This document shows, one piece after another, positions 1 through 64,000 of a stretch of DNA of 64,000 nt (position 1 is its first letter; each line of letters opens with the position of its first letter). The notes under the pieces were generated by a model. The model saw nothing but the letters and a program-made list of their open reading frames with translations, was not told where the DNA came from and did no database searches. A program made the translations under genes and the position numbers. This DNA is from an uncultured Leptolinea sp. (GTDB lineage: Bacteria; Chloroflexota; Anaerolineae; Anaerolineales; Anaerolineaceae), in assembly GCA_903828565.1 (NCBI GenBank), contig CAIKMQ010000005.1, positions 1-64,000 of the forward strand, written 5' to 3'.

Positions 1-6
1 AGGCAA

Positions 7-1143
7 ATGCAGCAACCCAGGAATAAAGTCCCCCATATCGTTTTTCTATTTTCTGATACCGGTGGCGGCCATCGCAGCGCGGTGGAAGCCATCTTGGAAG
101 CCATGAGCTTGGAATTTCCGGGAAAAATGACCGCGGAAATGGTGGATATCTTCAAAGAGTACGCACCGCCGCCCCTCAACCAGGCTACCACGGTCTACCC
201 GCCGCTATCGCGTATGCCGGAAATGTGGGAATTGGGATACCGCATCAGCGATGGCAAGTACCGCTCGCGCAACCTGATGAATGTCCTCTGGCCGTACATC
301 CGCAATTCCACGCGGCGCCTGATCCGTGAGAAGCCGTGCGACCTGCTCGTTTCGGTCCACCCGCTTTCAAACACCCCTTTCCTGAAAGCTATGCGCCATG
401 ACCACCACCCCTTCATGACGGTGGTGACGGACATGGTCTCGACGCACGCCTTCTGGTATGACAACCGCTCGGATCTGGTCGTTGTGGCAACAGATGAGGC
501 CAGGGAGCGCGGCATTGCCTACGGTGTGGACCCCGAAAAGATCCATGTGGTCGGGCTGCCGGTTGCGGAGCGTTTCTGCCATCCACCCGCGGATAAAGAA
601 CAGGTGCGCCAGCGCCTGGGCTGGCCAACGGACAGGCCGGTGGTGCTGCTGGTTGGCGGTGGAGAAGGCATGGGTCCGCTGGAGAAGATCTCTCGCGCTA
701 TTGATGAATCCGGGCTGGAAGTCTCGCTGGCAATCGTCTGCGGGCGCAATGCCCGTCTCAAGACGACACTGGAAACCTATGATTGGAACGTGCCGGTGAA
801 GATCTACGGTTTTACGCGCGACATGCCCGATTTCATGGCAGCCGCGGATATCCTGGTGACCAAAGCCGGCCCCGGCACTATCAGCGAGGCATTCATCGCC
901 GGGCTGCCAATCATCATCTACTCCCGCATGCCGGGGCAGGAGGATGGCAACGTCTTTTACACCGTGGACCATCAAACCGGGGTGTGGGCTCCCCATTCAC
1001 AGCGGGTAGTAGCCGCCATCCGGGAATGGGTAGAGCAGCCGGAAAAACGCCAAGAGGCCGTGGCTGCCTGCCAGCGTGTTGCCCGCCCTCAAGCCGCGCG
1101 TGAAATAGCGCGCCTGATAGCCGGCAAAGTCGGCCTTTCCTGA
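7..1143 (+). CDS. MGDG-synthase-type processive diacylglycerol glycosyltransferase (GT28/MurG-like)
   Basis: A 378-residue GT-B protein that probably transfers a sugar from a UDP donor to diacylglycerol at the cytoplasmic membrane face. The N-terminal half carries the loop SDTGGGH (residues 16-22) characteristic of the monogalactosyldiacylglycerol synthase N-domain. The C-terminal half has GGGEGMG (217-223) and TKAGPGTISEA (285-295), the nucleotide-sugar binding signature shared with MurG, followed by QEDGN (311-315). Length is normal for bacterial processive glycosyl-DAG synthases. The start lies almost at the window edge, with AGG just upstream, so an operon partner may lie outside. It is followed after 7 bp by tsaE in the same orientation. 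The family is clear; donor sugar (glucose or galactose) and number of sugars added cannot be read from sequence. Confidence 0.85.
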   Translation: MQQPRNKVPHIVFLFSDTGGGHRSAVEAILEAMSLEFPGKMTAEMVDIFKEYAPPPLNQATTVYPPLSRMPEMWELGYRISDGKYRSRNLMNVLWPYIRNSTRRLIREKPCDLLVSVHPLSNTPFLKAMRHDHHPFMTVVTDMVSTHAFWYDNRSDLVVVATDEARERGIAYGVDPEKIHVVGLPVAERFCHPPADKEQVRQRLGWPTDRPVVLLVGGGEGMGPLEKISRAIDESGLEVSLAIVCGRNARLKTTLETYDWNVPVKIYGFTRDMPDFMAAADILVTKAGPGTISEAFIAGLPIIIYSRMPGQEDGNVFYTVDHQTGVWAPHSQRVVAAIREWVEQPEKRQEAVAACQRVARPQAAREIARLIAGKVGLS

Positions 1144-1150
1144 TTCCCCT

Positions 1151-1651
1151 ATGACACCGATTCTCGACGAGCACAGCCTGGATTTTTTCAGCCGCAGCAC
1201 GGAACAGACACGCCGCATGGGCATCCGCCTGGGGCAGCTGCTGCAGCCCGGTGACATCATTTGCCTTTCCGGTGACCTGGGAGCCGGAAAAACGACCCTG
1301 GTACAGGGGATCGCAGCCGGCTGGGGGTCTTTGGACGCAGTTTCCAGCCCGACATTCATTCTGGTGAACGTGTACCGCCGGCCGGATGGCTCCACCCTGT
1401 CCCATCTGGACGCGTACCGTATGGCATCCGCCGTAGAAGCTGAAGACCTGGACTTGGAACCGCTGATCGAGAACGGCCCGGTGGTGGTGGAATGGCCAGA
1501 GCGCATTCTGGAGGTATTGCCTGGGGAGCGGTTGTGGGTCTCATTACGCTGGCTGGCGGATGAGCAGCGCGGTATGCTGTTTAAAGGGTACGGGCACCGC
1601 TACGAGGTTATGGTGCAAAAACTGAAGAAGCAAACCTACGGAGGTGCCTAG
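1151..1651 (+). CDS. tsaE: tRNA threonylcarbamoyladenosine biosynthesis ATPase TsaE
   Basis: A 166-residue P-loop ATPase that works with TsaB and TsaD in forming N6-threonylcarbamoyladenosine at position 37 of ANN-decoding tRNAs. The Walker A loop GDLGAGKTT is at residues 41-49, followed by the family motif SPTF (66-69) and the acidic VVVEWPERI region near residue 115. Length is typical of TsaE. Its stop codon shares one base with the GTG start of tsaB, so the two are translationally coupled. No strong Shine-Dalgarno sequence is visible before the ATG. tsaD, the catalytic partner, is not in this window. Confidence 0.95.
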   Translation: MTPILDEHSLDFFSRSTEQTRRMGIRLGQLLQPGDIICLSGDLGAGKTTLVQGIAAGWGSLDAVSSPTFILVNVYRRPDGSTLSHLDAYRMASAVEAEDLDLEPLIENGPVVVEWPERILEVLPGERLWVSLRWLADEQRGMLFKGYGHRYEVMVQKLKKQTYGGA

Positions 1652-2319
1652 TGTTGCTGGCTGTGGATACTTCCACGCAGTGGATCGGTTTGGCATTGCT
1701 GCATGACAGCCAGGTGCTGGCAGAGATGGTATGGAAGACACGCAACCACCACAGCGTGGAGTTGGCCCCCGCGGTTGATCAACTGCTGAAGCGCGCCGGG
1801 GTGGCATCGCCGGAACTGGAAGCGCTGGGTGTTGCGACCGGCCCCGGATCTTTTACCAGCCTGCGCGTGGGGATGGCCTTCGTGAAAGGGCTGGCGCTGA
1901 CATTACGCCTGCCGGTGGCCGGTGTGCCCACGCTGGATATTACGGCGGCAGCCATTCCACCGGCTGAGATGCCACTGGCAGCGGTTCTGCAGGCTGGCCG
2001 CGGACGCCTGGCTGTCGGCTGGTATGAAGTCATTGAGGGGCGCTGGCAGCCTGCGGGCGAGCCGGTAGTGATGACACCGGAAGAGCTGGAGCAATCCATC
2101 ACCCACCCGGTGTTGATCGCCGGTGAATTGGACGCGGCGCAGCGCAAGACGCTGGAGCGGCGTTGGAAGAACGCGCGGCTGGCGGAGCCGGCCCTGTGCG
2201 TGCGTCGGCCGGCCTTCCTGGCGCAGCTGGCAGAGATCCGCTGGCAGGCCGGGCAGGTGGAAGATATCGTCAGCCTGGCGCCGACCTACCTGCACATCAA
2301 AGACCCCATCCCCGGGTAA
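1651..2319 (+). CDS. tsaB: tRNA threonylcarbamoyladenosine biosynthesis protein TsaB
   Basis: A 222-residue ASKHA-fold protein, the non-catalytic partner that dimerises with TsaD in t6A synthesis. It shows the N-terminal MLLAVDTST strand, HHS at 33-35 and the hallmark GPGSFTSLRVG at 64-74. It uses a GTG start that overlaps the last base of tsaE, preceded by GGAGG about 6 bp upstream, which supports this start. Its stop codon overlaps the ATG of rimI by one base. The tsaE-tsaB-rimI order is a common bacterial arrangement. Confidence 0.95.
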   Translation: MLLAVDTSTQWIGLALLHDSQVLAEMVWKTRNHHSVELAPAVDQLLKRAGVASPELEALGVATGPGSFTSLRVGMAFVKGLALTLRLPVAGVPTLDITAAAIPPAEMPLAAVLQAGRGRLAVGWYEVIEGRWQPAGEPVVMTPEELEQSITHPVLIAGELDAAQRKTLERRWKNARLAEPALCVRRPAFLAQLAEIRWQAGQVEDIVSLAPTYLHIKDPIPG

Positions 2320-2786
2320 TGGAACTTGCCATCCGCCGCATGCAGGACGAAGATGTGCCGGCTGTATTCCAGCTGGACCGGGCGAGTTTTTCGCTGCCGT
2401 GGACGGAGCTTTCTTACCTTTTTGAGATCCATAAGAACGAGACCAGCATCCCGCTGGTGGCTTATGCCGGTACTGACCTGGCTGGTTTCATTGTGGTCTG
2501 GCAGGTGGAAGATGAAGCCCATATTGGCACGATCGCGGTCGCGGAAAATGCCCGCCGCAGCGGTGTGGCGCGCTCTTTGATCTACGCGGGGCTGGGGCAG
2601 GCGTATTCCCGCGGCGCGCGCAAAGCCTTTTTGGAGGTCCGCGCCGGCAACCAGCCCGCGCGGAAGCTGTACCTCACCCTCGGGTTTGTGGATTTTGACC
2701 TGCGCAAACGCTATTACGCGGATAACCACGAAGACGCGATCATCATGCTGCTCGATCCGCTGCCGGATATGAACGCGGAGGAGTAA
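2319..2786 (+). CDS. rimI: Ribosomal protein N-acetyltransferase RimI (GNAT)
   Basis: A 155-residue GNAT acetyltransferase, expected to acetylate the N-terminal alanine of ribosomal protein bS18 or other N-termini. The acetyl-CoA pyrophosphate loop RRSGVA is at 79-84, the conserved LEVRAGN...LYLTLGF block at 105-123, and the RYY motif near 131. A longer in-frame reading from 2163 would lie inside tsaB in another frame; the ATG at 2319, sharing a base with the tsaB stop, gives the normal RimI length and N-terminus (MELAIRRMQDED). It is the last gene before a hairpin terminator. Confidence 0.93.
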   Translation: MELAIRRMQDEDVPAVFQLDRASFSLPWTELSYLFEIHKNETSIPLVAYAGTDLAGFIVVWQVEDEAHIGTIAVAENARRSGVARSLIYAGLGQAYSRGARKAFLEVRAGNQPARKLYLTLGFVDFDLRKRYYADNHEDAIIMLLDPLPDMNAEE

Positions 2787-2794
2787 TTTCGGCG

Positions 2795-2821
2795 GGGTGC
2801 GTCCGCGACGCACCCTGTTTT
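2795..2821 (+). terminator. Rho-independent terminator after rimI
   Basis: A perfect 9-bp stem, GGGTGCGTC (2795-2803) pairing with 2807-2815 across a 3-base CGC loop, is followed by TGTTTTT. It lies 8 bp after the rimI stop and points in the direction of the tsaE-tsaB-rimI transcript. On the other strand the hairpin is not followed by a T run, so it is unlikely to serve the convergent MFS gene equally well. Confidence 0.75.
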
Positions 2822-2879
2822 AATACCGTCTTGCTGAGAGACCCTTTGCTCTGTTCAGGGCGACAAAAGGGAAACTAGC

Positions 2880-4112
2880 CTACACCTCTCCGCCTTCCGC
2901 CTTCACCGCGGACTTTGGAAGCACGAACTTGTACCAGGCAATGGGGACGGTGGCCAGGCAGAATGCGGCGGTGATCCAGAACGGCATTTGCGGGGTAAAA
3001 CCCTCCCACAGCTGCGCGCCAATCCAGGGCATGGGCAGCGAAAGGATCCCCAACGAGGTGCCAAGGAAGCCGAATGCCAGCCCGCGCTTTTCTTCCGGCA
3101 CCACCTTGGAGATCAACGAATTGTACGAGGGCATCAGAATGCCTTCACCAAAGCCATTCAACAGCCGCGATATCAGGAAGAGTGCCTGGCTGCGGGCGAG
3201 CATCATCACCCCCAGGCTGAGAGCGATGAGCAGAAAGCCGCCGGCCAGCATCGTCCGCTCGGAACGTTTGTCGGTCAGCCAGCCGCCCAGGAAGGAGCCG
3301 CCAATGCTGGCAATCCCCCAGGCGGAACCCAGCAGGCCGATCTGCTCCACAGTCAGATGCCCAATCTGGGACAGGTAGATCGGAAAGAGGTCGCCAGTCA
3401 GGCTGAACGAGGTATCCCCGATGGCGTCCGTGATCCAGATCCAGGTGAGCACTCCCCCGGCTGTCAGCAGCACGAGGATGGATCTCAACTGTGTGGTCAG
3501 ACCTTTCAGCGTGGGTATGCCGCTCTTATGAGACGCGCTGAAGCGTTCAGCGCGCGCCATCCAGACGCGCACGATGGTGGCGGTCAGGTAGAAGCCGAAC
3601 GCGGCCGAGAGCATGGAGTGGAAGCCGTAGCGATAGGCCAGGAACCCTGCCAGTGCCGGGCCGATGACCGTCACAACCATGTAAATGCCGCTCGAAAGGC
3701 CGTACACCTTGCCGCGGTTGGCTTCATCAGACTGCTCAGCAATGTATGCCGAGAAGCTGGGACCGACGAACGAGCTGGAGATGTATTCCACGGACAGGCC
3801 GAGCAATACCCACTGCCAGGATGGCGAAATGATGAAGAAGAGGTAGCCGAAGACCGATATGGCGCTGCCAATGGCAATGGCACGCAGCCGGCCGATGGTA
3901 TCTGAGAGCCAGCCGCCGAAGATCTGCAGCACGATGGGGATGAGTGATGCCAGCGTGTAAACCATCCCCACCTGGCCGACGCTCGCGCCGAGGCTGATGA
4001 GGTAAAGTGACATCATGCTGTAGGCCATCTGCCCGGCAATGTTGGCCAGGATCATGGCAAGCATGAACCAGCGCAGGTTGTCGTTCAGCAGGGGCAGGCG
4101 TTTGTTTTTCAT
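2880..4112 (-). CDS. Major facilitator superfamily transporter
   Basis: A 410-residue polytopic protein with about twelve hydrophobic segments in two halves of six. The loop GGWLSDTIGRLRAI after the second helix and its repeat GGWLTDKRSERT in the second half are the MFS A-motif (GxxxDxxGRR type). It is a secondary transporter of the drug/sugar efflux kind; the substrate cannot be told from sequence. It runs convergently with rimI and stands alone: downstream is the rimI terminator, upstream a repeat-bearing gap. Nothing ties it to the polysaccharide locus. Confidence 0.85.
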   Translation of the reverse strand: MKNKRLPLLNDNLRWFMLAMILANIAGQMAYSMMSLYLISLGASVGQVGMVYTLASLIPIVLQIFGGWLSDTIGRLRAIAIGSAISVFGYLFFIISPSWQWVLLGLSVEYISSSFVGPSFSAYIAEQSDEANRGKVYGLSSGIYMVVTVIGPALAGFLAYRYGFHSMLSAAFGFYLTATIVRVWMARAERFSASHKSGIPTLKGLTTQLRSILVLLTAGGVLTWIWITDAIGDTSFSLTGDLFPIYLSQIGHLTVEQIGLLGSAWGIASIGGSFLGGWLTDKRSERTMLAGGFLLIALSLGVMMLARSQALFLISRLLNGFGEGILMPSYNSLISKVVPEEKRGLAFGFLGTSLGILSLPMPWIGAQLWEGFTPQMPFWITAAFCLATVPIAWYKFVLPKSAVKAEGGEV

Positions 4113-4424
4113 TGGCGGGTGATGAGACCGTTATATCATAGAGCGCAGGGTTTTTGGGGAAAGAGGCGCTCAGCAGTGGAGAAGGAGCATTCCCAACGCA
4201 CCTTCTCCGCGTGCCGTCGTGCCGAGCGCAGCGAAACATCCTTAGTCTGCGGTAGAGACCCTCACTGCACTTGCGCGCAGCGCAAGTGTCGCGTTGCCCA
4301 AGGCGATAAGAGTAGAGCGAATGGCGTGACGCACCTGTAGAATTGCCTAATACCGTTGCGATGGGAAGGAACCTTCCGCATGTCCGCCCCATTTCAAAGA
4401 TGAAGAAAATGTTTATTGGAAATC
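4113..4424. other. Gene-free gap between MFS gene and AT-rich unit
   Basis: About 310 bp between two minus-strand genes. I see no convincing gene. The centre (about 4171-4330) is GC-rich and full of inverted repeats that look like a remnant of an interspersed intergenic element (annotated separately). The edge next to 4425 turns AT-rich abruptly, so a composition boundary lies inside this gap. It should also hold the MFS promoter and the terminator of the AT-rich unit, but neither is clear. Confidence 0.6.
4171..4330. repeat. Remnant of an interspersed palindromic intergenic repeat
   Basis: The segment contains GTGCCGAGCGCAGCGAAACA (starting near 4221), which resembles the 'GTCATGCTGAGC-AGCGAAGCATC' family of dispersed bacterial intergenic elements, followed by a GGTAGAGACCC block as in those elements. 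Two hairpins are visible: GGAGAAGG (4178-4185) pairs with 4201-4208, and CACTTGCGC (4268-4276) pairs perfectly with 4280-4288 across a 3-base loop. Read as protein, the stretch gives the RAERSE-type peptide typical of spurious ORFs in such repeats. Only one copy is present in this window, so repeat status rests on resemblance. Confidence 0.5.
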
Positions 4425-5783
4425 TTAATTGGTTCTATGAAAAGTGATACGAATGTCTTCCAAATATTCTGTTAACTTATTTTTTGCGACATCATAAGTA
4501 TAAAAAAAGGGTTCGTTGTTAAAAGTTATCCTGTCTGAGGTTATATTATCGTCTTTAAGATAGACTTTGTAGTAAAAATGCTTAGGGTCGTCGAGGAACC
4601 TCTCATAAAGAGCATAAGTGACTTCCCGCCCAGATACAACAATTATGTAATCACCCGTTAATTCATCGACCCAAGTACCTTGAAATTTAAGTAAAGCATT
4701 AGTTTTCTCTAAATACTTCTTCGCATCAGGATTATCTTTTAATTGCTGTAATATTGTTCTGGCAGTAAGGAGGTCTCCAGCAAGATATTCCAATTTCCCA
4801 TGATAAAACTCAGAGTCTTTATAACTATTCAGATCTCTATATATGTCTAATGCCATTTGATAAGCTAAGTTTTCTACCAATTCGGCAGCGCGTTGATAAT
4901 CAGCTTCATTCATTAGCTCATTGGAGTTTCGGAAATCACCCAGGGATTCAAAAACTGTTGAAGCTTCATTATATTGCTTTAAAGCTAGCAGATCTAAACC
5001 CTGCACATATTTAATACTTGAAATAGTATAATAAATAAGCATGGTTAGCAGGGTAGCGAAACTGATTATGGCGATTAATCTCCTGGTAGTTTTCTTCCGA
5101 GTTTTCTTTTGTTCAAGCTCAGAAAGCCGACTTTGCTCTAAAAATGCATCAAACTTATTTCGCAAATACTCAATATTAAGAATAGCAAACCCCCAATTCT
5201 TATCTATTCCGCATCTTTCACATTCGACACTTGAGTTGGGATTAGGCCTCCCGCATGCGCAAACCCAATAATCCTTCGATTGGATAGGCAAGAATTTAAG
5301 TTTCTTAGAGTTTTTTGGAGGTGCGATTTCGTATTCGCGGTCGACCTGAGCCTTGAGCCCTGGTTCAAGAGATAAAATCGCGATTTGCTCAGGTTTCTGA
5401 ATCAGGTTTTTACTTTGCGTTTTCCAGATTCTTCCACTAGTTAGGTGAACTTCAATCAGACTAACCTCAACCTGCCGGACGGAAGGATCAAGGATAATTG
5501 GAGTCTGCTCGCCAATAACCTCTGTTTCAATCAAGTTTACATCTGAATATGTGAGGATTAATGGATCTGCACCCTTGAGCACTCTACCGACATCATCGAA
5601 GAGATCTGCCCGGATCATTATAGAGGAGATGTTTGGTTTTAATTTATTTACCCGTAATTGGAGAATGACAGTTTTTGTTTGAGTATCGAGTAATAACGCG
5701 CCTTTCTCGATTTCTGCTGGGGCTTCAAGTTCATACTGATCCGGAGTTATTTCCTGAAGGCGGTGATATCTTGATGTTGTCAT
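4425..5783 (-). CDS. Zinc-ribbon membrane protein with TPR-like C-terminal region
   Basis: A 452-residue protein of unknown function. From N to C terminus: about 170 residues of beta-rich sequence; a zinc-ribbon with WVCACG...C..CG (Cys about 175, 177, 188, 191), spaced like a RanBP2-type finger; a charged linker; one transmembrane helix (about 236-256); degenerate TPR-like helices (about 260-365); and a short C-terminal domain. The start at 5783 has a strong ribosome binding site (TAGGAG, about 6 bp upstream); a longer reading from 5870 would run into the upstream gene. It is AT-rich compared with its surroundings and forms a two-gene unit with the small membrane protein at 5791. No enzymatic motif is visible; a sensor or scaffold role would be a guess. 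Confidence 0.7.
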   Translation of the reverse strand: MTTSRYHRLQEITPDQYELEAPAEIEKGALLLDTQTKTVILQLRVNKLKPNISSIMIRADLFDDVGRVLKGADPLILTYSDVNLIETEVIGEQTPIILDPSVRQVEVSLIEVHLTSGRIWKTQSKNLIQKPEQIAILSLEPGLKAQVDREYEIAPPKNSKKLKFLPIQSKDYWVCACGRPNPNSSVECERCGIDKNWGFAILNIEYLRNKFDAFLEQSRLSELEQKKTRKKTTRRLIAIISFATLLTMLIYYTISSIKYVQGLDLLALKQYNEASTVFESLGDFRNSNELMNEADYQRAAELVENLAYQMALDIYRDLNSYKDSEFYHGKLEYLAGDLLTARTILQQLKDNPDAKKYLEKTNALLKFQGTWVDELTGDYIIVVSGREVTYALYERFLDDPKHFYYKVYLKDDNITSDRITFNNEPFFYTYDVAKNKLTEYLEDIRITFHRTN

Positions 5784-5790
5784 ATAGCTC

Positions 5791-6153
5791 CTACAGTGAA
5801 GGCAAATCAGAAAATGAGGTGCTATTCGTTTCCGATAAGCTTGGTAATTCACCAATTGTGGGTTTCTCAAACTCCTTTATGGTTGAGATTATCTGCGAGA
5901 GGTAACCAATACCGAGGAACCCAAACCCGCATACAACAAATATCAGTGCTTGAGTGAAATATCCATTTGCGTAACCAGCATTAATGATGAAGTTATATGC
6001 GTCCCCACCCACATATGCATTGTGTGTTTCATATGGGTAAGAATCGCCAGAGTCGTAGTTGTTGATTTTGTCGTATCCAGTTGCCATCATAACCACAGCA
6101 ATAATAAATGAGATAACTGACAATGCGACCATGGTTTTATAAGTCTTGTTCAT
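5791..6153 (-). CDS. Small two-helix membrane protein, function unknown
   Basis: A 120-residue protein with two hydrophobic helices (about 8-27 and 68-92), a glycine/tyrosine/asparagine-rich loop between them and a polar serine/proline-rich tail. The ATG is preceded by a perfect AGGAGG, so it is very likely translated. It lies 7 bp upstream of the zinc-ribbon gene and shares its AT-rich composition; the two are probably cotranscribed. The loop contains a Y/N/G-rich stretch of the kind seen in secreted or surface-exposed segments. I do not recognise a family. Confidence 0.6.
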   Translation of the reverse strand: MNKTYKTMVALSVISFIIAVVMMATGYDKINNYDSGDSYPYETHNAYVGGDAYNFIINAGYANGYFTQALIFVVCGFGFLGIGYLSQIISTIKEFEKPTIGELPSLSETNSTSFSDLPSL

Positions 6154-6544
6154 TTGTCCTCCTAGTTTTTTGATTGAGATTATGTTTACTGTTTACCTGC
6201 TGATTATTGGATTACTATATATGATCACCCCCTCAACACATTTTTGTTTTGGACACAAACAAAAGCACCTTTTATCTCTCAGTTAATTATACTACCCTTG
6301 CCAATCTCTTTGTGTGTTTATCCAAAAGTCTCAGCAGTATTAATCCCTCGACTGCTATCAGCGGCAAATCGATTGTTCGTTCCTCCCAGGTGCGCTCATC
6401 CCCCTCTGACAGTTTTGCCAACTCGTGCAAGCTGGAATTCCGTTTCTTTCTCCACTCGTCCACTCTTGTCCCGAAAACCCGCTGCCCGGTGAACCTTGTA
6501 GCGTATCCCCGCAAATTTAAGGTAGAATTTAGCAGAGGTGACGT
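6154..6544. other. Divergent intergenic region with regulatory potential only
   Basis: About 390 bp between the minus-strand AT-rich unit and the plus-strand uracil-DNA glycosylase, so it should hold two divergent promoters. The half near 6154 is AT-rich like the unit it precedes; the half near 6544 is closer to the genomic average. A TAGAAT hexamer at 6523-6528 and an AGAGGTG ribosome binding site (6534-6540) precede the glycosylase, but no matching -35 box is obvious. Short ORFs here have no recognisable content and I do not call them. Confidence 0.5.
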
Positions 6545-7219
6545 ATGGATCCCCGGGAAGCCCTAGACCAGATCGCCAGTGAAGTTCGCGGCTGTACACG
6601 CTGCAACCTGCACCACTCCCGCAAGTGTTCCGTCCCGGGGGAGGGGCCGGCGAACGCGCGCATCCTCTTCATTGGTGAAGGCCCAGGCGTGAACGAGAAC
6701 GAGCAGGGGCGCCCCTTTGTGGGGGCGGCTGGCAAGCTGCTGGAAAACCTGCTGGCCAAAGCCGGCCTGCGGCGGGATGAGGTTTTCATCTGCAATGTGG
6801 TCAAATGCCGCCCGCCCGGCAACCGCGATCCGCTGCCGGAAGAGATGGCCGCCTGCGGAAAATACCTGGACCGGCAGATCGAGGCGATCGACCCGGAAGT
6901 GATTGTGACGCTCGGACGTTTTTCCATGGGCAAGTTCCTGCCGGGAGCGCGCATCTCTGCCATACACGGCCAGGCGAAAGTCGTGGATGGCCGCCTGGTG
7001 GTGGCCATGTTCCACCCGGCCGCCGCGCTGCATCAACCGGCGCTCAAGCCCGCGCTGGAGCAGGATTTTGCCAACCTGCCGCGGCACCTGATGCTGGTTT
7101 CTACCACCGTGCCGCAAACACAGAACACCCCTGTCGGGCCGATCCATACCTACCACGAGCTGGTACATGATGAACCCCCAGCCGAAGACGCGGATCCCCA
7201 ACAGTTGAACCTTTTCTAA
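6545..7219 (+). CDS. Type-4 (Fe-S) uracil-DNA glycosylase with C-terminal clamp-like motif
   Basis: A 224-residue uracil-DNA glycosylase that removes uracil from DNA at the first step of base excision repair. Motif 1 GEGPGVNENE (45-54), the NVVKCRPPGNRDP block (84-96) and the HPAA motif (157-160) place it in the family 4/5 branch. Four cysteines (17, 20, 88, 104) fit the [4Fe-4S] ligands of this family. After the domain ends near residue 185 comes a roughly 40-residue low-complexity tail finishing in QLNLF (220-224), which matches the bacterial beta-sliding-clamp binding pentapeptide. It has its own ribosome binding site and starts the long run of plus-strand genes, though it is not functionally part of the glycan locus. 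Confidence 0.92.
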   Translation: MDPREALDQIASEVRGCTRCNLHHSRKCSVPGEGPANARILFIGEGPGVNENEQGRPFVGAAGKLLENLLAKAGLRRDEVFICNVVKCRPPGNRDPLPEEMAACGKYLDRQIEAIDPEVIVTLGRFSMGKFLPGARISAIHGQAKVVDGRLVVAMFHPAAALHQPALKPALEQDFANLPRHLMLVSTTVPQTQNTPVGPIHTYHELVHDEPPAEDADPQQLNLF

Positions 7220-7231
7220 GATCGGAAGCAT

Positions 7232-8554
7232 ATGACAGACCAGACAAAAACGACTTTACTGCAGCAGCTGAAAGACCGCACCGCCGTCGTGGCGGTGGTC
7301 GGGTTGGGGTATGTTGGCCTGCCCCTGGTGGTGGTTTTCGGGAACGCGGGTTTCAAAGTGGTGGGCATCGACCTGGATACCGCCAAGGTGGATTCACTCA
7401 ACCGCGGCGTTTCCTATATTCAGGATGTGCCCACTGCGGATGTCAAGCGCCTGGTGGATGCCGGGCTGCTGACCGCCACCACAGATTTTTCAGTGCTGCG
7501 TGACGTGCAGGCTGTCAGCATCTGCGTGCCGACACCTCTCAAGAAGACTGGCGACCCCGACCTTTCTTACATCATCAACGCCACGGATGAACTGGCGAAA
7601 TATGTACACGCGGGCATGGTAATCACACTGGAATCCACCACCTACCCCGGCACCACGCGCGAGCTCATTCTGCCCCGCCTCAGCGAGTGCTGTGGCCTGA
7701 CCGCCGGCCAGGATTTCTTTTTGGCTTTCTCGCCCGAGCGGGTGGACCCCGGCCGCAAGGACTGGACCACCCTGAACACCCCCAAAGTGGTGGGCGGCAT
7801 CACCCCGGATTGCAGCGAAGTGGCAGCCGCCTGGTACAGCCAGGCTCTCAAGACTGTCATCCGCGTCAGCTCGGCTGAAGTGGCAGAGATGACCAAGCTG
7901 CTCGAGAATACCTTCCGCATGATCAACATAGGCCTGGTGAATGAACTGGCCCTCATCTGCAACCGCCTGGGCGTGGATGTTTGGGAAGTGATCGATGCTG
8001 CCGGCACCAAGCCCTTCGGTTTCATGAAGTTCACGCCGGGGCCGGGCCTGGGCGGGCACTGCATCCCGATCGACCCGCTCTACCTTTCCTGGAAGATGAA
8101 ATCGTTGAATTACAACGCGCGTTTCATCGAGTTGGCATCCGAGATCAACACCAACATGCCGCGCTTCGTCGTCAGCCGGGTGCAGGATGCGTTGAACGAC
8201 CGCAGCCTGGCGCTCAAAGGCAGCCGGATACTGGTGCTGGGCGCATCCTATAAACCGGATATTGACGACCTGCGCGAATCCCCTGCGTTGGATGTGATTG
8301 GCCTGCTGATGGCCAAAGGCGCGCAAGTGGATTACCATGACCCGTACATCCCCACCCTGAAACATGATTCGTGGGAGAAGGTCAGCGTGCCCGACCTGAA
8401 AAACGCCATCCGCGCGGTGGATTGCGTGGTAATCGTCACCAACCATTCGCAGTACGACTATGCCATGCTGCTGGAAAATGCCAAACTGATCGTGGACACC
8501 CGCAATGCGCTGGGCAATGCCGGCCGGGAGAGCGATAAGGTGGTGCGGCTCTAA
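7232..8554 (+). CDS. UDP-sugar 6-dehydrogenase (WbpA/TviB-type nucleotide-sugar dehydrogenase)
   Basis: A 440-residue NAD-dependent dehydrogenase that oxidises C6 of a UDP-sugar to a uronic acid in two steps. The Rossmann loop GLGYVG is at 24-29, the substrate loop FSPERVDPG at 166-174, and the catalytic cysteine 277 lies in GGHCIPIDP. The FSPERVDPG motif and the lengthened middle favour the UDP-N-acetylglucosamine/glucosaminuronate group (WbpA, TviB) over plain UDP-glucose dehydrogenase. Its stop shares a base with the ATG of the neighbouring epimerase, so the pair probably makes a UDP-uronic acid and its C4 epimer. It is the first gene of the polysaccharide locus. Substrate is inferred. Confidence 0.88.
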   Translation: MTDQTKTTLLQQLKDRTAVVAVVGLGYVGLPLVVVFGNAGFKVVGIDLDTAKVDSLNRGVSYIQDVPTADVKRLVDAGLLTATTDFSVLRDVQAVSICVPTPLKKTGDPDLSYIINATDELAKYVHAGMVITLESTTYPGTTRELILPRLSECCGLTAGQDFFLAFSPERVDPGRKDWTTLNTPKVVGGITPDCSEVAAAWYSQALKTVIRVSSAEVAEMTKLLENTFRMINIGLVNELALICNRLGVDVWEVIDAAGTKPFGFMKFTPGPGLGGHCIPIDPLYLSWKMKSLNYNARFIELASEINTNMPRFVVSRVQDALNDRSLALKGSRILVLGASYKPDIDDLRESPALDVIGLLMAKGAQVDYHDPYIPTLKHDSWEKVSVPDLKNAIRAVDCVVIVTNHSQYDYAMLLENAKLIVDTRNALGNAGRESDKVVRL

Positions 8555-9531
8555 TGGCGCGCTATATTGTGACCGGCGCGGCTGGTTTCATCGCCGCCAG
8601 GGTGGTAGAGATGCTGGCTGCCGATGGCCATGAAGTGCTGGGCGTGGACAGCCTGAACGACGCATACGATATCCGCCTGAAGCACTGGCGGCTGGACCGG
8701 TTGAAACAGCTGCCGGGTTTCACCTTCCTGCAGGCGGATATTTCGGAGCGCGGCATCATCCAGATGCTGGGTGAAAAAGCCAAAGGCTGCGCGGCGGTGA
8801 TCAACCTGGCCGCGCGGGCTGGCGTCCGCAGCAGCGTGGCAGATCCGTGGGTCTATTTCAGCACCAATGTAGACGGCGCGCTCAATATGATGGAACTCTG
8901 CCGCCAGCACGACATACCCAAATTCGTGCAGGCGTCCTCCTCCAGCGTGTATGGGGATAACAACCCCATGCCGTACCGCGAAGATGCCAACACCGACCTG
9001 CCGCTGCAGCCTTACGCGGCTTCTAAGAAGGCATCCGAAGTGCTGGCATATTCATACCATTACCTGCATGGGCTGGATGTGACCATCTTCCGCTACTTTA
9101 CCGTTTTTGGCCCGGCAGCGCGCCCGGATATGGCCATGTTCCGCTTCACGCAGTGGATCAGCGAAGGCAAGACGGTGCGTGTCAATGGTGACGGCCGGCA
9201 AACGCGCGGCTTCACCTATGTAGATGATATTGCCCGCGGCACCATCCAGGGTCTCAAACCGTTGGGATACGAGATCATCAACCTGGGCGGGCATGAGCAG
9301 ATCTCGATGCTGGACCTCATTCACCTGTTCGAAAGTAAGGCCGGCCGTCCGGCAGTGCTGGAGTATGGGCCGATCCACAAGGCGGACGCGCTTGCCAATC
9401 TCTCAGATTCCAGCAAAGCCATCCGCCTGCTGGGTTGGGAGCCTCAGGTTTCGCTGGAAGAAGGCGTGACGCGCCTGGTGGAATGGTACCGGGCGGAACG
9501 CGCCTGGGCCAGCCAGGTAAAGACCGAATGA
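8554..9531 (+). CDS. NAD-dependent UDP-uronate/UDP-sugar 4-epimerase (SDR)
   Basis: A 325-residue extended short-chain dehydrogenase/reductase. It has TGAAGFIA (7-14), a serine cluster SSSSVYG (128-134) and the catalytic Y154-x3-K158. Its order and close coupling to the 6-dehydrogenase parallel tviB-tviC and UDP-glucuronate 4-epimerase pairs, so the likely reaction is C4 inversion of a UDP-uronic acid, giving a galacto-configured donor. The sequence AARAGVRSS and the YDIRLKHWRLDRL segment are typical of the UDP-GlcA epimerase subgroup. The exact substrate (Glc or GlcNAc uronate) is not settled. Confidence 0.8.
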   Translation: MARYIVTGAAGFIAARVVEMLAADGHEVLGVDSLNDAYDIRLKHWRLDRLKQLPGFTFLQADISERGIIQMLGEKAKGCAAVINLAARAGVRSSVADPWVYFSTNVDGALNMMELCRQHDIPKFVQASSSSVYGDNNPMPYREDANTDLPLQPYAASKKASEVLAYSYHYLHGLDVTIFRYFTVFGPAARPDMAMFRFTQWISEGKTVRVNGDGRQTRGFTYVDDIARGTIQGLKPLGYEIINLGGHEQISMLDLIHLFESKAGRPAVLEYGPIHKADALANLSDSSKAIRLLGWEPQVSLEEGVTRLVEWYRAERAWASQVKTE

Positions 9532-10889
9532 GCCTGTTCGGACGATTTTTTCGTTCCTGGTCATCTGATCGGTTGCTGGGGCGCGTGGTGCGCAATTCCG
9601 GCTACCTGTTTGCCAGCAACGGCATCAGCGCGGTGCTCAGCATCATCACTGCCAACCTGCTGGGGGTGGAACAGTTCGGCGCGCTGGGTATCATCATCAG
9701 TTTCGTTTCGAGTATCAATGGCCTGTTGTCCTTTCGCATGGCGGACGTGGTGGTGCGTTACCTGGGGGAGTATACGACCCTCGGCGAGCTCGATAAGGCT
9801 GGCGCGCTGGTCAAAGCAGCCATCCTGGTGGAGGGCTGCACTTCCATTACTGCTTACGGTGTGCTGGCACTGGCCGCCCCGCTGGGAGCGCGCTACATCG
9901 CGCACGACCCGTCCACTACCCCGCTCTTCTTCCTCTTCGGTATATCCATCCTCGGCATGCTGGCGACCGAAACAGCCACCGGCGTTTTGCAGGTGGGCGA
10001 TCATTTCCGCAGCCAGTCGCTCATCAACCTGCTGCAGAGCCTGGTGACGGCTGCTGTTATCGTTTATGCCTATATTACCGGCGCGGGGATGATGGCAGTG
10101 ATGGTTGCATACCTGTCGGGTAAACTTGTGTCCGGCATCGGCCCGATGATCCTCGCCTGGCGTGCCTTGAAGCGTATGCTGGGTCCACACTGGTGGAAAG
10201 CTCCCCTTTCCGTACTGCCTTCATGGCGGGAATTGGGGCGGTTCGCTGTATCCACCAACCTCAGCGGTACCATCAACAAAGTCGTGCGGGACAGCGAATT
10301 ACTGTGGGTGGGATGGCTGTTTGGCACCAGCCCGGCGGGGTATTTCAAGACCGCCCTGGCGGTACTGAACCTGATGATCATGCCCATCAACCCCTTCATC
10401 AGTACGACCTACCCTGAGATCACGCGAGCCATTACCCGCAAGGCCTGGGCAACGTTGAGACAACTGCTGCGGCGGGTATCCCTCATCGCGGGCAGCTGGA
10501 CTGTTTTGATCGCGCTTGGGCTGGCAGCATTTGGCCGGCAAATGTTCTTTACAGCCTGGATACCCTGGAATGGCAGCCTGCATGCCATCTATAAGGAAGA
10601 GTATCTGCCGGCACTGCCTCTATTGATCATATTGATGGCCGGATACGGCCTGGCCAACAGCCTGTATTGGAATCGCTCGCTGCTGCTGGCTTTCAACCAG
10701 CCGGGGCTTCCGCTGCGGGTGGCTTTCTGGGGCATGGTCATCAAAGTAACATTGACCATTGTGCTGGTTCCGCGCCTGGGGTACCAGTGGGAAGCCGTGC
10801 TGCTTTCCGTCTACCTGGCTGTGACCGTGGGCATATTAGCCTGGCGGGGATTGAGCCTGATAAGAAGTGAAGAGAGGAATACGCCATGA
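9528..10889 (+). CDS. Wzx-type polysaccharide flippase (MOP superfamily)
   Basis: A 453-residue integral membrane protein with about twelve to fourteen helices, resembling the RfbX/polysaccharide-biosynthesis branch of the multidrug/oligosaccharidyl-lipid/polysaccharide exporters. It would flip undecaprenyl-diphosphate-linked repeat units to the outer membrane face. The ATG at 9528 overlaps the epimerase stop by 4 bp; a longer in-frame start at 9435 lies wholly inside the epimerase and is less likely. It pairs logically with the Wzy-like polymerase at 61505 and the Wzz-like protein at 60763. Substrate cannot be read. Confidence 0.85.
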   Translation: MSLFGRFFRSWSSDRLLGRVVRNSGYLFASNGISAVLSIITANLLGVEQFGALGIIISFVSSINGLLSFRMADVVVRYLGEYTTLGELDKAGALVKAAILVEGCTSITAYGVLALAAPLGARYIAHDPSTTPLFFLFGISILGMLATETATGVLQVGDHFRSQSLINLLQSLVTAAVIVYAYITGAGMMAVMVAYLSGKLVSGIGPMILAWRALKRMLGPHWWKAPLSVLPSWRELGRFAVSTNLSGTINKVVRDSELLWVGWLFGTSPAGYFKTALAVLNLMIMPINPFISTTYPEITRAITRKAWATLRQLLRRVSLIAGSWTVLIALGLAAFGRQMFFTAWIPWNGSLHAIYKEEYLPALPLLIILMAGYGLANSLYWNRSLLLAFNQPGLPLRVAFWGMVIKVTLTIVLVPRLGYQWEAVLLSVYLAVTVGILAWRGLSLIRSEERNTP

Positions 10890-12019
10890 AGATTGCGGCC
10901 ATTACCAATTCACTGATCCCATCCAGCACAGCAAACAGCATTCAGGTAATGAAGGTTTGTGATGCCATGCAGCAGGCCGGAGATACGTTGTGCGTTTGGG
11001 CACCCGGCAAACGTCAGGTGGAATTCGCCGGCTTGAAACCGCAATACGGACTGGTTTCCGATTTTGAGGTGCGCTGGTTGCCTTCCGTCCGCCGCCTGAA
11101 GCGCTACGATTTCACGCTGTCAACACTACGCGCCGCCCGCCGCTGGGGCGCGCAGCTGGTGTACACCTGGCTGCCGCAGGTGGCTGTGGGGGCGCTGGCA
11201 ATCGGTATTCCGGCAGTGCTTGAGGTGCACGACCGTGCCACTGGCCGATTTGGACTGTTCTGGATGAAGCGTTTTCTGCAGGCAGGCGGCAAGAAACAAC
11301 TGGTGGTAGTCTCAGCCGCGCTGAAGCGTGCGCTTGAAGAGCAGACCGGCATGCAGATCCCTGACAGCGAGGTGGTGATCGCCCCGAACGGCGTGGACCT
11401 GGCGCGGTATCAGGGATTGCCGTCCGCAGCCGATGCCCGCAAACAATTGCAGCTGCCGGATAAACTCACCCTGGGATATACCGGCCATTTTTATGCCGGC
11501 CGTGGTGTAGACCTGCTTTTCTCACTGGCACGGGCTTTCCCCGAATGCCTGCATCTGTGGATCGGCGGGCGGGATGAAGAACTGGTTCCGCTGCGCGCGC
11601 GCTTGGAAGCAGAGAAGCTGCCGCAGGTCACACTGACGGGTTTTATTCCAAATGAACGGCTGGCGCATTACCAGGCAGCCAGCGATATTCTCTTGATGCC
11701 GTATGAACGGGCGATAGCCGGCAGTAGTGGGGGAAACAGCGTGGATATTTGCAGCCCGATGAAGATGTTCGAATACCTGGCGGCAGGGCGCGCCATCGTC
11801 AGCAGCGATCTGCCGGTCATTCATGAAGTGTTGGATGATAGTTGCGCGATCTTCTGCGAGCCAGAAGATCCGCAGGGATGGGAAGCCGCAGCCCACCGGC
11901 TTTTGACTGACAAGCAATTGCGGCTGAGATTATCTGAAAGGGCACTGCAGGTCAGCCGATCTCTGGGTGTGGACGCGCGTCAACAGCTTGTCCTTAAGTT
12001 CCTGGAGTGCCAGGTATGA
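10886..12019 (+). CDS. Glycosyltransferase family 4 (GT-B)
   Basis: A 377-residue GT-B enzyme. The C-terminal half shows the GT4 arrangement: GYTGHFYAGRGVD (about 195-207), the GFIPNERLAHYQAASDILLMPY stretch, and an E-x7-E-type element in CSPMKMFEYLAAGRAIVSSD. The N-terminal domain starts with ITNSLIPSSTANSIQVMKVCDAM, typical of acceptor-binding loops in this family. It is cytoplasmic or peripheral and would add one sugar to the growing lipid-linked unit. It overlaps the flippase by 4 bp (ATGA) and the next gene by 4 bp, so it sits in the same message. Confidence 0.85.
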   Translation: MKIAAITNSLIPSSTANSIQVMKVCDAMQQAGDTLCVWAPGKRQVEFAGLKPQYGLVSDFEVRWLPSVRRLKRYDFTLSTLRAARRWGAQLVYTWLPQVAVGALAIGIPAVLEVHDRATGRFGLFWMKRFLQAGGKKQLVVVSAALKRALEEQTGMQIPDSEVVIAPNGVDLARYQGLPSAADARKQLQLPDKLTLGYTGHFYAGRGVDLLFSLARAFPECLHLWIGGRDEELVPLRARLEAEKLPQVTLTGFIPNERLAHYQAASDILLMPYERAIAGSSGGNSVDICSPMKMFEYLAAGRAIVSSDLPVIHEVLDDSCAIFCEPEDPQGWEAAAHRLLTDKQLRLRLSERALQVSRSLGVDARQQLVLKFLECQV

Positions 12020-13587
12020 AACACACATGGGCTTTTCTGACCGGGTTGGTGACGCTCTGCCTGGGGTTGAGCGCGGGACTGACCTCCCTGATGGGAGAGT
12101 TCACCGTGCGCGCCTGGCTGGCAGCCGGTGTTTTACTGGCGGTCAGCCTGGCTGGCCTGTTCGCTCTTTACCGCAAGGCGGGCCGCGCGCGCCTGCTGGC
12201 GTGGATGCTGCTGGCAACCTTCGTTCTGCGGCTGGGGTTGGGCGTTGCCTTGATGAAAGTGCTTCCGCTAGCCGGTTATGATACCGAGCAGCAGAATGCG
12301 GGCTACGTGTTCTTTGATGCCTACCGCCGTGATGCCCAGGCGCTGGACATTGCCCGTTCGGATGCGCCTCTCACCACGGTATTCAACCGGCAGTACTTTT
12401 CAGACCAGTACGGTGGGTATCTTGGCTTGAGCGCCCTGGTATACCGTGTACTGGCAGGCGGGGAGCATCTGCCCCTGCTCATGCTGATCCTGGCTGGGTT
12501 TGCCGGGTCCGCCGGGGTGGCATTTCTATGGATGCTGCTGAGCCGCATCGGGCATGAAAACTGGCAAAAGACCGCGGGTTGGGTGTTCGCGCTCTACCCG
12601 CAGGCGGTGCTGCTGGGAGCATCTCACATGCGGGACCCTTACCTGATCTCATTCCTGGCATTATTCCTCTGGGCTGGCATGGAATGGCACGAAACCGGTT
12701 TGAAGAAAGCCTGGCCGTGGATGTCCGCGGCAATTGCCGGCCTGCTGTTGTTCTCTCCGGGGATGATCCTGCCCGGTGCAGCCGGGTTGGCGATCTTGCT
12801 TCTGGCTGGCAGGAAGAACCGCGGCATATCTTGGCGGGTGGCGCTGCTGGCAGTGTTGGCGGCAATACTGGGAACGACCGCCCTCGCCTATGCGCTCGCA
12901 ACACCCGGTGCCACTCCCTCTTCACCCCTGCAGGTCATTCTGGCATGGTTCAAAGAAGCCTCCGGCTGGGATATGACGCTGGCGCTGCGCAATTCAGGCA
13001 TGCTGGCACATCAGCTGGATGGATTGCCTGCCTGGTTCCGCACAGCCTTTATTCTGGTGTATGGATTGCTGCAACCGGTGCTGCCGGCAGCGATTATGGA
13101 TGACGCGTTACCCCTGTGGCGCGGCCTAACCAGCTGGCTCTCGCTGGGCTGGTACCTGCTGCTGCCAGTTGTGATCTATGGCACATTTTCCCTCTTCAAA
13201 AAGGACGCGGATGCGGATACCCGGCGGATGCGCTGGCTGGCCGCCCTGCTCTGGTTCTGGATGGCGCTCAGCTCCATCCGCGCCGGCGGTGATGTCTGGG
13301 ATAATCCCCGCTACCGCACACTGGTACTGGTGCTTTTCTGCATGTTCGCGGCCTGGGCATGGGATCATGCACGAATCCACGCCAGCCGGTGGTTGAAGCG
13401 GATATTTCTGATCGAAGGTATTGCACTGGCCTTCTTTTTACAGTGGTATGCTTCACGGTACTATCACTGGGGTGAAAAACTGAATTTCTACGTCATGCTG
13501 ATCCTGATCATCGGTTTTTCTTTGTTAGTAGCCGCCGCCGGCTGGATTTTTGATGCCAGGAAAGCCGGCAAGGAGTCCGGGAGGTGA
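12016..13587 (+). CDS. Polytopic GT-C-like membrane protein (ArnT/PMT-type)
   Basis: A 523-residue membrane protein with about a dozen helices. After the first three helices comes a non-cytoplasmic loop with DTEQQNAGYVFFDAYRRDAQALD, the acidic loop position at which lipid-phosphate-sugar-dependent GT-C enzymes keep catalytic residues. No diagnostic motif identifies it further. The ATG at 12016 overlaps the previous stop by 4 bp and is preferred over a GTG three codons upstream. It is followed, again with a 4-bp overlap, by another long membrane protein, so the two may be a functional pair that decorates the polymer outside the cytoplasm. Confidence 0.6.
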   Translation: MKHTWAFLTGLVTLCLGLSAGLTSLMGEFTVRAWLAAGVLLAVSLAGLFALYRKAGRARLLAWMLLATFVLRLGLGVALMKVLPLAGYDTEQQNAGYVFFDAYRRDAQALDIARSDAPLTTVFNRQYFSDQYGGYLGLSALVYRVLAGGEHLPLLMLILAGFAGSAGVAFLWMLLSRIGHENWQKTAGWVFALYPQAVLLGASHMRDPYLISFLALFLWAGMEWHETGLKKAWPWMSAAIAGLLLFSPGMILPGAAGLAILLLAGRKNRGISWRVALLAVLAAILGTTALAYALATPGATPSSPLQVILAWFKEASGWDMTLALRNSGMLAHQLDGLPAWFRTAFILVYGLLQPVLPAAIMDDALPLWRGLTSWLSLGWYLLLPVVIYGTFSLFKKDADADTRRMRWLAALLWFWMALSSIRAGGDVWDNPRYRTLVLVLFCMFAAWAWDHARIHASRWLKRIFLIEGIALAFFLQWYASRYYHWGEKLNFYVMLILIIGFSLLVAAAGWIFDARKAGKESGR

Positions 13588-15602
13588 GGTTGCCAGCTTT
13601 CCGCCTGCCTGCAGTTAAGCACCTCTTCCCATGGCTGCTTCTGGCGCTGGCGGGGTTGGTTTACGGCGTCTTGATCCCCTGGCTGGGGCTGTATTGGGAT
13701 GATTTTCCATATATCTACTTCGGGCACGTGCTGGGTACCAGCCAGTACCACCGGGTTTTCTTCGATGAACGGCCTTTTTTACCGGTGCTATATAACCTGA
13801 CCGCGCCGGTTTTTGGTGAAAGCCCGATCACCTGGCAGATCGTCGCCGTACTGGCGCGTTGGGCACTGGCGTTGTGTTTTGGCTGGTTGGTGCACCTGAC
13901 CTGGCCGAAAAAAGAAGAGCTGTATTTCACCTCGACCGTCCTCTTTCTGGTCTACCCCGGTTTTGGCCAGCAGTGGGTTTCCAGCATCTATTCCCGCATC
14001 TTTATCCTGGAGATCCTTTTCCTCCTTTCGCTGGGATGGATGATACAGGCCGCCCGAGTTGGCCGGCGCGGATGGCTCTATTCGCTGATGGCAATCATTG
14101 CCGGCGGTGTCTCACTGCTGGGATCGGAATACTTCTTTGGGCTGGAATTCATCCGTCCGCTGCTGTTGTGGTTCGTACTGTGCGCGGATGGCCGTCCCCG
14201 GCGGGCATGGCAGGCCCTGCTTCGCTGGCTGCCATATCTGGTACTGACAGCAGGCTTTGGCATCTGGCGCGGATTGATGGTGCAGACCTCATTGTACGAT
14301 GTGAGCGCTGAATTCACGGGCGGGATCCTGCAAGCGGTCGTGCATCTGGTGGGAACGCTTGTGCGCGATTCGTTCGAAGGCGGCCTGCTGGCCTGGGGGC
14401 AGGTTTTCAAGCTACCTTTCCTGCTCGATTGGAAACAAAGGACCAGCTTGATGGCGGTTGGCATCGCAATCTGCGCGTTGGCATGGGCAATCCTGGTTGG
14501 TCGAAAAACAATATCTGGCGGTGAGAAGGGCAGCCGCGGTCACCTCTGGCAGCCGTTGGTGGCAGGCATCGCTATACTGCTGCTGGCAGGCGCGCCGATG
14601 TGGGCTGCCGGCTTGCCGGTTAAGCTGGAATTTCCATATAACCGCTTTCTGCTGGCGTTCATGCCTGGGTCGGTATTGTTGCTGGCTGCGATTATCGGCT
14701 GGCTGCGGCAGCGTTGGATCAAGGTGTTCCTCTTTAGCCTGTTGATTACCACTGCAGCCGGCTGGCATTTTTCTTCCGCCGATGCCTACCGTGTGGAGTG
14801 GTTTAATTTGCGGGCTATGCTGCGTCAGCTTACCTGGCGCGCGCCGGCGATACAACCCGGCACGTTGCTGGTAGCTTACGAACTGCCATTCCAGTATTAC
14901 AGTGATAATTCCCTCACCGCGGTGGTCAACTGGACCTACGCGCCGGAGTACAGCGGTGGTGACCTGCCTTACCTGGTGGTATATCAATCGGTCCGCAAGG
15001 AAAGCACCCTCAAAGATCTGACAGCCAACACCCCCGTCATTGCACCTTTCCGTTCTCTGCAATTTACAGGGAATACATCTGCCATGCTGGTTCTCTATCA
15101 GCCAGAGGAAGGCTGCCTGCGGTTGATGGATGCCCATTATGCTGACCTGGCCAGCCTGCCGCGTGCGGATGAGCGCCTGTCTGCGGCTGTGACACTTGCC
15201 AATCTCGCGCGCATCGTGCTGGATCCAGAGCAACCCGGCGTACCTATTCCGCAGTATTTCCCCGGGGATGGGCAGGATGATTGGTGCTATTTCTTCGAGA
15301 AGGCAGACCTGGCCCGGCAGATGGGTGATACCGCAGGTGTGGCAGCACTGTGGGATGCGGCAGTTAAAGCCGGGTATTCTCCACGCAATCCGTTTGAACT
15401 GCAGCCTTTTATTGAAGGGCTGGGTATGCAAGGCCGCTTGGATGAGGCTTTGAAGCTGACAAGCCAGCTTTTTTCCCTGCATCCATCGGCAGACGCAGGT
15501 CTATGCCAGATATGGGGTAGAATTAAATCAGCACAGCCTGAGAGCGTCAACAAACTGCCGGGCATTGCACCTGTGCTTGAAGATATGCGCTGCGCCCCTT
15601 AA
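13584..15602 (+). CDS. Large polytopic membrane protein with C-terminal soluble region, GT-C-like
   Basis: A 672-residue protein that begins with GTG overlapping the previous stop. About the first 400 residues are ten to twelve membrane helices; early in the protein comes the loop GLYWDDFPYIYFGHVLG, with a DD pair like the catalytic acidic motif in the first loop of GT-C transferases. The remaining 270 residues are soluble, presumably outside, and end in helical TPR-like sequence (KADLARQMGDTAGVAALWDAAVKAG). The overall design resembles unassigned glycan-modifying membrane proteins common in Chloroflexota EPS clusters. Function is inferred from context only. Confidence 0.55.
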   Translation: MRLPAFRLPAVKHLFPWLLLALAGLVYGVLIPWLGLYWDDFPYIYFGHVLGTSQYHRVFFDERPFLPVLYNLTAPVFGESPITWQIVAVLARWALALCFGWLVHLTWPKKEELYFTSTVLFLVYPGFGQQWVSSIYSRIFILEILFLLSLGWMIQAARVGRRGWLYSLMAIIAGGVSLLGSEYFFGLEFIRPLLLWFVLCADGRPRRAWQALLRWLPYLVLTAGFGIWRGLMVQTSLYDVSAEFTGGILQAVVHLVGTLVRDSFEGGLLAWGQVFKLPFLLDWKQRTSLMAVGIAICALAWAILVGRKTISGGEKGSRGHLWQPLVAGIAILLLAGAPMWAAGLPVKLEFPYNRFLLAFMPGSVLLLAAIIGWLRQRWIKVFLFSLLITTAAGWHFSSADAYRVEWFNLRAMLRQLTWRAPAIQPGTLLVAYELPFQYYSDNSLTAVVNWTYAPEYSGGDLPYLVVYQSVRKESTLKDLTANTPVIAPFRSLQFTGNTSAMLVLYQPEEGCLRLMDAHYADLASLPRADERLSAAVTLANLARIVLDPEQPGVPIPQYFPGDGQDDWCYFFEKADLARQMGDTAGVAALWDAAVKAGYSPRNPFELQPFIEGLGMQGRLDEALKLTSQLFSLHPSADAGLCQIWGRIKSAQPESVNKLPGIAPVLEDMRCAP

Positions 15603-15605
15603 ACC

Positions 15606-16552
15606 ATGAAAAAGAACCCCAAACCCAACTGTTCGGTCATTGTGCCTGTGTACAATTCACAGGAATCCCTGCCACTTCTGGTGGAACGCCTTGGAAAGGT
15701 ATTGCCTGATATCGCAGCGGAGTATGAGCTGATCCTGGTGGAAGACGGCAGCCGTGATGCCAGCTGGCAGGTGGTGGAAGGCCTGTGCAGCAGCCATCCT
15801 TGGGTACGCGGGATCCGCCTGATGCGCAATTCGGGGCAGCACAATGCCCTGCTGTGCGGCATCCGCGCGGCACGTTACGAGGTTTCGATCACGCTGGATG
15901 ACGACCTGCAGCAACCGCCGGAAGAGATCCATAAATTGCTGGCAGCCTTCGGGCAGGGATATGATGTGGTCTACGGCGCGCCATCCAGAATGCCGCATAC
16001 CTTCTGGCGGAATTTCAGTTCACGGACGACAAAACGGGTGCTGGCGCTGGTGATGGGTGTACCGAATGTCATCCATATCGGCCCGTTCCGTGTCTTCCAC
16101 ACTGACCTGCGCCGGGCTTTTGCCGAGTATCACAATCCGCATGTCATCGTGGATGTCTTGCTTTCGTGGGCGACCACCCGCTTTGGAGTGGTCGAAGTGG
16201 ATGAGCAACCTCGCGAGTTTGGACGTTCCAATTACAATTTCTGGAAACTGGCTGGCATGGCCTTCCAGGTGTTGACCGGTTACAGCACCATCCCGCTGCG
16301 CTTTGCCAGCCTGACCGGTTTCGCGGTCACCCTCTTTGGTGTGGGTGTTTTCGCGTATGTCATCATCCGCTATCTGTTGGAAGGCAGCCTGCCGGGTTTC
16401 CCCTTCCTGGCTTCGATCATCACCATTTTCAGTGGAGCCCAGTTGTTTACCCTGGGCATCATTGGCGAGTATATTGCCAGCATCTTCAACCGCTCTTCGG
16501 ACCGGCCGCCATATGTGGTTGCACGTGAGGTCGGCAAGCATCAGGCGGGCGG

Positions 16553-16556
<4 letters not shown>
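15606..16556 (+). CDS. GT2 polyprenyl-phosphate glycosyltransferase (DPM1/ArnC/GtrB-like)
   Basis: A 316-residue enzyme with an N-terminal GT-A domain (NCSVIVPVYNSQESL, then the acidic LVEDGSRD and LDDDLQQPPEEI) and two C-terminal membrane helices (about 230-252 and 262-287). This is the layout of enzymes that move a sugar from a nucleotide donor onto undecaprenyl phosphate, feeding GT-C transferases outside. It follows directly on two GT-C-like membrane proteins, which fits such a supply role. It overlaps rmlB by 4 bp. The sugar transferred is not known; ArnC would use a 4-formamido pentose, GtrB glucose. Confidence 0.8.
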
Positions 16557-17661
<1,105 letters not shown>

Positions 17662-17665
<4 letters not shown>

Positions 17666-18378
17666 AAGGGATTATTCTGGCAGGCGGGGAAGGCACCCGT
17701 CTTTACCCACTGACGAAAGCGACCAACAAACACCTGCTGCCAGTTGGCCGCGTACCAATGATCTTTCATGCGGTTCAGCAATTGACTGGCGCTGGTATCC
17801 ACGACATCATGGTGGTGACCGGTACCGGACATATGGGCGACATGGTGCGCTGCCTGGGCAGCGGCGAGGAATTCGGCTGTTCCTTCAGCTACCGGGTGCA
17901 GGAAAAACCGCTGGGTATTGCTCATGGCCTCTCGCTGGCAGAAGATTTTGCCCGCGGTGAACGGGTGGTGGTCATGCTGGCTGACAATATCTTCGGAGCG
18001 AGCATCCGCCCGGTGGTGGAGAATTTCACCCGCCAGGTGGAAGGGGCACGTGTGGTCTTAAAGAAGGTGAGCGACCCCACCCGTTACGGTGTTGCCGCGC
18101 TTGATGAACGCCAGGTGGTCAATATTGAAGAGAAACCCCAATCACCAAAATCAGATTTTGCGGTGGTTGGCCTGTACTGCTATGATGAGAAAGTATTTGA
18201 TCTCATTCGAAAGCTGGCATATTCCGACCGGGGTGAACTGGAAGTGACCTCCCTGAACAACCAGTACATCCAGCTGCGCCAGATGGAGTACGAGATCTTT
18301 GACGGCAAGTGGATGGATGCCGGCACGCCGGAATCCTGGTTCGAAGCCAACCGCATCTTTTTTGAGGAAGGAAATTGA
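17662..18378 (+). CDS. rmlA: Glucose-1-phosphate nucleotidylyltransferase, short RmlA-type
   Basis: A 238-residue sugar-phosphate nucleotidylyltransferase, expected to make dTDP-glucose from glucose-1-phosphate and dTTP. The signature GGEGTRLYPLT is at 8-18 and NKHLLPVG at 22-29; VMLADNIFG carries the metal-binding aspartate. It is about 50 residues shorter than classic RmlA because it lacks the C-terminal allosteric helices. The start at 17662 overlaps the rmlB stop; a longer reading into rmlB is not credible. Its location between rmlB and wecE is the main support for the dTDP assignment. Confidence 0.85.
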
Positions 18379-18384
18379 TCCCCT

Positions 18385-19182
18385 ATGGCAGGTTTTTCGT
18401 TAGATGAAATTCGCGCGTTCTGGACCGAGCAAGCCAAATTGCATGGCCGCTCATTCGCTGCCTCCTGGTCAGACCAGTACGCGATCGACCTGGAGATCCG
18501 CACACTAACTGATTGGTTTGAGGACGGCAACAAAGCGCTGGATGTAGGCTGCGCCAATGGCTATTCCACCCTTTCATTTGCCGCACAGAAGCGCATTGCC
18601 ATCAAAGGGGTGGATTACATCCCAGAGATGGTGACCGAAGCGCGTAAGAGCCTGGCGGATGTGGGCGGGAGCCTGAAAGGCAGTGCCGAGTTCGATGTCG
18701 GGGATATTACTTCCCTGACAGAACCTGAGAATACCTATGACCGGGTGGTGGTCATTCGCGTGGTGATCAACCTGCATGACTGGGAAACGCAGCAGCGCGG
18801 GTTGAGAGAAGCGGCACGCGTGGTACGCCCCGGTGGCCTGCTGCTGCTTTCTGAGGCCACACTGCAGGGTTGGAAGAAAATGAACCAGTTCCGCCAGGAG
18901 TGGGGTTTGGCAGAGATTCCCATGCCTCCGTTCAACCAATACCTGGACGAAGACCTTGTGATCGAGACCCTGCGGCCGTCCATGGACCTGGTGAAGTTGG
19001 ATAATTTCGCCTCTTCTTATTATGTGGGGACGCGTGTGCTCAAACCGCTGCTTTCTCAGGCGTTAGGCGGCGCGGTGGATGCTTCACGCCCGGAGATGGA
19101 ATGGAACCGCTGGTTCTCTCAGCTGCCTGCCGCGGGTGATTACGGCACACAGAAACTGTTCATCTTCCGCAAACGGGGTTAG
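18385..19182 (+). CDS. Class I SAM-dependent methyltransferase
   Basis: A 265-residue Rossmann methyltransferase with the SAM loop LDVGCANGYS (52-61) and the downstream VVIRVVINLHDWETQQRGLREAARVVRPGGLL region. It sits between rmlA and wecE, so a sugar or sugar-nucleotide substrate is plausible, for instance N- or O-methylation of the amino-dideoxy sugar as in TylM1-type enzymes. It also resembles the methyltransferases that cap polysaccharide chains. Which of these is right cannot be told. The gap to rmlA is 6 bp and to wecE 7 bp. Confidence 0.8.
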   Translation: MAGFSLDEIRAFWTEQAKLHGRSFAASWSDQYAIDLEIRTLTDWFEDGNKALDVGCANGYSTLSFAAQKRIAIKGVDYIPEMVTEARKSLADVGGSLKGSAEFDVGDITSLTEPENTYDRVVVIRVVINLHDWETQQRGLREAARVVRPGGLLLLSEATLQGWKKMNQFRQEWGLAEIPMPPFNQYLDEDLVIETLRPSMDLVKLDNFASSYYVGTRVLKPLLSQALGGAVDASRPEMEWNRWFSQLPAAGDYGTQKLFIFRKRG

Positions 19183-19189
19183 CCGGGCT

Positions 19190-20323
19190 ATGCCGATGGA
19201 TCTTATCCCCTTCAATCGTCCGTTTCTGGCAGGTAACGAGCAGGAATACCTGCGCCAGGCGGTTGATTCCGGCCGGCTGTCCGGGGATGGCTCCTTTACT
19301 CAGCGAGCCAGTGCCCTGCTGGAAAGCGCCCTGGGGGTGAAGAAAGTGCTGCTGACCACCAGCTGCACGCACGCTTTAGATATGAGCGCCATGCTCCTTG
19401 ACTTGCAGCCGGGTGACGAGGTCATCGTGCCTGCGTTCACCTTTGTTTCCACGGTGAATGCTTTTGTGCTGCGCGGTGCGCGCCCGGTCTTTGCGGATAT
19501 CCGCCCGGACACCCTAAATCTGGACGCAGAGCACCTCGAGAGCTTGGTGACCGAGCGCACGAAAGCCATTTACCCGGTGCATTACGCCGGCGTTGGCTGC
19601 AGCATGGAAGCCATTTTGTCCGCAGCAAAACGCCACCATCTGCAGGTGGTGGAGGATAACGCGCACGGCCTGTTCGCTTCTTACCACGGCCAGATGCTGG
19701 GCACCTTCGGCGCATTGGCCGCGCAGTCGTTCCATGAAACCAAAAACTTTACCTGCGGGGAAGGCGGCGCGCTGTTGATCAACGATCCGGCGCTGGTGGA
19801 GCGGGCTGAGATCATCCGAGAGAAAGGCACCAACCGCAGCCGCTTCTTCCGTGGCCAGGTGGATAAATACACCTGGGTAGATATGGGCTCCTCTTACCTG
19901 CCATCCGAGATGCTGGCAGCTTTCCTGCTGGCACAGCTGGAAGCGCGCAATGAGATCCAGCGGCGCAGGCGGGTAATTTGGGAGCGCTACGATACAGAAC
20001 TGGCGCAATGGGCTGAGAACAACGGCGTGCGCCGGCCGGTCATCCCTGCGGGCGTAGAGCAGGCGTATCACATGTATTACCTGCTCTTCCCGGGGCTGGC
20101 AGAGCGGACCGCTTTCATTCAATACATGAAAGAGCGCGGCATTATGTGCGTCTTCCATTATTTACCGCTGCACCTCTCGCCGATGGGGTTGGGCTTCGGC
20201 GGCAAGGAGGGTGACTGCCCGGTGACAGAAGATATCAGCGACCGCCTGGTGCGCCTGCCTTTTTATACGGGCATGTCTGCTGAGGAACAGGGCAGGGTAA
20301 TTGGGGCGGTAAAAAAGATTTAA
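19190..20323 (+). CDS. wecE: dTDP-4-amino-4,6-dideoxygalactose transaminase WecE/RffA
   Basis: A 377-residue PLP-dependent sugar aminotransferase of the DegT/DnrJ/EryC1 family. The PLP lysine 185 lies in QSFHETKNFTCGEGGAL, a motif characteristic of WecE/RffA rather than of PseC or ArnB. VEDNAH (154-159) carries the aspartate that holds the cofactor nitrogen. It would aminate dTDP-4-keto-6-deoxyglucose to dTDP-Fuc4N using glutamate, matching rmlA and rmlB just upstream. The in-frame ATG at 19190 gives the family N-terminus IPFNRP; an earlier start at 19079 would lie inside the methyltransferase gene. The gene ends 25 bp before an AT-rich membrane protein. Confidence 0.92.
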   Translation: MPMDLIPFNRPFLAGNEQEYLRQAVDSGRLSGDGSFTQRASALLESALGVKKVLLTTSCTHALDMSAMLLDLQPGDEVIVPAFTFVSTVNAFVLRGARPVFADIRPDTLNLDAEHLESLVTERTKAIYPVHYAGVGCSMEAILSAAKRHHLQVVEDNAHGLFASYHGQMLGTFGALAAQSFHETKNFTCGEGGALLINDPALVERAEIIREKGTNRSRFFRGQVDKYTWVDMGSSYLPSEMLAAFLLAQLEARNEIQRRRRVIWERYDTELAQWAENNGVRRPVIPAGVEQAYHMYYLLFPGLAERTAFIQYMKERGIMCVFHYLPLHLSPMGLGFGGKEGDCPVTEDISDRLVRLPFYTGMSAEEQGRVIGAVKKI

Positions 20324-20348
20324 TAGATCACCCTGAGAGGGGAATCAA

Positions 20349-22355
20349 ATGGATTTTCTTAGAGATCTCACCTTTGCTCCATTATTATGGCTTGCTGTTT
20401 GTTTTGCGTGGACGATCGGTGGATATTGGATAGTTAAGAAATTATTCAACCTCGATCCATGGGAAGAATTAATTGTTGGATTTGCCACCGGCATGGTTGC
20501 ATATCTCTTCTTCGTGAATATATTGGCGCGATTCCTTCCTCCGTTATTAGGGTTTACATTACCAGCTCTTCTCGTGCTAGGATTAGGACTTATTAGTTGC
20601 TACCATCAAATACCACATCCTTTTCACCGTGAAAGCAGAGCCCAGTGGTTCTTGATAATTACTGGAATTATGATGGGTATATTCTTCCTGCTGATAAGCC
20701 TGGGGGTATCGTTATATGATGAGTATCGCAATTTACCCATTATTGCGCAAATGGCTCGAGGAACGATCCCCCCAACGTTCAACAGTCTCCAACCTTACTC
20801 TTATCATTACGGATCGCAATTACTTGGCAGCAGTTTCGTGGCTATTGGTGGCATGTTCCCATGGTCCGCCTTTGACTTTGAGAAGGGCATTCTTTGGGGG
20901 TTGACCGGTGTGTTGTTCATACTAGTAGCGAAGAGATACCTGAAAAGCTGGTACAAGAGCGCTATTGCTTGCCTGTTCTATACATTCGTGGGTGGTACGC
21001 GCTACCTCCTGTTCTTTTTTCCCAAATCTTGGCTGGCAGAGGTAGATAAACTGGTAACTCTCCAGGGAACCAGCACAGAGATAGGTTTGCCACTTTCCCA
21101 GGCTCTACGCCAGCAATGGACTTTGGATGGCGGCCCTGTACAAGGGTCATATACCTTTGGATTTATGAATGGTCTATTCTCCAACCGTGCCATGGCGCAT
21201 GACGGAACGGGGGAATTTAGTATTATGATCCTGCTGCTTTTCATCCTTTTTCTGCAGCGCGAACGGAGCAGATGGGTTATTGTATTGTATACGACGCTGC
21301 TGGCGTACTGGGCCCTGGTCAACGAGGCAAATTTTGGCCTTTTTGGTATAGGGTTGGGGTTGGCAGGGTTGTATATGCTGATAAAGGATCGCAGGAAATT
21401 TTATAAGTTTTTTGAGTATACCTGGCTTCCCGGATTGCTTTCTTTACCACTCGCTTTTACGCAGGGAGGGGTTTTTAGCGGCCAGAGTATAACCTTCCTT
21501 TCCAACAATTCTGTTGCTTCGAACGAAGGCACTTTATCCTTCGGGTTGAAACTATTGGCTTCTGTTGAAACGGCGCATCTGGGCAACCTCCCGATTAATA
21601 ATATCTATACGATCTTGGTTTTGGTCGTAGAAATGGGCTTAGGGATATTCTTCCTTCCATGGATACTACCAGTTCTATGGAAACGCATGAAAGATGGTGA
21701 ATGGCTGAGTGGTATTCTTCTGGGAAGTACGCTTTTTGCGTTCATTGCCCCATTTTTCATAGGGTTTAAAGGCGAAAATAGTATCCCAAGCACAAGAGAT
21801 ATCAGCCGATTGACAGGCTTTGCAGTTGATACTTGGGCAATGGTTTTGATCATTCTGTTCTTAAAGGAACAAAAGTGGAAATTCTATAGGATACTGGCGG
21901 GAGGCGCTTTAGGTGTGATGAGTGTTGGGGGTATCTATAACCTGTGGCGTGAGTTACCAGCTATAGAGTACCCGGTCAATTCATACTACGTAAAAGATCC
22001 GGATGTTGAAGTTGCACGGGATGTATGGGAATTTCTACCAGATGATTGCCAGATTTTTGACCCGAATGGAGAACGTGCCCTGATCATAACAGGTTGTAAG
22101 ACAAACCATAATTACCTGAACAGCTATAAAACTAGACCGGAATGGCAATCCATACGCGACAATCCCACCCTCGAGGAACTCGGCAGACAAGGATACGATT
22201 TTATCTATATGAACGAAAAATGGTTAATGGATCTTCCGGAAGGCAACAGGGGCGTTTTCAGGGATCCATGTGTCATCGTTATATCTCGCCATTTCTCTGA
22301 GGATGGTTTTCTACGAAGGGATTTGTTGGATATTTCTTCTTGTGGGGTGAAATAA
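20349..22355 (+). CDS. AT-rich polytopic membrane protein, possible GT-C-like enzyme
   Basis: A 668-residue membrane protein with about twelve or more helices and a soluble C-terminal part of about 110 residues. The first large loop has ISLGVSLYDEYRNLPIIAQMARG, with an acidic DE pair in the position common to GT-C enzymes, and a later QPYSYHYG. Layout and loop suggest the DUF2298-like group of unassigned membrane proteins, though I would not insist on it. A clean AGAGGGG ribosome binding site precedes the ATG. Codon and base use are clearly AT-richer than the genes on both sides, which suggests separate acquisition. It ends the first part of the locus; a promoter follows. Confidence 0.6.
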   Translation: MDFLRDLTFAPLLWLAVCFAWTIGGYWIVKKLFNLDPWEELIVGFATGMVAYLFFVNILARFLPPLLGFTLPALLVLGLGLISCYHQIPHPFHRESRAQWFLIITGIMMGIFFLLISLGVSLYDEYRNLPIIAQMARGTIPPTFNSLQPYSYHYGSQLLGSSFVAIGGMFPWSAFDFEKGILWGLTGVLFILVAKRYLKSWYKSAIACLFYTFVGGTRYLLFFFPKSWLAEVDKLVTLQGTSTEIGLPLSQALRQQWTLDGGPVQGSYTFGFMNGLFSNRAMAHDGTGEFSIMILLLFILFLQRERSRWVIVLYTTLLAYWALVNEANFGLFGIGLGLAGLYMLIKDRRKFYKFFEYTWLPGLLSLPLAFTQGGVFSGQSITFLSNNSVASNEGTLSFGLKLLASVETAHLGNLPINNIYTILVLVVEMGLGIFFLPWILPVLWKRMKDGEWLSGILLGSTLFAFIAPFFIGFKGENSIPSTRDISRLTGFAVDTWAMVLIILFLKEQKWKFYRILAGGALGVMSVGGIYNLWRELPAIEYPVNSYYVKDPDVEVARDVWEFLPDDCQIFDPNGERALIITGCKTNHNYLNSYKTRPEWQSIRDNPTLEELGRQGYDFIYMNEKWLMDLPEGNRGVFRDPCVIVISRHFSEDGFLRRDLLDISSCGVK

Positions 22356-22389
22356 TCAAGTTAGGTGTAAATCGAGGCTTATCCCCCGG

Positions 22390-22417
22390 TTGACTCACCC
22401 GGTATTCGGTTTATAAT
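22390..22417 (+). promoter_or_regulatory. Near-consensus sigma-70-type promoter for the MarR-type regulator
   Basis: TTGACT (22390-22395) and TATAAT (22412-22417) are separated by 16 bp. Transcription would start near 22423-22425, only about 12-14 bases before the ATG at 22437, so the regulator message would have a very short leader with no room for a normal ribosome binding site. It is the best promoter match seen in the long plus-strand run. Confidence 0.75.
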
Positions 22418-22435
22418 TCAGTTACTGAATACTGG
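22399..22435. promoter_or_regulatory. Nested inverted repeats overlapping the -10 box: likely operator
   Basis: Two inverted repeats overlap the promoter. The outer arms CCGGTATTC (22399-22407) and GAATACTGG (22427-22435) match at 8 of 9 positions. The inner arms ATTCAG (22416-22421) and CTGAAT (22425-22430) are perfect around a 3-base centre. They bracket the -10 box and the presumed start point, where a bound dimer would block polymerase. Autoregulation by the adjacent winged-helix protein is the simplest reading. Confidence 0.6.
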
Positions 22436-22436
22436 T

Positions 22437-22922
22437 ATGGATGACCCCGTTCTCAACCACCGCGAATTGAACCTGCTGCAGGGTATAGAGCAGGACCCGG
22501 ACGTGAACCAGGCCGTTCTGGCTGAAAAGCTGGGCGTGGCTGTGGGCACGGTCAACTGGCATTTAAAGCGCCTGATTGAAAAAGGGGCCATCAAGGTAAA
22601 GCGCGCCTCACGTCGTAAACTGAAATACATCATCACTCCCGAAGGTATCGCCCTGCGCGCCCGTCTGACGCTGGATTTCGTCCAGCAGAGCTTCGCGCTG
22701 TACCGGCTGATTCGCTCGCGGGCAGTGGAAGCCATCCCGGTCATCAGCAGCGCCGGTTATACCGCTGTGCGCCTGCAAGTCGAAGGAGATATGGGGGATG
22801 TGGTGCGCCTGACTTGCCTGGAACACGGCCTGTCGATATCGGAGGATCCGCAGCTGCCGCTCATCCACATGGATGGCATGAAGGTGGTGGTGGATTACCC
22901 TGCCAACGGAGCGCGTCCATGA
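22437..22922 (+). CDS. EPS-associated MarR-family winged-helix regulator with extra C-terminal domain
   Basis: A 161-residue regulator. Residues about 6-75 form a winged helix (QDPDVNQAVLAEKLGVAVGTVNWHLKRLIEKGAIKVKR, then a wing and ITPEGIALRARLT), matching the small EPS-associated MarR family, whose members usually end near residue 105. Here about 60 further residues (PVISSAGYTAVRLQVEG...) follow, a possible ligand- or partner-binding part. It is the only transcription factor in the locus. Its start lies just after a strong promoter with operator-like palindromes, so it probably represses itself and perhaps the downstream genes, to which it is coupled by a 4-bp overlap. Confidence 0.8.
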   Translation: MDDPVLNHRELNLLQGIEQDPDVNQAVLAEKLGVAVGTVNWHLKRLIEKGAIKVKRASRRKLKYIITPEGIALRARLTLDFVQQSFALYRLIRSRAVEAIPVISSAGYTAVRLQVEGDMGDVVRLTCLEHGLSISEDPQLPLIHMDGMKVVVDYPANGARP

Positions 22923-24109
22923 CCCCGCGGGCTCTGCTGGCTCTTACCAGCCATGGTAACGCGCCTTACCTGATGGCTGCGCGCTTTACCCATGCGCTGG
23001 GTGATTACCCGGTGATCATCCCCTGGTATTACGGAAAGACGCAGGCGGATATTCTGCTTGAGGAAGTTCCTGAAATGCGGGAGCGTGTCTATCTTTCCGC
23101 GGCTCTGGGTGGGTTGTTTGCCCCGCTGCTGCTTGAAACCGGCTCTGGGAAGCCCTACGCCCAATTTGCTGCCGGGCTGGCGCGGGAAGATGATCCGCAG
23201 GGGGCGCGAGCAATTGAAGATCAGCTGGCAGGCTTACTACGGGCTGGCATTTCCGCCGAGCCGCTGGATGGCGGGCCTGCGCGTATCTTTCATGGGCAGG
23301 ATCTGGCAGCGGTGATCAACACCACATTGCCTTTACGGGTGGCTGTACCGCGGGTCTTCTTCTTTTTCACGGCGCGCATGTCCAGGTTATACGGCAACAC
23401 CCCCGTCAACGAGAATGACCAGCTGACAACATCCGCGGTGGCAGAGCTGTACCCCTTTGCCAGCTTGTGGCGCAAGGTGGAAGATACCTTCACAGTCTCA
23501 TTCACACCGCGCATCAATGCCCTGAGTGGCAGCATGGAAGATAAAAACGATCAGACGATCCTGACGCCGCCACTGGCATTCCAACGACCGGTTGTCAGCA
23601 AACTCAAGCAGCCGGGGGTGCTCTTCGTTCCCTCCGGTACACGCACCGATATGGCCAAGCTGCACCGTGCCGCGGACGCGTTGCCTGCGGGTTTTCTTCC
23701 ACTGGTGCTGGGCAGCAGCGGCAGCCATCCCGATTACCCTGCTGATCGCTTCACCTGTGTCACGGCGGATGTTTACGGCGACCCGCAATTGCAGGCTGTC
23801 GTTTCGCGCGGCGGCTGGGGAACCCAGTGGGAATGCCTGGCCAACCAGGTGCCATCCGCGATGGTGCGTACTACCTTCGTGGAAGACCCTGAGATTGGCC
23901 ATACCCAGCAGGCTTTGCAGCAACTTGGTCTGGCTGCCGTAGTGGATGATAATTTAGATGATTTTCTGACACCGGGTACCCTGGAATCCTACCGTTCTTC
24001 ATTAGAGGTGGAACGGCAGCGGGACAGGCAGCTGTTTGGTGAACTGGCAAACGATGGTTTCGCTTTCATGGCGAAGCAGATCTGCGACCGCAACTTGATA
24101 GATGATTAA
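22919..24109 (+). CDS. Putative GT-B-like protein of unknown specificity
   Basis: A 396-residue protein I cannot place with certainty. The C-terminal third contains VVSRGGWGTQWECLANQVPSAM and FVEDPEIGHTQQALQQLGLA, which look like the donor-binding part of a GT-B transferase, where a glycine-rich loop and a glutamate contact the nucleotide sugar. The N-terminal part starts with LLALTSHGNAPYLMAARFTHALGD, also compatible with a GT-B N-domain that handles an acceptor. The ATG overlaps the regulator stop by 4 bp; earlier in-frame starts lie inside the regulator. Its direct coupling to the MarR-type regulator is the notable context. Confidence 0.5.
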   Translation: MTPRALLALTSHGNAPYLMAARFTHALGDYPVIIPWYYGKTQADILLEEVPEMRERVYLSAALGGLFAPLLLETGSGKPYAQFAAGLAREDDPQGARAIEDQLAGLLRAGISAEPLDGGPARIFHGQDLAAVINTTLPLRVAVPRVFFFFTARMSRLYGNTPVNENDQLTTSAVAELYPFASLWRKVEDTFTVSFTPRINALSGSMEDKNDQTILTPPLAFQRPVVSKLKQPGVLFVPSGTRTDMAKLHRAADALPAGFLPLVLGSSGSHPDYPADRFTCVTADVYGDPQLQAVVSRGGWGTQWECLANQVPSAMVRTTFVEDPEIGHTQQALQQLGLAAVVDDNLDDFLTPGTLESYRSSLEVERQRDRQLFGELANDGFAFMAKQICDRNLIDD

Positions 24110-25066
<957 letters not shown>

Positions 25067-25117
25067 GCAGTTGCATCTGCAGCTGTTTATAGGAAATACT
25101 GAAATGGAGCATGGATC

Positions 25118-25945
25118 ATGAGTGAAGAAACCACGTTGATCAGGGCATCCAGTGGATGGGTGGCGCTGAACCTGAAAGATCTGTGGAAGTACCGCGAGTT
25201 GGTGTACTTCCTCATCTGGCGTGATATTAAAGTACGCTATAAACAAGCTGCCCTGGGGGTTGCCTGGGCAATTATCCAACCTATTCTGACGATGCTGGTA
25301 TTCAGCACTGTCTTTGGGAAATTCGGTAAGTTGCCTACTGATAACAGCGTGCCGTATCCGCTGTTCACACTGGCGGCCTTGCTGCCGTGGACGCTCTTTG
25401 CGAATGCCCTGCAGCGTTCAGGCACCAGCCTGGTGGGTTCAGCCAACCTGATCACCAAGATCTACTTCCCGCGCCTGATTATTCCCATCTCATCGGTCAT
25501 GGCCGGTCTGGTGGATTTTGGCATTTCCTTTATCATCCTGATCGGTACCATGATCTACTTCAAGGTTTCCTTCACGTGGAATATGCTCTGGATCATTCCA
25601 TTTACCATGTTGACACTGGTGACAGCCCTGGCAGTCGGCTTGTGGTTTTCTGCTTTGAATGTACGCTACCGCGATGTGCAGCAAATGATACCCTTCCTCG
25701 TTCAGGTGTGGATGTTTGCTTCGCCTGTAGCTTATTCCGCACAGTTGATCACAGACCGCAAGTGGCAGATCATCTACGGATTGAACCCGATGGCCGGCAT
25801 CATTCAAGGTTTCCGCTGGTCGCTTCTGGGCGGTACGCCGCCGGGTGAACTGATGCTCCTTTCCTCCGCTGTGATGCTGGTTCTCTTCATCGGCGGGCTA
25901 TATTATTTCAGGCGGATGGAAAAGACATTCGCGGATACGGTGTAA
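25118..25945 (+). CDS. wzm: ABC-2 type polysaccharide export permease (Wzm/TagG/KpsM-like)
   Basis: A 275-residue membrane protein with six helices and the ABC-2 family start LWKYRELVYFLIWRDIKVRYKQAALGVAWAIIQPI. It would form the channel of an ABC exporter for a finished lipid-linked polysaccharide. It is followed after 2 bp by the matching ATPase with a carbohydrate-binding tail. Length and topology are normal for Wzm-type permeases. Its presence in a locus that also has Wzx and Wzy is unusual and suggests two glycans or two sub-loci. Confidence 0.92.
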   Translation: MSEETTLIRASSGWVALNLKDLWKYRELVYFLIWRDIKVRYKQAALGVAWAIIQPILTMLVFSTVFGKFGKLPTDNSVPYPLFTLAALLPWTLFANALQRSGTSLVGSANLITKIYFPRLIIPISSVMAGLVDFGISFIILIGTMIYFKVSFTWNMLWIIPFTMLTLVTALAVGLWFSALNVRYRDVQQMIPFLVQVWMFASPVAYSAQLITDRKWQIIYGLNPMAGIIQGFRWSLLGGTPPGELMLLSSAVMLVLFIGGLYYFRRMEKTFADTV

Positions 25946-25947
25946 CT

Positions 25948-27234
25948 ATGAGCGATATTGCCATTCAAGCTACTAACCTGGGTAAGAGATATCAATTGGG
26001 TGCGCTGGGGACGAATTACCGCACCCTGCGTGACACGATTGTGGATACTTTTACATCCACCACGCAGGCACTGTTACATACCGGTGAGCGAACCGTAACG
26101 CGCGCTGAGGAGAATCGTTTCTGGGCATTGCGCGGCCTCTCGTTTGATGTGAAAAAAGGACAGGTACTGGGTGTGGTCGGCCGTAACGGCGCAGGTAAAA
26201 GCACCTTACTTAAGATCCTTTCGCGTGTCACCGAACCTACCGAAGGTCAGGCAGAGATCCACGGACGTGTCGGCTCACTACTGGAAGTAGGTACTGGTTT
26301 CCACCCTGAATTGACTGGTCGTGAGAATATCTTCCTTAATGGTGCCATCCTCGGCATGAAACGTACCGAAATCGCCGCAAAATTCGATGAGATCGTTGCC
26401 TTTTCTGAGGTAGAGAAATTCATCGATACCCCGGTCAAGCGCTATTCCAGCGGCATGTACCTGCGTTTGGCATTTGCTGTGGCGGCACACCTGGAACCCG
26501 AGATCCTCGTGGTGGATGAGGTGTTGGCGGTCGGTGATGCTGAATTCCAACGCAAGTGCATGGGAAAAATGAGCGATGTTGCTCAGCAGGGCCGCACTGT
26601 ACTGTTTGTCAGCCACAATATGAGCGCTATTCTGCGCTTGACGCAGGAGACGATGGTTCTGGATAAGGGCCAGCTGCTGATGCGCGCGCCAACCCAGGAA
26701 GCGGTGGATTATTACCTTTCCAGTGGATATTCTCGCCAGGGAGAGCGGATGTGGGAAGCGGATGAGATCCCACCCTCTGCCGCCCCTTTCCGGCCGATCG
26801 CCATCCGTGTGAAAGACCCCCGCGGCCGGGTGGTCGAAACTATCCGATCCACCGAACCATTCCAGGTGGAATTTGAGTATCAACTGGCACAACCATTAAC
26901 CGGACTGCGCGTAGGCTTGTATTTTGTAAGCCCGCGCGGCGAGCCGATCTTCACCAGCTTCGATACCGATGAGCCGGCGCAGTACGAACGGCATTCTGCC
27001 CGCAAAGCCGGGCATTACTTCAGCCGCTGCAGCGTTCCTGCCAACCTGTTCAATGAAGGCCGGCTGGTGCTGGGTGTGAATGCCAGCTCCTTCAAGATCA
27101 AGCGCTATTTTCAGGATGAGCAGGCGCTGGTCTTCAGTGTAGACGGCACCGGCGCGCCGGGTTCACAATGGGCTGAACCGCGTCAGGGACCCATCCGTCC
27201 AGCGCTCGAATGGAAGATCGAGGTGCATTCGTGA
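25948..27234 (+). CDS. wzt: Polysaccharide ABC exporter ATPase Wzt with C-terminal carbohydrate-binding domain
   Basis: A 428-residue protein. The ATPase half has Walker A GRNGAGKST (78-86), a Q-loop region, the signature YSSGM (166-170), Walker B ILVVDE (186-191) and the switch histidine 223 in VSHNMS. Residues about 270-428 form the beta-sandwich Wzt_C domain, which in O8/O9a-type systems reads the chain-terminal modification. The extended tail thus predicts export of a capped, size-controlled chain. Three methyltransferases in the locus (18385, 28815, 34562) are candidates for making such a cap. The next gene starts with GTG overlapping its stop. Confidence 0.92.
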   Translation: MSDIAIQATNLGKRYQLGALGTNYRTLRDTIVDTFTSTTQALLHTGERTVTRAEENRFWALRGLSFDVKKGQVLGVVGRNGAGKSTLLKILSRVTEPTEGQAEIHGRVGSLLEVGTGFHPELTGRENIFLNGAILGMKRTEIAAKFDEIVAFSEVEKFIDTPVKRYSSGMYLRLAFAVAAHLEPEILVVDEVLAVGDAEFQRKCMGKMSDVAQQGRTVLFVSHNMSAILRLTQETMVLDKGQLLMRAPTQEAVDYYLSSGYSRQGERMWEADEIPPSAAPFRPIAIRVKDPRGRVVETIRSTEPFQVEFEYQLAQPLTGLRVGLYFVSPRGEPIFTSFDTDEPAQYERHSARKAGHYFSRCSVPANLFNEGRLVLGVNASSFKIKRYFQDEQALVFSVDGTGAPGSQWAEPRQGPIRPALEWKIEVHS

Positions 27235-28811
27235 AAGGGAAGCAGGCGATCAAGGCGCTGCTCGGCGAGCTGCCGCTCTCCGCGGAAGTCTATATGAGCT
27301 TGCGGCCAAAAGGTAAGGCCCTGCGGACGCGATTTTCGTTGGAGCATTTACGCCGGCATCTGCCCGAAGTCACCCTTCAGGCGCAATCTGCTGCGCTGCA
27401 GATCGGGAATGGCAAGAAAATATTAATTTTTGCCACCCTGCATTACTGGGTGGAGCAGGCAGCCCTGCTGGGTATATCTCTGGCAGGGATGGGATATGCG
27501 CCGCACCTGGCTTACCTGCCATATTTTGACTGGCAGAAACCGGTGGATAAATTCGATCTGCGCCGCAACAACCTATATGCCAGGGATGTTCTCGCTGCAG
27601 CTCGCTCGTTGCTGGCATCCACCTCGCTGCTGGATTATCCGAACAGCAAGAAATTACCGCCCTCCCTGGAGCGCGACATGGAACTGGTCAGCCATTATGA
27701 TGCCCAGTACACCCTGCAGGTAGAAACTGTGGACACAGGCAGTGATATTTTTCGCCTTCGCTTGGAGCGCAACCGTTTCGCGGCTGAAAAACTACTGGCA
27801 TTGGTTGAAGAGATGCGCCCGGATGCCGTGATCGTGCCGAACGGCACCATCCAGGAATTGGGTGTAGCTTACCGGGTAGCACGATACCTGGGAATACCGG
27901 TCTCCACATACGAGTTCAGCGATCAGCGCGATAGTATCTGGCTGGCGCAGGACGATGAGATCATGCGCCAGGATACCCGGTCGATGTGGTCTGCCCGGGG
28001 AGAAACACCCCTGACTGCGGACCAACGCGAGCGTATAGAAGGGTACTACCGTGCAAAAATGCAGGGAGACCTTTTTGGTAATTTTGTGCGTCAGTGGCAG
28101 TCATCCCGCCGGGCCGGTTCTGAGCAGGCACGTCAACAGTTGGGTTTGGATGATCGCCCGATCGTCCTGCTGGCTACCAACGTCTTAGGGGACAGCCTGA
28201 CTCTGGGACGCCAGGTGTTTAGCCAGACAATGGCTGAATGGATCGAGCGCACGGTGCAGTATCTTGCGCAGCGGAAGGATGCCCAGCTGATCATTCGGGT
28301 ACACCCTGGTGAAGTATTGACTCACGGCCCATCCATGGTGGACGTGGTCAATGTCGCGTTGCCGGGATTACCTGAGAACATCCACCTGGTTGGCCCGCGT
28401 GACAAAGTCAATACCTACGACCTGGTAGAACTGGCTGATTTGGGCTTGGTATACACCACCACCACAGGATTGGAGATGGCACTTGCAGGTGTGCCGGTGG
28501 TGGCAGCCGGTGATACCCATTACAAAGGCAAGGGTTTTACGCAAGATCCGCAAACGTATCCGGAATATTTCCAGTTATTGGATAAAATACTAGCAGACCC
28601 CGGCAAATTCCGCCTGAATACCGGCCAGGTGGATGCAGCCTGGCGGTATGCATACCGCTTCTTTTTTGAGTACAGCCTGCCTTTCCCCTGGCGGTTGGTG
28701 CAACTGTGGGAAGATGTGAAGGAACGTCCGGTATCTTATGTGTTGGGCGAAGGGTTGCCTAAGTATGAAGCCACCTTCCGCTCACTGGCTGGAGAGAAGA
28801 TCGAGTGGTGA
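27231..28811 (+). CDS. KpsS/KpsC-like capsule polysaccharide glycosyltransferase
   Basis: A 526-residue GT-B-like protein. The middle has HYWVEQAALLGISLAGMG and the C-terminal half has IIRVHPGEVLTHGPS, then LADLGLVYTTTTGLEMALAGVPVVAAGDTHYKGKGFT: the RVHP and glycine/thr-rich GLE motifs resemble the capsule polysaccharide biosynthesis family (KpsS, LipB) and CDP-glycerol transferases. In capsule systems such proteins add Kdo linkers to a lipid or build the repeat. It directly follows the ABC exporter, with a GTG start overlapping the wzt stop. A second family member is at 48601. Substrate is unknown. Confidence 0.75.
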   Translation: MKGKQAIKALLGELPLSAEVYMSLRPKGKALRTRFSLEHLRRHLPEVTLQAQSAALQIGNGKKILIFATLHYWVEQAALLGISLAGMGYAPHLAYLPYFDWQKPVDKFDLRRNNLYARDVLAAARSLLASTSLLDYPNSKKLPPSLERDMELVSHYDAQYTLQVETVDTGSDIFRLRLERNRFAAEKLLALVEEMRPDAVIVPNGTIQELGVAYRVARYLGIPVSTYEFSDQRDSIWLAQDDEIMRQDTRSMWSARGETPLTADQRERIEGYYRAKMQGDLFGNFVRQWQSSRRAGSEQARQQLGLDDRPIVLLATNVLGDSLTLGRQVFSQTMAEWIERTVQYLAQRKDAQLIIRVHPGEVLTHGPSMVDVVNVALPGLPENIHLVGPRDKVNTYDLVELADLGLVYTTTTGLEMALAGVPVVAAGDTHYKGKGFTQDPQTYPEYFQLLDKILADPGKFRLNTGQVDAAWRYAYRFFFEYSLPFPWRLVQLWEDVKERPVSYVLGEGLPKYEATFRSLAGEKIEW

Positions 28812-28814
28812 ACC

Positions 28815-29669
28815 ATGACAGATAACAATGTTAAGCAGCAGGTGCGGGAATTCTACGACCAGGTCGGCTGGCAGTTGGAAGCTGACGGCCTGTATCAAAA
28901 TGCCCGCTATGAAGACCTGCGTCCCGTCTCGGCAGAGTACATTCACAAATGCCACGGACGGGTTGGCCGTCATCTGAAAACAACTGGAAAGTACCTGTTG
29001 GATGCCGGGTCCGGCCCGGTGCAATATGAAGAGTATATGGAATATCTGCGTGGTTTTCAGTACCGTGTCTGCGCTGATATTTCTATTGTTGCCCTGAAAG
29101 AAGCCCGCAAGAAGCTGGGCGACCGCGGGTTATACGTGGTGTGTGATGTCGCCAACCTACCCTTCAAGGCGAACACCTTTGAAGGCGTCATGTCCATGCA
29201 CACCATCCACCACCTGCCGCGGGAGGATCATAAAAAAGCTTACCGCGAACTCTACCGCGTACTCGCACCGGATTCTACCGCAGTGGTAGTCAATGGATGG
29301 TCATCCCCCGGATTGGTTGGCCGTGTGGATAATGTCATTAAGCTTGTGGCGCGCGTCAGGCGCTGGCTGGGAGATACCCTAAAACGCCGCAAGCGAGCTG
29401 TGGTACCTGAGAGTGCTGCCACAGGCACGCATGTAGCAAAATACAACGCCGCCTGGCTAAAAAGGGAACTGGCAAGCGAGTTTCCCTTCCGCATTCTGGT
29501 TTGGCGTAGCATCAGTGTATTATCACTGCGGACATTTATCCATGACCGCCGAGGCGGTCGGACATTCTTGCGTTGGCTATATCAGATGGAAGAACGCTTC
29601 CCGCGTTTCTTCGGTGAACAGGGGCAGTATCCGTTGATCGTCTTCTCAAAACCTGCCAACAAAGGATAA
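28815..29669 (+). CDS. Class I SAM-dependent methyltransferase
   Basis: A 284-residue methyltransferase with LDAGSGP at 62-68, then VCDVANLPFKANTFEGVMSMHTIHHLP and RELYRVLAPDSTAVVVNGW, all standard for the class I fold. The C-terminal third has additional basic sequence. It lies three bases after the KpsS-like gene and next to the ABC exporter, so it could methylate the non-reducing end of the exported chain, as WbdD-type enzymes do, although a methyltransferase acting on a precursor sugar is equally possible. Confidence 0.8.
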   Translation: MTDNNVKQQVREFYDQVGWQLEADGLYQNARYEDLRPVSAEYIHKCHGRVGRHLKTTGKYLLDAGSGPVQYEEYMEYLRGFQYRVCADISIVALKEARKKLGDRGLYVVCDVANLPFKANTFEGVMSMHTIHHLPREDHKKAYRELYRVLAPDSTAVVVNGWSSPGLVGRVDNVIKLVARVRRWLGDTLKRRKRAVVPESAATGTHVAKYNAAWLKRELASEFPFRILVWRSISVLSLRTFIHDRRGGRTFLRWLYQMEERFPRFFGEQGQYPLIVFSKPANKG

Positions 29670-29672
29670 TCC

Positions 29673-30434
29673 TTGCATAATGACTTTGGCAGTTTCATGC
29701 TCTTCATGCTTGTCGGGTTCGTGGCACAGCTGATCGATGGCGCGCTGGGAATGGCTTACAAGGTAAGCTCAAACACGTTCTTGCTCAGCATGGGCATTCC
29801 GCCGAATTTAGCCAGTGCCAGCGTACACCTGGCAGGGATGTTCACCTCGCTGGTATCTGGCCTATCCCACTTGAAATTTGGCAATGTGGATAAGCGCCTG
29901 GTACTTAAGTTGGCCATTCCCGGCATCATCGGAGGCGCTTTGGGAGCCTTCTTGCTGGCCAAGGTGCTGACCGGTGAGGTCATGGTGCCGTATGTATCTG
30001 CTTACCTGGTGATCATGGGTGTCATCATTGTCATCAAGTCGTTTCGTATGGCAGAAACCCACCACAAGTTTCGCAAGCGCTTCGTTTTACCGCTGGGTTT
30101 TGTGGGTGGTTTCCTGGATTCGATCGGCGGTGGTGGTTGGGGGCCGATCGTTACCACATCGCTCATCTCCACCGGGCATCATCCGCGTAAATCCATTGGC
30201 TCGGTCAACCTGGCGGAATTCTTTGTGACGGTTGTGGTCTCTTTTACGTTCCTGCTCACCCTGGGGTTTCTGAAGAATTGGGTGAACGTGGCCGGCCTGA
30301 TGCTGGGCGGGGTACTGGCTGCCCCCCTGGGTGCCATGCTAACCAAAAAACTGCCGCTGCGTTGGATGATGCTGGCAGTCGGCTTATTGATCATTGGATT
30401 AAGTGTCAGGACTTTGATACTGGCTATTTTTTAG
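29673..30434 (+). CDS. TauE/SafE-family anion permease
   Basis: A 253-residue membrane protein of seven to eight helices in two pseudo-repeats, each with the family motifs: LMFMLVGFVAQLIDGALGMAYK near the start and GFVGGFLDSIGGGGWGPI in the second half. TauE/SafE proteins move sulfite, sulfoacetate, sulfate or similar organosulfur anions. The reading starts with TTG after an AAAGGA site; a later ATG would lose the first helix. Its position inside a locus that also encodes sulfate activation (39079) and sulfotransferases (50223, 51089) suggests a role in sulfur supply, which is inference. Confidence 0.85.
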   Translation: MHNDFGSFMLFMLVGFVAQLIDGALGMAYKVSSNTFLLSMGIPPNLASASVHLAGMFTSLVSGLSHLKFGNVDKRLVLKLAIPGIIGGALGAFLLAKVLTGEVMVPYVSAYLVIMGVIIVIKSFRMAETHHKFRKRFVLPLGFVGGFLDSIGGGGWGPIVTTSLISTGHHPRKSIGSVNLAEFFVTVVVSFTFLLTLGFLKNWVNVAGLMLGGVLAAPLGAMLTKKLPLRWMMLAVGLLIIGLSVRTLILAIF

Positions 30435-30449
30435 CTGGAAGGATGAACT

Positions 30450-31436
30450 ATGGACTGGAATAAAAAGACAATATTGATCACAGGTGGTACCGGCAGCTTT
30501 GGTAAGAAGTTTATTGATATCATGCTGCGCGAGTTTCATCCAGCGAAGATCATTGTGTACAGCCGGGATGAATTGAAGCAGCATGAAATGCGGGTGAAAG
30601 GCTACGAGCACCCCAGCCTGCGTTACTTTATCGGGGATATCCGTGACCTGGAGCGCATGAAACGTGCCATGGAGGGGGTGGATATTGTCGTCCATGCGGC
30701 CGCCTTAAAACAGGTGCCGGCATGCGAATACAACCCGATGGAAGCAGTTAAAACCAACATCCTCGGCACCAGCAATGTCATTGACGCAGCATTGGATACC
30801 GGCGTGGAAAAAGTGATGGCACTTTCCACCGATAAAGCGGTCAGCCCAGCCAATCTGTACGGTGCCACCAAGCTGGCAGCAGAGAAACTGGTCATCCAGT
30901 CCAATGCCTATGCGGGCAATAAACGCACCCGGCTGGCTTGCACCCGCTACGGGAATGTGGTCGGCAGCCGCGGCAGTGTGGTTCCTGTATTTCTGAAACA
31001 GCGTGGCTCCGGCCGATTGACCTTGACCGATGAGCGTATGACACGCTTCTGGCTTTCACTGGAGCAGGGTGTCCATTTTGTCACAGACTGCATCGAGATC
31101 ATGGAAGGCGGTGAAGTATTCGTGCCCAAGATCCCCAGTATGAATATGCCGGACCTGGCAAAGGCCATCGCGCCTGAAGCCCGTATCGAGGTGATCGGTA
31201 TTCGCCATGGCGAGAAACTCCACGAGGTGTTGATCTCTGAAGATGAAGCCCGCACAACGATCGAGCTGCAGGACAAGTATATTGTTCTGCCGGCAGAAGA
31301 AATGTGGTTCGGTAAAGGTTGGCAAGGCAAAGGCAGTAAAGTCGCTGACGGTTTTCGTTACGCCAGCAATACCAACAGCGAGTGGCTGGATATTTCCCAG
31401 ATCCAGAAGATCGTGGAATCGGTGGAAATCGAGTAA
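30450..31436 (+). CDS. pseB: UDP-N-acetylglucosamine 4,6-dehydratase, inverting (PseB/CapE/WbjB-type)
   Basis: A 328-residue SDR with TGGTGSFGKK (11-20), HAAALKQVPACEYNP (82-96) and TDKAVSPANLYGATK (127-141), the diagnostic block with catalytic Asp, Lys and Tyr of the PseB group. It converts UDP-GlcNAc to a UDP-4-keto-6-deoxy-L-arabino-hexosamine, the first step both to pseudaminic acid and to UDP-L-FucNAc or UDP-L-QuiNAc. The RmlD-like reductase that follows points to the L-FucNAc/L-QuiNAc branch, the NeuB-like gene after that to the nonulosonic acid branch. A PseC aminotransferase is not seen. Confidence 0.9.
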   Translation: MDWNKKTILITGGTGSFGKKFIDIMLREFHPAKIIVYSRDELKQHEMRVKGYEHPSLRYFIGDIRDLERMKRAMEGVDIVVHAAALKQVPACEYNPMEAVKTNILGTSNVIDAALDTGVEKVMALSTDKAVSPANLYGATKLAAEKLVIQSNAYAGNKRTRLACTRYGNVVGSRGSVVPVFLKQRGSGRLTLTDERMTRFWLSLEQGVHFVTDCIEIMEGGEVFVPKIPSMNMPDLAKAIAPEARIEVIGIRHGEKLHEVLISEDEARTTIELQDKYIVLPAEEMWFGKGWQGKGSKVADGFRYASNTNSEWLDISQIQKIVESVEIE

Positions 31437-31439
31437 ACC

Positions 31440-32402
31440 ATGCGCATCCTGGTGACCGGTGCCAGCGGACTGCTGGGTGTGAACTTGGCCAGCGAAGCCT
31501 CCCGTGAGCATGAAGTCACGGGCCAGGTGAATGCCCTGCCGCTTCAGGGAGCCGGTTTCGAACAGATCACCGGTGACCTGATGGAGGATGGAGCCGTTGA
31601 GCAGATGCTGGATCAAGCCCGCCCGGACTGGGTGATTCACTGTGCCGCACTGGCGGATGTGGATGCCTGTGAAAAGGAGCCGGATCTGGCGAAACAGGTA
31701 AACACACTTTTGCCAGGCCGCATCGCTAAAGCCTGCGCCGGCAGGGCAAAGCTGGTGTATATATCCACCGATGCGGTTTTTGACGGCATTCGCGGCGGTT
31801 ACACCGAAGAAGATATCCCCAACCCATTAAGTATCTATGCCCGCACAAAGCTAGACGGCGAAGAGGCTGTTCTAAAAACAGACCCCGCGGCGATCGTGGC
31901 ACGCATCAACATCTTTGGCTGGAGCATCTTCGGAAAACGCAGCCTGGCAGAGTGGTTCTTTTACAATCTGCAAGCAGGGCTGCCGGTAAAAGGCTTCACG
32001 GATGTATTCATCACCACGCAATTGACCACCGACCTGGCCGGCATGCTGCTGGCTATGCTCGCGGGCAACCTTTCGGGGTTGTACCATGTGGTCGGGGCGG
32101 ATTGTGCCAGTAAATATGACTTTGCCTTGCAGATTGCACGCCGCATGGGGATGGATGGATCCCTGGTTTCGCCGGTAAGCGTGGATGCATACGGTTTGAA
32201 AGCTGCCCGCAGCCATAATCTGTGCCTGGATGCCACAAAACTTTCCCGGGTTATCCACAAACCACTCCCGCAGTTATCCACCGGTTTAGACCGGTTCTTT
32301 GAACAATATGCACGCGGTTATCCCCAAGTTCTCCGCAAGATGGTGGATAACTCCATGGAAAACCTGAACCCTTACGCGCAAGGAGGAAGCAGTGGAAATT
32401 AA
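31440..32402 (+). CDS. RmlD-like NAD(P)-dependent sugar reductase
   Basis: A 320-residue SDR of the dTDP-4-dehydrorhamnose reductase family: VTGASGLLG (5-13), HCAALADVDACEKEPD (64-79) and the YARTK-type active site (about residues 137-141). In the context of the 4,6-dehydratase just upstream, it may reduce a UDP-4-keto-6-deoxy-hexosamine, as WbvR does, rather than a dTDP sugar; no RmlC is present to support classic rhamnose synthesis. The gap to the dehydratase is 3 bp. It overlaps the next gene by 11 bp. Confidence 0.78.
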   Translation: MRILVTGASGLLGVNLASEASREHEVTGQVNALPLQGAGFEQITGDLMEDGAVEQMLDQARPDWVIHCAALADVDACEKEPDLAKQVNTLLPGRIAKACAGRAKLVYISTDAVFDGIRGGYTEEDIPNPLSIYARTKLDGEEAVLKTDPAAIVARINIFGWSIFGKRSLAEWFFYNLQAGLPVKGFTDVFITTQLTTDLAGMLLAMLAGNLSGLYHVVGADCASKYDFALQIARRMGMDGSLVSPVSVDAYGLKAARSHNLCLDATKLSRVIHKPLPQLSTGLDRFFEQYARGYPQVLRKMVDNSMENLNPYAQGGSSGN

Positions 32403-33462
32403 GATCGGCAACCATCTCGTTGGAGAGAACCACCCCACCTACTTCATCGCGGATATATCCGCGAACCATGATGGAGACCTTGAGCGGGCGAAGCTGCTCA
32501 TCCGCCTGGCGAAAGAGGCCGGGGCAGATGCCGCCAAGTTCCAGAATTTCCGCGCCGCGAAGATTGTTTCAGATTACGGCTTCACCCACATGAACAGCCA
32601 GATATCCCACCAGGCAAAGTGGAAGAAATCGGTTTTTGAGGTGTACCAGGGGGCGTCCATCCCCTTCGATTGGACACCGGTATTAAAAGAGGAATGTGAC
32701 CGGGTGGGGATCGATTATTTCTCCTCCCCGTATGATTTTGATGCGATCGATATGCTGGATCCCTATGTTCCGGCTTACAAGATCGGTTCAGGTGACATCA
32801 CGTGGGATGAAGCGCTCGTCCGCATGGCTGGCACCGGAAAACCGGTTCTGCTGGCATGCGGCGCATCACAGATTGGTGAAGTGCAGCATGCCGTGGAAGT
32901 GATCCGCGCCATCAACCCTCAACTGGTGCTGATGCAGTGCAATACCAACTACACCGCCAGCCTGGAGAACTTTGATCATATCCATTTGAATGTGCTCAAG
33001 ACCTTCCGCGCCATGTATCCGGGCCTGGTCCTCGGGCTGTCGGATCATACATCTGGCCACACCACTGTACTCGGAGCGGTGACCCTGGGTGCGCGGGTAG
33101 TGGAAAAGCACTTTACGGATGATAACAACCGGGTCGGTCCTGACCATCCCTTCTCGATGACACCTGCCACCTGGCGTGAGATGGTGGACCGCACCCGCGA
33201 ACTGGAACGGGCATTGGGTTCGGGCGAGAAGGTCGTCTGCATCAATGAACAGCAGACGGTGATTGTGCAGCGCCGCTGCTTGCGAGCCGCTCGGGATATC
33301 CGCGCCGGTGAATTATTCGACCGGGCAATGATCGATGTGCTCCGTCCCGCAACACCGGGTGGTATCCTCCCGAACGATATAAACCGGGTGATCGGGATGA
33401 AAGCCCTGGTGGACCTGCCCACTGGCCGTGAATTGCGCTGGGAAGACCTGGGCGGGGCATGA
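32392..33462 (+). CDS. pseI: Nonulosonic acid synthase (PseI/NeuB/SpsE) with SAF domain
   Basis: A 356-residue enzyme condensing phosphoenolpyruvate with a six-carbon sugar to give a nine-carbon sialic-like acid. The TIM-barrel part starts with FIADISANHDGDLERAKLLI, contains KFQNF and YKIGSGDITWDEALVR, and ends near residue 280; a C-terminal antifreeze-like SAF domain follows (RRCLRAARDIRAGELFDRAMIDVLRPATPGGI). The SANHDG variant and SSPYDFDAIDML favour the PseI/SpsE side over NeuB proper. It uses GTG, with a perfect AAGGAGG ribosome binding site 5 bp upstream. A cytidylyltransferase at 35136 could activate its product. Confidence 0.9.
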   Translation: MEIKIGNHLVGENHPTYFIADISANHDGDLERAKLLIRLAKEAGADAAKFQNFRAAKIVSDYGFTHMNSQISHQAKWKKSVFEVYQGASIPFDWTPVLKEECDRVGIDYFSSPYDFDAIDMLDPYVPAYKIGSGDITWDEALVRMAGTGKPVLLACGASQIGEVQHAVEVIRAINPQLVLMQCNTNYTASLENFDHIHLNVLKTFRAMYPGLVLGLSDHTSGHTTVLGAVTLGARVVEKHFTDDNNRVGPDHPFSMTPATWREMVDRTRELERALGSGEKVVCINEQQTVIVQRRCLRAARDIRAGELFDRAMIDVLRPATPGGILPNDINRVIGMKALVDLPTGRELRWEDLGGA

Positions 33463-34565
33463 GGATCCTTTATTTTTCGCGGGATTACTGCCCGCATGAC
33501 CACCGCATGTTGAGCGCCATCCTTGCCGGAGGGCACGAAGCCTGGTACCTGCGACTGGAGGATGCCGGCCGCCGGCTGGAAAGCCGCCCTCTGCCGGAAG
33601 GTACCCGCGCAATCGACTGGCGCGGAGGTAAAAGGCGTTTCAATTGGCTGGATCTTCCATTACTGACGCGGGATATGCAGAGAGTATTAAAGCAGGTTCA
33701 GCCTGACCTGGTGCATGCCGGGCCGTTGCAAAGCGCCGGCTGGATCGCCGCCCTCAGTGGTTTTCATCCCCTTCTGGGGATGTCCTGGGGGTTTGACCTG
33801 ATGCAAGACGCGCGGCGGAGTGCTGTCATGCGCCGAATTACCCGTACTGTCCTCTCCCGACTGGACTGGTTGTTTGGGGATTGCCAGGCAGTATTAGATA
33901 ATGCCGCCGCTATGGGATATGACCTGCGCCGCAGTACCCGCTTCCCCTGGGGGGTTGACCTGACGCATTTTTCGTCCGGCAATTCAACGGTGTTGCGAGA
34001 GGATCTTGGTTGGCAGGATGCCTCCGTCTGTTTCTGCAACCGTTCCTGGGAGCCGAAATACGGTGTGGATGTGGTGGTTCGCGCATTTGTACAGGCAGCG
34101 CAAAGCCTGCCGAACCTGAGGCTCATTCTGGCTGGTAGCGGATCGCAGCGCACAACGATCGAACAGATCCTGCGTGAGGGCGGCGTGCTGGAGCGCGTCC
34201 ATTTTGCCGGGCAGATACCCAACACAGAATTGCCGGAATGGTATCGCGCAGCGGATGTTTATATCAGCGCGTCGCATACCGATGGCTCGTCGGTTTCCCT
34301 GATGGAAGCCCTGGCGTGCGGGTTGCCAGTCGTGGTTTCTGATATCCCATCCAATCTCGAATGGGTAGCAGAGGGTGAGCAGGGTTGGCTTTTCAAAGAT
34401 GGCAGTGTGGATGAATTGGCTGCCTGTTTACTGAGGATGCAGACCAGCAAAGTGGATCTGGCTGTGATGCGTATAAAGGCGCGCCGCAAGGCAGAAGAAA
34501 TGGCTAACTGGGAGAAGAATCGCCAGTTGATGCTGGAAGGTTATCGCAAGGCGGTGAATTGGTGA
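33459..34565 (+). CDS. Glycosyltransferase family 4 (GT-B)
   Basis: A 368-residue GT4 enzyme. The C-terminal domain shows NRSWEPKYGVDVVVRAF, ILAGSGSQRTTIEQIL, VHFAGQIPNTELPEWYRAADVYISASHTDGSSVSLMEALACGLPVVVSD, the standard E-x7-E donor site. The N-domain begins with RILYFSRDYCPHDHRMLSAI, an acceptor-binding loop with histidines. ATG overlaps the synthase stop by 4 bp. It lies among nonulosonate and methyltransferase genes and may form the linkage that follows the sugar made by them. Confidence 0.85.
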   Translation: MRILYFSRDYCPHDHRMLSAILAGGHEAWYLRLEDAGRRLESRPLPEGTRAIDWRGGKRRFNWLDLPLLTRDMQRVLKQVQPDLVHAGPLQSAGWIAALSGFHPLLGMSWGFDLMQDARRSAVMRRITRTVLSRLDWLFGDCQAVLDNAAAMGYDLRRSTRFPWGVDLTHFSSGNSTVLREDLGWQDASVCFCNRSWEPKYGVDVVVRAFVQAAQSLPNLRLILAGSGSQRTTIEQILREGGVLERVHFAGQIPNTELPEWYRAADVYISASHTDGSSVSLMEALACGLPVVVSDIPSNLEWVAEGEQGWLFKDGSVDELAACLLRMQTSKVDLAVMRIKARRKAEEMANWEKNRQLMLEGYRKAVNW

Positions 34566-35134
34566 AACCAGGTCGCAGCGTCCCCTTATCGAGCCATTTG
34601 ATCCAGTTACTGCGGCGTTTATTCCTGCCGCAACCTGCCGGTATGACACATGCCGCGCGGGCCGTCTTGGATAAGAGGCTGCATGGCGATATGCGCGGGC
34701 TGGCATTTGGCAGTGAAAGCGCTGCCTGGCTGGCTGCCAGAATAGGCAGCCTGACCTGCGTGGAACAGAACCCCATCCGGCATGCGCGGATCGAAGAGCG
34801 GCTCAACAGGGATGCATCCATCCGTGGAAAAATCCAACTGCTAACAATACCCGATCACAAATCGATTATGGCTCATTTTTCCACCGCCAGTTTGGATATC
34901 CTCCTGATGGATGGTATTGAACAGGCTCCCTATGCCGAGAGTTACCTGCCATTTCTTAAACCCGGCGGCTTGCTGGTGATAGATAATATGAATTTGGAAG
35001 CCCTCTCAGGGGGATCTGCTAAAGGAACCGCGCAGGAGTTGCTTTCCTTCGTCGAAGACTGGGAATACGAATGGACCGGGAATAAATTGAAGGACACGGT
35101 GATCTACTATTGTCCCCAGGCGGAGGCGGAATAA
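34562..35134 (+). CDS. Small class I methyltransferase-like protein
   Basis: A 190-residue protein with a Rossmann methyltransferase look: LAFGSESAAWLAARIGSLTCVEQNP (about 48-72), LDILLMDGIEQAPYAESYLPFLKPGGLLVIDNM (about 116-148). The first glycine loop (FGSESA) departs from the usual GxGxG, so activity is not certain. It begins with GTG overlapping the GT4 stop; an in-frame TTG one codon upstream is an alternative. It is next to the SpsF-like cytidylyltransferase and may act on the same sugar. Confidence 0.65.
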   Translation: MKPGRSVPLSSHLIQLLRRLFLPQPAGMTHAARAVLDKRLHGDMRGLAFGSESAAWLAARIGSLTCVEQNPIRHARIEERLNRDASIRGKIQLLTIPDHKSIMAHFSTASLDILLMDGIEQAPYAESYLPFLKPGGLLVIDNMNLEALSGGSAKGTAQELLSFVEDWEYEWTGNKLKDTVIYYCPQAEAE

Positions 35135-35135
35135 A

Positions 35136-35966
35136 ATGACTCTGCGGGTACTAGCCATCATACAGGCACGCATGCGCTCCAGCCGCTTACCCCAAAAGGT
35201 GATGCTGGATATTGCCGGTAAACCCATGCTGCAACGGGTGATCGAACGCACAGCCCGCGCACACCGGGTGAGCGATGTGGTTGTGGCCACCACCCGCGAT
35301 GCGGATGAAGACCCGATCGCTGCTTTATGCCATAAGCTGGGTGTTGCTTGTTACCGCGGTAGCCTGCAGGATGTGTTGGACCGCTATTATCGCTGTGCAC
35401 AGCCTTATCAGCCGGATGTGGTGGTACGCATCACGTCGGATTGCCCGGTGATCGATCCCGGTCTGATCGATGAGACCATCCAGGCCCTGACGGGTAACCC
35501 CGGGAAGAACGATCTCTGGATGCCGCAAGGGGATCCCTTGACCTACCGAAGCCCCACCCACCCGGAGATCCCCTGGGATTTCGCAGCCACCAGGCTGCCG
35601 CCTCCCTGGCACCGCACCTTCCCTATCGGGCTGGATGTGGAAGCCTGCACCTTCCCGGCTTTGGGGATCGCCTGGCGAGAAGCCAGCGCGCAGCATGAAC
35701 GCGAGCATGTCATGCCTTACCTCTACCAGGTACCCGGTCAATTCCGTTGTTTTATCGGCAGCTATTCCGAAGACCTGGGAAGCCAACGCTGGACGGTGGA
35801 TACGTCATCAGACCTTGAAATGATCCGTGGGGTATACGCAAAGTTGGGAACCGAGAACTTCGACTGGCTGGATGTATTAAAAGTAGTCCGCGAGCACCCG
35901 GAGTTGAGTGCCATCAATGCGGATGTTCAACATAAATCTTATCTGGATGTGGATACACGGAAATGA
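35136..35966 (+). CDS. spsF: SpsF-type CMP-sugar cytidylyltransferase
   Basis: A 276-residue GT-A-like nucleotidyltransferase with the SpsF/NeuA-type start IIQARMRSSRLPQK (8-21), then ITSDCPVIDP (metal and substrate site). SpsF proteins of this kind accompany NeuB/SpsE synthases in spore coat and flagellin glycosylation loci and activate the nonulosonic acid or a related sugar with CMP. It is 2 bp after the methyltransferase-like gene and overlaps the next by 4 bp. Its natural partner is the synthase at 32392. Confidence 0.82.
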   Translation: MTLRVLAIIQARMRSSRLPQKVMLDIAGKPMLQRVIERTARAHRVSDVVVATTRDADEDPIAALCHKLGVACYRGSLQDVLDRYYRCAQPYQPDVVVRITSDCPVIDPGLIDETIQALTGNPGKNDLWMPQGDPLTYRSPTHPEIPWDFAATRLPPPWHRTFPIGLDVEACTFPALGIAWREASAQHEREHVMPYLYQVPGQFRCFIGSYSEDLGSQRWTVDTSSDLEMIRGVYAKLGTENFDWLDVLKVVREHPELSAINADVQHKSYLDVDTRK

Positions 35967-36955
35967 CCAAACCATTCATCACTCTCTTCACAGCTCCCAA
36001 GCCATTCGTTCATCCACATATTGCGATGATCCAGCGCAACGCCATCCGTTCTTGGGTGGCACTGGGTGACGAAGTGGAAGTTTTATTGCTGGGTAGGGAA
36101 GATGGGTTGGAAGAGGCTGCGCGCGAGTTGGGTGTTCGCTGGATACCGGATCTGGAGCGTAATACCAGCGGCACGCCATTGATCAGTTCGATGTTTGCGC
36201 AGGCGAGAGAACAGGGGCATGGAGACCTGCTGGCTATAATCAACACAGACATCCTGCTGATGTCGGATTTTGTGCAGGCAGCCCGGTCGGTAAGCCGGCA
36301 GGCTGAAATATTTTTGATGATGGGCCACCGCTGGGATATTGACATCACCGAGCCGCTCTCTTTTGAAGGAGATTGGCAGGTAAACCTGCGTAGGCTGATT
36401 GCTGAACACGGGCAGCTGCATAAATCCATGGGTAGTGATTACTTCATGTTCCCGCGTGATGCTTTTCCAGCCTTCCCTCCATTTGCTATCGGGCGTGCCG
36501 GCTGGGATAACTGGACCATCTACCACGGCCGTCAGCAGGGCTGGAAAGTGATCGAATCGACACTGGCAGTAACAATCGGCCACCAGCAGCATGACTACCA
36601 CCACCTGCCGAACGGCGAGATCCACTATAATCTGCCAGAATCAGCAGAGAATTTACGGTTGGCGGGCGGGAAGCGGCATATCTTTACCCTGATCGATGCC
36701 AATTGCCGTTTGGATGAACATGCGAACATCAAACCCATGCCGTTCATCTGGCGGAAGATCCGCCGTGAAATGGAGATCTACCCTGTTTTGAAATGGGACC
36801 ATCCGCGCCTGAACTTGTGGGCGTTCTACGTGATGAACCCACGTAAATTCATCCTTCAGCGCTTTCCAGACCTTGCCCGCCGGTTGGGTATCCGGTTGCA
36901 GGAAGATAATACATCAGACGCGCTGACCTTTCTGGCTGACCTGAAAGGAAAATAA
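35963..36955 (+). CDS. Putative GT-A-fold glycosyltransferase
   Basis: A 330-residue protein that begins like a GT-A enzyme (ITLFTAPKPF...QRNAIRSWVALGDEVEVLLLG) and has DLLAIINTDILLMSDFV with a metal-site-like NTD motif near residue 93, plus a later SDYFMFPRDAFP and GWDNWTIYHGRQQ as in acceptor loops. No family number can be assigned by eye. It lies between a cytidylyltransferase and a GT2 gene, consistent with a transferase acting on a CMP- or other sugar donor. Tightly packed on both sides, it is clearly part of the operon. Confidence 0.65.
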   Translation: MTKPFITLFTAPKPFVHPHIAMIQRNAIRSWVALGDEVEVLLLGREDGLEEAARELGVRWIPDLERNTSGTPLISSMFAQAREQGHGDLLAIINTDILLMSDFVQAARSVSRQAEIFLMMGHRWDIDITEPLSFEGDWQVNLRRLIAEHGQLHKSMGSDYFMFPRDAFPAFPPFAIGRAGWDNWTIYHGRQQGWKVIESTLAVTIGHQQHDYHHLPNGEIHYNLPESAENLRLAGGKRHIFTLIDANCRLDEHANIKPMPFIWRKIRREMEIYPVLKWDHPRLNLWAFYVMNPRKFILQRFPDLARRLGIRLQEDNTSDALTFLADLKGK

Positions 36956-37939
36956 ATGCCGCGAATTGGTATGAACCCCTCACGTAATCGCGATAGCGGC
37001 CTCGTCCCCAAACGGGTGACCGCTGCTGTCTTGACGCATGTCCCGCATGGCGAAGGTTACTTTGAACACAGAATGGATGTGCTTCGCCTGTGTATCGAAT
37101 CTCTGATCGCCACGGCAGGGGAGCAGGTGGACTTGATGGTGTTTGATAATGCCAGCAGTCCGGAAGTTGTCGCTTACCTGACCGGTTTAAAGGAGGAAGG
37201 CCGCATCCAGTACCTGCTGCTTTCCAGCCGCAATATCGGCAAGATGGATGCTTTGCAAATGATGACACAGGCCGCACCGGGCGAAGTGCTGGCATATACG
37301 GATGATGATGTCCTCTTCCTGCCAGGCTGGTTGGAGAAGCACCTGCAGATCCTGGATACTTACCCTCGGGCGGGCATGGTCACCGGTTTTTACATCCGCT
37401 CACAGATGGCATTCAGTGTGGCAGCCACCCTGGCATTTTCACAACGCGCGGATGTTCAGGTGGAACGCGGCCTGTTGATCGACAAACGCTGGGAACAGCA
37501 CTATCTGGATAATATGGGGCGCACCTGGGAGAGGTATCGTGAAGAGACAACCGGTTTGGAAGATGTGCGCCTGACCTTCGGCGGAGTCTCCGCCCTGGCA
37601 TCCGCGGGACATCATCAGTTTGTGGCTAAGCGCGATGTGATGCTGCAAGCCATGCCAGTGGGATGGACTGGCCGCCTGATGGGCCGCATGCGCGAGTTGG
37701 ATGATCAGGTGGATCAGCTGGGTTACCTGCGTTTGAACACGCCGGAGCCGGTAACACGGTTACTGGGGAATGTGCTCAGTGATGAGAACGCCACGGAAGC
37801 CAACGCGCTGGGGTTACGGGCTAAAGCTGTAAAGATCACCAACAGCAGCTCACTGGCAAGACGCATAGCGCGCCTGCCGCTGGTGAATGGCCTGGCGCAC
37901 CGGCTGTATCGCTGGCTGTACCGCCTGATCAACGCTTGA
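36956..37939 (+). CDS. Glycosyltransferase family 2 (GT-A)
   Basis: A 327-residue GT2-type enzyme. The N-terminal domain has TAAVLTHVPHGEGYFEHRMDVLRLCIESLIATAG, LMVFDNASSPEVVAYL and, as the metal-binding motif, AYTDDDVLFLPGWLEK (DDD near residue 114). The C-terminal part is basic and helical. The ATG directly follows the stop of the previous gene. It would transfer one sugar inside the cell. Donor and acceptor are unknown. Confidence 0.82.
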   Translation: MPRIGMNPSRNRDSGLVPKRVTAAVLTHVPHGEGYFEHRMDVLRLCIESLIATAGEQVDLMVFDNASSPEVVAYLTGLKEEGRIQYLLLSSRNIGKMDALQMMTQAAPGEVLAYTDDDVLFLPGWLEKHLQILDTYPRAGMVTGFYIRSQMAFSVAATLAFSQRADVQVERGLLIDKRWEQHYLDNMGRTWERYREETTGLEDVRLTFGGVSALASAGHHQFVAKRDVMLQAMPVGWTGRLMGRMRELDDQVDQLGYLRLNTPEPVTRLLGNVLSDENATEANALGLRAKAVKITNSSSLARRIARLPLVNGLAHRLYRWLYRLINA

Positions 37940-37961
37940 GCACAGGAAAGTTGATAAACCT

Positions 37962-38948
37962 ATGAAAATTCTCATCGCTGGCTTGGGTTCGATCGGACGA
38001 AGGCACTTGCGCAATTTGGCAGCCGAGGGAAGCCACGAGCTCTTGCTCTACCGCACGCATCACGCCACCATGCCGGAAGCAGATCTGGCGGGCTATCCTG
38101 TTTATACTGACCTTACCCGCGCATTGGACCAGAAGCCGGATGCTGTGGTCATCTCCAACCCGACTGCCTTGCACCTGGATGTAGCCATTCCGGCAGCAGA
38201 ACGCGGTATCCATTTGTTATTGGAAAAACCCGTCAGCCATTCTCTGGACCAGGTAGCAGATCTGCAGCGCGCGGTAGTTGAAAATAAGGTTCGTGTACTG
38301 GTAGGCTTCCAATACCGTTTCCATCCCACACTGAACAAGGTGAAAGACTGGCTGGCTGCCGGGGAAATTGGGAACCCTGCCTCCTTCCGGGTGGTGTGGG
38401 GTGAATACCTGCCAGGCTGGCACCCCTGGGAGGATTACCGTGCCAGTTACGCTGCCAGACCGGATTTGGGCGGCGGTGTGACTCTTACCCTGTGTCACCC
38501 CTTTGATTATCTGCGCTGGATGTTTGGCGAAGTCCACTCTGTCTGGGGCAGCGCGGTGAGCGCCCCGGGGTTGGAGATCGGCTCTGAGGGTGTTGTCGAT
38601 GCCGGGTTGACTTTTGAAAGCGGCCTGACCGGAACAGTCCACCTGGATTATGTGCAGCGGCCGGGGACGCATACGCTGGAGATCATAGGATCAGAAGGGA
38701 TGATCCGCTGGTCGAATAATACCGGTGAAGCCGGTTTATACCGCGCAGCCAGCGGGGCATGGGAAAATGCCCAGCCGCCGGAAGGATTTGAACGCAATCA
38801 TCTTTTCACCGCGGAAACTAAAGCTTTTATTTCTATGATAAGTAATGCGTCGCTTTCTCCATGTACCCTGGAGGATGGGATTCATGCATTGCAGATTACC
38901 CGGGCTGTGTTGGATTCGGCAAAATCTGGGCAAAGGATAGCCCTATAA
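37962..38948 (+). CDS. Gfo/Idh/MocA-family oxidoreductase
   Basis: A 328-residue NAD(P)-dependent oxidoreductase. GLGSIGRRH (7-15) is the cofactor loop, and EKPVSHS (88-94) carries the conserved lysine of the family. In surface-glycan loci such enzymes oxidise or reduce sugar nucleotides (for example WlbA on UDP-GlcNAcA, or PtmF-like proteins in legionaminate loci). With a UDP-HexNAc dehydrogenase at 7232 a WlbA-like 3-oxidation is conceivable. It ends the operon section before a 130-bp gap with promoter-like sequences. Confidence 0.82.
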   Translation: MKILIAGLGSIGRRHLRNLAAEGSHELLLYRTHHATMPEADLAGYPVYTDLTRALDQKPDAVVISNPTALHLDVAIPAAERGIHLLLEKPVSHSLDQVADLQRAVVENKVRVLVGFQYRFHPTLNKVKDWLAAGEIGNPASFRVVWGEYLPGWHPWEDYRASYAARPDLGGGVTLTLCHPFDYLRWMFGEVHSVWGSAVSAPGLEIGSEGVVDAGLTFESGLTGTVHLDYVQRPGTHTLEIIGSEGMIRWSNNTGEAGLYRAASGAWENAQPPEGFERNHLFTAETKAFISMISNASLSPCTLEDGIHALQITRAVLDSAKSGQRIAL

Positions 38949-39024
38949 AAAAAGGCGATAAACGCAGACTGTGATGGGTAGGGTATAATCAATCGGTTAT
39001 GCCCATGTTGCACAATCATTTACT

Positions 39025-39053
39025 TTTACCCACACCGCAGTATGCGAGATAAT
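39025..39053 (+). promoter_or_regulatory. Possible promoter before sat-cysC
   Basis: In the AT-rich 130-bp gap before the sulfurylase gene, TTTACC (39025-39030) and GATAAT (39048-39053) are 17 bp apart. A second -10-like TATAAT at 38984-38989 has no good -35. Either would let the sulfate-activation gene be expressed separately from upstream genes. An AGGAG ribosome binding site (39066-39070) follows. Confidence 0.35.
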
Positions 39054-39078
39054 AAAAAAACTTTTAGGAGACACTCAA

Positions 39079-40824
39079 ATGGCTGAAATGACGAAAAAAG
39101 CGAACCTGATCCCTCCCTATGGCGGGAAATTGGTGAACCTGGTTGTAACTGGTAAGGAACGGGATGAACTGGTCGAAAAAGCCACCCACCTGCCGTCCAT
39201 CAAGATCTCTGCCCGCAACCTGTGTGATCTGGAACTGCTGGCCAACGGCTCTTTCTCTCCATTGGATCGCTTCATGGGTCATAAGGATTATGAGCGAGTC
39301 CTGGAGGAGATGCGCCTGGTGGACGGGACCATGTTCCCCCTGCCCATCACATTGACCATTGATAAAGACGCTTATGAATCTCTAGGCGCTGAAGTTGCTC
39401 TGCGTGATGCTCACAACAATCTGGTGGCAGTGATGAAGGTGGAAGAAGCCTTCCCTTATGATAAGGACCGCGAAGCCCGCCTGGCCTATGGCTCGAATGA
39501 CGCCCTCCACCCGATGGTCTCAGAGATGGTACGCTGGGGCAATCTTTGCATTTCGGGTGAATTGAAGGTGGTGAACATGCCCACCTATTACGATTTTAAA
39601 GAGCTGCGCCGTACACCGGCGGAAGTTCGTGCTATGCTGGAAGAGATGGGCAATGACAATGTGGTTGCCTTCCAAACACGCAACCCGCTCCACCGCATCC
39701 ACGAAGAGTTGACCAAACGTGCCGCAGCGGAAGTGGGCGGCAGCCTGCTGATCCACCCGGTGGTCGGCCTGACCAAACCCGGCGATGTGGATCACTTTAC
39801 CCGCGTTCGTATCTACAAAGCACTGGTAGAGAAGTATTATGAACAAGACAGCACAGTCCTCAGCCTGCTGCCTCTGGCCATGCGCATGGCTGGTCCGCGT
39901 GAAGCCCTGCTGCATGGCATCATCCGTCGCAATCACGGTGTCAATCATTTCATCATAGGCCGGGATCATGCCGGACCGGGCAAGGATTCCACTGGCAAGC
40001 CGTTCTACGGCCCCTATGACGCGCAAGAGTTATTCGATTCTTTCGCGGGCGAATTACAGATGAAATCGGTGCCTTTCCAGGCACTGGTCTACCTGCCGGA
40101 TACGAACGAATATGTGGAAGTGGATAAAGTACCTGCCGGTGTGAAAAGCATGGATATCAGCGGCACCCAGGTGCGTGATGATTACCTGGCGAAAGGTAAA
40201 TTGCTGCCGGAGTGGTTCACCCGTCCTGAAACAGCCAAGATTCTACGGCAAATGTATCCTCCTCGCCATAATATGGGATTCTGTATCTGGTTCACCGGCT
40301 TAAGCGGCGCAGGCAAGACAGCCACTGCTGAAGTGCTCACCACCCTGCTGCTGGAACGCGGCAAACAGGTCACCCAGCTGGATGGCGATGTCGTTCGTAC
40401 TCATCTTTCCAAGGGATTAGGCTTCACCAAAGAAGACCGTGACACCAATATTCTGCGCATCGGCTTCGTAGCCAGTGAGATCGTCCGCCATGCCGGTGTT
40501 GTGATCTGCGCTGCCATTTCACCGTACATTGCGATCCGCAACGAAGCCCGCAAGATGGTCGGCACTGATCAGTTCATCGAAGTCTTCGTAGACACACCCA
40601 TCGATGTCTGCGCTTCACGCGATATTAAGGGCTTGTATGCCAAAGCCTTCCGCGGTGAGATCAAGGGCTTTACCGGCGTGGATGATCCATACGAGAAGCC
40701 TGTGAACCCTGAGATCACCCTGGGTACGGTCGGTGTGACCCCCGAAGAGAATGCCCGCATCATTATCAAGCACCTGGAAGAAAAAGGTTACCTGCTTTCG
40801 GATGTGACTGCAGGCGTCGCCTGA
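39079..40824 (+). CDS. Bifunctional ATP sulfurylase / APS kinase (PAPS synthesis)
   Basis: A 581-residue fusion. Residues about 1-395 are ATP sulfurylase with QTRNPLHRIH (199-208), GRDHAGPG (294-301) and SGTQVR (361-366). From about 400 on comes APS kinase with P-loop GLSGAGKT (407-414) and LDGDVVR near 440. Together they convert sulfate and ATP to APS and then PAPS. The kinase P-loop is intact, unlike the degenerate kinase-like domain of fungal sulfurylases, so PAPS production is expected. It sits among glycan genes and not among sulfate-reduction genes; the likely users are the PAPS-dependent sulfotransferases at 50223 and 51089. Confidence 0.95.
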   Translation: MAEMTKKANLIPPYGGKLVNLVVTGKERDELVEKATHLPSIKISARNLCDLELLANGSFSPLDRFMGHKDYERVLEEMRLVDGTMFPLPITLTIDKDAYESLGAEVALRDAHNNLVAVMKVEEAFPYDKDREARLAYGSNDALHPMVSEMVRWGNLCISGELKVVNMPTYYDFKELRRTPAEVRAMLEEMGNDNVVAFQTRNPLHRIHEELTKRAAAEVGGSLLIHPVVGLTKPGDVDHFTRVRIYKALVEKYYEQDSTVLSLLPLAMRMAGPREALLHGIIRRNHGVNHFIIGRDHAGPGKDSTGKPFYGPYDAQELFDSFAGELQMKSVPFQALVYLPDTNEYVEVDKVPAGVKSMDISGTQVRDDYLAKGKLLPEWFTRPETAKILRQMYPPRHNMGFCIWFTGLSGAGKTATAEVLTTLLLERGKQVTQLDGDVVRTHLSKGLGFTKEDRDTNILRIGFVASEIVRHAGVVICAAISPYIAIRNEARKMVGTDQFIEVFVDTPIDVCASRDIKGLYAKAFRGEIKGFTGVDDPYEKPVNPEITLGTVGVTPEENARIIIKHLEEKGYLLSDVTAGVA

Positions 40825-40846
40825 TCTTCAGATATAAAGGATCGCT

Positions 40847-41668
40847 ATGCCCAGGATACAGGAGAAGTTCGACCTGACAGGTAAGACAGCCATCGTGACT
40901 GGTGGAACCGGCCTGCTTGGCCGCGAGTTCTGCCGCACGCTGGCTGAAGCTGGCGCGGTAGTGTATGTGGCTGACTTGAATGCCGCTGCCGCGCAATCTT
41001 ATGCGCAGGACCTTATCGCGCAGGGATTCCGTACCGGCTGGTCGGCCGTCAATGTGGCTGATCAGGAGTCAACCCGCGCTATGGTGGATCAGGCTGTCGC
41101 CGGCACCGGCAGGTTGGATATCCTGGTGAACAGTGCCGCTATGGATCCGAAGTTCGATGCTTCTCAAGCCAATCAGCAAAATGGTGGTTTCGAGGACTTC
41201 CCGCTGGATATGTGGCGCGCAGCTCTGGATGTCAACCTGACAGGCATGTTTCTTTGCTGCCAGGCAGCTGCGCGGCAGATGTCCGCCCAGGGGAGCGGCT
41301 CAATGATCAACATCTGCTCAACTTACGGTCTGGTGGGGCCGGATCAACGCATCTATCACCGTCCCGGGGAAGCGCCGCGTTTCAAGCCGGTGTACTACAC
41401 TGTCACCAAAGCCGGCGTGCTTGGCCTTACCCGCTACCTGGCCACCTACTATGCCGGCACGCAGGTGCGCACCAATGCGCTGACACCCGGCGGCGTGTAT
41501 AACGGGCATGATGACCTCTTTACACAAAACTATTCCGCACGCACGGTGCTTGGGCGCATGGCGCGAAAAGACGAAATGAACGGCGCGCTGCTCTTCCTGG
41601 CATCCGATGCTTCCTCGTATATGACTGGTTCCAATGTGGTGGTGGATGGAGGCTGGACAGCATGGTAG
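40847..41668 (+). CDS. SDR oxidoreductase, PtmA/FlmA-like
   Basis: A 273-residue classical SDR with TGGTGLLG (18-25), a serine at 158 and Y184-x3-K188. The long insertion before the catalytic tyrosine (GPDQRIYHRPGEAPRFKPVYYTVTK) and its coupling to a CMP-nonulosonate synthetase match PtmA/FlmA proteins of legionaminic acid and flagellin-glycan loci. It may act on a precursor or on the nonulosonic acid itself. Its last codons overlap the start of the fused NeuA gene by 7 bp. Confidence 0.75.
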   Translation: MPRIQEKFDLTGKTAIVTGGTGLLGREFCRTLAEAGAVVYVADLNAAAAQSYAQDLIAQGFRTGWSAVNVADQESTRAMVDQAVAGTGRLDILVNSAAMDPKFDASQANQQNGGFEDFPLDMWRAALDVNLTGMFLCCQAAARQMSAQGSGSMINICSTYGLVGPDQRIYHRPGEAPRFKPVYYTVTKAGVLGLTRYLATYYAGTQVRTNALTPGGVYNGHDDLFTQNYSARTVLGRMARKDEMNGALLFLASDASSYMTGSNVVVDGGWTAW

Positions 41669-42888
41669 CAAAAACAGAGGTACTGGCAGTCATTCCCGCC
41701 CGTGGAGGTTCAAAAGGCATTCCCCGCAAGAACATCCGCAGCTTTGCCGGACATCCGCTTATCGCCTGGAGCATCGCAGCTGCCAGGCAATGCAAACTGG
41801 TGACGCGGGTAATCGTTTCGACGGATGATGAGGAAATTGCCGATGTTGCCCGCCGTTTTGGAGCGGAGACACCATTCATCCGCCCCGCCGATCTGGCACA
41901 GGATCTGACTACGGATTATCCGGTATTCGAGCATGCTCTTGCCTGGTTGAAAGAGAACGAAGGGTATATTCCAGATCTTGTGGTGCAGCTGCGTCCGACA
42001 TCGCCCATCCGCCCTGTGGATATGCTGGAGCATTCCATCCAATTGATGCTGGATCACCCGGAAGCCGATTCGGTTCGCGGTGTCATACCTTCGGGGCAGA
42101 ATCCGTACAAAATGTGGCGCATTGACGAGCACAACCAGATGAAGCCGCTCTTGCAGGTGCAGGGAGTGGACGAGCCTTTTAATTCACCCCGCCAACAGCT
42201 GCCGCAAACCTACTGGCAGACCGGGCACATTGATGTCATCCGAACGGCAACGATCACCGGGCAGCATTCCCTGAGCGGAAAGGTCATTCTGCCGTACCTG
42301 ATGGATCCGGTGTATGCCGTGGATATTGATGGCCCCCGCGACTGGCAGCGGGCTGAATGGCTGGTCTGGAATGGCGGATTCAAGATGGTCTACCCTGGCA
42401 AGGCCCCCCGGCCGCTGCCTGAGAAGTTGCGCCTGGTCGTAATGGATTTTGATGGAGTGCTGACGGATAACCGTGTGTGGGTGGACGAGACAGGAAAAGA
42501 GACGGTTGCTGCCTACCGCAGCGACTCTCTGGGACTGGCTTTATTGCGCCAGAAGACAGGGATCGATTCGATCGTACTTTCCACTGAAAAGAACCCGGTA
42601 GTTAGCGCTCGATGTAAAAAGATGAACGTGCCGGTCATGCAGGGAATCCTTCATAAAGAGGAAGCCCTGGAACAGCTGCTGCGCGAGAGATTGATAGAGC
42701 CGGGCGAGGTGGTTTACATCGGCAATGATGTGAACGACCTGGTGTGCTTCCCGATCGTTGGCTGCGCGGTAGTGCCGGTGGATGCGGAGCCTGACGTACT
42801 GCAGCAGGCGGATATTACCCTGACACGCCGCGGTGGACATGGCGCTGTTCGTGAGCTGTGCGACCTGCTCATGCAGAAGTATGGCTGA
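41662..42888 (+). CDS. neuA: CMP-nonulosonate synthetase fused to a HAD (KdsC-like) phosphatase
   Basis: A 408-residue two-domain enzyme. Residues 1-235 are an N-acylneuraminate cytidylyltransferase, with IPARGGSKGIPRKN (11-24), STDDEEIADVA (53-63) and RPTSPIRP (111-118). Residues about 255-408 are a HAD phosphatase of the KdsC/C0 type, DFDGVLTDN (262-270) and GNDVNDL (354-360); both aspartates of the DxD nucleophile motif are kept. Bacterial NeuA and the phosphatase are usually separate; a fused form is known in animal CMAS, where the phosphatase part is inactive. Here it could dephosphorylate a 9-phosphate nonulosonate and then activate it. Confidence 0.9.
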   Translation: MVAKTEVLAVIPARGGSKGIPRKNIRSFAGHPLIAWSIAAARQCKLVTRVIVSTDDEEIADVARRFGAETPFIRPADLAQDLTTDYPVFEHALAWLKENEGYIPDLVVQLRPTSPIRPVDMLEHSIQLMLDHPEADSVRGVIPSGQNPYKMWRIDEHNQMKPLLQVQGVDEPFNSPRQQLPQTYWQTGHIDVIRTATITGQHSLSGKVILPYLMDPVYAVDIDGPRDWQRAEWLVWNGGFKMVYPGKAPRPLPEKLRLVVMDFDGVLTDNRVWVDETGKETVAAYRSDSLGLALLRQKTGIDSIVLSTEKNPVVSARCKKMNVPVMQGILHKEEALEQLLRERLIEPGEVVYIGNDVNDLVCFPIVGCAVVPVDAEPDVLQQADITLTRRGGHGAVRELCDLLMQKYG

Positions 42889-42941
42889 GACAGGCATCAC
42901 CTGCCAAAGACTAGATAAATTAACATTTGAAAGTACCTGAT

Positions 42942-44441
42942 ATGAATAAGCGTAAACTGGTTTATGCTTTCCCTTTTTTATATTCTCTGTTTCCAGTCTT
43001 CTCTTTAAGCTCAAATAACCTAACCTATGTGGATCTGGCGTCCATCATCAGGTCATTATTAATTTCATTGTTATTTACGCTAATAGTTTATCTATTGATA
43101 TTTATAACCACGAAGAATATATATAAGAGTGCCCTTTTCACTTTTCTGGTTCAAACGATCTTTTTCTCGTATGGTCATTTATACTTTTTCTTTGAGACGA
43201 GAGCGCCTGGGATATTTCGTCACAGGTATATGATCTTTGTTTTTCTTGTTATTTTCATTACGGGATCGCTACTAATTCTTCGAAGTAAACGAAGGCATGA
43301 CTCATTCATCCGGTATCTTTTTTGGTCTTCACTTTTTCTGGTAATCGTTTCCATGTATCCTACTGCAGCCAGGACAATACAGGCAATAATCTCGAACGAT
43401 AAACGGACTGCAGAATTATTCAATGCACAAAAGCTAACTAGTCAACTAGTCAAGCCAGATATCTATTTGATCATATTAGATTCTTATACTCGCGCTGATG
43501 TCTTACAAAAAGAATACCAATTTGATAATTCCGAGTTTCTTCAAGAACTAAGCAACCAGGGGTTCTATATCGGAACATGCAGCACGAGTAATTATCCTAG
43601 CACAAGGTTTTCCATCGGATCCTTGATGGAATCTAACTACATACAAGATATATTTCCTGATGGGAATCAAAATCCTTTTAGTATTAGTTTTGTTATCAGC
43701 AATTTGCGATCATTGGGCTATTCGGTTTTTTCGTTTGAAAACAGATCAAAAGGTCATTTTGACCTCGGCGAGGATCGATTGCTCTCCCGCCAACATCCCC
43801 TGGATAATAATGGTTTTGGTGCGAGCGGATTAAATGAATTCGAATCAGAATTATTAGAAACCACCTTCATAAAAGTGTTTATCGATATGCCTCAGCTACT
43901 ACCATTTTTCGATTTAGACAGGGCTGAATATTATGAACACTACCAGCAGGTGAAATACACTGTGTCTGAGTTACCTAACCTGGCAAATGTTGCTTCTCCC
44001 AAGTTTGTTTTTGTACATATACTCGTCCCTCACGAACCATATATCATCACTGAAAATGGCGAGTACAAGTACACCTCAAACAAAGACAAAGAAGGATATT
44101 TATCAGGCATCAAATATATCAATCAGGAGATGCTATCGATCGTCCAAATCCTGATAAGTGAATCCAAAATACCACCGATCATAATTATCCAAGGAGATCA
44201 TGGTTCTGCTCTTCCCGGGGTAACACCAGAGATAAGACATTCTATTCTCAACGCATATTATGTGAATGAGACTACCAAAGCAAACCTTTACCCTTCGATC
44301 TCCCCCGTGAATTCATTTAGAGTGATCTTTAATACTTACTTCGGAACTAACTTGCCACTTCTTGATGATAAGTCATACTTCGCATGGGGAACTTCTCAGC
44401 TGAATGATGGATTCCTTGTTCCGAGTAAGTGCACGCCATGA
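42942..44441 (+). CDS. Membrane-anchored alkaline-phosphatase-superfamily (sulfatase-like) enzyme, AT-rich
   Basis: A 499-residue protein: five or so N-terminal membrane helices (to about residue 145), then a globular outer domain. IYLIILDSYTRADVL places a metal-binding Asp near 180, NYPSTRFSIGSLM (about 217-229) supplies a candidate Thr or Ser nucleophile, PHEPY a histidine near 364, and QGDHGS (417-422) the last metal ligands. This is the layout of LTA-synthase/phosphoethanolamine-transferase-type enzymes rather than formylglycine sulfatases, which need CxPxR. It is a paralogue of the gene at 47027 but is AT-rich, unlike it. ATG 42942 is chosen over an upstream TTG at 42927. Confidence 0.75.
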   Translation: MNKRKLVYAFPFLYSLFPVFSLSSNNLTYVDLASIIRSLLISLLFTLIVYLLIFITTKNIYKSALFTFLVQTIFFSYGHLYFFFETRAPGIFRHRYMIFVFLVIFITGSLLILRSKRRHDSFIRYLFWSSLFLVIVSMYPTAARTIQAIISNDKRTAELFNAQKLTSQLVKPDIYLIILDSYTRADVLQKEYQFDNSEFLQELSNQGFYIGTCSTSNYPSTRFSIGSLMESNYIQDIFPDGNQNPFSISFVISNLRSLGYSVFSFENRSKGHFDLGEDRLLSRQHPLDNNGFGASGLNEFESELLETTFIKVFIDMPQLLPFFDLDRAEYYEHYQQVKYTVSELPNLANVASPKFVFVHILVPHEPYIITENGEYKYTSNKDKEGYLSGIKYINQEMLSIVQILISESKIPPIIIIQGDHGSALPGVTPEIRHSILNAYYVNETTKANLYPSISPVNSFRVIFNTYFGTNLPLLDDKSYFAWGTSQLNDGFLVPSKCTP

Positions 44442-44540
44442 GAGTGATTTGTTGATAGACTTACGATATAAGAGAGTCATAGTACAATCATCGGTAAGTC
44501 ACCGGTGTTGATTGACAAAGTTAAACTATAGTGAGTGAGA
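44442..44540. other. AT-rich gap before neuB, no clear promoter
   Basis: About 100 bp. A TTGACA at 44512-44517 and a TATAGT at 44528-44533 are only 10 bp apart, too close for a promoter, and I see no other good pair. An imperfect inverted repeat (ATCATCGGT at about 44487-44495 against ACCGGTGTT shortly after) is present. It may be the scar between an acquired AT-rich gene and the older cluster. Confidence 0.4.
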
Positions 44541-45416
44541 ATGACGAAATCTGTGAAAATTGGTGAAAAGTACGTTGGTGAAGGCCACCCCACCTATATC
44601 GTCGGGGAAATAGGCATCAACCATAATGGCGATGTACAACTGGCAAAGGATATGATCGCTATGGGTGCGCGCTGTGGCCTGGATGCAGTCAAATTCCAGA
44701 AACGCACACCCGAATTATGCGTACCTCCCGAGCAGCGCGGACAAATGCGCGAAACCCCCTGGGGCTATATCAGTTACCTGGATTACCGGTACAAGGTGGA
44801 GTTTAGCGAAAAAGAATATCGCGAGATCGATGATACCTGCCGCGAGCTTGGCATCACCTGGTTCGCCTCAGTCTGGGATGAGCCGTCCGTGGAATTCATG
44901 GAGCAGTTCAACCCGGTGTGCTATAAAATTCCGTCAGCAGCGTTGACCGATCATGGATTACTGAGAGCAGCGCGCAAGACCGGAAGGCCGATCATCCTTT
45001 CCACCGGTATGTCCACTGTGGAGCAGATCACTGCCGCGGTAGAGGCTGCCGGGCGTGACAATCTGGTGATCACCCATACCACCAGTGCTTACCCCTGCGA
45101 ACCGGAAGATCTGAATCTGATGACGATCCGGACACTGCAGCAGCTGTTCGATGTACCCGTTGGATATTCCGGGCACGAGGTTGGCCTGGTACCTTCGGCG
45201 GTGGCAGTGGGATTGGGCGCCTGCCTGGTGGAAAGGCACATCACCATTGATCGCGCGCTTTGGGGTACAGATCAGGCTGCTTCTGTGGAGCCTGAGGGTG
45301 TGGAAAAACTGGTGAAATACATCCGCGTGACTGAAAAATCACTGGGCGACGGCGTCAAGCGGGTCTATGAAAGCGAAATGCCTTCCCTGCGCAAATTGCG
45401 CCGGGTGCAGGAATAA
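44541..45416 (+). CDS. neuB: Nonulosonic acid synthase (NeuB family) lacking the SAF domain
   Basis: A 291-residue TIM-barrel enzyme with VGEIGINHNGD (21-31), VKFQKRTPELCVP, YKIPSAALTD and HTTSAYPCEPEDLNL, the PEP-condensing site of NeuB. It stops after the barrel (VKRVYESEMPSLRKLRRVQE); the about 60-residue C-terminal SAF domain of NeuB, PseI and SpsE is missing. Since the next gene starts 21 bp later, the domain was not lost by a simple frameshift. The product could be a free or a phosphorylated nonulosonate; the HAD-fused NeuA at 41662 would suit the latter. ATG 44541 is used; a GTG two codons upstream is possible. Confidence 0.88.
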   Translation: MTKSVKIGEKYVGEGHPTYIVGEIGINHNGDVQLAKDMIAMGARCGLDAVKFQKRTPELCVPPEQRGQMRETPWGYISYLDYRYKVEFSEKEYREIDDTCRELGITWFASVWDEPSVEFMEQFNPVCYKIPSAALTDHGLLRAARKTGRPIILSTGMSTVEQITAAVEAAGRDNLVITHTTSAYPCEPEDLNLMTIRTLQQLFDVPVGYSGHEVGLVPSAVAVGLGACLVERHITIDRALWGTDQAASVEPEGVEKLVKYIRVTEKSLGDGVKRVYESEMPSLRKLRRVQE

Positions 45417-45437
45417 TAGCAACTGGAGGAAGAAAAA

Positions 45438-45653
45438 ATGAGCGGATTATTTACACAGTTATTAACAGGGGGCTTCGGTGCCCGCCTGGTTTACCTGGAT
45501 CCCGGTTCCGGGAGTTACCTCATTCAGATTCTGATCGCGGCACTACTTGGTGGCGCTTTTGCGATCAAAGCTTTCTGGAAACAAATATCTGGATTTTTCG
45601 CCAGCTTGTTTGGCAAAAAGAAAGATGATAACCTGGATGACCAACCCAAATAA
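45438..45653 (+). CDS. Small YLDPGSGS-motif membrane protein
   Basis: A 71-residue protein with one hydrophobic helix (about 27-47) and a lysine/aspartate-rich tail. Just before the helix is YLDPGSGSYLIQ (residues 19-30), a motif of a small membrane protein family (Y-[LI]-D-P-G-[ST]-G-S) often found in bacterial surface-polysaccharide clusters, commonly close to sulfatase-like or lipoteichoic-type enzymes. It has a strong GGAGGA ribosome binding site. Function is not known to me. The next gene overlaps its 3' end. Small as it is, the motif and RBS make it a real gene. Confidence 0.8.
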   Translation: MSGLFTQLLTGGFGARLVYLDPGSGSYLIQILIAALLGGAFAIKAFWKQISGFFASLFGKKKDDNLDDQPK

Positions 45654-47019
45654 ACTATCCTCCTCTTTCCGCGATCCTTCGGGCTTCATGTTTCGCAGGG
45701 ATGGGCGGTTATACCGTCAGGTGAACGTTCATTACCAAGCCGAGTATGATCGCCTGGTGCAAAGCGGACTGCTGGAGAAGCTGGTTCAGGCGGGCTTGTT
45801 GGTTTTTGCGCCGGTGGTGGAGGTAAAACCTGCTGATGCCAGCACGGCATACAAGGTGCTGCAACCGGAAGAACTACCCCTCATCTCTTACCCCTATGAG
45901 TGGTCATTCACGCAATACAAAGATGCTGCCCTGGCTACCTTGCAGATCCAAAAGCGCGCTTATGAAGCCGGCTTTGCCTTGAAAGATGCCAGCACGTATA
46001 ACATGCAGTTTCATCACGACCGGCCGGTATTTATCGACACCCTTTCCTTTGAAACCTACAGGGAAGGCGAACCCTGGGTGGCGTATCGCCAGTTCTGCCA
46101 GCATTTTCTCGCGCCTTTGGCTTTAATGTCTTTAGTGGATATCCGCCTATCGCAGTTGATGCGGGTATATATTGATGGTATCCCCCTGGACCTGGCCGCA
46201 AAACTGCTGCCCGGTTCTTCAAAAATGAATCTGGGGTTGGCGGCTCATATCCATGCGCATGCTGCTGCCCAGGTACGCTATGCGGATGACCCGGTGGCGA
46301 AAAAGGATATTCGCGGAAAGATGGGCAGAAATGCCTTCCTCGGTTTACTGGATTCGCTGGAATCCACCGTGCGCGGCTTGACTTTGAAAACCGTGAAGAC
46401 CGAGTGGGCCGAGTATTACAACGCAACCAATTACACCGATACTTCGTTGGCTGAAAAAGGGAAACTGGTGGAAAGCATGCTTGTCCGCGTGAAACCGGCC
46501 AGTGTTTGGGATTTGGGCGCGAACAATGCATATTTCAGCCGGATAGCTGCCAGCCGGGGAATCTTCACGGCAGCATTCGATATAGATCCGCTGGCAGTGG
46601 AAGCAGCATACCTGCAGATGAAGGAAAAGAAAGAGCAGAACCTGCTGCCTTTGGTGCTGGATCTGGCGAATCCCAGCCCGGCGATTGGGTGGCATCACGC
46701 GGAGCGTGATTCTTTCCTGCAGCGCGGTCCGGCAGATTGTGTCATGGCTCTCGCGCTCATCCATCACCTGGCGATCTCAAACAATGTCCCGCTGGGCGCG
46801 CTGGCATCTTTCTTCGCAGATGCAGGTAAAACGCTCATCATTGAATTCGTTCCGAAAGGTGACAGCCAGGTGGACCGGTTATTATCCACCCGCGAGGATA
46901 TCTTCCCCGATTACAACATCCAGGGATTCGAGCAGGCTTTCAAAGAGCAATTCAAAATTCTTGAAGCGCAACCGATTGCCGGCACAAAACGAACCTTGTA
47001 TTTGATGGAAAGAAAATAG
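45637..47019 (+). CDS. Two-part SAM-dependent methyltransferase (NoeA-like)
   Basis: A 460-residue protein. The N-terminal 250 residues start with FRDPSGFMFRRDGRLYRQV (11-29) and contain KDASTYNMQFHHDRPVFIDTLSF, a region seen in nodulation- and glycan-associated proteins of the NoeA kind. The class I methyltransferase half has VWDLGANNAYFSRIA (290-304) and MALALIHHLAI. The start is not certain: ATG 45637 or ATG 45625, both overlapping the previous gene; the conserved FRDPSG excludes a start at 45688. It is 7 bp from the next gene. Substrate is unknown; context suggests a surface-glycan sugar. Confidence 0.75.
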   Translation: MTNPNKLSSSFRDPSGFMFRRDGRLYRQVNVHYQAEYDRLVQSGLLEKLVQAGLLVFAPVVEVKPADASTAYKVLQPEELPLISYPYEWSFTQYKDAALATLQIQKRAYEAGFALKDASTYNMQFHHDRPVFIDTLSFETYREGEPWVAYRQFCQHFLAPLALMSLVDIRLSQLMRVYIDGIPLDLAAKLLPGSSKMNLGLAAHIHAHAAAQVRYADDPVAKKDIRGKMGRNAFLGLLDSLESTVRGLTLKTVKTEWAEYYNATNYTDTSLAEKGKLVESMLVRVKPASVWDLGANNAYFSRIAASRGIFTAAFDIDPLAVEAAYLQMKEKKEQNLLPLVLDLANPSPAIGWHHAERDSFLQRGPADCVMALALIHHLAISNNVPLGALASFFADAGKTLIIEFVPKGDSQVDRLLSTREDIFPDYNIQGFEQAFKEQFKILEAQPIAGTKRTLYLMERK

Positions 47020-47026
47020 ATCAAGA

Positions 47027-48604
47027 ATGAAGACGCTGGAACAGCGGGAGAAGGTTCCCTTCCACCCCTTGCTTTTTGCCCTGTACGGGCCGCTGGCGTT
47101 GATGGCCAGCAATATTCTGCAGATACGGCCGGGGGATGCCCTCCGGTCGTTGATCGTTTTTTTGATCCTGGGATTGATCGTATTCGGCCTGGCGCGGCTG
47201 ATGACAAAAAGCTGGCAGCGCGGCGCGCTGGCAGCATCCCTCTTTCTGCTGCTGTTCATCAGCTATGGGCAGGTGCTTAGCCCGCTGAAAAGCATCAGCT
47301 GGGGTGGAGAGATCATTGGCAGGCACCGATACCTGATCCCTGCTTTTCTGTTGATCGGCGGGCTGGGTTTCTGGGGTATCTCAAGATTAAAGGGGAATCT
47401 ACGCGGAATGAATGGCGCGGCTAATCTTGCTGCCCTCGCCCTGATCGTGTTCCCAGTATTCCAGCTGGCATCCACCGCAGTCATGACTGCCCGGAATGAA
47501 AAGCTTAACAAGGCATCTGTGGATACCATTGCTGCAGACGGAACAAACACCGTCACGGTCAAACCGGATGTGTATTACATAATTCTGGATATGTATGGCC
47601 GGGATGATGTTTTAAGTGAAAGATATCATTACGATAACAGTGCCTTCCTGACCCAGCTCGAAGACATGGGCTTCATTATCACGCGCTGCAGTGTCACCAA
47701 TTACAACATGACCGAGCTTTCCCTGGCTTCCAGCTTCAATATGAACTACCTGGATACACTGGGCGACCAGTATACAGCGGGGAGCACGGATCGCAGCGGC
47801 CTACCGTCCCTGATCCATCGCAGCGCGGTACGTTCCATATTCCAGCAAATGGGGTACCGGTTTATTAATTTTGAAAGCGGGTTTACGTTTACCGAGATTC
47901 GGGATGCCGATGAATTCCTCATCCCCTCGTATGTGGAACTGGAAAACAAAGGCCGGAGTCTTCAAATGAACGCCTTTGAATCCCTGCTGGTGAAGACAAC
48001 AGGCTTCGTGATCGTGGAAGACGCACAAACCCGCTGGCTTTCACCTGTGGTGGATGCTTTGGATATGCGGCGCATCCATGTGGTACGCGAACTCTACCTG
48101 CTGGATAAACTGCCAACATTGGCTGCTGGAGAGCCATCCCCCAAATTCGTCTATGCGCATATTCTCATTCCGCACCCGCCATTTGTTTTCTCATCGCAGG
48201 GTGTCAATCTGGAACTCCCATCCAGTTATGGCCCGGATGGCAAAGGGCCTTCTGAAAAGGACTACGGCATCGGTTACCGCAATCAGTTGGACTACATCGA
48301 TGCCCGACTGATCCCGATATTACAGCAGATCATTGCCGATTCAGAGACTCCACCGATCATCATCGTTCAGGGAGATCACGGCGTGGATCCGAAACGCTCC
48401 TTCATACTGAATGCCTATTATCTGCCGGAACAGGCAAAGTCACCCGCCTGGCAGAGTATCTCCCCGGTCAATACTTTCCGTATGGTATTAAACACCTATT
48501 TTCAGGGAACCTACCCGTATCTGCCGGATACAAATTTTGCATCCACAGACAAAGCGCCATTCGATTTCACAATCATTGAGAATGAAAGGGTTTGCCAGCC
48601 TTGA
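47027..48604 (+). CDS. Membrane-anchored alkaline-phosphatase-superfamily (sulfatase-like) enzyme
   Basis: A 525-residue paralogue of the protein at 42942: about five N-terminal membrane helices, then an outer domain with YYIILDMYGRDDVL (metal-binding Asp188), NYNMTELSLASSFN (225-238, candidate nucleophile Thr229), PHPPF and QGDHGVDP. Formylglycine motif CxPxR is absent, so a classical sulfatase is unlikely; a transferase or hydrolase acting on phospho- or sulfo-decorated glycan is more fitting. Base composition is that of the locus, unlike its AT-rich paralogue. With the YLDPGSGS protein and the methyltransferase it forms a compact module. Confidence 0.78.
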   Translation: MKTLEQREKVPFHPLLFALYGPLALMASNILQIRPGDALRSLIVFLILGLIVFGLARLMTKSWQRGALAASLFLLLFISYGQVLSPLKSISWGGEIIGRHRYLIPAFLLIGGLGFWGISRLKGNLRGMNGAANLAALALIVFPVFQLASTAVMTARNEKLNKASVDTIAADGTNTVTVKPDVYYIILDMYGRDDVLSERYHYDNSAFLTQLEDMGFIITRCSVTNYNMTELSLASSFNMNYLDTLGDQYTAGSTDRSGLPSLIHRSAVRSIFQQMGYRFINFESGFTFTEIRDADEFLIPSYVELENKGRSLQMNAFESLLVKTTGFVIVEDAQTRWLSPVVDALDMRRIHVVRELYLLDKLPTLAAGEPSPKFVYAHILIPHPPFVFSSQGVNLELPSSYGPDGKGPSEKDYGIGYRNQLDYIDARLIPILQQIIADSETPPIIIVQGDHGVDPKRSFILNAYYLPEQAKSPAWQSISPVNTFRMVLNTYFQGTYPYLPDTNFASTDKAPFDFTIIENERVCQP

Positions 48605-50226
48605 GCGCATTGCAGCAGCGGATCACCCGGATAAGCAGCCGTTTGCGCGGAGCATGGAGCCGGCGGCAGAACGATGCAGCCCTGAAAGCTATGGCTCAAC
48701 TGGTGGCATCGCGTGCCCGACCGCAAAAGAGCCAGACACCCGTTGTCTTGTTCAATGCATCTACGCGCTTGAGTGGCTTAAGCCTGAATGCAGCGTTTTC
48801 CCTGTTGACAGCCTGGGGGTTGCGCCTGAGGGGTATACCCGTGATCCATTTTGTCTGCCAGCAGGGTATGAGCCGTTGCGTGTTGGGTACCAACCGGGAT
48901 GATGTCAGTCAGACACCGCCTTGCGAACAGTGCATTGCACATTCGAGAATGGAGTATTTTGGTGCTGATGTGCGCTGGTTTGGGTATACCCGCGATGAGA
49001 AGCTGGCACGCATTATCCAGGGGATGAGCTTGACCGAATTGGAGCAGCTGGTCTTCAATGATCTGCCCCTGGGTAAGCTGGTGATGCCGGCGTTACGCTG
49101 GGAACTCCGCAGGCACCATCTGGTGGAGGATGACGCTACCCGCTTTTTGTACCGGGAGTTCATCCTTTCAGCCTGGAATGTTGCTGTGAATTTCTCAAAG
49201 GTATTGGATGAAGTCAAACCGCAGGTTGTGCTGGTTTTCAACGGCCAGTTCTTCCCTGAAGCCACAGCCCGCTATCTTGCCCGCCAGCGCGGTATTCGCA
49301 CGGTGGCCCATGAGGTGGGGTTGATGCCGTTCACGGCCTTCTTCACAGAAGGGGAAGCCACAGCCTATCCTATCGATATCCCGGATGGCTGCAAGCTGAC
49401 ACAGGCGCAGGATGAAAAACTGGATGCATACTTGCAGAAACGCTTCCAGGGCAACTTCAAGATGGCTGGCATCCAATTCTGGCATGGCATGCGTCCGCTG
49501 GACCCCGAATTGCTGCAAAAGATGGCGAAGTTCCGCTGGACGGTTCCGGTATTTACCAATGTGATCTTTGATACCAGCCAGCCGCATTCCAATGTGATCT
49601 TCCCGGATATGTTCACCTGGCTGGATGAAGTATTGACATTGGCAAAACGGCATCCGCAGGTTCTCTTCATTATCAGGGCGCACCCCGATGAGTTACGTCC
49701 CGGATCAGCCAAGCAAAGCCGAGAGACGGTGAGAGACTGGGTGAAGAGCTCCGGCGCGCTGGATTTGCCCAACATCCATTATATCGACCCGCTGGAGTAT
49801 GTCAGTTCCTATGAATTGATCCAGCGATCCAAATTCACGATGGTGTACAACTCCAGCATCGGCCTAGAGGCAGCCATCATGGGAGCCGCGGTGCTATCTG
49901 CCGGGCGCTCCCGCTACACGGCCTACCCGACTGTTTTCTTCCCGCCGGATCGGGCTGCCTATCAACAAAAGGTGGAAGAGATGCTATTCGCGGAAGAGAT
50001 TCGCGTACCAATTGAATTTGTCCGCATGTCGCGCCTTTTCCTGTATTACCAGTTGTTCAAGACTGGGCTGCCATTCAGCGAATACCTGCAAGAAAGTAGT
50101 CGCCCTGGACTGGTAAAAATTAAGAATTTTAAAGTGGATCAATTACTGCCGGATAGGTCAGTTTCATTGGGTGTGATTTGGCGCGGATTAATCGAAAACG
50201 GTAGTTTCTATCTGGAGAATGAATGA
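48601..50226 (+). CDS. KpsS-like capsule polysaccharide glycosyltransferase
   Basis: A 541-residue GT-B-like protein, related to the one at 27231. The N-half has CQQGMSRCVLGTN and CEQCIAH (a cysteine-rich loop), the C-half has FIIRAHPDELRPGSA and RSKFTMVYNSSIGLEAAIMGAAVLSAGRSRYT, the capsule biosynthesis signature. It starts with TTG in a TTGA overlap with the previous stop; another TTG three codons upstream is less likely. It is followed with a 4-bp overlap by the first sulfotransferase, so it may build the chain that is sulfated. Substrate is unknown. Confidence 0.75.
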   Translation: MSALQQRITRISSRLRGAWSRRQNDAALKAMAQLVASRARPQKSQTPVVLFNASTRLSGLSLNAAFSLLTAWGLRLRGIPVIHFVCQQGMSRCVLGTNRDDVSQTPPCEQCIAHSRMEYFGADVRWFGYTRDEKLARIIQGMSLTELEQLVFNDLPLGKLVMPALRWELRRHHLVEDDATRFLYREFILSAWNVAVNFSKVLDEVKPQVVLVFNGQFFPEATARYLARQRGIRTVAHEVGLMPFTAFFTEGEATAYPIDIPDGCKLTQAQDEKLDAYLQKRFQGNFKMAGIQFWHGMRPLDPELLQKMAKFRWTVPVFTNVIFDTSQPHSNVIFPDMFTWLDEVLTLAKRHPQVLFIIRAHPDELRPGSAKQSRETVRDWVKSSGALDLPNIHYIDPLEYVSSYELIQRSKFTMVYNSSIGLEAAIMGAAVLSAGRSRYTAYPTVFFPPDRAAYQQKVEEMLFAEEIRVPIEFVRMSRLFLYYQLFKTGLPFSEYLQESSRPGLVKIKNFKVDQLLPDRSVSLGVIWRGLIENGSFYLENE

Positions 50227-51092
50227 TTCAATTGCCGTTGCAAGTAAAAGTGCCATTAAAGCAGGTTCGCTGGCAATTACGCAGGACACAGGCTGGCCTT
50301 CGTTGGGGTAATGCCGAATTGCAGCGCATGCCGGTGGTGATCGCGAATTCCATGCCGAAATCCGGTTCCCACCTCATCATCCAGATCCTCGAAGGCCTGC
50401 CGCAGATCGGTCCGTTCGTGAATCCCGGTGTGCCGCCTCTCAACCGGAACGAGAGGAACGACAAACAACCGGATGATGTAATCATCCAGAAGTTACACCG
50501 GTTGAAACCGGGCGATTTCACTTATTGCTACCTTCCGGCAAAAGAGCCGTTCGTTTCGGAATTGTTGAACCCACGGATTGCGCCGATCTTTGTATCACGT
50601 GATCCTCGTGATACGATCATCTCGCATGTTTTCTATGCCACCGAGTTGAACCCGAAGCACCAGCTGAGGCCGTATTACCGAGATGTGCTGAAAACTATGG
50701 AAGAGCGGATCGATGCCACGATCCACGGCATCAACGATGGCGAATATCGTTTGGGAAATGTTGCAGTAAAGTACCGCGCGTATCTCCCCTGGTTTGAACA
50801 CCCCGAGGTACTGTGCCTGCGATTTGAGGATCTGGTGTTGGACCGCAACGCATCCATTGCCCGCATCCTGGATCTGTTGGCTGCCCACGGGTTTACCCCG
50901 CGTGTCTCCCGCGATGAAGCCATTCAAAAACTGGCAGGGTCGATCCAACCGAAACGCTCCGGCACCTTCCGCAAAGGACAGCCGGGGAACTGGCGCGAGC
51001 ATTTTACAGCAGCGAATATCCGGCACTTTAAAGAAAAGACCGGGGATCTGTTGATCCAGATGGGTTACGAGAAGAACAGGGACTGGAAATGA
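50223..51092 (+). CDS. PAPS-dependent carbohydrate sulfotransferase
   Basis: A 289-residue sulfotransferase-domain protein. PKSGSH (45-50) is the 5'-phosphosulfate loop and RDPRDTIISH (126-135) the 3'-phosphate binding site of PAPS; KKGRKG-type C-terminal signature appears as GTFRKGQPGNWREHF. No signal peptide or TM helix is seen, so it acts in the cytoplasm, where PAPS is made by the fusion enzyme at 39079. It lies directly upstream of a diverged relative. Acceptor sugar is unknown. Confidence 0.9.
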   Translation: MIQLPLQVKVPLKQVRWQLRRTQAGLRWGNAELQRMPVVIANSMPKSGSHLIIQILEGLPQIGPFVNPGVPPLNRNERNDKQPDDVIIQKLHRLKPGDFTYCYLPAKEPFVSELLNPRIAPIFVSRDPRDTIISHVFYATELNPKHQLRPYYRDVLKTMEERIDATIHGINDGEYRLGNVAVKYRAYLPWFEHPEVLCLRFEDLVLDRNASIARILDLLAAHGFTPRVSRDEAIQKLAGSIQPKRSGTFRKGQPGNWREHFTAANIRHFKEKTGDLLIQMGYEKNRDWK

Positions 51093-51979
51093 GCATACCT
51101 GGCGAGTTAAAAGTGATTTTAAAATTCCAGACAAAACTGGTTAGGCGGGTCTGGCGGCGTTACAAGAAACAGAATGCCTTACACAGAGCTGGTTCGCCCG
51201 GGCTGGAGAGCTCCCCGGTGTTCTTCACCAATTCTTTCCCGAAAAGCGGAACCCATCTGCTTACCCAGGTGTTGGAAGGCTTTCCGCTGGTTGGACCGGC
51301 TGTGGATAGCGGGCTGCCTGCCGTGGTCATGTTCGAAGGTGCCAGCGGCAGAGAACGCACAACCCGCGAGATCTTACGGGATTTACGGAACCTTTCTCAC
51401 GGGGATATTGGTTATGGCCATCTGCATGCTCGGCCTGAGATTGTGGATCTTTTTACCGCTGAAGATTTCTGTGCGTATTTCATCTTAAGAGATCCGCGGG
51501 ATGTGGTTGTTTCGCATGTCCACTACGTGACGGATATTGAACCGAACCATGTTCATCACCAATACTATACGCAAACTTTAAAAACATTCGATGAACGCTT
51601 ACGCACCAGCATCTTAGGCAGACCGGATGCAGCCAACCCGTTCCCGGATATTGCCGGCCGTTTCGCGCCGTTTTTGGGTTGGATGTCGCAACCATCCGTA
51701 CTGGCATTGAAGTACGAGGATTTCAATACAGATCGCGCAGCTGCGGTTGGTACAGTTTTACAGCATGCAGTCAAGCGCGGCTTTCAGTTGACCACATCGC
51801 AAGAACAAGCGGTCGAGCTATTGATGGCTCAAATGGACCCGCAGCGTTCACCCACCTTCCGTCAGGGAAAGTCGGGCGGCTGGCGGGCAAAGTTCACGGA
51901 TGAGCACAAATCCCTTTTCAAGCAGGTGGCTGGCAGCCTGTTGATCACCCTGGGATATGAACAAGATGAGAACTGGTAA
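51089..51979 (+). CDS. PAPS-dependent carbohydrate sulfotransferase, second copy
   Basis: A 296-residue relative of the previous protein with PKSGTH (51-56), RDPRDVVVSH (134-143) and the C-terminal TFRQGKSGGWRAKF region. Identity between the two looks moderate, concentrated on the PAPS-binding loops, so they are an old duplication and probably sulfate different positions or sugars. The ATG overlaps the previous stop by 4 bp. Cytoplasmic as far as can be seen. Confidence 0.9.
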   Translation: MSIPGELKVILKFQTKLVRRVWRRYKKQNALHRAGSPGLESSPVFFTNSFPKSGTHLLTQVLEGFPLVGPAVDSGLPAVVMFEGASGRERTTREILRDLRNLSHGDIGYGHLHARPEIVDLFTAEDFCAYFILRDPRDVVVSHVHYVTDIEPNHVHHQYYTQTLKTFDERLRTSILGRPDAANPFPDIAGRFAPFLGWMSQPSVLALKYEDFNTDRAAAVGTVLQHAVKRGFQLTTSQEQAVELLMAQMDPQRSPTFRQGKSGGWRAKFTDEHKSLFKQVAGSLLITLGYEQDENW

Positions 51980-53975
51980 GCAGGCTTTCTTTCTCAGGCA
52001 TATTCGGGAAAGCCTGCTTTTTCTGGCTGCTCTGGTCGTGACACTGTATGTCGCGCTTGCTCCGGAAGATACCTTGCTGAAATGGTTCAGCAGTGATGAT
52101 GGTTTCTTTTATTTTCAGGTCGCCCGGCACATCCTTTCGGGGGTTGGCATCTCTTTTGACGGTATCTCGCTGACCAATGGCTTCCATCCGCTCTGGCTGC
52201 TGTTGTGTTTGCCGATATTTTCATTAGGCCGGGGGGATCTAATCGTTCCGTTGAGGGTGGTTGTTGGTGTGTTCGGACTGCTCCAGTTCCTTACCATGCT
52301 GGTGATCTACCGTACCCTGGCAAAACAAACCTCGCGCAACCTGGCGTTCCTGCTTGCGGCTTTTTTAGGCCTGAACTGGGTCACTTACAATAACCTGTTC
52401 ACAGGCGGGCTCGAGTCTGCCCTGGCTTTTTTCCTGGTCGTGTGCCTCTGGTCAGCCGGTCTTGCCTTCAGCACAGCCATGCCTAAGAAACCCGGTAAAC
52501 TGGTATGGATCGGCCTGCTGGCCGGGTTGACCGTGCTCAGCCGGTTGGATACCATCTTCCTGGCTGTATTCCTGGGCGTTTGGCTGGTGTTGGATTCAGA
52601 ATGTGATGCCCTCGAAATGCTGGCAGATGCCTTGCTTGCCCTGGTCATACCCATTACGGCGGCGATCCTGCGGGTGGGCTTCGGGATCACCCCGTTGGAG
52701 AAGCAGATCATTTTCTTTGCGGCTGCCGCGTTCCTGTCCAGTACTGCATCCGGTTTTATTACCGGAAGATTCAGCCTGCAGCCGATCCTACTTAAGATAC
52801 ATACCCGGCGAATACTGGGTGGGCTGATCACGGCCGGTTTGATTACTGGACTCACCGGGTTGGCTTATTTCGCACACCTGCTCCCGGAGCTATCCATTAG
52901 CCTGTTTCTACTTGTGATCGCCGGCTGGACGGTCGTTGCTGTAGCGCGCCCATACCTGACAATAGAATCGCAGAGTCATGTGGCTTCACTAGGCGGTTTG
53001 CTGAAGACTTTGCTCCGCTGGCTGCCTGCTGCCTTGTCTTACTTCGTTCCATTTGCCGTCCTGGTCGGTGGTTATATGCTTTGGAGCCAACTGGTCTTTG
53101 GCACGCCCATGCCGATCAGCGGGCAGGTCAAGCATTGGTGGGGCAGCCTGCACCTGAATATTACCGGTGCAGCGGTGGATTCGGCACACAGTATGCTGGA
53201 TTACCTTTTCGGACCCACCTCACCCTTCTCGTTTCTCGCAGGCATCTTCTTTGCATCCATGTTTGAAAGCTGGAAGCCGGTATTCATAACATCCATCGTT
53301 CTGGCCTTTACAGCTGCCGCCTATCTGGCACTGGCGTTGAAGAAACAAAAAATCACAAAAGAATTCGGCATACGATTGCTGATATTTCCGCTGCTTACGG
53401 CTGTGGTATACCGGGTTTTGTACTTCTATATTTCCGGTTATATCCATATCCGCAGCTGGTACTGGGTGACCGAAACCTTCCTCTCTTTCATCGTTATTGC
53501 CGGCATTCTCATTCGTTACCACCATCAATACCAGAGTCCGCGGGGACGCATTACCGGCTGGGTGATGGCTATCTTATTGTGTGTGCCATCCATGATCGGG
53601 TTTGGATCCCGCCTGATAGAAGAGTATTCATACTCCCGCTCAACCGGACATGCACACCTGGCTGAAGTCCGCGCATTGGAAGAAGCAACACCTGTGGAAT
53701 CAGTCATCGGCATGGTCGGCGGAGGAACCGTCAGTTATTTTATTCAGGGCCGTACGATCGTCAACCTGGATGGATTAATGAACAGTAAAGCGTATTTTGA
53801 TGGCTTGCGGGCAGGGGATACCTCAGCTATCATGCAGGATTACGGCGTACAATATATCTATGCCGTACCTTATATCGTGACGCGCGGATATCCGTATAAA
53901 TACCTGCTGCCGGCGCATCTCGTTCAAACCAACTACCGGTATGGTGATTACGCATTATTCCAGTACCTTCCATGA
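51957..53975 (+). CDS. Large polytopic GT-C-like membrane protein
   Basis: A 672-residue membrane protein with about twelve or thirteen helices. The first outer loop reads LLKWFSSDDGFFYFQVARHIL, with an SDD motif in the place of the catalytic aspartates of GT-C transferases, followed by FDGISLTNGFHPLWL, as in PMT/ArnT-like proteins that use polyprenyl-phosphate sugars. A C-terminal outer domain of about 130 residues follows the last helix. The start may be ATG 51957 or ATG 51966; both overlap the sulfotransferase gene. Likely to decorate the glycan outside. Confidence 0.65.
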   Translation: MNKMRTGKQAFFLRHIRESLLFLAALVVTLYVALAPEDTLLKWFSSDDGFFYFQVARHILSGVGISFDGISLTNGFHPLWLLLCLPIFSLGRGDLIVPLRVVVGVFGLLQFLTMLVIYRTLAKQTSRNLAFLLAAFLGLNWVTYNNLFTGGLESALAFFLVVCLWSAGLAFSTAMPKKPGKLVWIGLLAGLTVLSRLDTIFLAVFLGVWLVLDSECDALEMLADALLALVIPITAAILRVGFGITPLEKQIIFFAAAAFLSSTASGFITGRFSLQPILLKIHTRRILGGLITAGLITGLTGLAYFAHLLPELSISLFLLVIAGWTVVAVARPYLTIESQSHVASLGGLLKTLLRWLPAALSYFVPFAVLVGGYMLWSQLVFGTPMPISGQVKHWWGSLHLNITGAAVDSAHSMLDYLFGPTSPFSFLAGIFFASMFESWKPVFITSIVLAFTAAAYLALALKKQKITKEFGIRLLIFPLLTAVVYRVLYFYISGYIHIRSWYWVTETFLSFIVIAGILIRYHHQYQSPRGRITGWVMAILLCVPSMIGFGSRLIEEYSYSRSTGHAHLAEVRALEEATPVESVIGMVGGGTVSYFIQGRTIVNLDGLMNSKAYFDGLRAGDTSAIMQDYGVQYIYAVPYIVTRGYPYKYLLPAHLVQTNYRYGDYALFQYLP

Positions 53976-54925
53976 CAAAAAAAGCCCCATCCATCTCCAT
54001 CGTCATCCGTGCTTATAATGAAGGGCAGCATCTGGGGCAGTTGCTGCAGGGTATTGCCGCCCAGCACCTGAAAGACAGCGAGATCATCCTGGTGGATTCT
54101 GGTTCCACAGACAATACCGTTGCTATCGCTGAAGAGTATGGTGCCAGGGTCGTGCATATCCGACCGCAGGATTTTTCGTTTGGATATTCCCTTAATCGCG
54201 GACTGGCTGCCTGTCGGGGCCGGCTGGTGGTGATCGCAAGCGCGCATGTTTACCCGATATACCCGGACTGGCTGGAAACACTGCTGCAACCATTTTCCGA
54301 TCCGCAAGTCGCCTGCACGTACGGCAAGCAGCGTGGAATGGAAAGCAGCCAGTATTCTGAAATCCGCCTGTTCCATCAATGGTTCCCGGATGGCCAGCCG
54401 GCGGCACAGGAACACCCCTTTTGCAACAATGCCAACGCTGCCATCCGGCGCGAACTTTGGGAGAAGAATCCCTATGATGAGAGCCTGCCAGGCCTGGAAG
54501 ACCTGGAATGGGCGCACCGGTTGATGTTGCAGGGCTATTCGGTACGGTACGTGCCGGATGCCGAGATTATCCATGTGCACCGCGAGACCCCCGCCGGTAT
54601 ATATCGCCGTTATCTGCGCGAAGGAATGGCATTCAAACGTATATTCCCCGCCGAGCACTTCCATCTGCGGGATATGGTTCGCCTCTCTTTCAGTAACGTC
54701 CGCGCAGACTGGAAGGCGGCTGCAAGAGAAAAGAAGCTGAGCCGTCACTGGAAAGACATCGTCTGGTTCAGGTTGATGCAGTTCTGGGGAACATATCAGG
54801 GATACCGCAGCAGTGGTCCGCTCACATGGCAGCTAAAGCAGCGATTTTATTACCCGACTGCGCACCTGCCGGCTGTAGATGGGAACATATCCCGCAAAGT
54901 AGAGCCGATTGCGTATAATAAGTAA
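53972..54925 (+). CDS. Glycosyltransferase family 2 (GT-A)
   Basis: A 317-residue GT2 enzyme resembling rhamnosyltransferases: ISIVIRAYNEGQHLGQLLQGIAAQ (about 7-30), ILVDSGSTDNTVAIAEEYGA, VVIASAHVYP as metal-site region and the later FCNNANAAIRRELWEKNPYDESLPGLEDLEWAHR acceptor block with ED as catalytic base. It is coupled to the membrane protein before it and stands just before a cytidylyltransferase gene. Donor sugar is unknown. Confidence 0.85.
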   Translation: MTKKAPSISIVIRAYNEGQHLGQLLQGIAAQHLKDSEIILVDSGSTDNTVAIAEEYGARVVHIRPQDFSFGYSLNRGLAACRGRLVVIASAHVYPIYPDWLETLLQPFSDPQVACTYGKQRGMESSQYSEIRLFHQWFPDGQPAAQEHPFCNNANAAIRRELWEKNPYDESLPGLEDLEWAHRLMLQGYSVRYVPDAEIIHVHRETPAGIYRRYLREGMAFKRIFPAEHFHLRDMVRLSFSNVRADWKAAAREKKLSRHWKDIVWFRLMQFWGTYQGYRSSGPLTWQLKQRFYYPTAHLPAVDGNISRKVEPIAYNK

Positions 54926-54938
54926 ATCGAGGTGAAGA

Positions 54939-55628
54939 ATGCCCGTTAAGAAGATCATTGCACTGGTGCCGATGCGGCATCACTCGCAGCGGGTGCCGGG
55001 TAAGAATTACCGACCAATGGCCGGCAAACCGTTGTATGCGCATATTATTGAAACCCTGCTGCAAGTCCCGCAGCTTGCCGGCATCTTTGTGGATACCGAT
55101 AGCGATGCGGTGCTGGAGGGATTGGCCAGGGATTACCCGACCGTGATTTGTCACCGCCGGCCGGAATCTCTGCGCGCGGATGATATCCCCATGAACGAGA
55201 TTCTGATGCACGATACTGAACAGGCACCCGCAGACCTGTACCTGCAGACCCACAGTACAAATCCCCTGTTGAAGGCAGCGACCATCTCAAATGCGATCGA
55301 TGCGCTGCTGCAGAAATACCCGGCGTACGATTCGCTCTTTGGGGTTACCCGCCGACAGGTGCGTTTCTATGATGAGCTGGGACGGCCGATCAATCACAAC
55401 CCCGCCATCCTGCTGCAGACCCAGGACCTGCCGCCAGTCTATGAGGAGAACTCCACTATGTACCTGTTCACCCGGCAGACCCTGGCAGCCAGGCGAAACC
55501 GCCTGGGTGAACGGCCTATGATGTTCGAAGTGGATCCGCGCGAGGCATGGGATGTGGATACCGAAGTAGATTTTTCAATCGCAGAGATGATGCTGCTGGC
55601 TCGCCAGGCAGAAGGTTCCAAATACTAA
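54939..55628 (+). CDS. CMP-nonulosonate/Kdo-type cytidylyltransferase (NeuA-like)
   Basis: A 229-residue cytidylyltransferase of the NeuA/KdsB fold: ALVPMRHHSQRVPGKNYRPMAGKPL (about 8-32) with a substitution of the usual RxGSKxxPxKN by RHHSQRVPGKN, then LQTHSTNPLLK as substrate site. It is the third cytidylyltransferase in the locus, but unlike the one at 41662 it has no fused phosphatase. It begins a compact set with a hydroxyacid dehydrogenase, an SDR and a DUF115 protein and may make the CMP-sugar used by the last. Confidence 0.82.
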   Translation: MPVKKIIALVPMRHHSQRVPGKNYRPMAGKPLYAHIIETLLQVPQLAGIFVDTDSDAVLEGLARDYPTVICHRRPESLRADDIPMNEILMHDTEQAPADLYLQTHSTNPLLKAATISNAIDALLQKYPAYDSLFGVTRRQVRFYDELGRPINHNPAILLQTQDLPPVYEENSTMYLFTRQTLAARRNRLGERPMMFEVDPREAWDVDTEVDFSIAEMMLLARQAEGSKY

Positions 55629-55665
55629 ACAGAAGGTACCGGTTGCCACCGGGGATTGGAGCAGG

Positions 55666-56640
55666 ATGACGACAGTTTTGGTGAGTGCACCGTATATGTT
55701 GCCATATATTCACCGATTCAGACCGGTGTTCGATAGATTAGGGATCAAAACGATCGAGCCGGAGGTAAATGAGCGCCTGGAGGAAGAGGAACTGCTGCAA
55801 TATGCCGGCCAGTTCGACGGCGTGATCTGCGGTGATGACCGCTTTACAGCGCGGGTAATGCAGGCCAGCCTGCCAAGGCTGAAAGTCATCTCCAAGTGGG
55901 GTACCGGCATTGATTCGCTCGATAGTGAAGCCGCCTCCCGCATGGGGATCATCATCTCCCGGACACCCAACGCGTTCACCCTGCCGGTGTCTGATACCGT
56001 GCTGGGATATATCCTGACTTTTGCGCGTCGTTTACCCTGGATGGATGACCAGATGAAAGCCGGCAACTGGGAGAAGATCCCGGGCAGGGCTTTGCATGAA
56101 TGCACCCTGGGTGTCATCGGGGTGGGAAATATCGGTAAAATGGTCTTACGTAAAGGTCGTGCCTTTGATATGCGCTTGCTGGGCAATGACATTATTGAGA
56201 TAGATCCGGCATTCATTCGTGAGACGGGTATTGAGATGTTGGCACTGCCGGAATTACTGGCGCAGTCTGACTTTATCAGCCTGAATTGCGACCTTAATCC
56301 CACCAGTTTTCATTTGATGAATGAAGAAACATTTTCCATGGTGAAATCTGGTGCTATCCTGATTAATACCTCCCGCGGGCCGGTGGTGGATGAAGCGGCG
56401 ATGGTGCGGGCATTGCAGTACGGTCAACTGGGTGGCGCCGGCCTGGATGTTTTTGAATGTGAACCTCTTCCGGCGGATTCTCTGCTGCGAGACATGGATC
56501 AGGTGCTGCTGGCACCGCACAATTCTAATTCCAGCCCGTTTGCCTGGGAGCATGTACATCGCAACACCCTGCGCAATCTGCTGGAAGGCCTGAAATTCAC
56601 CCCCGCGCAAATTCAGGAAGCCCTGGAGAGCATGAGGTAA
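55666..56640 (+). CDS. D-isomer-specific 2-hydroxyacid dehydrogenase (SerA-like)
   Basis: A 324-residue NAD-dependent dehydrogenase of the phosphoglycerate dehydrogenase family: GVGNIG (152-157) Rossmann loop, INTSRGPVVDEAAMV, and APHNSNSSPFAWEH with the catalytic histidine. The ACT regulatory domain of long SerA is absent. In sugar loci such enzymes can make a hydroxy-acid moiety (for lactyl or glyceryl substituents) or act on a keto-acid sugar. The ATG follows a 37-bp gap after neuA. Confidence 0.82.
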   Translation: MTTVLVSAPYMLPYIHRFRPVFDRLGIKTIEPEVNERLEEEELLQYAGQFDGVICGDDRFTARVMQASLPRLKVISKWGTGIDSLDSEAASRMGIIISRTPNAFTLPVSDTVLGYILTFARRLPWMDDQMKAGNWEKIPGRALHECTLGVIGVGNIGKMVLRKGRAFDMRLLGNDIIEIDPAFIRETGIEMLALPELLAQSDFISLNCDLNPTSFHLMNEETFSMVKSGAILINTSRGPVVDEAAMVRALQYGQLGGAGLDVFECEPLPADSLLRDMDQVLLAPHNSNSSPFAWEHVHRNTLRNLLEGLKFTPAQIQEALESMR

Positions 56641-56641
56641 G

Positions 56642-57406
56642 ATGGAACAGATGAAACCTACCGTTTTGATCACAGGTGCATCCGGTGGTGTCGGGCGCGC
56701 GACGGTTACTTTATTTGCTGAGAAAGGCTGGCAGGTGGTGGGCGTGGATCGCTCCACCGCGGCTGAAGATTTTCCGTCCAGCGGGTTGTTCATCCAGGCA
56801 GATATCTCAGATCCCGGGGATATTGCCCGGGTATATGCCGGCAGCGCAGAATTTGGTGGTAGGCTGAACGCAGTGGTGAACAATGCCGCCATGCAGATCG
56901 CCAAGCCTATATTGCAAACTACTGTGGAGGAATGGGATGCTGTCATGGCTTCCAACCTTCGTTCCGTATTCCTGGGGACACGGTTGGCGCATCCGCTGCT
57001 GATGAAAGCTGGCGGGGGTGCCATTGTGAATGTCTCCTCCGTTCATGCCATTGCCACCTCGAAGGATATTGCGGCTTATGCAGCCAGTAAGGGCGGCTTG
57101 CTTGCTCTGACCCGGGCGATGGCCATCGAATTCGCGTCAGATAATATCCGCGTGAATGCCATACTGCCTGGCGCGGTAGACACCCCCATGCTGCGCGCCG
57201 GGTTGAGCCGCGGTCATGCCGGAAGCGGGAACATCCACGACCGGCTGGAGAACCTTGCCAGCCGCACTGTGAATGGCAGGATCGGCAAACCGGAAGAGAT
57301 CGCGCATGCCATCTACTTTTTAGCGGATAACAGCCAGTCTTCTTTCATGACCGGCCAGGCGATTGTGGTGGATGGCGGAGCGACTGCCAGGTTGAGCACT
57401 GAATGA
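56642..57406 (+). CDS. Short-chain dehydrogenase/reductase
   Basis: A 254-residue classical SDR, TGASGGVG (11-18), NNAA (80-83), S132/S133 and Y146-x3-K150, ending in GQAIVVDGGATAR. The whole active site is intact. It starts one base after the dehydrogenase stop and overlaps the DUF115 gene by 4 bp. Substrate is unknown, but with the two preceding genes it suggests oxidation or reduction of a nonulosonate or its precursor. Confidence 0.82.
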   Translation: MEQMKPTVLITGASGGVGRATVTLFAEKGWQVVGVDRSTAAEDFPSSGLFIQADISDPGDIARVYAGSAEFGGRLNAVVNNAAMQIAKPILQTTVEEWDAVMASNLRSVFLGTRLAHPLLMKAGGGAIVNVSSVHAIATSKDIAAYAASKGGLLALTRAMAIEFASDNIRVNAILPGAVDTPMLRAGLSRGHAGSGNIHDRLENLASRTVNGRIGKPEEIAHAIYFLADNSQSSFMTGQAIVVDGGATARLSTE

Positions 57407-58227
57407 GCGATTCACGGGAATTACTAAAAGGGTTCATCCCCGAAGCGTTGAAGCCGGCAGCGAAGAACGTGTATGATGCCCTGCGGCGGGTACCGGAACT
57501 TCCCGGTGCTTGGCTGCATCCCTGGCGGTTGCAGAGTCGGCGGGAGTTACGAAGCTTCCATAATATCCACCGCGGAGAACGCTGCTTTATTGTCGGAAAC
57601 GGACCATCCCTGAAGAAGATGGACCTGGGGAAGCTGAAAGGTGAATACACCTTTGGCATGAACCGCATTTATATGGCCTTTCCCGATATGGGGTTTGAGA
57701 CCAGTTATTATGTCTGCATGAATGACCTGGTGGTTGAACAATGCGCCGCCGATATTCGATCTCTGCGGATGCCGCGTTTTATCTCCTGGCGGGGAAGGCG
57801 CTGGGTGGCGCGTGAACCCGGCCTGAATTTTCTCTACTCCACCTATACAGGGCCGGGTTTTACACACGATCTTACCGGCAGGGTCTGGGAGAGCGCTACG
57901 GTGACCTACGTGGCTTTGCAGCTGGCTTTTTATATGGGTTTTTCGACCGTCTATCTGATTGGTGTGGACCACAACTTTGTCACCCAGGGTAAACCGAACA
58001 CCACAGTAGTCTCCCAGGGGGATGACCCCAACCATTTCAACCCCGGTTATTTTGGCAAGGGTTTCCGTTGGCAGCTGCCGGACCTGGAGACTTCTGAAAT
58101 CGGTTACCGCCTGGCGCGGGATGCCTTCCAGGCAGAAGGCCGACAGGTGTTGGATGCCACCGTGGACGGGAAACTGACCATCTTTCCGAAAATAAACTTT
58201 ATCAGCCTGTTTGAGCATCATGCATAA
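57403..58227 (+). CDS. DUF115/GT42-like protein, candidate nonulosonate transferase
   Basis: A 274-residue protein with FIVGNGPSLKKMDL (62-75), the nucleotide-loop motif shared by DUF115/MptE-like proteins and by GT42 sialyltransferases (as in Campylobacter CstI/CstII), and a second block VALQLAFYMGFSTVYLIGVDHNF (170-192) that again parallels the G(I/V)D motif of both families. No TM helix is evident. It sits right after a cytidylyltransferase/dehydrogenase set in a nonulosonate-rich locus, making a CMP-nonulosonate transferase the attractive reading, though DUF115 proteins also occur as unrelated accessory enzymes. Confidence 0.6.
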   Translation: MSDSRELLKGFIPEALKPAAKNVYDALRRVPELPGAWLHPWRLQSRRELRSFHNIHRGERCFIVGNGPSLKKMDLGKLKGEYTFGMNRIYMAFPDMGFETSYYVCMNDLVVEQCAADIRSLRMPRFISWRGRRWVAREPGLNFLYSTYTGPGFTHDLTGRVWESATVTYVALQLAFYMGFSTVYLIGVDHNFVTQGKPNTTVVSQGDDPNHFNPGYFGKGFRWQLPDLETSEIGYRLARDAFQAEGRQVLDATVDGKLTIFPKINFISLFEHHA

Positions 58228-59170
58228 AGAACAATTGCTGGTCTCGGTGGTGATTAATTCATTTAACCAGGCAGCTTTTCTGGAACAGACCATCCTGTCG
58301 GTCTTGACCCAAGATTACCCGCACCTTGAAGTGATCCTGGTGGATGGCGGCTCCACTGACGGCAGCCTGGAGATCATTCAACGTTATGCGGAACGATTTG
58401 CCTGGTGGGTATCTGAAAAAGATAGCGGACAGGCGGAAGGAATCAATAAGGGCCTGGAGCGCGCTCAGGGCAGCCTGGTGGCATGGTTGAATTCAGATGA
58501 TACCTACCTGCCGGGGGCGGTTAGCAAAGCCGCGGCTAGTTTTCAACAATTTCCTTCAGCCGTGTTGATCTATGGCGATGTCATGGCCGTGGATGTCCAG
58601 GGTAACCCCATCCATCAGATGCATACAGGTAACTGGCAACTGGTGGATCTGATGGAGTTCCATATACTGAACCAGCCGGCAGTTTTCATGAATGGTGCAG
58701 TACTGCGCCGTGTGGGTGGGTTGGACAGGAATTTCCATTACCTACTGGATCACCAGCTCTGGCTGCGCCTGGCAGTCAGCGGGCAGATGATGCATATTGC
58801 GGAAAATTGGGCAACCGGCCGCTTTCATGCCGGCGCCAAGAATGTGGCTGCGGCATCCCGTTTTGGCGAAGAAGCCTACCGGATTGCCGCCTGGATGCGC
58901 GTGACCCCTCCCTATACAACGCTGGGGCAGGGACGATGGCATCGGGTGGAAGCCGGAGCGCACCGCCTAAACGCGCGCTATCTGCTGGATGGCGGCCAAC
59001 CGCGACAGGCATTGGCAGCATATTTCAAAGGGATTCACGCATACGCCCCGCTGGTATTACCGGAGTGGCACCGCATGCTGTATGCGATCCTGAGCCTGGC
59101 AGGCCTGGCAGGGATCAAAAAGCTGTATTTACGGTTGCGCGGTGCCTTGCGACCGGCGCGACTGGAATAA
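58220..59170 (+). CDS. Glycosyltransferase family 2 (GT-A)
   Basis: A 316-residue GT2 enzyme of the WfgS/WfeV type: LLVSVVINSFNQAAFLEQTILSVLTQDYPHLEVILVDGGSTDGSLEII, then AWLNSDDTYLPGAV with the metal-binding SDD, and LDHQLWLRLA as base region. The C-terminal 100 residues are helical and basic, with a possible membrane-touching segment. The ATG at 58220 overlaps the previous stop by 8 bp; a TTG at 58211 is an alternative. Donor is unknown. Confidence 0.85.
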   Translation: MHKEQLLVSVVINSFNQAAFLEQTILSVLTQDYPHLEVILVDGGSTDGSLEIIQRYAERFAWWVSEKDSGQAEGINKGLERAQGSLVAWLNSDDTYLPGAVSKAAASFQQFPSAVLIYGDVMAVDVQGNPIHQMHTGNWQLVDLMEFHILNQPAVFMNGAVLRRVGGLDRNFHYLLDHQLWLRLAVSGQMMHIAENWATGRFHAGAKNVAAASRFGEEAYRIAAWMRVTPPYTTLGQGRWHRVEAGAHRLNARYLLDGGQPRQALAAYFKGIHAYAPLVLPEWHRMLYAILSLAGLAGIKKLYLRLRGALRPARLE

Positions 59171-59186
59171 AGCAGGAAGGCAGAGA

Positions 59187-60692
59187 ATGACCGGTTTCTT
59201 TTCTCAAAGCAGATTTTGGCAACGGCTGGCTGTGCTGGCATTGTTGTTGATTGGCCTCGCCATTCGCTGGATGGACCTGACCGACCCTCCACTGGATATC
59301 CACCCCACACGCCAGCTGCATTCAGCCTTAATGGCTCGCGGATTGTATTATGCAACATCCCCGGAGGCGCCGGCGTGGCAGGTGGACCTGGCAATTGAGC
59401 AGGGAAAACGGGAAGCCGTGATCGAGCCGCCGGTGATGGAAACATTGACAGCGTGGCTTTACCGGCTGGCCGGCGGGGAGAAAGTCTGGCTGGCAAGATT
59501 GTTCTCCTCATTTTTCTGGGTGGTTGCCGGTTTGGCGGTTTTTGGTCTGGCGGCGCGTATCACCAGTGTGGATGGCGGCATCACCGCCCTGGGTTTCTAC
59601 CTGCTGCAGACTTACGGGGTGCTTGCGTCCCGTACCTTCCAGCCCGATCCGCTGATGGTATCCCTGATCGCGGCAGCGTTGTGGGCTTTTTATGCCTGGA
59701 TGGAGTCGCCAGGTTGGCGGCGGGCGATCATCGCCGGGTTGTTCTCCGGCGCGGCTGTATACATAAAAAATGTGTCCGTTTTCTTTCTTGCCATTCCTTT
59801 TTTACTTCTTCTCTTGCGCAAGGATGTCAAATCCCTGCTGCGCAACGGGCAGGTCTGGCTGATCGGCACGCTTTCGCTGCTGCCTTTCGTAATCTATACA
59901 CTTTACGGCACATTCGTCGCAAAATTCCTCGGACAGCAATTCAGTTTCCGCTTCTTCCCAAATCTGTGGTTGGAAGCAGCCAATTATTCCCGCTGGATCG
60001 ACAAGGTGAATAGTACCGTTGGCATCCCGGCCGTCATTCTTGGCATTGTCGGAGTGTTGCTTCTTCCCGCAGGCAAGCCGCGAAAACTGGTACTGGGACT
60101 CTGGGTGGGATACCTGATCTACGGTATGACCTTTGCTTACCATATAGGTACGCATGATTACTACCAGCTGCCACTGCTGCTAATCCTGGCCATCAGCCTG
60201 GCACCGCTCGGTGATCGGATCGGCAAGGCTCTCACTGACATTCCGGGTGGGTGGAAAAGCCGGCTTAGCCGATTTGTCTTCCTGATTGTAGTGGTCGGGC
60301 TGGCTGTCTGGCCAGCCAGAGATGCCCTGCGCAGCGTGGATTACCGGGCTGAACCCGCTTTCTGGCGGACGCTCGGAGATCGCCTGCGTGACGAACCGGT
60401 GGTAGGCCTGACACAGGATTATGGTTACCGCATGGCTTTTTACGGCTGGGATAGCATCACCAACTGGCCGGGCAGCGGGGATCTAGCGGTACGCCAGTTG
60501 GCTGGCCGGGTAACACCGGAATTTGAGGAGATGTTCCAGAAATATGCGGATGGTAAATCCTACTTCCTGGTGACCTGGTTCGATGATTATGATCGGCAGC
60601 CATCCTTGCGCTCATTCCTGCAAGGGCATTATCCGGTGGAAAGTGGTGAAGGTTACCTGTTATTCGACTTGCAGCATCCGCTAGTGCCGTAG
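59187..60692 (+). CDS. GT-C membrane glycosyltransferase, ArnT/PMT (GT39/GT83)-like
   Basis: A 501-residue polytopic protein. After a first helix the loop WMDLTDPPLDIHPTRQLHSALMARGLYY carries the acidic residues of the ArnT/PMT catalytic loop, and about ten further helices follow, then an outer domain of about 110 residues. It probably transfers a sugar from polyprenyl-phosphate to the polymer outside. ATG 59187 has an AGGAAGG site upstream; the earlier in-frame start at 59142 lies inside the previous gene. The enzyme at 15606 could supply its donor. Confidence 0.7.
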   Translation: MTGFFSQSRFWQRLAVLALLLIGLAIRWMDLTDPPLDIHPTRQLHSALMARGLYYATSPEAPAWQVDLAIEQGKREAVIEPPVMETLTAWLYRLAGGEKVWLARLFSSFFWVVAGLAVFGLAARITSVDGGITALGFYLLQTYGVLASRTFQPDPLMVSLIAAALWAFYAWMESPGWRRAIIAGLFSGAAVYIKNVSVFFLAIPFLLLLLRKDVKSLLRNGQVWLIGTLSLLPFVIYTLYGTFVAKFLGQQFSFRFFPNLWLEAANYSRWIDKVNSTVGIPAVILGIVGVLLLPAGKPRKLVLGLWVGYLIYGMTFAYHIGTHDYYQLPLLLILAISLAPLGDRIGKALTDIPGGWKSRLSRFVFLIVVVGLAVWPARDALRSVDYRAEPAFWRTLGDRLRDEPVVGLTQDYGYRMAFYGWDSITNWPGSGDLAVRQLAGRVTPEFEEMFQKYADGKSYFLVTWFDDYDRQPSLRSFLQGHYPVESGEGYLLFDLQHPLVP

Positions 60693-60762
60693 TATCTCTG
60701 ATTATTCATCGACCCGGGGCAACCGGGCACCGTTCCATTGCGTATTAAGATAGAGGACGAGG

Positions 60763-61518
60763 ATGGCAAAAAAAGGACTGAGTATCCCCAATCGTGATCA
60801 AGTTTCAAGAGCGTTGACAGCCTGGCCTATCCTGCTGGCAGCTGCGTTGATCGGCGCGCTGCTCGGGGCGGCAATGTACCAGCTGAATCCACCGCCCTAC
60901 CGCACCGAGGCGCGTGTGGTTCTGGATCAGAATCTGGAAGCGGCTGTGCCGGTGGGGAACGATCGGGATGTTTTTTACTTTTTAGAGCGTGAAACGCAAA
61001 AACTGGAAGAACTGGCATGGTCAGATACCGTTCTGGCAAAGGTTTCTGAAAAAGTAGGTTTTGCCTCGATTAGTGAGCTGCGCGGGGGGATGCTGCAATT
61101 ATCGCAACCGCATGACGGCGGCTGGCGTTTCTACGGCATTAACAAGATGCCTGGCAACTCCAAAGAACTTGCAGCAGCCTGGGTGGAGGCTTTCACCAGT
61201 GAGGTGCGCAGTTCGGTTGCCGCAAGTATCGAATTGGAGAGTATACGGGCAGAACTGGCAGCTTTCCCCGCCGGAACTGACCCTGCTACCCTCGATAGGC
61301 GGACATTCCTGGAACAACAGGCAGCAGACCTGGAAAACGCTTCCCACGGCATTCACCCATTCGCGCAGGTATCCATCTCGCAAAAGAAAGACCTTCCTAC
61401 CGCGCGGATCATTGGAATGGGGCCTTACCTTTTCGCCGGTGCCATGAGCGCGCTTTTCATTGTTCTGGTGATCCTTATGATCAGTGGCGAAGTAAGGGAG
61501 AGTAATGTTGACGAGTAA
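60763..61518 (+). CDS. Wzz-like chain-length determinant protein
   Basis: A 251-residue protein with the two-TM topology of Wzz/YveK: helix at about 21-41, a YRTEARVVLD outer strand right after it (proline-rich PPPY before), a mostly helical outer domain, and a second helix at about 218-241. It is short for Wzz and has no tyrosine kinase domain, as in Gram-positive and Chloroflexota systems. It overlaps the polymerase gene by 14 bp, so the pair probably sets the chain length of the Wzy polymer. A 70-bp gap precedes it, with no clear promoter. Confidence 0.78.
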   Translation: MAKKGLSIPNRDQVSRALTAWPILLAAALIGALLGAAMYQLNPPPYRTEARVVLDQNLEAAVPVGNDRDVFYFLERETQKLEELAWSDTVLAKVSEKVGFASISELRGGMLQLSQPHDGGWRFYGINKMPGNSKELAAAWVEAFTSEVRSSVAASIELESIRAELAAFPAGTDPATLDRRTFLEQQAADLENASHGIHPFAQVSISQKKDLPTARIIGMGPYLFAGAMSALFIVLVILMISGEVRESNVDE

Positions 61519-62971
61519 GCTGCAGGCTGCTGGCCGGTTCCTGTGGGCTCTGGTAGTGATCACACTGCCTGTTACCAGTTTCCGCTACTTCCCCTTCCTG
61601 GGTAAGGAGACCATGGTCCGCCCATTGGCCTTCTATCCGTTGGCGATGCTGGCTTTGGTACTCTGCTGGCGGATGATCCGCGGTGACTTGCGATTTCGCC
61701 TGAACCCGAGCCTGATCTTGCTGGGGTTATTTCTGGCTGCTGCGTTGACTGCCACGGCCTGGGGTTGGACTTTCGGGATGATCCCCATGCATGGTCAGAC
61801 CTTCAACGGGCGCGCCATCCGCGCCGTCATTACCCTGGCGGGAGGGATTGCCTTCTTTCTGGCAGTCATCCTGATGAACCAGGATGAAGACGACCTGCGC
61901 TTTACCTTGCGGTGGATGTATGCAGGGCTAACGATCAGTATTCTCTGGAGCGGGCTGCAGATGATCTCGTACCTGACCGGCATCCCGGCAATCGAACAGC
62001 TCAGCAAGGCGCAGCTGGCTTTTTCCACCCGGCGGCTGTTGGATAAGGCTCGCGTGGTAGGTTTCGCTTTTGAGCCATCTTGGCTGGCCAACCAGATGGC
62101 AACAGTATATCTGCCGTGGTTGACGGCCGCATTGTTAAGCGGCTACCGTGTCTTCAAGAAACGCTGGTTGGAACCAGTGTTACTGGGAGCGGCACTCACT
62201 GTCCTGTTGATGACCTTCTCGCGGGGCGGCATCGTCATGTCACTGGCGGCCATTGTGCTGACCTTCTTGTTCACCCAGAGACATAGAATGAAAAACTGGG
62301 CAACCTGGTTCATTCATCCTTTGAAGAAAGGGTTATTGAGGGAACGGCTAACCAGCTTTGCATTGAGGGCAGGGGTTGCCGGAGCTGTACTGGCTGTATT
62401 GACCGGAGCGTTCTGGGTACTTTCCACGAATGATTATTTCGCGAAGCTGTGGCAATCCAATAAGCGCGGGTCGGTGGTGGAGTACCTGGTGGATATCTAT
62501 GCGGGCCCCCGGTTGGGTTATGCCATCGCGGGCTGGGAGATTTATGCGGAACATCCGCTGACTGGTATCGGTTTGGGAGCCAGCGGAATGCAGATCTATG
62601 ATCATATCCCCGATTGGACGGTCACCCTGGTGTCGGAGGTCAGTGAACAGCTCACTACCAATTCATGGATTTACCCGAACCCGAAAAATCTATATATCCG
62701 CCTGTTGGCAGAAACCGGGTTGATCGGTTTCACTCTTTATCTCCTCTTCTGGTTATCTATACTGGGCGTGGTGATCCGCTGGTTGGGGAAGACCGATGGT
62801 GTGGGACGCTTTACCGGCATTGCAGGTTTATTTGTGTGGATCGTTTTGATCCTGTTCAATTTCACTCAAGATTCATTCATTGATCCCAACCAGTGGATGG
62901 GGGTAGGAATCCTGTTGGGACTGACACTGGCAGAAAAAAACAGGATATTTCCTCTGAAAGAGTTGACATGA
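61505..62971 (+). CDS. Wzy-type polymerase / O-antigen ligase family protein
   Basis: A 488-residue membrane protein with about twelve helices. A large outer loop includes RVVGFAFEPSWLANQMA and, after LMTFSRGGIVMSLA, the block IYAEHPLTGIGLGASGMQIYDHIPDW..NLYIRLLAETGLIGF, the Wzy_C signature (HPxxGxGxG, N..L..L.E.GLIG). It should join repeat units at the outer membrane face, together with the flippase at 9528 and the Wzz-like protein upstream. The GTG/ATG start overlaps wzz. A ligase role cannot be excluded. Confidence 0.85.
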   Translation: MLTSKLQAAGRFLWALVVITLPVTSFRYFPFLGKETMVRPLAFYPLAMLALVLCWRMIRGDLRFRLNPSLILLGLFLAAALTATAWGWTFGMIPMHGQTFNGRAIRAVITLAGGIAFFLAVILMNQDEDDLRFTLRWMYAGLTISILWSGLQMISYLTGIPAIEQLSKAQLAFSTRRLLDKARVVGFAFEPSWLANQMATVYLPWLTAALLSGYRVFKKRWLEPVLLGAALTVLLMTFSRGGIVMSLAAIVLTFLFTQRHRMKNWATWFIHPLKKGLLRERLTSFALRAGVAGAVLAVLTGAFWVLSTNDYFAKLWQSNKRGSVVEYLVDIYAGPRLGYAIAGWEIYAEHPLTGIGLGASGMQIYDHIPDWTVTLVSEVSEQLTTNSWIYPNPKNLYIRLLAETGLIGFTLYLLFWLSILGVVIRWLGKTDGVGRFTGIAGLFVWIVLILFNFTQDSFIDPNQWMGVGILLGLTLAEKNRIFPLKELT

Positions 62972-62981
62972 TTAAAGGTAT

Positions 62982-64000
62982 ATGGAAAGCAAGGAATGGG
63001 ATGGTAGTATGGGCATGTTGATGTTTGCCCCTTTACTGAAGCGGTTTCCGAAAACAGATCCGGACGAGCCAAACTGGCGCCGTCCGGTGCTTGGCCTGGT
63101 GGCTGCGGTACTGTTACTGGCCAGTTTACCCCTCTTTTACCAGGCGTGGTTAACCCGCTGGGTTGGATGGGATTACTGCGCTGTTGCCGGACGGACACTG
63201 GAGGGGTTCTGGCCTTCCATTCGGCATTTGGCGCAGCAGGCTGGTTACTCATACCCCGCTGCGTTCTTTTCGCTAGTAATTGGCGTAACCGGGTCATTTG
63301 CTCCGCGCATTAGCGCGATACTTCTTCTGGTTCTTACCTTCGCGGGGGTGGCATCCCTTGCCGGGTCGCTGGGTAATTCGCATAATTGGCGAGTGGCCGG
63401 TTTGGAAGTCTTTGATCTTGCGGTAGTCGCCGGTTTTCTGGCCGTTTTCACCGCACCGGATGCGGGCCGACTCTTTTACTGGGTGCATACGGCAGTCATA
63501 TCCACCCTGCCGCTGGTATTGTGGCTGTTCTTACTGGCCGGGTTGCTGAAATGGGTGAAGAATGACCGGAAACAACCTGTTGCCTGGCTGGTACTCGTAG
63601 CTTTCATAGCTTCGCTTCTGACCGGCAGTTTCACTCTACCGCAAGCTGCCGTGCAATCCGTTGTTTATTTGTTAACAATTGCCATCTCCTACTTCTACAG
63701 TAACAGTAAGCTACGGATAGCTGCTTTGAGCGGCCTGACTGCCAGCCTGACTGCCATCATCGGGCTGATGCTTACACACCCGCTGCCTGCAGCTGATCTG
63801 CTGCAAGTTTCATTGCCTGAAGGTATCCCCGCGTTCGTTGGCATCATCACCGGCACTCCGGTCGCAGTGATCGCGGTCGCTCTGATGTCATTCTCCCTTG
63901 CTATGCTTACCAGGCGAGATGGCCAACTGCGGGAAGGGTTGCGCCTGCTGGTTATTGTTCCTGTCCTGGGCGGATTGGTCCTGGCTGCAGCCCGGATCGG
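62982..64000 (+). CDS. Polytopic membrane protein, incomplete at the window edge
   Basis: An open frame of more than 339 codons running off the right end. After a short hydrophilic start come a first helix (LGLVAAVLLLASLPLFY) and then TRWVGWDYCAVAGRTLEGFWPSIRHLAQQAGY, an outer loop with an acidic residue after W, the layout of DUF6056-like and GT-C-like surface-glycan proteins. At least eight more helices follow. ATG 62982 has AAAGG just before it; ATG 63009 is an alternative. It shows that the locus continues beyond the window. Confidence 0.65.
   Translation, partial: MESKEWDGSMGMLMFAPLLKRFPKTDPDEPNWRRPVLGLVAAVLLLASLPLFYQAWLTRWVGWDYCAVAGRTLEGFWPSIRHLAQQAGYSYPAAFFSLVIGVTGSFAPRISAILLLVLTFAGVASLAGSLGNSHNWRVAGLEVFDLAVVAGFLAVFTAPDAGRLFYWVHTAVISTLPLVLWLFLLAGLLKWVKNDRKQPVAWLVLVAFIASLLTGSFTLPQAAVQSVVYLLTIAISYFYSNSKLRIAALSGLTASLTAIIGLMLTHPLPAADLLQVSLPEGIPAFVGIITGTPVAVIAVALMSFSLAMLTRRDGQLREGLRLLVIVPVLGGLVLAAARI

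Follow-up and report, generated by a model that had tools for sequence, protein, structure and literature searches.

Comparison with described MarR-type regulators

MarR-family proteins are often autoregulated repressors, and classical members such as MarR, MepR, and FabT are small winged-helix proteins with a palindrome over their own promoter. The regulator gene described here lies in a 64,000-nucleotide stretch of DNA (the window) from a genome of the Anaerolineales (Chloroflexota), whose nearest relative among the genomes compared is Anaerolinea sp. SW.3.17 (L031), and it resembles the classical repressors in both respects. It differs from them in the sequence of its predicted operator, with the -10 box forming part of the left flank, and in its putative targets, which are exopolysaccharide (EPS) export and the synthesis of GDP-sugars and PAPS. 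The second group for comparison, MarR_EPS (NCBIfam TIGR04176, equivalog), shares with the window regulator homology across the winged helix (residues 1 to ~94), a setting in polysaccharide loci beside GDP-mannose/GDP-fucose enzymes, and a core TTCA...TGAA 5' of the gene. However, the window regulator scores 69.5 bits against this model, under the curated cut-off of 88, and carries an extra C-terminal domain; its operator spacing is 5, whereas that of the short Rhodobacterales MarR_EPS form is 4. Our search of the open literature found no described operator or binding site for MarR_EPS-like regulators; an autoregulatory switch is a known kind of system, but the operator for this family was not found described.

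The regulator protein and its locus

The regulator gene (22437-22922, plus strand) encodes a MarR_EPS-like protein of 161 aa, composed of a winged helix, a long helix, and a small C-terminal beta-alpha-beta-beta domain. The protein matches the MarR Pfam model PF01047 with 28.6 bits, above the curated cut-off of 24.6, and TIGR04176 is matched by all 54 relatives (best E 3.4e-20). The monomer model has a mean pLDDT of 92 and places the long helix at residues 68-105, after the winged helix. A fold search aligned MarR-type repressors, some of them solved with DNA (MepR-DNA, FabT-DNA), with the first ~80-100 residues, while a sequence search of solved structures with the regulator gave no match. 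The tail of the protein aligns with the C-terminal region of a longer Chelatococcus regulator, which has a weak match to CoA_binding_3 (E 0.034, below cut-off); this hints at a Rossmann-like fold in the tail, and any ligand role for it is speculation.

The regulator, which may be the sole transcription factor of its locus as the sequence-only reading proposed, heads an operon on the plus strand. The next gene (22919-24109) has a weak match, below the Pfam cut-off, to the C-terminal domain of glycosyltransferase family 28, and it is followed by an NAD-dependent epimerase/GDP-fucose-synthase-like gene (24122-25066) and by two genes named by sequence inspection, an ABC-2 polysaccharide export permease (Wzm-like, 25118-25945) and an ABC polysaccharide export ATPase (Wzt-like, 25948-27234). 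This setting in an EPS locus is widely kept, with epimerase homologs 3' of the regulator in 91 and homologs of the ABC exporter permease in 83 of 97 ortholog loci. The same EPS locus contains a bifunctional ATP-sulfurylase/APS-kinase gene (39079-40824), which suggests that the polysaccharide may be sulfated.

Promoter and palindromes

The promoter consists of a -35 hexamer TTGACT (22390-22395), TTGACC-like in about two thirds of the orthologs, a spacer of 16 bases, and a -10 box TATAAT (22412-22417), with the ATG at 22437 lying 19 bases past the box, all as the sequence-only reading had described. With 11 of 12 positions matching, it is the top sigma-70-type match in 19 kb. Fused to the -10 box is a perfect inner palindrome, ATTCAGT-T-ACTGAAT (22416-22430, 7+1+7, centre 22423), whose arms are each one base longer than the ATTCAG/CTGAAT reported before. 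This predicted core operator conforms to a family consensus ATTCA-RYNRY-TGAAT and overlaps both the predicted transcription start and the 3' end of the -10 box. The full footprint is predicted to cover 27 bp (22410-22436), an extent taken from symmetric target sites of the form TCCAAAATTCA-N5-TGAATTTTGGA. Because symmetric sites CAAAATTCA-N5-TGAATTTTG occur at other target genes, the full operator is predicted to be symmetric and ~27 bp long, with the -10 box replacing the left flank at the regulator promoter. In the window the right flank is ACTGGT where the consensus is TTTGGA, and this departure of ACTGG from the family TTTGG counts against reading the element as an operator.

The window also contains an outer inverted repeat over the -10 and start region, CCGGTATTC (22399-22407) and GAATACTGG (22427-22435), complementary at 8 of 9 positions. 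The sequence-only reading had placed this repeat first, and its extended form, CCGGTATTCGGT/ACTGAATACTGG, is complementary at 10 of 12 positions in the genome of the window; in addition, one relative (L043) shows a related ACTGG flank. Both facts would fit an operator formed by the outer repeat itself, but its left arm (22399-22410), possibly a third half-site, is not conserved: the columns at -24 to -16 relative to the centre hold only 0.02-0.12 bits across 97 orthologs, and the repeat was not found in relatives, the congener (L002/L031) included. We therefore discarded it as the main operator and regard this reading as extremely unlikely. The proposal of an operator for the encoded regulator is itself strongly supported, through the inner palindrome and the right flank.

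Conservation among orthologs

A homolog of the regulator was identified in 111 of 151 genomes of relatives, and we assembled 100 non-redundant regulator loci with upstream DNA, mostly at 50-60% protein identity. The motif ATTCA-N5-TGAAT is present at the equivalent place in 97 of these 100 loci (9 or 10 of 10 positions matching) and absent from three, counts that ignore kinship between loci; the palindrome is thus not missing from relatives with the same regulator, the outcome that had been named as fatal to the operator proposal. In all 97 loci TATAAT overlaps the gene-proximal palindrome. The column consensus is TTATAATTCA-RYNRY-TGAATTTTGGA, and columns outside the element carry ~0 bits, an indication that the rest of each orthologous region has been randomised. 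Within the spacer, positions -2/+2 are complementary in 70 of the 97 orthologs against 51 expected, a value reached in 0 of 2000 shuffles, and positions -1/+1 show a weak tendency in the same direction; such covariation is as expected for a site that would be read by a symmetric dimer.

The -35 hexamer is not recognisable (3 or fewer of 6 positions) in 31 of the 97 orthologs, yet the palindrome is exact in all 31, and promoter constraint alone is therefore insufficient as an explanation. Three relatives (L043, L065, and L090) carry two complete operators in tandem before the regulator, 25-26 bp apart, the upstream one occupying the usual place of the -35 hexamer. It could be proposed that the regulator binds the palindrome as an activator or a dual regulator and not as a simple repressor, since some of the promoters that lack a recognisable -35, a third of the total, may be weak unaided, and the second upstream operator in three relatives is in keeping with this idea. 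However, the site overlies the start and the -10 box, a position at which a bound protein normally excludes polymerase; we consider activation unlikely, although it is the alternative to which we give some weight.

Association of the motif with the regulator gene and with other targets

Whole-genome searches with the pattern TATAATTCAN5TGAATWYTG gave 77 occurrences in 69 of the 151 genomes, and the reversed control pattern gave 0 matches in the same set. The pattern occurs in 69 of the 111 genomes with the regulator and in 0 of the 40 genomes without it (Fisher 9e-14). The narrower TATAATTCAN5TGAATTTTG was found at 45 sites in a phylum-wide sample, all of them in Anaerolineales. A few members of the class outside this order encode the regulator, and the site is present in their loci as well. 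Two of these sites are interleaved doublets, the first 5' of the regulator and the second nearby. One locus (L254:1460-1485) has interleaved palindromes with a common arm (AATTCAGTTGTTGAATTTCAACGACTGAAT) that could bind two dimers. Two operator-like sites also occur in the congener (L163:4147 and 4462, G001:C11), 315 bp from each other; each abuts GAAGTACAC repeats 3' of a primase-like gene, probably a mobile element.

This distribution bears on the possibility that the motif is read by a different transcription factor of wide occurrence, or by an unusual sigma factor, with the regulator gene merely one of its targets. The fusion of the motif to the -10 box would agree with that idea, and binding by the encoded protein is, for its part, predicted from sequence; nevertheless, the absence of the motif from all 40 genomes that lack the regulator gene makes another factor very unlikely, and further observations on the targets, paralogs, and distant homologs point the same way.

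We inspected 50 sites, a total in which that of the window figures twice: 40 lie before the regulator, nine before gmd, which encodes GDP-mannose 4,6-dehydratase and has the motif upstream in relatives, and one at a contig end. In family f12, the symmetric CAAAATTCA-N5-TGAATTTTG precedes an ATP-sulfurylase/APS-kinase gene (PAPS synthesis) in four genomes and also, in four genomes, a methyltransferase gene, which in at least some of them adjoins hisS and has a PIG-L deacetylase gene after it. Pelolinea submarina has a second site before a glycosyltransferase of the same locus. Several of the symmetric target sites are not fused to a -10 box, which argues against a sigma factor or another shared factor, and symmetric copies also occur between divergent genes. 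Likewise, the paralogous regulators of f12 (L153:5726, L260, L261, and L262) have their own variant upstream, GAGAATTCA-N5-TGAATTCTC or similar, a pattern that we read as probable operator divergence after duplication; such correspondingly altered sites would not be expected if another factor read the motif. A palindrome like GAGAATTCA-N5-TGAATTCTC also precedes a cytidylyltransferase-like gene at L153:2588.

The genome of the window itself offers a narrower picture. The sequence-only reading had proposed a search for the palindrome before other EPS genes of this genome, and only the regulator's own site was convincing there: the four further matches to ATTCA-N5-TGAAT have no EPS link in the surrounding ORFs, and the long form with up to 3 mismatches gave nothing convincing. 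An exact search for the fused palindrome CCGGTATTCAGCTGAATACTGG returned no match in the genome, the construct being the wrong one. The operator is absent upstream of the window's ATP-sulfurylase gene (39079), whereas the f12 homologs have it. A regulon beyond the operon is thus not supported by the sequence of this genome.

Leader and translation start

If transcription starts ~7 nt past TATAAT, the leader of the regulator message would be ~13 nt long, and it contains no SD-like motif. In TA-led leaderless bacterial genes, a TA signal lies ~12 bp before the start codon (PMC3160421). The window promoter resembles these genes in having TATAAT near the start codon and no SD motif; it differs from them in that 19 nt separate the end of its -10 box from the ATG, too great a distance for a leaderless message. 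The earlier description of an almost leaderless start thus holds for the short predicted leader that lacks an SD motif, but not for leaderless initiation proper. An archaeal-type TATA/leaderless reading was dropped, the host being a bacterium.

SD-like motifs were identified in 18 of the 97 orthologs, against 16% expected in random sequence, and in 19 of the 37 window genes checked; translation of the regulator thus seems to be SD-independent across the group. The claim that the message has no room for a Shine-Dalgarno sequence is partly correct: the predicted leader lacks the motif, like those of most orthologs, but the predicted leader among orthologs has a median of 19 nt and a range of 8-60 nt, and a minimal leader is consequently not a conserved feature.

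It is also conceivable that the palindrome acts at the RNA level, as a leader hairpin for attenuation or translation control, since ATTCAGT and ACTGAAT could pair in RNA and the leader is short and without an SD motif. Nonetheless, the message is predicted to begin within the palindrome, which would leave the left arm of the latter untranscribed, and the symmetric copies between divergent genes do not fit a leader element; we give next to no credence to a hairpin.

MarR_EPS genes of other phyla

The MarR_EPS genes that we identified on plasmids of Rhodobacterales and Chelatococcus are mostly in polysaccharide loci, and TTCA-N4/5-TGAA lies upstream in 13 of 16 such proteobacterial-plasmid loci, a fraction that overstates independence because several are closely related, against 1 of 200 control stretches. 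The form TTCA-N4-TGAA accompanies short regulators (~120 aa), and TTCA-N5-TGAA the long Chelatococcus form. This agreement of the core across phyla is the best evidence that the regulator itself would read the palindrome, and it argues once more against another shared factor. In the EPS region of Sulfitobacter indolifex, the autoregulatory site was the only exact one.

Rhodobacterales marR_EPS leaders (L202-L207) also contain GGTGCGGTAGCC or close variants 20-50 nt before the start, a sequence that resembles the ops/JUMPstart element. Several loci (L203, L214, and L215) also have an RfaH/NusG-type gene near marR_EPS. In Rhodobacterales, the regulator and antitermination may be coupled.

Proposed mechanism and biological meaning

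We consider it very probable that positions 22410-22436 are the autoregulatory operator of the 22437 product, which would repress its own EPS operon by covering the start together with the -10 box. Binding, repression as opposed to activation, the transcription start, and ligand release are what we infer from sequence, and negative autoregulation by occlusion of -10/+1 is the most economical reading of it. A dimer of the regulator would sit on ATTCA-N5-TGAAT and the flanking bases, covering the transcription start as well as the 3' end of the -10 box; RNA polymerase would then be blocked and the regulator's own message repressed. Because the regulator gene is first in the operon, repression would extend to the epimerase and ABC-exporter genes that follow it in the exopolysaccharide locus. 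In some relatives the same protein may also reach the promoters of gmd, PAPS-synthesis, and other EPS genes. Release of the regulator would be triggered by a ligand, for which the small C-terminal domain is perhaps the sensor.

A broader possibility, which we put forward tentatively and hold to be doubtful, is that the entire MarR_EPS group, from the Chloroflexota through to the Alphaproteobacteria, shares TTCA-N4/5-TGAA as an ancient operator code, and that the degenerate Rossmann-like tail of the long form senses a nucleotide sugar or a similar metabolite; if true, polysaccharide precursor levels would feed back on the genes for synthesis, export, and sulfation. MarR_EPS-like regulators are present in polysaccharide loci of several phyla, and a 27-bp operator derived from ~100 orthologs, together with its recurring targets, makes the family directly testable and its regulon readable from the genomes of the group. 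Many Anaerolineales are filamentous bacteria of sludge and sediments, and our results suggest that they may have a common switch for exopolysaccharide export.
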